Assembly: GCA_910592205.1 (NCBI GenBank)
Contig: CAJVPJ010000398.1
Location: forward strand, 1-26,327
Reading direction: 5' to 3'
DNA from: Paraglomus occultum
Taxonomy: Eukaryota; Glomeromycota; Glomeromycetes; Paraglomerales; Paraglomeraceae
DNA: 26,327 bases
The position numbers were made by a program, and so were the translations under genes. Below are positions 1 to 26,327 of this stretch, piece by piece (positions within the stretch are counted from its first letter, which is position 1; each line of letters starts with the position of its first letter). Under the pieces are notes generated by a model. It worked only from the letters and a program-made list of their open reading frames with translations, had not been told where the DNA came from and searched no databases.

Positions 1-815
1 TGTGGACTATGAATTGTTATTCTAAATACAAAGAATTATGCAAAATTATGTACCTTGCGCAGCAGGTTTTTACTAATTTAGTTGCTATAATAACTTAATT
101 CGTTAGATTTCTTTTCTTTGACTTGCTGGTAATAATAACTGATGTCACCCAAAGTTATTCAACTTCCTTGACTTTCTACTGGCATTATTTTATTGTTTTC
201 TTTATTTCACTCTTCAAAAAGCAAGCCAATCATAGCAGAAGTAAACAAGTTCTTTGCCCCTTATTATTATACATTTCCACTCTTTCCCTTGACTCCAATC
301 AGTTCAAATCTTATAAACCCACCGCCCACCTCTGAGGAGCTTATTTTTTATAGTCGACAGCCTCTTGTCACTTCTTCCACAAAATCTTTCGCACAACAAA
401 AAAAGGTCGTTATTATTTTTGTCATAATAACAATGAGACGTAACTTCATTCTCTCATAGAATAATATAATTCATCATAAAGCACGCAAGATGACATCATA
501 ATGACGACAGCTTGTACCTGTTTAACCGGCCGCCTCGCGACTATACCAAATTTTCATTAATTAGGAAACTTTCTCTAGTTAAACAATTTTCTGAACAGGT
601 CTGGCTAAGCCGGCCAAAAATCAACCTGCATACAGCTTCCGTCATACAACAAATAATGGCCATTTTAACCAAGAAAAATATGTCTAGATGATTTTTTTTT
701 CTATTCTTAGCGATTTATGATTTGGGGACTGGACTATCAAAATGATGGTACTTGGTCTGGTTACACAAAATGGGATTTTTGATAAGCACTTTCTCAGCAA
801 TATTCTCTACGCATC
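1..815. other. AT-rich intergenic DNA, no gene seen
   Basis: Only short open frames with low-complexity, unrecognisable translations occur here. There is no splice-linked coding series and no tRNA-like or rRNA-like segment. The stretch may contain the eroded 5' half of the transposon that becomes recognisable from about 816, but I could not find a matching left terminal repeat. Confidence 0.5.
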
Positions 816-1716
816 TTGGTAGTTCTTATTCCAAGCACAGTAAAAGTTAAAACACTAGGCGATCATCACTCTTATACGTTTAGCTCCGTTTCGTACGAAG
901 CAAGCCCTAAAGCATGGATGACAGGGGGATATTTCAACGATGGATTAAAATGCTTGATGCAAAAATGGCTGGTCGCCAGACTCTACTGCTACTGGACAAT
1001 GCACCAAGCCATAATAATAATATTACCAATTTGAAACACTACCATTTTTTTCATTCCCCCAAATACAACCTCTCGAATGCAACCAATGGACGCCGGTATA
1101 ATAATGTCCTTTAAATGTCACTACCGAAGCCATTTCGTAAAATGGCCGCTTCATCGATACGAATCTGGTGTTGGGGATAAGAAAATGGATATTGTCAGCT
1201 ATACGGTTCATGGGACGAAGTAGTGCAGGGAACTATATCAAACTGCTTTCGACACACGGAAATTCTTAATGGTGACAATCGTGACGTAGATGAGGATGAT
1301 AATGTCGATTGTAACAATAATAGTAATGGACGATGAAAATCAGTTGAGGGAGGAGCTGCATGCAGATATTGGAGCACTTGATCTGTGAAACGCGATGATT
1401 ATATATCTATTACAGAAGTGATACTTACAGATCAGGAGATCATAGACATGAAGTTGAAGACGTGGAAGATGTAGGAGTGGAGGATGTAGATGTAGAAAAT
1501 GTAGACGAGGATAATAGTGTAGAAAGACAAAGTGTTACCCACAAGGAGGCGCTTAACTGTTTAGAAACGCTTTCACTATTTTGCAGACATAGGATTAATA
1601 TTAATATGCGAAGAGGTCACATGAAACAAAATGATTGACGTTCTCTAAATGCACGCTCTCTATAAATGCAAGCGCATCGTCGGTCCCGACGACGTGCACT
1701 TAGAGAGGTTTGACTG
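816..1716 (+). mobile_element. Degraded pogo/Tigger-type DNA transposon (DDE_1 transposase remnant)
   Basis: Decayed cut-and-paste transposon of the Tc1/mariner superfamily, pogo/Tigger branch. Transposase pieces lie in more than one frame. A 'KAWMTG' segment at about 911-928 precedes the catalytic-Asp motif LLLLDNAPSH at 983-1012. The downstream motif PPNTTSRMQPMDAGII lies at 1056-1103 in a different frame, followed by MSFKCHYRSHFVKW. A C-terminal acidic segment (about 1450-1560) ends in a 'SVTHKEALNCLETL'-like piece. Frameshifts and stops show that no functional transposase is encoded. The right terminal repeat ends in GGTTTGACTG at 1707-1716 followed by a TA, as expected for TA target duplication. 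No left end was found, so the copy looks 5'-truncated. The 3' part matches a second copy at 14253-14776. Confidence 0.8.
1642..1716 (+). repeat. Right terminal repeat of the pogo/Tigger copy
   Basis: The block contains TCTCTAAATGCACG (1642-1655) and its imperfect inverted counterpart CGTGCACTTAGAGAG (about 1693-1707). It ends in GGTTTGACTG followed by TA at 1717-1718. The same outward block recurs at 14724-14776. Internal inverted symmetry next to an element end is typical of Tigger terminal repeats; the exact boundary is inferred from the TA. Confidence 0.65.
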
Positions 1717-1718
1717 TA

Positions 1719-2221
1719 TTCAAAGAATCAACAGAATTAAAACCACAAGTGCACGTGCAATTCGTATCATCACCTTCTTTCATCATTCAGTATATTTTAC
1801 CTGAGGAGCAAATGAATGTTCTAAAAAAACACACCATTCTTATTACACCATGTTCAACCGGATGGAACAGCTTTTTTGATAGTTTTGATAGTGTTATCAA
1901 AAGCCTATATGCATTAAGGGTTAGTGTTAGTATTAGTATGTTTATGGCTGTTCTTCAGAGCTCAAAATTAAAATGCCTGTGCCACATCAATTAATGTATT
2001 GTTGTCATAAGTCTGGTTAAACCAGTGTGCAAGTGATTGTGCAATAACAATAAATGTATGGCCAAAAAAAACACCAATGCCAACAGAACAGGTCTAGCAA
2101 AGTAATAATAATATTGAGAAAGGCTGTACAGGGGACATGCTATGGGCAGATATGACGAGGCACTCTCCTGGACGGGTGCAACCCATTCCTTCAAGTGATT
2201 GAACTATCCCGCCAGGAGTCA
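1719..2221. other. Intergenic DNA, no gene supported
   Basis: Short open frames on both strands lack recognisable content. A possible downstream exon of the doubtful minus-strand gene at 2222-2491 (ending near 1991) would fall here, but nothing confirms it. Confidence 0.4.
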
Positions 2222-2491
2222 TCACTCCTTCCATGAGGGAAGAAACGAGTATTTCCCCATTGTCGATACGGCAGTGCTTTCACGCGACTCAGCAGACGAA
2301 TAATTCCTTACCGCACGTGCACGCTTGAATTTGGTCTGTGTTTTTTTCCAATTCGCATCCTCGCGGTCCATTTCTTGGAGATCGGCTTCCAGAGCATCCG
2401 GAATTGTCGCGAATGAAAACGCTGATCGGAGGGGACACGGCCAAGCGGCAGATGGAATCACGTTAGTGCTTTGAACTGAGTATTTCGACAT
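2222..2491 (-). CDS. Hypothetical small protein or exon, doubtful
   Basis: A minus-strand frame from ATG at 2491 to a stop at 2222 gives 89 residues. The base composition is richer in G+C than the flanks. The translation is hydrophilic, with an acidic middle (EADLQEMDREDANW) followed by a basic run (KKTQTKFKRARA). A good acceptor (TTTAG, 2508-2512) lies just upstream, and a strong donor GTAAGG sits at 2311-2306 after the basic run. This could therefore be one exon (2312-2507) of a longer spliced gene whose next acceptor may be at 2189-2190, where the frame is maintained. I do not recognise the family. It could equally be a transposon fragment or a chance frame. Confidence 0.25.
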   Translation of the reverse strand: MSKYSVQSTNVIPSAAWPCPLRSAFSFATIPDALEADLQEMDREDANWKKTQTKFKRARAVRNYSSAESRESTAVSTMGKYSFLPSWKE

Positions 2492-2509
2492 AGTAGACGT
2501 TGATGTCCT

Positions 2510-4249
2510 AAATAACAGAAGGCATATAAATAAACCAAGCTCAACCGAAAAAATTACAGCCGGAGCGGCGATTGTTTGGATGCCTATGTATATATTAATA
2601 TTAATATAAACTTTATGACACTCATACGTCATAAATAGTCGGACAATAATATTAATCACATCTTTCATAAACATGAGTGTGTTGCGGTCGGGCAGTCTGG
2701 GTTGTGGAGAGAGCGATAATCTCTCGCGTATGTATGTTCGCTGACAGGGAATATTCTAATTTGGCTTCAGCTCACCGCCTTGTTTCGGTGATTGCTTTGA
2801 CAACTGAATCTAAAATTACAAGTGACCTAATACTAACTAATCATTTAATATGCGCGCTTATCTAATTAATCAGCTTGCGCGTAACAAGTGCTGCCAATAG
2901 CATCGAAAGTCTTCTCATAGTATTGCCGTTAGGCAAAATTTTTTATAGCTTCACCACAAATCCTAACCTTCTAGCACCCAAGGAACCCACTCTTACCAAT
3001 TCAACAGAAATCATTCTCAAATTTTTAACGCGTTCGAGCAGGTATTTGTTTTGGTCAAATTGTTTTAGTGATATCTAATGGTCCGCCAACAGTCCATGCA
3101 GTCTAGACAAACATACAAAATTCGTAAGGTACAGTACTTAACGTGATATTCAGAATAATGGAGAAGGAAGCGCAGCTAGCGACCATAATAGAATCAGTGC
3201 AAAAAAACTATATTCAAAGAAGTTATTAAGATGAATCTTCCTGGTGGCCAACTCGGTCAAGTTGATATATAAAGCAATACGTGTCAAGTATGATGCTGAA
3301 ATAATTGGAGATGATCTATTTATAAGAGTAATTTTTATTCTGGCCACAAGCTTATGTGCATGTATGTCATTTATTATTCTGGGCGAGTTTTAATACCATG
3401 TGTATAGTTAGTGGACATCAACTTCGTTTATTATTTGGGTTCAGGTAATTCTACCGCGTTTGTACCTAATTCCTTAAACTTCTTTAAGTTTTGGCTTGCA
3501 GTCGTCTTGGCGCGTATCTCTGACAGTCTGCAAGACTGTTGAAAGATATTGAAGTGTCAAGACTTAATTATTTTGGCGTCCATAAAGAAGATGTTCTGGG
3601 TGCCCTCCGCTCATGTCAGACAATGAGTTGTTTTGTTCCTGGAATCGCTAAAGGATTTTGAGAAATAGGGCCAATTTGCGATTAGTTTCTCGTTTTTATT
3701 TTCTATTTCAATAATATGTGGTGTTACTTATCAAATTGCTGGAACCTGCAGGTGGTTTTAGATTGTTCCAATGCTGTAAATAAGATCCATCTTATCCAGA
3801 GAAACAACCCTCAAATTGAGTTCTTTGGGATCGCTCTTATTGCAGCACCTTTTGCACGTCCCAGAGCACCTTATATGATATCACGAAATGGACTGTTTAT
3901 GCTTAGATTGTCGACTTTGACATAGTGCTTAATGAATTGGCTTAAATACTGATAATACTCTCCGTTAGTGATGTTATTTTCTTAGATCATATGATCATCT
4001 GTTCTTGAATAAAAAAAACAAAGGACTTTGTCTTCGAATACCAGGTTGCCGATCCGAAAATTTCGCTAATACTAATACTAATACAAACTCCCAATAGTAG
4101 CACACGTGAGATAGCATGACACCATTTGTGGCTAGCTTGTTTCACGAGCCACATTAAATTTTGCCGAAATGGTATAAAATGATTGTGCCAACATTTGGTC
4201 ATTTATTTAATTCGGGGCTTACAGTTTGTTGGCAATAGAAATATATAAC
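2510..4249. other. Intergenic region upstream of STT4, no gene seen
   Basis: AT-rich DNA with scattered short open frames on both strands, none of recognisable family or linked by good splice sites. A short (TAATAC)n-like tract occurs near 4066-4087. The last few hundred bases presumably hold the STT4 promoter and 5' UTR, but no motif stands out. Confidence 0.45.
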
Positions 4250-7200
4250 ATGGACAGGTATTTATGAGATAATTATCCAGCAGATACTGTCTACATTACA
4301 ATTTAAGCATTTTTGTTACAAAAATTTAACTTTCTATTCGATTAACAGCATCGAATTCGATTTGCACGGTTTGATTCTGGATAAGCTATCTAAAGTGTTG
4401 AGTTCACATCCAAATACATCAGACGAAGAAATAGATCACTTGATTGCAAGATGTCCTGTTCTGTCAGAATCTTCACTTGGACTTATGGTAGATGGGCGTT
4501 CATTGTATTTTGCGTCATTTCTATCATAGATCGATGGTACTCACAAAATCTCTTAATGTTTAATCATGTAGTTACAACCATATCAAGATGGCATAATTGC
4601 CCTATCGTCATTTGCTGCATCCACAAACAACAAGTCGCATGTTGATCGAATACTGACTCTCTTGTTAAAATATCTTCAAATTCTTCCACAATTCAAATTT
4701 GAAGAGATTCTGAAATGGAAAGGTAGACCAATTTTTGATCATTGATTCAAACTATATTTCTAGTAGTTACCCATAAACTCTTTTTGTTTAAATAGATCTG
4801 TGTCCAGCAGACGAACTTGCGGGAAGATTGATTGGAGAGCTGTTAAATGTGGCTCGGAATTTCCCCGACACGCGGGAAGAAATTGTCGGAGCAATTTTGA
4901 ATCTTACTGAACGTCTTGTTAATCTTTTGCAAAACGAAGATGGTAAACAGGTTATTGTTCCAGCATGCTACTTTCTAAGTTGTAACTTTTTATCTTATAT
5001 TACTTTTTCAACTCATACAGATGTTGCAAACTTGACGGTTACAGTTCTTCCTCTTATAAATGGAACATTAAGATCGCTACAAAGTTCGTCATTCGAATGG
5101 ACACTTGCTGACTTTGAAGCTGTGAACAATTTATCACTACCACTCCTCTCAAATGAACTTATACAGCATATCAGCGGAATAATAGAAAAAGTCATGAAAT
5201 CCAATGATGATAGCGATTACTATGCCAAGAAAGTATTATTTCGCTATTCTAATGCACCTATACCTCTTTCAAGCAATGGATTGGTACTTAATGTCTTACA
5301 GCTGATGCAAAATATGTTGGCCAGAATTTTACTCATAACAAGTAACGACGAAGTTGCAGTTATGGGGCCTGGTCAAATATGGAGTGCGTTGGTGAGCTCA
5401 GGAATGAATCTCAATTGGACTCTAGATGAAAAAACAAAAGACGTTCTTAGAGGAACATATGTTATGGCACTACAATATTATACAGAGTTGGAGAAGTTAA
5501 TGGCACAAGGGAAGGATTTTCCAACCGCGAAATATGCTATAGAAATAATGGCAGCAAGCTTAGTAAGTTTATTATATATGCTGTATCGACTGTTTGTATA
5601 GGGAGGTTAACGTTTCCGTCTCTTTTAGAAATTGGCAGCTGTCGCTGGCGTATGTCTGCATGAAATTGATTATGACTTAAACGCAAAAATATCTCGCACC
5701 TTATTTATTGCTCCACAAACACCAGACGTGAAAGTGCAGACGGCTGCCTTAGATGCTGCTGCATTGATATCGTTGAAGTAATTACTTTTGGTGTTTGTTA
5801 AGTTGTTTATCTATATCAAATCATGTGTGCTCACCGTTTCTGATTAATTAGTTTCCCGCTGAAACATGCTTCAACAATGATTCAGCTTATCAAGAAATTT
5901 CTCACTACCCCATCAACAATTTTTGAGTTGGCGACAACAGCTGCCGACGATCTTACGATTCAAAGATATGCGATCCGGAGACTCGCGGATTGCCTGAAAG
6001 TAAGTTTGATGAGAGAATCAGCACTTGTCATTTTCAGACTCAACAAAAATCATAAATTTGACTAGCAAATTATCATGGTCAATATTAAGCTTAGTTATCG
6101 TTATTTATATAGGCCACAAATGATGAAAATCAAATTGTATCTATGATATATGAATTACAAAATATGCTTGTGGCCAGGGGCTATGATCGCTCACCTTCGA
6201 GGAACGTTTCTGTTGATCATATTTCGGTGACATCAGGCACGGAAGAGCAAAAGCTTCAAGTCTGCGAAAACCTTGTTTATACTATTGCTGGTATTACTTG
6301 TGTATTGCAAATCGATAAGGTAAACATCGTATGTGTAATTCAATTTCGACGTTTTGCGCAACACAGATTTTACAATTCATTATGTTTTTAGATCACATCT
6401 CTTGCTGAGCCAATTTTACGACAACGGGTTCGCAACCATGCCCCTGCACTTGACGTCATTATTCTTGAAAATCTGGTGAATATTGCATTAATAGCACCGA
6501 GGAAAGTGTTCGAAGACATATTACAACATTTTTCAACAATTAGCATGCAATCACTCTCACCAAAAAACAAAATTATTACTACCGCTGTGAGTACGTTCGG
6601 CTGAATTATCTTGCTACCTGAACGAATTATCTAACTCAGGCGTATTATTCTTGACTTTTTCAAACAGGTCTTGAAATGTCAACACGAGCTGGCCAATAGA
6701 ATTAGTGCACGTCCAGAATTTTATGATTTTTATTTAACGAAGATATTGGAATTATTTGTCGAAAAAGGTGTAGTTATCCAAAAAACTGTGGCAGAACATG
6801 GAAGGGTCCAAGTGACATCGCTTGCAGCGGAATTGGGCATACTACTCCCCATACTCTCAACACTTTTGTCACATCGCGACTTTATAGCGCATTTGAATCC
6901 GTCAGAGGATCTTGTTAGTCTGTTTCGAAATGTTTGGTTCCATTGCGTTCTCTATGGCTTTGTATCCGAAGCTACATGGATGCGAGAATGGTGTGATTCA
7001 TTGGTTATCATTGCCCAAAAGACTCCCCCATTGGTGCAGGAGAGTGCAACGAATTATTTGGAATATGATTTAGAATACAATTCCGTATTAGTAAGGGGCT
7101 ACTCTGAGCAGGTAGACGATCGGTAGAAAGTTGTAACTTGAAAAATGCCGGTTTAATCCCAAACTCGACATTTGATCGTTTTTTAGGACTTGGTACATTT

Positions 7201-10200
7201 ACGCGCCTTGTTGTCCGGATTTCTCCCTGAACATGCATATGAGCTTCGGAATTATTCGTTTGCGCAGATTACATTTTTGCTTTCTGTCTACCATATCGAA
7301 ACAATGCGTGCTCAGAAAGGACAGTTTTCATTTCTTACGAGGTATTTCGTTAATCAAGGTGTAAACACCAGCAAGCTTGTTCGTTGCATGGAGGAGATTG
7401 CTGATCAGGTAAAGCTACAGATATTGGTGGTAGTTATTACCCGTGATGTAGTGTTGGTTAATTTCACCGGTTAATTGACTCTGCTGAATGCCTTATTATT
7501 GTCAATATTCAGGTTATGCAAGTTTTCATCAACGAGTGTAATAACAGGGTTCTAGCTCATACTGTTGACGACGATCTTCTAGAACAAGTGTGCAATTTGA
7601 TGATTGCTTCATGTCACCGCTTTGAAAAAGTACACACATTGGCTATCAAATACCTCGATTTGCTGTTTACGTCTTTTCAATCACTGTTGTGTAACAAGAA
7701 ACTAGTTTATTTGCTATTGGAATTGATCGAGTTAATGTGGAAAAGTTGTGATGCGGAAAACATTAATGAGGTAAATATTTGATATTCTTATATTTGACTT
7801 TCTCAATATACTAATGATATCCTCTTAGTATTCCCCAACATATACATTTAGCATACCCAAATTTGGAGTTATCATAGAATTTACAGATTCATATGCATAT
7901 CGACGAGAAGTCTTGTCTCGGTTGTGTGAGAATGCAAGAAAATGGTTGAAAGCAGCAAATACATGCAATAGTTCGGATCTCAAAGGAATTTTGGAGGTTC
8001 GCTTATAAGCTTGCATTTATATGAGCATTTGGGCTAGGGTGCGTTTTCAAAAAGCTTACTAGAATGAAACCAACGTAGGGCTATTTATCCGAAACCGATT
8101 TTGAAAGCACAGTTCATATGGGTCGTTCTATTGCCTTGGAGATTGGGAAATCCTTTTCCAATCCGGATTACAAAACAAGTATATGTTATAATAATGATAA
8201 AACAGTAATGCATCAACGTGATATGAACCTTGTGCCTAATGTTGATTTACTATACAGGTGTATTTCCACAAATACCGGAAACCGTAATAGATGATGCATC
8301 CGACTTCATCACTGATTATTCTATGAGGAGACGTTATCGAGGCCAAGTAGCTGAGGTCTACCATTGGCTTAACTTTATCGATGATGAGGGTATGTTGCTT
8401 ATCTTGTGTTTTTTACTGTTACGAGTTCAATTATAAATTTTCTTCCTACTATAGATTTGCGAAGTGAAAATATTATAAACGGAATTCCCGACCAAGTAGT
8501 TGATAGACAACTTAGCAAAGTACGAGAGATACTTGTGAAATTGGAAGCAAATGCTCGTAAGCATGTGCACATCTCTTTAAAGGAGCTCAGCAATAAGTTG
8601 CATTTTGCAGCCGAAGTTTTAATTGCATCACCACAGGTAATTCGTGACTGGTGAATGATTTATTATTTTATTTGCTAACCAATCTCTTGTAAACACTCAG
8701 GTTAACGAAAACATAATAAGCCATCTTGTATGGATTCCTGTTTGTATGTTCACTCCAGCGTCTTTGAAAATTGGTATTTCGATATGGAATTGGATAATTA
8801 ACGAGAAACCGGAAGTAGAAAAAAGAATCATGTTGGAGATTGTTGTTGCATGGGTGTGGAGTGTGAGGCAGCGCAAAGGGCTTTTTTCATCCATGTTAGA
8901 GTAAGTACTCTTTTCAATATTGTTCAGAGGGATTCGTTTTAGTCAGCTAATTTGTGTAATTATTGCAGGTTTAGGGACCCGTTTGTGAACAAGATGAAAT
9001 ATGCTCCATCTGACAAGGATACCAGGAATAAAATTTGTCAAAAGGCAAATTTCTTACTCAGGCCTCATCTCATCTGGATCCAGTTTCTTAATATTCGATT
9101 TCAGTCAATTCGATATCGAAGTCCTGAATTAACAGATATTTATTTAAGACTTCTTGAGATTACTCTTGGCGAATACGATTCCATGAGGTAAATGCCTGAA
9201 ATTAGAGACAATCATATTTTTGGTGAGAAACTAACTGCCGATAATTGTTTATAGCAACCATCCTCTATCACGGGAATGTCGATTTGAAATTTTAGTACTC
9301 GGATTTAAGGTTTTGCAATCAACTAGGATGGAAGCATTAATTGAATACCAAATGAGGGAAAGGTTATATAAAGCAGCGTTTTCTTGGTTTGCCTTTCCAC
9401 CAAGGTTGGAAACATATTGTGTAATTTTATGAAACGTGCGACACTATTACTAACGTTGATTGTTTTCCTTTAGATGGGGTTATGGTGCCAACAAACGTGC
9501 AGCAATCATAGAATACAAGCTTATGCTTGAGCTTTACAGACTCGTTGAGACTGATAAAGCTTGCCTAGATAATATTTTGTCGAGTGCCTCTAAGAAGTCC
9601 ATTAAGATCGCTTTAAACGATGGCACGTTGTTCATTGGCGGTAATTAAATAGAGTTGATAATTATCATTGCAAGACAGAATAGTTTATTCATAGAATTAA
9701 CTATTGCATTTAAACGCTGTAGATAAATCTCGCAGTGACATTCTAAAACAGTCAGTCGATGCAAAGAACTTGCTGCTTCTGTTCCTTGAGAGTGAGATAT
9801 CCAGAGTGGGCGTTTGGGCGAATCCCGTCAATGTCCAATCTCAACTAAAGGAAACGGTTCTTCCTTCAATGGGACAAAACATGACAGAGGTAATCGAAAA
9901 ATTGAGAATATTTTTTGTTTGTTCAAATTATTAACCAAGTGTCGGTAAACATTACAGGAAAATTGGAAACGAACAATTCGATATGCATGGTTCATATCAC
10001 CTAGCCTCCCAATTCAACTTTCTGCAAGGTTTAAAATGTCAGTCGTGCAAAATGCAGTGTTGGAACTTTTGCGCTCTCAATCCCATGAAGCTGTTGCCGT
10101 CGCTGAGGCGCTTCCACTCTTGCTTGGCAAGAAGCTAGATGAAAATGTATCGTCGCAGCTTAAAGTAAGACATCGTTAATATCGATCTATAGCAACAATA

Positions 10201-12389
10201 ATGACGAGATAGTATTTGACGATTTTGTTCTAGTATTTGTTATATTGGAAACCAGTGCCTCCGGTTACAGCAATTACATACTTTTCACCAAATTACAACA
10301 ATCATCCATTGATATTGCAATACGCAATGCGCTCGCTCGAATATCACCCGGTAGATGTGGTCTTTTTTTATATACCGCAGATAGTTCAAGCATTAAGAAG
10401 TGATACATATGGTAAGCGTGCAGAACGTTTATAGAAGGCAATAACGTAATTTAGTAAAGGATACTAATGCAAAACCTCCGTGTAGGATATGTCGAAAGAT
10501 TTATAATGGAAGCAGGCAAGATTTCTCAACTGTTTGCACATCAAATAATTTGGAATATGAAGGCCAATATGTTTAAAGATGAAGAATGCACAACAGTATG
10601 TATTTGTAAGAGGATTTCTGCTATATACGAAAGGTGTTAAAATCACTACTTAATTTTTTTTCCCCGTCAGCCCGACTCGCTTAAACCCACGCTGGATCGT
10701 ATTATTGCAAATATTGTGGAAACCTTGTCCGGAGAAGACAAAGACTTTTACGAAAGAGAATTCAAATTTTTTGAAGGTGTTACTTCGATTTCTGGAAAGT
10801 TGAAGCCATATATAGGCAAGAAACCTGAGGAGAAAAAGGCAAAGATAGACGAAGAAATGAAAAAGATTGTTGTAGATGTTGGTGTTTACCTTCCCAGTAA
10901 TCCGGAGGGGATCGTTGTTGATATTGACTACAAATCAGGAAAGCCTTTGCAAAGTCATGCAAAGGTGAGATATAACGGGCGGTAACTTATTGGGTGCACT
11001 TGTTTTGTCTTTTCTATGAAAAAAAGCTCATGAGTGTGATTCGAAAATTTCAGGCACCGTTTCTGGCAACCTTCAAGATAAGAAAAACTCTGCGTGAATC
11101 TGAAGGGGTCACAGAAGAGGTCACAGACGAGTTTAATAATTCGGATGAAAACGAACTCAAAACTGTTGATGTGTGGCAGTCTGCTATATTCAAAGTTGGA
11201 GATGACTGCCGTCAAGACGTGTTGGCTCTTCAGCTGATTGCTATATTTAAAAATATATTTACTAGCATTGGATTAGATTTATATCTTTATCCATATAAAG
11301 TTGTTGCAACGGCACCTGGAGTAAGTTAATTATGATGTATACGTCGAGTTTGGTTTCACTTAGTGATTGAGCTTTTTCTACTTTAAGTGTGGAGTCATTG
11401 ATGTTATACCAAAAGCATTGTCGAGAGCCCAAGTAGGGACGCAGAAGGTCAACGATTTGTATTCGTAGGTGCCCTTACTATTGTTGCCAGTATTTTAGTC
11501 GAGGAAGATGTTCTGACCTTGATCTTTGCACTTTGATTTAGATATTTTCTTACAAGATATGGTGGATTGGATTCATTGGAATTTCAAAAGGTACCTTTAC
11601 ATATCGTAGAATATCGATATCGTTAAAATATGAATACTAATTAATATCGTTTGTAAGGCCAGGAACTGTTTTATTCAGAGTGCAGCCGCGTACTCGGTTG
11701 TCTCGTATATTTTGCAGATATCGGATAGACACAATGGCAATATAATGTTAGATGATTATGGTCACATAATTCACATTGGTATGTTGATTAACCCTGCAAT
11801 CATGCAAACATACTGCTACATTAGCGCTAACGACCGTTCACACCTATTTACTTGTATAGATTTTGGATTTATTCTTGATATTTCGCCCGGTGGCATCAAA
11901 TTTGAGAGCTCGCCATTCAAACTTACAACAGAAATGATTCAAGTGATGGGAGGTAGTGCAGGAGTTCAACCATTCCAATGGTTCTCAGAGCTGTGTATCA
12001 AAGCATACCTGGCGTTAAGGTATGTGATTGATGGATGGGTTGTAACCCGTAAAAAGTTACGATTTTCACTGAACATTTTTCATTAGGCCATACGCTGAAC
12101 AGATAACGCAGTGTGTTGCGTTAATGCTTGGTTCGGGCCTTCCTTGTTTCAAGGGCGAGATGACTCTCAAGAGATTGCAACAAAGATTCCAGTTGGACAG
12201 GACAGAGCGCGCTGCCGCAGAATTTATGATGGAGAGGATATTCCAATCGTTCGAGAATAGACGAACTGTGTTCTATGACTACTTCCAGAAAGCAACAAAT
12301 GGTAAATTCATTGTGTATTGAGGGTTAATTATTAGTTCCAATGGGATACTAATATTCACGTCATCATTTCACTAGGCATTCCATTTTAA
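4250..12389 (+). CDS. STT4: Phosphatidylinositol 4-kinase, STT4/PI4KA type (type III alpha)
   Basis: Converts phosphatidylinositol to PI4P at the plasma membrane; in other fungi it works with Efr3/Ypp1-type scaffolds. My model has 32 exons: 4250-4257, 4349-4487, 4572-4722, 4796-4942, 5021-5562, 5629-5777, 5852-5999, 6113-6319, 6392-6586, 6668-7111, 7187-7408, 7513-7770, 7829-7996, 8079-8178, 8258-8389, 8455-8636, 8701-8900, 8969-9187, 9255-9404, 9474-9640, 9723-9889, 9958-10164, 10234-10411, 10486-10595, 10671-10964, 11054-11320, 11388-11464, 11542-11590, 11658-11778, 11860-12019, 12087-12301, 12376-12389. Together they give 1928 aa (yeast Stt4 is about 1900). Residues 1 to about 1360 are helical, without catalytic motifs, and include the family signature ESATNYLEYDLEYNSVL. 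The PIK helical domain follows (about 1370-1550), then YLPSNPEG (1603-1610), FKVGDDCRQD (1674-1683), catalytic DRHNGN (1782-1787) and DFG (1800-1802). The protein ends ATNGIPF, as in the family. The start rests on an 8-nt first exon giving MDSIEFDLHG. Confidence 0.96.
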
Positions 12390-12754
12390 TCCAGTTGCGT
12401 GAAATGTAACGTTTAAAAGAATTATTAGTTCATCTTGTACAAATCTCGGTCTTGATGATTTTGTTAGAGGATTGTAAGTAGTAGGTTTGGGTGGACAACT
12501 TTGAGTTGGAAGAACGTACAGACGTGTCCTATGTTTAAATGATATCAATATAGACGATTCCTACACAGAAATATTAATTTAATAGCTATTTTAAGTGATA
12601 TATTAATTCATAAAACATTAAAAGCTTAAACTTCTTAAACTATCTATCCACGACTGTTAAAGCATAAAATGTAAAGACTTTATTGATAGACGGTTTTGCT
12701 GCACTGAAACTACGCTGAATTACATCAATTCTCCCAACAACTCGAAAAATCATC
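12390..12754. other. Convergent intergenic region between STT4 and MGM101
   Basis: This AT-rich gap of 365 nt separates two genes transcribed toward each other, so it should hold both 3' UTRs. No coding signal is seen. A minus-strand AATAAA is the only recognisable signal. Confidence 0.6.
12679..12684 (-). terminator. Candidate polyadenylation signal of MGM101
   Basis: The sequence reads AATAAA on the minus strand, about 70 nt beyond the MGM101 stop codon. The position is plausible for cleavage and polyadenylation, but hexamers are frequent by chance in AT-rich DNA. Confidence 0.35.
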
Positions 12755-13899
12755 TCAAATTCTGGCATACGGATATTCGATAGGAGTATCTTTTCTCTTC
12801 CAAATCCTCTTCTTCTTCTTATGGGGAATGTATTCTACGAATACTTCCTCGCAGTAAGTCTTTTTGAATTCACGGATAAATCGAGGATCCCTAAACAGTA
12901 ATCGTAATGAGAAGGCATTTTATTATGAACGTTAAATATCCCTATAAGACCATCACATATTAGGGAAATACTCTACCACAATTCCGATGCAACGCCCAAA
13001 TCTTTGCAACATCTCATCAAAGCATTACTTTTTGTGGACTCGGCTGCCGTGGCAAGTCCCGAGGGATCAAAATATTCCGATTCTCCGCGAGCCAACGACA
13101 CCAACCTTATTTAAAAAGGCAGTTATAATTTGATCAAATAATGCGCATAACCCGAAAAATGCTTGACATACCGTCCCAAACAAACCAGTGCATATTCACG
13201 TGAAATTATTCTTGGACCGACAGAAGTTTCTCCACGCGGCGCGAGGCCCCACCCTGCATGCAATACATTTACGTAACTCTAGGATCTTATAGGAAAAGAT
13301 TATTAATGACAATACATACCCCCAGGACCAAAGGCCCTATTAAGCACGCGACGATATTTGATCTCGGGCAAGTAAATCATTCCATCTAATTGATCAAGAA
13401 ACCTCGGTTTAGTGTGAATGTCAAACTAACTGACGATATGGTCACATATTCAATTTACCAGGTTTACATTCAATGTCATTATGATTTATTGGCGCCAACA
13501 ATATATCTCTCGCCTCCTTGGAAAAGGCTTCAGCAGATAACCCGAAAAAAGACTTTGACCAGTCTTTACTATCGCTTCCCTCCTCTTCAGCCGGTAAAGC
13601 AGGCGTATTAAAACCAGGCGGAACTAGCGATTGCGCCTGCGCTTGCTTTTGTGGATATATTTCGATCTCTTGCTTATCTTCAGAATTTCCGACTGCTGTT
13701 GTAGCATAGCCAAGCTTATGTAGCACGTAGGTAGAGCGTGTCTAAATAATATACCTGGTTAAAGCAATTATTTCAGCTTTATATAATACATTAGGCGCGT
13801 TTCCCAAACCATGTTCGAGGGCAGGCCATCGCCCGACACACTTCGCATTAAGGGAGCGAGACTGTTTCTAACTCGCAAGTTTCTCACGAGAGCTGCCAT
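12755..13899 (-). CDS. MGM101: Mitochondrial genome maintenance protein MGM101
   Basis: Rad52-related single-strand-annealing protein of mitochondrial nucleoids, needed for mtDNA recombination repair. Exons in transcript order: 13899-13810, 13741-13459, 13385-13320, 13253-13172, 13105-12977, 12890-12755, giving 261 aa (yeast Mgm101 269). Residues 1-30 are Arg/Leu/Ser-rich with no acidic residue until Asp24, a credible mitochondrial presequence ([20 protein letters not shown]). A low-complexity linker (about 31-88) precedes the conserved core (about 90-261), with [49 protein letters not shown] and a basic tail [12 protein letters not shown]. Exons 2-6 are certain. The exon 1 join uses a weak GTTTGG donor at 13809. 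An alternative donor GTGAGA at 13887 also keeps frame but makes a 146-nt intron and a four-residue first exon. An in-frame upstream ATG at 13959 is possible. Convergent with STT4. Confidence 0.95.
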
Positions 13900-14252
13900 T
13901 AGACGTGATTTGAAGAAGAAGCAAACCAGCAGGTGCGACCGAGCTCCTATATATGGCATAAAAATTTGATCTGCATGAACATCTAGACAGCTGATCAATT
14001 TTAAATTTGGGCGTGCTGCAACAAAGTCAAATACCACATACAGTAAACTCGACCAGTCCCATGTCGGGACTTAAGAGATAAAGTGCAGTTCTAGATTCTG
14101 CAATTGTCTCAGTCACGAGTGTTTGTTTAAATGCAATATCATGTGATCATGGATCTACAAAAGAATTTCAATGAACATGATATTGGTTTATTATTATCCC
14201 AATTATCCGGAAATCACGTGTGAAGCTGAAACACGGAAGGTGTATGTAGTGC
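13900..14252. other. Upstream region of MGM101, no gene seen
   Basis: The MGM101 frame stays open upstream on the minus strand to 14037, with an in-frame ATG at 13959. This is more likely 5' UTR because the downstream ATG starts a clean presequence. No other coding signal is present. Confidence 0.45.
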
Positions 14253-14776
14253 GAAAATGTAGAAGAGGACGATAGTGTAGAAAGGCGAAGGGTTACCCCA
14301 TAAGGATGCATTTAACTGCTTAAAACCGTTTGCACTATACCTTGTACAGCAAGATATTGACAGGATCGTGGATTAGTACAATTAAAGATGTTTCTCGGAC
14401 GTGCTTACTGGGGTCGGTTAAAGGCAAAGTGTGATCTAAAGTTTCGGCCAGGAGAGAATGGACTTTGTCAACTCATGTTGGTTCTCCGAAAAAGTTAGAC
14501 GAATTTGGAAACCCGCGGGGGCATACTCACCCGCACAACACCCCGGACTGCGGAGGCTTCACTCGTGCCGGAGCAAACCAATATTACGAGCTTTCTACAA
14601 TAAATAATATATAATAATTTTGAACGAACTTTTTTTTATAGAATAATTTGAATAATACGTCTTTTCACTCAGTTTGATATAAAACGTTTGTTAATGACGG
14701 GCGTAAAATAAAATGTTTGGTGTTCTCTAAATGCACGCTCTCCATAAGTGCAGGCGCCGACGAAGTGCATTCACTG
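14253..14776 (+). mobile_element. Second pogo/Tigger remnant, 3' end only
   Basis: The left part (14253 to about 14340) aligns by eye with 1495-1580 of the first copy, sharing long runs such as GATAGTGTAGAAAGGCGAAG versus its counterpart. It corresponds to the acidic C-terminus of the transposase. The right part (about 14715-14776) matches the first copy's terminal repeat and ends in CACTG before a TA (14777-14778). Between them lie about 370 bases with no counterpart in the first copy, where the same gap is only about 60 bases. No DDE motif remains. This is a non-coding fossil. Confidence 0.65.
14724..14776 (+). repeat. Right terminal repeat of the second pogo/Tigger remnant
   Basis: The TCTCTAAATGCACGCTCTC block is shared with 1642-1660. 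It is followed by a diverged inner part (CGCCGACGAAGTGCATTCAC) and CACTG at the end, then TA. The shared block is what links the two remnants to the same element family. Confidence 0.6.
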
Positions 14777-14778
14777 TA

Positions 14779-15721
14779 CTCCATAATAATAATAGTGATG
14801 AACATTTAAACTGTAATTATGGTTTTTTTGATGCAAATTTTCATTGCATATCACCAGTAAACGATCGAGATTACTTGTACAATAATAATTTTAAAATTTA
14901 TAATAAACCCATTTTTTCGATAATAATACAACAAAAGTTGCCTCGTGTTTATCTTGCGTGATTAGATAGGACAATCCTTTCGAGACGCGGGATTTTGTTG
15001 ATCGTACATGGGTAAACCGTGCTTTTATCTGTTAATATTGATGGTTTTTCACAATGTTTTTATATTATGTCATATAATGTATTTTTGGGGGTGGCCAGGT
15101 TTCTCCTCAAGTTCCAAGTTCTCGTTTAATATCATAGGGTGTGATGGCCGACAGTTAACTCATGTAATTCTGAAAATGATTGCGATAACAAATGCTGATA
15201 ACGATTTAGCATATTTTTAAGCTTTGCAAGTGCTCAGACTATTAGAAAATCTCTGTTGAATGTTTAACCGCATTATTATCGGGGCAAGGATTTTATTATT
15301 TTTAAGCATTTATGTCATAACGCTTATTTCGGTTACGTGAAAACGCGGTTTGGCAGGTAATTGAGTAATGTAGGTTCATTATGTAGGCGATACCACGTCA
15401 TTGAACATTACCAGATGCGAATCATTACTTTGTTAAAGAAAGTCCGATCGCATCAAGAGAGGAAATACCTATGAAATTGGATGATGGACCGGAGATTCGG
15501 CGGTAATTCCACCGTTACATATTTGCTCAATGACCATGATTACTTACTCGATTCCCATTCTTACTAATAATTTGATTGCCAAAAATGTAAATTATGCGAG
15601 CCGATCGGACCATAAGCTTGACCCCAAATAAATTTAAATTCGGGTCAAATTTACAAACGCTTGTCGTCCAAATCCGAACATAAAGAAAAACCTTGATCAC
15701 GAGGCGCGACTTCTACTTATT
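14779..15721. other. Intergenic region upstream of the BTB gene
   Basis: AT-rich, with AAT/TAA trinucleotide runs close to the transposon end (about 14783-14895). No recognisable gene, RNA or second element end was found. The 3' portion must contain the promoter of the BTB gene, but no motif is clear. Confidence 0.45.
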
Positions 15722-16644
15722 ATGCAAGATAATACAAGCTTTGTTGGAGAGAAGCGTTTGACTGCTCATGCCATCACGCAGAAGAAACGTATGGAGGAAT
15801 GTAGTCACTCGAGAGACGAAAGAGTAGTATTGAATGTTGGCGGTATAAAGGCATGCATTACTTTTTTTGCCTTTTGATAAACAGCTTAGAGTTCAAGGAA
15901 GCCCATGCCATGTACCCTCTTGACACTCATATCTCTCTGTTCTTAATGACTTCTATGCAGTACGAAACATACAGGTCGACACTGATAGCATATCCAGATA
16001 CCCTTCTCGGTACAATGTTCCAGGATCGCAACAATAACTTATTACGACCCACAAACGACAACGAATACTTTTTTGACCGAGATGGTCATACATTCCGGTA
16101 TATCATGCAATATTATCGTACTGGTGAAATTGCTTGGCCCAGACGTACTAAATTTTCTGACCCCTGGTTTCAAGATATCAGTGGCACAGAGCTAAAGCGT
16201 GAGCTTGATTATTTTCAGATACCGACGGCAGGTATAGGATTGCTTCTTGATGAGGATGAGCCATCTTTTGAAAGAGCTGCCGCCACACGAGTTGATGACT
16301 TTATGAATGCGTTGAAAGAAGCTCTTTTTGAAACAATAACTAATTTCAAGACAAAAGTCGGAATAACGTTTAACTGGGATCGATCAGAGCCTACTGTGAA
16401 TCCACGGATCGAGAGAGTCATCAAAATAGTCGGGCCGTTTGGTACAATTGGTTATCACATATTATATATGTTTGGCATGGAGATCGAAAAGTATCTGCAG
16501 ACTTTATTTCCACAACTTGAAGTGCGAATTGATAAATTCTTCACGGACACACCAAGAGCGTATGTTAACGTCTATATGTATTCCAATAATGCTCTAGATC
16601 GGAATAAGATTCTCAGTTATTCTTGTCTTGCTGAACGCGAATAG
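15722..16644 (+). CDS. BTB/POZ (T1, KCTD-like) domain protein
   Basis: A tetramerisation-type BTB_2 domain protein. Relatives act as cullin-3 adaptors or assembly domains; the partner here is unknown. Two exons, 15722-15850 and 15961-16644, give 270 aa. Residues 33-131 carry the domain: RVVLNVGGIKYETYRSTL, then LLGTMFQDR, then FFDRDGHTFRYIMQYYRTG and ELDYFQIP. The remaining 139 residues contain no motif I recognise. The exon join falls inside the most conserved motif (VGGIK/YETYRS), which fixes the intron to 15851-15960 with a GC donor (AAG before GCATGC) and TGCAG acceptor. A GT alternative one codon upstream breaks the frame. The start is the most upstream in-frame ATG; an internal ATG at 15806 is also possible. 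The C-terminus could be altered by an unseen 3' intron. Confidence 0.88.
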
Positions 16645-16980
16645 GGTGTTAGTATTAATCTAGGTGTGCATATAATTGGTGTGATTATCTGACACTGTTA
16701 TTTTTCTTCTTTTATATATAGGTAGACATTCAAGTTAATGTATGTAAATTCAAATTCATAATTTTACGTTCCCCCATGTATATTACCAAAAAATCTGATC
16801 TTAGAATAGAAATTTTGATTTTTTAATAGAGCTTATTCTTGACTTTTGAAAAAATACCATAGTTCTTTACTGGTGCATCCAGCAATAAAAATCGATTATC
16901 GCATCGTATCTCGGTTTGGATTACCTTTGTTTGTTGATGAAAAGCCTTTATCTTGTCTAACAATCTAATTCAACAGCAGC
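16645..16980. other. Intergenic region between the BTB gene and TPT1
   Basis: AT-rich, with no coding signal. It holds the BTB gene's 3' UTR, with a candidate AATAAA at 16884-16889, and the TPT1 promoter. The two genes are in tandem on the plus strand. Confidence 0.5.
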
Positions 16981-18105
16981 ATGCAATTCCATAAGATGAT
17001 TAGTGAGATCTCAGGGCTTAGCACGGTTTATTTGGCCAGAACCGCTCTACACCAGATTGTGCAACCAATATTCATGTCTACGTTACCGCCAACGCAGCGT
17101 CAGAGAAGAAGTCGTTCGAACAACGATGACTCAACAGTTCGTCTCTCTAAAGCATTGTCGTATGTTCTAAGGCATGGTGCTGCGAAAGAAGGAATATCTA
17201 TGCGCACTGATGGCTATGTACGCTTGAATGAATTGGTAGGTTATCAAAGTATCGTTAATTGTTGCCACAAGATCACCACTAAGTTGGTTAAAAAACACAG
17301 TTGAGTTTACCCCGTTTTAAAACGGCTTCGTTTGAAGAAATTGAGACGATTGTGAAGACTAATGACAAGCAGAGGTTTTCGCTTATTAATGAGGTCGACG
17401 AGACAACAGGAGTTGCTACATGGTGGATAAGAGCAAATCAGGGACACACGATGAACGTATGCGAACGCTTTCCTCTAGATCAGCTGTATTGAAAGTAAAG
17501 TCAGTTCTAACGAACATTGAATACTCAAGGTCGAGGATTTGAAGCTTGAAGCAATTACGGATCCTGCACAAATTCCTATTGTCGTCCATGGCACTTATTT
17601 GAAGAACTGGCAAAACATAGGTGGTAGCAATTGTTTGCCCTGACATAAAGAAAATGGCTATCATTATTAAACTTGTTCCATAATAGCATCGCAGGGACTT
17701 TCAAAGATGCGCCGCAATCACATTCACTTTGCCGTGGGTTTATATGGAGAATCCGGAGTTATAAGTGGTAATACATCAAACTCATAAAGTTCTCTATGTC
17801 TCCAGTTGACGAACAATAACTTGGTTTTGGTACAATTTCAAAATAGGGATGCGAGCCGACTGCGATCTATTTATTTACATGAACGTACAAAAGGCTATTG
17901 CAGGTTTGGCAATTGTTATTATTCTCATAATTTGTCTTGTTATGGCATACTCTCATGAATCAATGTTTAAACAGATGGCATAGAAATCTACAGATCTGAG
18001 AATAATGTCATTCTCACGCCTGGCAAAGCTGGAATCTTGTCCTCGGAATATTTTCTAAAAGTCGTCGATAGATCGGGTAACGTTTTACTTTCAAATGAAA
18101 AGTAA
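16981..18105 (+). CDS. TPT1: tRNA 2'-phosphotransferase (Tpt1/KptA)
   Basis: Removes the 2'-phosphate left at the splice junction by fungal tRNA ligation, transferring it to NAD+. Six exons: 16981-17235, 17301-17456, 17530-17620, 17687-17767, 17847-17903, 17975-18105, giving 256 aa. Starting at Met32 (MSTLPPTQRQ) would give 225 aa, close to yeast Tpt1 (230), so the first 31 residues are uncertain. Motifs in order: LSKALSYVLRHGA with the catalytic Arg-His pair (64-65), TNDKQRFSL, IRANQGHT (Arg129), VVHGTYLKNW (the HGT motif), RRNHIHFA, and the C-terminal EIYRSENNVILTPG with SEYFLKVVDR. All expected active-site motifs are present. Intron 5 uses an unusual GTTTGG donor whose position is fixed by conserved sequence on both sides. 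The basic QRRSRS stretch precedes the domain. An AATAAA lies 40 nt past the stop. Confidence 0.95.
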
Positions 18106-20019
18106 ATGGCCTCCGTGGTTTATCATTTGATAAATTTCAACAACAATAAATATGACACTAATATTATGTTGTTGTGGACGTCAATCGTGGTATTAATATG
18201 TAGAGATTGCATCGTATACTTCTTTAAATTACTTCAAAAAGCGTTGTATTTTCGGAATCGTCTCACTATGTTCGAGGACTTGTCCTCTGTTATAACTATA
18301 ACCTCGTTGACAAATGTTTGAATTTGTACCAAATTATCTTCTACTATATTCATGTGTCCGTGCTGAAACAACATATTTCTTGGCTTTCATGTGCGCCGTC
18401 ATTGCTCGATTCCATAATATACTAATGCTGTATATCTGGCATATATCACTGAGTACCCAGTTTTAGTTACTAATTAATATCAATATACGCCAGGTTTCGT
18501 CATTGTTTATGGTTGCGAACTCGTGTATAGAGTGTTTGATCTCTTGTATCAATTGGTAAAGGCACACCCATTTAGATATTTTTACATTTCTAGTAGCCAT
18601 TAAATATTTGAATATTTACTTGTTGTTCATGTCCAACTTAACAATGATCGCGTTATGAAATATCCGATGTTCAACGTAACCCTTGAACAATTAACTGCGT
18701 GAAATCGATAGTATTGTTTGAAAGATGCTTTATTGCATGCAATAAAAATAGTACAATAACCCTACCGGAATTTTTATCATTTGGGTCAAATTGATCATTT
18801 CACACAAGTTGCTTTACACCATTGCAAATTAAGTACGCTAAACAACTTACGCGTGTTTATATATCGGTCGACTTGAGTTTTTATTTTGTAAACTAACAGA
18901 CGCGACGCGTAATTTGTTCGATATGTCTACGAGAACCTAAGCTACAGCATATAAAAAAATTGAAGGAATCCGTTACTTACTGTATTTCGGGCGAGTTACA
19001 AGGTAATAATAGAAGGTTACGTCACGTAGTGCCATGAAAATGCTTCAACAAATCCGGGTTTAAAATTTTGATCACGATAACGGTAATAAGAATTAAAATT
19101 CACTATTTGAACCTAATCATCCAGGCTCCGAGCATACAGTCCAGGAAGAAAATAATGGTGGGTCAGCAAATATTGTTGCAGTAAATCTTGCAGAGTAAAC
19201 GGCTGTAAAATTTGGTTTAAGACTGTTCGAAAGCACCCAGTTATGTCTTAAAAAGCTGATGCATACATCTATCAATTTTCTATGCGCTTCAATGATGTTT
19301 AGAATAAATTTTTAAGAATTTAAAGTTTAAAGTGAACTAATTATAATTTGATAAAAGACTGTAGGCTATATGTTAATATATTTTTTACCACTAATAAAAT
19401 TGTTTACAATAGAATGTTAGCTCATTTGAGAACATATTTCGTTATACTGATACTACTGTATGTCTTACCAAACTGAAACTTGGCTTTTGCATAAAAGTTA
19501 AATGTCAAAAACACGTTGAAAAAATTTTATAAAATTCATAATTTCTTTGTTATTTATTGCAAGTACCGAGTGTTTAGCTTAATTGCACTGTCATTATTTT
19601 TTTCCAGGACTGTAGTACGCATGTCACGGTATCACACAGATGCCTTCATAAGCTATTCAGTTTAATTGAAACTATGTAGGTTTCTCTTTGCAAATGCATT
19701 TAGTTCGGAGTATTTATCTTGTTGCTCGACAACGCAACGTAACCTCAGTGGTTTTGCAAGCTTCTTCGATAGGTACTTGTTTCTTCACCTTCATCATCAA
19801 GACGTAAGAGGTTTTGATATGGATAGTCCCGTTGAACCCAATTTAATAAACCAATTATAATAATAGTTAAATTTGACCAGCCTTATTTCCATTATAATGC
19901 GATTAATTGTGAACAGACAATTCACCAAATATTCCAATATATCTAACAACTGTGCAATCCTTTAATCATTTGAAACAATAATTAATATATTCAACAAAAG
20001 ACTTCAAGTTCGCATAAAT
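18106..20019. other. Convergent intergenic region between TPT1 and REI1, no gene seen
   Basis: About 1.9 kb of AT-rich DNA separates the 3' ends of two convergent genes. The short open frames are unrecognised and not joined by good splice sites. I saw no transposase motif, terminal repeat, tRNA or tandem repeat. It may be decayed transposon sequence, but nothing visible supports that. Confidence 0.5.
18145..18150 (+). terminator. Candidate polyadenylation signal of TPT1
   Basis: AATAAA lies 40 nt downstream of the TPT1 stop codon, a reasonable position for a fungal polyadenylation signal. Chance occurrence in AT-rich DNA cannot be excluded. Confidence 0.35.
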
Positions 20020-21702
20020 CTACAAAATTTGAGGTCTATAGTGTTTCTGCAGCCTATTGCCCTTTATTCCTATGCGCGCTGTGAATTCAGCTCTCGATTT
20101 CTGGTCAGCAAAGCGTTCAACTCTCGACATGCGGGTGGTTTCGTCACGAACAATCATTATACCGCCGGAATTATGTTGATAACCAAAGTTGTCGGTGTAA
20201 TGCGTAAGCAATCGGTTTATTATCACAGAATCGCGTTCCTGAATAGGGCAAACATGTTAGGCGTGTGAACTATAGCGTAAAAAGTTTCCAATAAAGCAGA
20301 TTTTTACCTCTCGAGGACGTAAGTTTTGTTTGTAATAAAGCCGCAGAGAACGATGACCAATGCGAGCCCCTGATGGGAGGACAAGTTCAGAGTTATCAAC
20401 GTAGACTTTCGAGCTATAACAAAGTTGTATAGTGAGTAATGAAGAATTATGCCAAGCAATTCATCTCAGTCAATTATACTAACCCTTTTGATAATGAATT
20501 TTCTTCATCTAATATTTCATCATCTTCATCAGTCTCATCTTCGACATCTTCCCACTGGTCATCAGAATAGCTTGAAGTAAAATCGTAATAATCTGAAATC
20601 TCCATTATATCTTCATCCCTATCATAAGCAATGGAACAATGTCCCTTATCCAGCTAATAATTGGTATAAATCATAACGTTATTCCATGCAAAATGTAATT
20701 GAAAATAAATCAGGTGAATTAAATACATAAGCATACCATATGTTTTCTTACAGCTTCCAGACTTTTCCAACTCTTTCCTCGTCCGTTACAATACAGACAA
20801 ATATTGCCAACCGTAATCTTCTCTCCAAGGTATTTTATTAAACCACGTAAATCGGTCAGGTATTCGATTTCAGGAATAAACAAACTGTGGACTTTCGTCA
20901 TATGCTCCATATTCTCATCAAATGAAGCAGATTTCTCAGCACAGAAAAGACAATCCTCCTCTTCGAGTTTAACTGCATTGGCAATTTTTTTGTCAATTAC
21001 GGACATTTCTTCCATCTATGTTAAGAGAAACTCAAGTCTTCAGTTCTCGCATTCAACAATCATCTAAATTTGAACAAGGAAACTTACATCCGCAGATATT
21101 TCTGCTATTTCATCGGATGATTTATTTTCAGAAGCCCTCGGTGCGGGCTTTGACGAGGCCGTTTCAGACCGATTATTATTGAGAGTATATTTCTTTACTT
21201 GATTAATGCCTGAGACACACACAAAAAGATGCAAGTCTCTTGTTAACGAAAATCAACGCAAGAAACTCGAATGCAGTGGCGAAAATGATTACAACCTTTT
21301 GCCTCTGCTAATTTATGCTTGTTGGATTGGAGGTGATTTGCATAAGCGTTTTCAGAATAGTAAGTTTTACTATAATATTTACGATAATATGAAAATCGAT
21401 GTCAATTTGCTTTTAGCAACTTCTTAATCGAAATCATCCAAAACTCACCTGCAAACATAGCATTCAGCCCTAAAACTAGCTTTTTCTGCGTCAGATTGGC
21501 TCTGGGCTTGCTGATCAATTAGCTTTTGAGCGAAAACCTCTGATGTGATAGGAGGCAGTTCGGCAACTTTGCGTTTAAGATTATATCTATGCCAATCCGT
21601 CGCATAATGATCTCTTTGTAACTCGGCGGAATAAAAGGCTATTTGACAAGCGAGGCATGTAAAAAGCTGGGGCTTTCGATTGGTTAACGTTAAAGTCGCC
21701 AT
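20020..21702 (-). CDS. REI1: Cytoplasmic 60S subunit biogenesis factor REI1 (ZNF622 family)
   Basis: Zinc-finger protein of late cytoplasmic pre-60S particles; in yeast it helps recycle the Arx1/Alb1 export factors and probes the peptide exit tunnel. Seven exons in transcript order: 21702-21449, 21369-21296, 21209-21088, 21015-20737, 20653-20484, 20413-20308, 20238-20020, giving 407 aa (yeast Rei1 393). Four C2H2 fingers are visible: C16/C19/H32/H38, C81/C84/H97/H103, C172/C175/H188/H193 and C223/C226/H242/H248. The family signature DKGHCSIAYD follows the fourth finger. After an acidic stretch (about 250-300) come ELVLPSGARIGHRSLRLYY and the C-terminal signature GIKGNRLQKHYRPQ. Finger 2 is split by intron 1 between its second Cys and the following Ser, and finger 4 is split by intron 4. 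The model closes with every phase consistent. Divergent from AIP1 across 145 bp. Confidence 0.96.
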
Positions 21703-21847
21703 GAAAGTTAAAGGCTTTGGGCAATTGTCAGTTCAAGTGGTCAATGTTTTTCAGAGCAAAATTTATAAATTTCGGCGGGAACTGCGTCATGTATGACGTA
21801 AATGTTAAATATACCCTGGAAATGTGTTAAATGTGAGAAATCTTTCA
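21703..21847. promoter_or_regulatory. Short divergent promoter region shared by REI1 and AIP1
   Basis: Only 145 bp separate the two start codons, so both promoters and 5' UTRs must fit here or overlap. An imperfect palindrome TGCGTCATGTATGACGTA lies at 21783-21800. It resembles two opposed half-sites of ATF/CREB-type bZIP factors (TGACGT). That resemblance is established motif knowledge; actual factor binding is inference. Confidence 0.45.
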
Positions 21848-24615
21848 ATGTCGTATACAAGAAGTACGGTCAATTATCTGATTATAATTACGCGCGATCC
21901 ACATAAACCGCGAATTAATCCATCTTCTTGTTATAGAAAATATTTTGGCTTTTACTCCAGCTACTACTCGTGGCCAGCCAGTTCAACTGGGAACAGACTC
22001 TAAGGGAGAAAACCTCCTCTATACAAATGGAAAGACTGTAATTATTAGAAGCTTGGCGGTAAGTTTTTGGTTTCTGCTGCGAACAGGCATTCATGAAAAA
22101 AGAAAAATACAATTGATAAATCAAATTGTTGAATTCTATTTAGCATCCTGAAAATTCAAAAGAATATACGCAACACTCGGCTAATGCGACCGTTGCGAAA
22201 TATGCCCCTAGCGGATACTACATTGCCTCTGGCGGTTAGTAGAGGAACTTGACCGTAGTGATGGAATCGATTGTCCGCTGTCTTTTTATTAAGCAATTGA
22301 CATTTAATTTTTTTTTCAGATGTTAATGGAACGGTTAGAATTTGGGATACAGTTGGAGAAGAACAGATTCTCAAAACTGAAGTGAAAGTTATTTCTGGAA
22401 AGATTACTGACATTGCCTGGGATTCGGAAAGTAAGCGAATCATTGCTGTCGGAGATGGAAGAGAAAAGTATGTTATATTACATGGATGTGCTATTTACTT
22501 GAACCAATGCGTTGATCACTTTATAAAAAATCCTACAGATATGGCCATGCCTTTCTCTTTGACTCTGGATCGTCTGTTGGAGAGATTGCTGGTCATCATA
22601 AGGTTATAAACAGCGTTAGTATTCGTCAGCAACGTCCGTTTCGTGCGGCCACGGCTTCGGATGATTTTAGCGTAGTATTTTATCACGGAGTTCCGTACAA
22701 GTACAACAAAGCGATAAAAGATCATACCGGATTTGTTCAAGGCGTGAGTTTCTCTCCTGATGGAGAGAAGTTTGTCAGCGTCGGTTCTGACAAAAAGGTA
22801 ACTTGATTGGCATATGCAAAATTTTTTCCGTCATAATTTACATGTCGTAAGAATGATTGAATTTGTTTGTTTCTGTTTTAGGTTTTCCTCTATGATGGAA
22901 AGACAGGTGATAAGCTATCGGAACTGTCAGCTGCCGCAGGCAGCGATACTCACACCGGTAGTGTCTATGCAGTTTCTTGGTCTCCAGACAGCAAAAAGAT
23001 TCTAACATCTTCTGGAGATAAAACTGCAAAAATTTGGGACGTGGAAGCTCAAAAAATTGTGCGGTATGCTTGTTCGTCTCCATTAGATTCACGTAATACT
23101 CCCTCTCTGTTCTGTTAATTAAAAACCTTGTTTGATATCCACAGCACGTTTGAATTTTCCAATAATGTTGATGACCAGCAAGTTGGAAATGTTTGGCGAG
23201 GCAGTTATCTCATCAGTCTTTCGTTATCCGGAAATATCAATTACCTGGACGAGGCTTCGCCAAAGCCAGTGAGAATAGTCAAGGTTTGTATACGCTTGTC
23301 CTACAATCGAAAATACATTGCGCTCGTGGACATAACACGTTGTCTTTGTGATTGTATCAGGGTCACCAAAAAGCCATCACGGCGCTTACAAAAACCGACG
23401 AAAAGACATTGTTTACCGGAAGTTATGATGGACGAATTTATATCCTTTAAACGGGCTTTGTATCGTGGCAGTGACAGAGTAATACTCTCGCATTTCCTTG
23501 ACAAATTACTTACACTCTTGGAATTTAGATGAAGGTCATGCAACAGAATTAGACGGGCAAGGCCATTCCAATCAAGTAACTCAGCTCGTTAATCATAAAA
23601 ACGCAATCTATTCCGTTGGTATGGATGACAGTTTAAGGGAAATTGACCCTGACAACAAATCATTTAGGTATGTGAGAGATCATGTCATTTAAACAAGTAC
23701 AGAATATTTGTTCAAAGAGAGCTTTCTTGCTGATACACGTACTCTTCTGAACATGTGCAGCGCGTTAGTTCTTCCAACGAAACACATGCCAAAGGGATTA
23801 GGCGTTGGCAGCAGTGGCGTGAGCGTAATTGGTACTGTAGAGAGTTTACTTCTTATAAAGGATAAGAAAGAAGTTTTTAACACATCTGTTCAGTCTCCAC
23901 CGGGTGCTGTTGCGATCAAAGCCGACGAAACTGAAGTCGCTGTTGGGGGCGAGGTAATTGAGATATACTTTTGCTCTCGTGACTATGAACAGCTCACCAA
24001 TTTTATCTCTAATATTCATGCTTTAAGGATAGTAAAATTCGCTTGTATAGTCTCAAGGATGACCGTCTCACCGAAACAAAGCAACTCGATGCAAATCGTG
24101 GAGCTATTACGGCATTGTCATATTCTCCAGATGGCTCTCTATTGGCTGCTGGCGACGCTCAAGGCAAGATAATGGTATATGATACGGTAACAGGCTCTGT
24201 GAGTATAAGAAAGAACTAATGTATACCAACCATACTTGTGGTGATTCGCGTGAAAATGTCTACTCAACACAAAACTTTGAATTTAGGTAAAACTCTCCCA
24301 ATGGGTCTTCCACACGGCGCGTATCAATTCCATTGCATGGAGCTCTGATGGTAAACATGCTGTCAGTGGGTCTTTGGATACTAACATTTACATATGGTCT
24401 ACAGAAAAACCTATGAAAAAGATACAAATAAAAGGTACGGTATCAACTGTATTTAATATCGTTTGCAAACAAAGTGATGAACTTTGACCATTTTGATGAT
24501 ACAAATAGGCGCTCATCAAGTTGGGGTGACTGGAGTCATATTTATGAATGACAATACCGTCGCGTCTGTTGGACAGGATGCATGCGTCAAAATCTGGAAT
24601 ATTCAGCATCACTGA
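21848..24615 (+). CDS. AIP1: Actin-interacting protein 1 (AIP1/WDR1), WD40 repeats
   Basis: WD-repeat protein that works with cofilin to disassemble actin filaments in cortical patches. Thirteen exons: 21848-21863, 21937-22058, 22144-22234, 22320-22467, 22539-22797, 22882-23063, 23145-23283, 23361-23439, 23514-23667, 23761-23953, 24028-24198, 24287-24434, 24509-24615, giving 602 aa (human WDR1 606, yeast Aip1 615). The N-terminus comes from a 16-nt exon (MSYTRK) followed by [12 protein letters not shown] and [16 protein letters not shown] strands include [113 protein letters not shown] and [12 protein letters not shown], consistent with the family's two tandem propellers. Intron 8 (23440-23513) is AT-AC and interrupts the Tyr codon of DGRIYSW; no GT-AG choice keeps the frame there. 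All other introns are GT-AG, 71-93 nt. Confidence 0.96.
23440..23513 (+). other. U12-type (minor spliceosome) AT-AC intron in AIP1
   Basis: The 74-nt intron begins ATATCCTTT, the exact U12 5' splice-site consensus, and ends in AC. A perfect U12 branch-site match, TTCCTTGAC, lies at 23494-23502. The presumed branch adenosine (23501) is 12 nt from the 3' end of the intron, inside the narrow range known for U12 introns. Splicing joins ...GRI + Y + SWNLDEG in frame. Reading through hits a TAA 11 nt into the exon extension. Confidence 0.93.
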
Positions 24616-26327
24616 TTATGTTTGAATATCTAAAATGGAAAGTTTTTTTTAAAAAAAAAAAAAGTGATTTTCCGAGTTTTAGTCTGTTATACGATGCAGC
24701 AATTTACTTTAAATTTATTTACCATTGGTTGATACGTAAAATGAAGGATCAAAGGTTTCTATACCGTTTCCATCACAGAAATACATTTATGATCATGTAC
24801 AGGAAACATTTTTATTTTTTTTATTCGCCAACTCGTTCGCTCAATTTGGTTGATCTTGATAATTGTACCCAAATAAAGGGCTGACGCCTTTTAAATTAAC
24901 AAAACCGATTAGTGACTATCCGGAGTCTTCCGTTACCGCCAGTGTATTTAATATGTACTCTATCATTGATTCAACTACCAACAATCTATTGAGTTTTCTA
25001 GACTTATTAAATGCTTGATCGATATTCAAAAATTAGCATTTATGAACCATACGACTACGAACTGTCGAATTGATACGCGTGCGTAATTATACAACATATG
25101 CCACTAATGGAAAATACGGCGTAACTACTAGAATGCGGCGACATCGAACGTTAAGAGCCAATACCTTTTACTAATACAATTGGCTATGGTAAATTTCTTC
25201 ATTGTATGAGGCGGAAATAATAGCAAATCTACTTGATTTTGTGGGTCCCTTTATTAAAAACGACAAGATGGACCTCTGGAGCTGCTTAATAGATTCTAGT
25301 CTAATGACTGTCTTAATCTCGAATAAATTTTGCGATAAAGGTCTGTAAAGCATAAAAAAAGCGCTTTTATTGCAAATACGTTGATGACTGCTCTGAAAGC
25401 GAAATAAGAATGTTCACGTCTTTCGATTAATTAAGAGCGTTGCATTAAATGATGACATGTATTCCTTCCTAATTTTTACATAGTTTTGATAGTGTCATCA
25501 GAAGGGAATATAAACTCAAAGGTGAATACCGTTTAGAATTATGTCACGAGGTAAAGCCTAGCATAGTCGTTAAGGTCAGTGATCGATTGTAATTGCCGAC
25601 AAAAGACTTGAGATCAACACTCATTACTGAGGTAATTGAAAATTAAACGCCAGCAGATTAACTTCAATTGTAGTTGCTTCCTTTATAATCAAAAAGTTAA
25701 ATGCCTCAAATTTACATGCTATCCTCTTGACTCTAAAAGCTACAACTGTTTCCCGTTAATGCATTCTACGCTGGCGTTCCATAAGTATTTTTTTTCCTCA
25801 TAAGCATACATGCACACGAAATTGCATTCGAACCAACGAAATTTGGTATGATTGGCAATTTTTAGGATCTATGGAGAAACTTTGTATAGATTGAAAAAAA
25901 TCTTAAACTCTGTTATTCGATTCCTTTGCCAGTTGTTCGATCCGACCCTTTCAATTTGGAAAAGCTTTTCGTTTTACAATTGCCAAAATGACGTGACGCA
26001 AGTGGACCCTCAACTATTTCAAAATTCAAATGTATAACGCTATTCCTCTGAAAAGTCACAATTATCTCAACAACTGCCCAATATATTTAAAAACAAAAAT
26101 TATGGTTGCAAGCCCGAGGTTTTAATGGATAGCTGAAAAAAAGTTGGCCTGAATTGACCTGGTAATTGTCGAGTTATGTACGTTCGTTGACGATACCCTA
26201 AACCAATTGGAAAATAGTTGTCAATTAGAAAGAATAATAATTTCTAATTCCTCATAGAAATTAGGAACAATATTGAAAACTTTCTCTGAACATGCCATAT
26301 TACAAACCCTAATAACTTGCAAAATTT
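24616..26327. other. Intergenic region downstream of AIP1, no gene seen
   Basis: AT-rich DNA to the end of the window, starting with an 8-T run followed by a 14-A run (24643-24664) in the presumed AIP1 3' UTR. The short open frames on both strands are low-complexity and unrecognised. No transposon end, RNA gene or repeat array was seen. Confidence 0.5.

Follow-up and report, generated by a model that had tools for sequence, protein, structure and literature searches.

In the case of Rhizophagus irregularis, the nearest described system, 205 minor introns have been reported along with the full set of four minor snRNAs (Larue and Roy 2023, PMC10639083), and the same source counts 249 minor introns in Basidiobolus meristosporus. 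U12 introns, together with snRNAs, have also been described for Rhizopus oryzae and Phycomyces blakesleeanus (Bartschat and Samuelsson 2010, PMC2846911), and in human both WDR1 and STX10 are tabulated as U12-intron genes (2025 preprint, PMC12637451). Introns of the U12-type AT-AC kind are defined by a donor of consensus ATATCCTT and a branch site TCCTTAAC (PMC2831892), with an optimum of 11-13 nt between the branch and the 3' end (PMC6717393). As far as its main text goes, PMC10639083 makes no mention of Paraglomus, AIP1 or WDR1. In the literature on Paraglomus introns and on minor introns in mycorrhizal fungi we found no further paper that evidently concerns the AIP1 locus; PMC11039992 matched via WDR11 only and was set aside.

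In this study, we describe an intron of the AIP1 (WDR1) gene of Paraglomus occultum, an arbuscular mycorrhizal fungus of the Glomeromycota. With high confidence it is a true spliceosomal intron of the U12-type AT-AC class, removed by a minor spliceosome still encoded in this genome. It is a well-supported case of a kind already published for Rhizophagus and Basidiobolus.

The AIP1 gene and its eighth intron

The genome searched comprises 32.3 Mb in 1408 contigs, one of which, C398, is the window (the whole stretch of 26,327 nucleotides that was analysed). Apart from AIP1, the window holds parts of a PI4-kinase (STT4-like) gene at 6635-7123 and about 11745-12000, with PI4K_N and PI3_PI4_kinase matches, a BTB-domain frame at 15805-16641, and a frame at 16969-17301 whose match covers the first quarter of the Tpt1/KptA (RNA 2'-phosphotransferase) profile. 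The features of the AIP1 locus are as follows.

21848-24615, forward strand: AIP1/WDR1 gene, 13 exons, 602 aa, stop TGA at 24613-24615
21848-21863, 21937-22058, 22144-22234 and 22320-22467, forward strand: exons 1-4
22539-22797, 22882-23063 and 23145-23283, forward strand: exons 5-7
23361-23439, forward strand: exon 8, 3' end reading ...GSYDGRI + T
23440-23513, forward strand: predicted U12-type AT-AC intron, AIP1 intron 8, 74 nt, phase 1
23440-23448, forward strand: U12-type 5' splice site ATATCCTTT, also seen as Y-I-L in public models P0004 and P0006
23494-23502, forward strand: branch site TTCCTTGAC, branch A at 23501
23512-23513, forward strand: 3' splice site AC, 11 nt past the branch motif
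23514-23667, forward strand: exon 9, opening AC followed by TCT TGG, (..Y)SWNLDEGH
23761-23953, 24028-24198, 24287-24434 and 24509-24615, forward strand: exons 10-13
23422-23528, forward strand: false GT-AG intron implied by public protein P0001, 12 largely conserved residues reduced to 1

The 13 joined exons give 602 aa without an internal stop, and the introns between them are GT-AG in 11 cases and AT-AC in one, 23440-23513. The model matches the solved WDR1 chain 9qfq_P over residues 1-600 (E 1.3e-158) and two more solved actin-interacting protein 1 sequences (1nr0 and 1pgu) over almost its own full length, and it is 98% identical to the public P. occultum protein, the query in that comparison having a slightly wrong first exon.

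The letters of the junction read ...GACGAATTT / ATATCCTTTAA (from 23440) ... TTCCTTGAC AAATTACTTAC (end 23513) / ACTCTTGG, so that the intron closes with ...TTAC at 23513. The donor ATATCCTTT agrees with the 5' splice site consensus ATATCCTT, and TTCCTTGAC agrees with a TCCTTRAC-like motif near the 3' end, a motif in which R/Y degeneracy is allowed; the last intron base follows branch A 23501 at a distance of 12 nt. The donor, this branch distance and the terminal AC had been placed at 23440..23513 by a preliminary description of this DNA, and all of them can be read directly. The same description had claimed that the join restores DGRIYSW, with a phase-1 intron at codon 346. The exon 8/9 join indeed reads DGRIYSWNLD, restoring the conserved frame, the alignment to 9qfq_P is ungapped at 23439/23514, and the 13-exon model places the intron in phase 1 after residue 345, splitting codon 346. 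On scanning both strands of the window, 23440-23513 was the sole site combining a U12-like donor with a CCTTRA branch motif; the scan also returned two weaker donor/branch pairs.

Candidates for the minor spliceosome and for further U12-type introns

The snRNA candidates were sought with Rfam models. U11 is over threshold, at 78.2 bits against a cut-off of 39. The U12 candidate (45 bits, E 1.5e-6) and the U4atac candidate (50.3 bits, E 1.7e-6) both lie under the gathering cut-off of 53, each being the single match at E <= 0.001, and each carries an expected pairing or Sm-like segment, with the branch-pairing region GAGUAAGGA in the former and CAAUUUUUGGAAA in the latter.

L001 1501-1665: U12 snRNA candidate

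Among the proteins, U11-59K (PDCD7) reaches 36.5 bits against a cut-off of 27 in a partial match (profile 254-306 of 306) with one internal stop, which we take for an intron read through. The U11-48K CHHC zinc finger scores 26.4 bits against 21.1, with a 25-residue model that also matches 2 of 14 control genomes, one of them above the cut-off. The assembled U11-48K protein clears the Pfam cut-off and has 33 homologues at E <= 0.001, including vertebrate proteins named U11/U12 48 kDa; its counterpart in Paraglomus brasilianum is 91% identical. A TATCCT scan of the 48K and 59K loci returned no tandem donors. CENATAC/CCDC84 is an AT-AC factor; it gave no match in the genome, in a search that matched no control genome either.

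U6atac gave no credible match in five genome searches and a rescan of four loci, the best score of 21 bits staying below the cut-off of 33. The Rfam model returned nothing credible at E <= 0.001, and at E <= 10 it gave 15 matches, yet 11 of the 14 prokaryote controls match at that level too. Judged from the matched strings only, a core pattern with three mismatches occurred 38 times against 52 for the reversed control, and of two patterns built from the U4atac candidate the first gave none and the second 25 against 20 control matches. Four of the 15 loci were rescanned, and the best of them, C552:3893-4010, was rejected because it looks like coding sequence on visual inspection. The contigs searched shrink from 146,025 bases (C1) to 10,064 (C1399 of 1408), and the absence of U6atac from them counts weakly because pieces below about 10 kb were probably not covered. 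The preliminary description had supposed a genome with all four minor snRNAs and the minor-spliceosome proteins; this part holds as candidates for U11, U12, U4atac, 59K and 48K, and falls short at U6atac, which was not found in the contigs searched. The covariance-model search that it had proposed ended with single matches under the cut-off for U12 and U4atac and with no credible match for U6atac.

Genome-wide, the pattern TATCCTTN{30,60}TCCTTRAC has 30 matches against 5 for its reversed form, and the true number of U12 introns is probably higher, since the pattern is strict. For 16 of these 30, an alignment to a homologous protein spans the spliced junction; 12 of the 16 introns start with AT and 4 with GT. 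The supporting matches are to Pfam families for STX6, Pkinase, ChAPs, VPS11, FH3, DHHC, Adaptin, Siva, Sec39, Exo84 and Brr6, those to Adaptin and Brr6 being under the curated cut-off (by locus, L026 lies under the Pfam cut-off at 24.7 against 25 and L042 at 23.9 against 37), and to PDB sequences for DNA polymerase delta, histidine protein methyltransferase 1, cyclin L, NASP and AIP1 itself. Two of these loci are given here.

L017 1500-1566: AT-AC intron in P. occultum STX6 (syntaxin 6), exon A followed by ATATCCTTT...AC
L020 (G000:C18:67042-67101): AT-AC intron in the gene of the DNA polymerase delta catalytic subunit, junction within the solved Pol delta alignment

Acceptors were picked by reading frame, those of L020, L029 and L042 being set after the protein had been recognised, and therefore the frame alone is not independent evidence. 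The AC selected for L029 is 30 nt past the branch motif and that for L042 is 27 nt past it, and in L022 there is a one-residue gap a few residues upstream of the junction. The 14 matches without support are L018, L019, L023, L024, L027, L031-L035, L039, L040, L043 and L046. Of these 14, the family searches covered L018, L023, L027, L039, L040 and L043. L027, L039, L040 and L043 had no Pfam match, and L023 had Pfam matches below the cut-offs as well as WD-repeat matches lying mainly downstream. Against PDB sequences, L027 and L039 gave weak matches confined to the upstream side of the junction, L018 gave matches on the downstream side alone, and L040 gave none.

The U12 candidate departs from the Rfam consensus in the branch-pairing region, reading GAGUAAGGAUAAUA where the consensus has GAGUaAGGAAAAuAA, also written as GUAAGGAUAA against GUAAGGAAAA, with U in place of A just after GUAAGGA. 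By the known pairing, the changed base presumably lies opposite the branch motif's first nucleotide, a position at which T dominates elsewhere. In the supported introns this base is A in 9, T in 4, C in 2 and G in 1 of 16 (hand tally); among all pattern matches the counts are A 14, T 10, C 4 and G 2 of 30, and among the 14 unsupported ones A 5, T 6, C 2 and G 1. With a binomial expectation of A = 0.31, the excess of A has P 0.052 (14/30) and 0.032 (9/16), and P 0.108 (7/14) once L029 and L042, with their distant branch motif, are left out. The base preceding TCCTTRAC elsewhere in the loci examined is A in 6, C in 6, T in 4 and G in 2 of 18, and in the AIP1 intron it is T. It is conceivable, at a fairly low probability, that U12 and the branch sites of Paraglomus have shifted together by one base pair (ATCCTTRAC over TTCCTTRAC) in a genome-wide compensatory flip, which we offer as a lead only.

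Public protein models at the AIP1 and STX6 junctions

The AIP1 comparison used columns G339-W348 of the model against the best 120 of 3319 homologues, of which 16 are named Glomeromycota and the remaining 104, among them rows that lack a taxon name, were treated as others. Among these best 120 of 3319, indels fall within the columns in 14 of the 16 Glomeromycota models versus 3 of the 104 others (Fisher P 1e-13); that is, 13 more of the listed Glomeromycota models besides P0001 are broken at the 23440-23513 junction. At 10 other AIP1 junctions (introns 2-7 and 9-12, intron 1 being left out) the same 16 models show any indel in 0-4 cases and two or more indel columns in 0-2. The models of Cetraspora (P0004) and Geosiphon (P0006) run on as GRIY-IL, the reading that T followed by ATATCCTT gives in translation. 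In the Geosiphon model 27 additional in-frame residues (81 nt), opening I-L, directly follow GRIY, an insertion whose letters we read as a probable unspliced intron. The models of Gigaspora rosea (P0002) and Rhizophagus irregularis (P0008) are clean at the junction, which speaks indirectly for splicing of the transcript there. The AIP1 AT-AC intron is probably common to Glomeromycota, because the listed models of most genera break there and two of them read through the ATATCCTT donor.

If the public annotation of P. occultum were correct, a major-type GT-AG intron at 23422-23528 (GTTATG...TTTAG) would be removed instead, leaving AIP1 without the strand. This splice keeps the frame. In fact 26 GT-AG or GC-AG pairs at the junction do so, and the preliminary claim that none does was wrong; the longest of their products, 591 aa, comes from 23422-23528, the junction implied by P0001. 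However, it swaps SYDGRIYSWNLD for one residue, and in that stretch the residues S, Y, D, G, R and W are each conserved in 95-104 of the other homologues, 115 of which (540-700 aa) entered the count; moreover, an exact U12 donor and branch site sit inside the segment it would remove. We regard the annotated intron as very unlikely: P0001 is short by 12 residues because the AT-AC intron has been replaced by a false GT-AG one.

It could also be argued that 23440-23513 is removed by the major (U2) spliceosome, given that terminal dinucleotides alone do not settle the spliceosome type and that several AT-AC introns go via U2 (PMC6717393). Against this stand the exact U12 consensus of the donor at 23440, the branch motif 11 nt from the intron end and a genome with U11, U12, U4atac, 48K and 59K candidates, and we hold removal by U2 to be even less probable than the annotated intron. 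A sequencing error or a decayed AIP1 copy has no point in its favour and a negligible probability, as the 13 exons are open over 602 aa, the product is 98% identical to the public protein, and many other species have public models that break at this junction too. The U12-type AT-AC reading of 23440-23513, by comparison, has good support from the sequence, from homologous proteins and from elsewhere in the genome. Splicing itself we infer from the sequence, frame and homology observed here, together with the machinery candidates and the other U12 introns. By the known mechanism, U11 would pair with the donor ATATCCTTT and U12 with TTCCTTGAC, leaving branch A 23501 bulged; U6atac would then take the place of U11, and the joining of the flanking exons would restore the WD strand.

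In the case of STX6, the junction at the L017 intron, which falls at LEETI|S, carries an indel in 9 of 12 Glomeromycota models, and Rhizophagus clarus (P0156, outside the 9) and Geosiphon (P0157) read ETI-NIL, which is the translated donor. Four other STX6 junctions show any indel in 4, 8, 1 and 2 of the 12, and at least two indel columns in 2, 5, 1 and 2. The pattern resembles that of AIP1 but is noisier, one control junction being often gapped (8/12 for any indel). Among 26 public STX6 homologues, models below 0.55 of the length being excluded, none is near-identical to the P. occultum protein, the best reaching 60%, and a full-length public P. occultum STX6 model seems to be missing. Many of the broken AIP1 and STX6 models share the name style NNN_t:CDS and may stem from one annotation effort rather than from independent failures; differently named are the models of Geosiphon, of Glomus cerebriforme for AIP1 and of Rhizophagus clarus for STX6.

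Relation to known systems

Paraglomus branches early within Glomeromycota, and the present results extend the documented minor spliceosome to it. At two loci, AT-AC introns appear to break public Glomeromycota gene models at predictable places, so that ancient introns are traceable even from protein databases. The AIP1 and STX6 introns are candidates for predating the split between animals and fungi, because WDR1 and STX10 both appear among the U12-intron genes tabulated for human (PMC12637451); WDR1 is the same gene as AIP1 and STX10 belongs to the syntaxin 6/10 family, a likeness at the level of the gene.

About a quarter of human minor introns are AT-AC, whereas 12 of the 16 supported introns of P. 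occultum are (PMC10639083 for human); we claim no AT-AC excess, since the pattern used in the search is biased towards conserved donors. As early-diverging fungi, Rhizopus oryzae and Phycomyces blakesleeanus are comparable to P. occultum, with few U12 introns reported (about 4 and about 20, respectively, per PMC10639083). All four minor snRNAs are present in Rhizophagus irregularis, whereas in P. occultum U6atac was not recovered in the contigs searched. With this difference, Rhizophagus irregularis is the system that P. occultum resembles in phylum, in the kind of intron and in the presence of minor snRNAs and proteins (PMC10639083).
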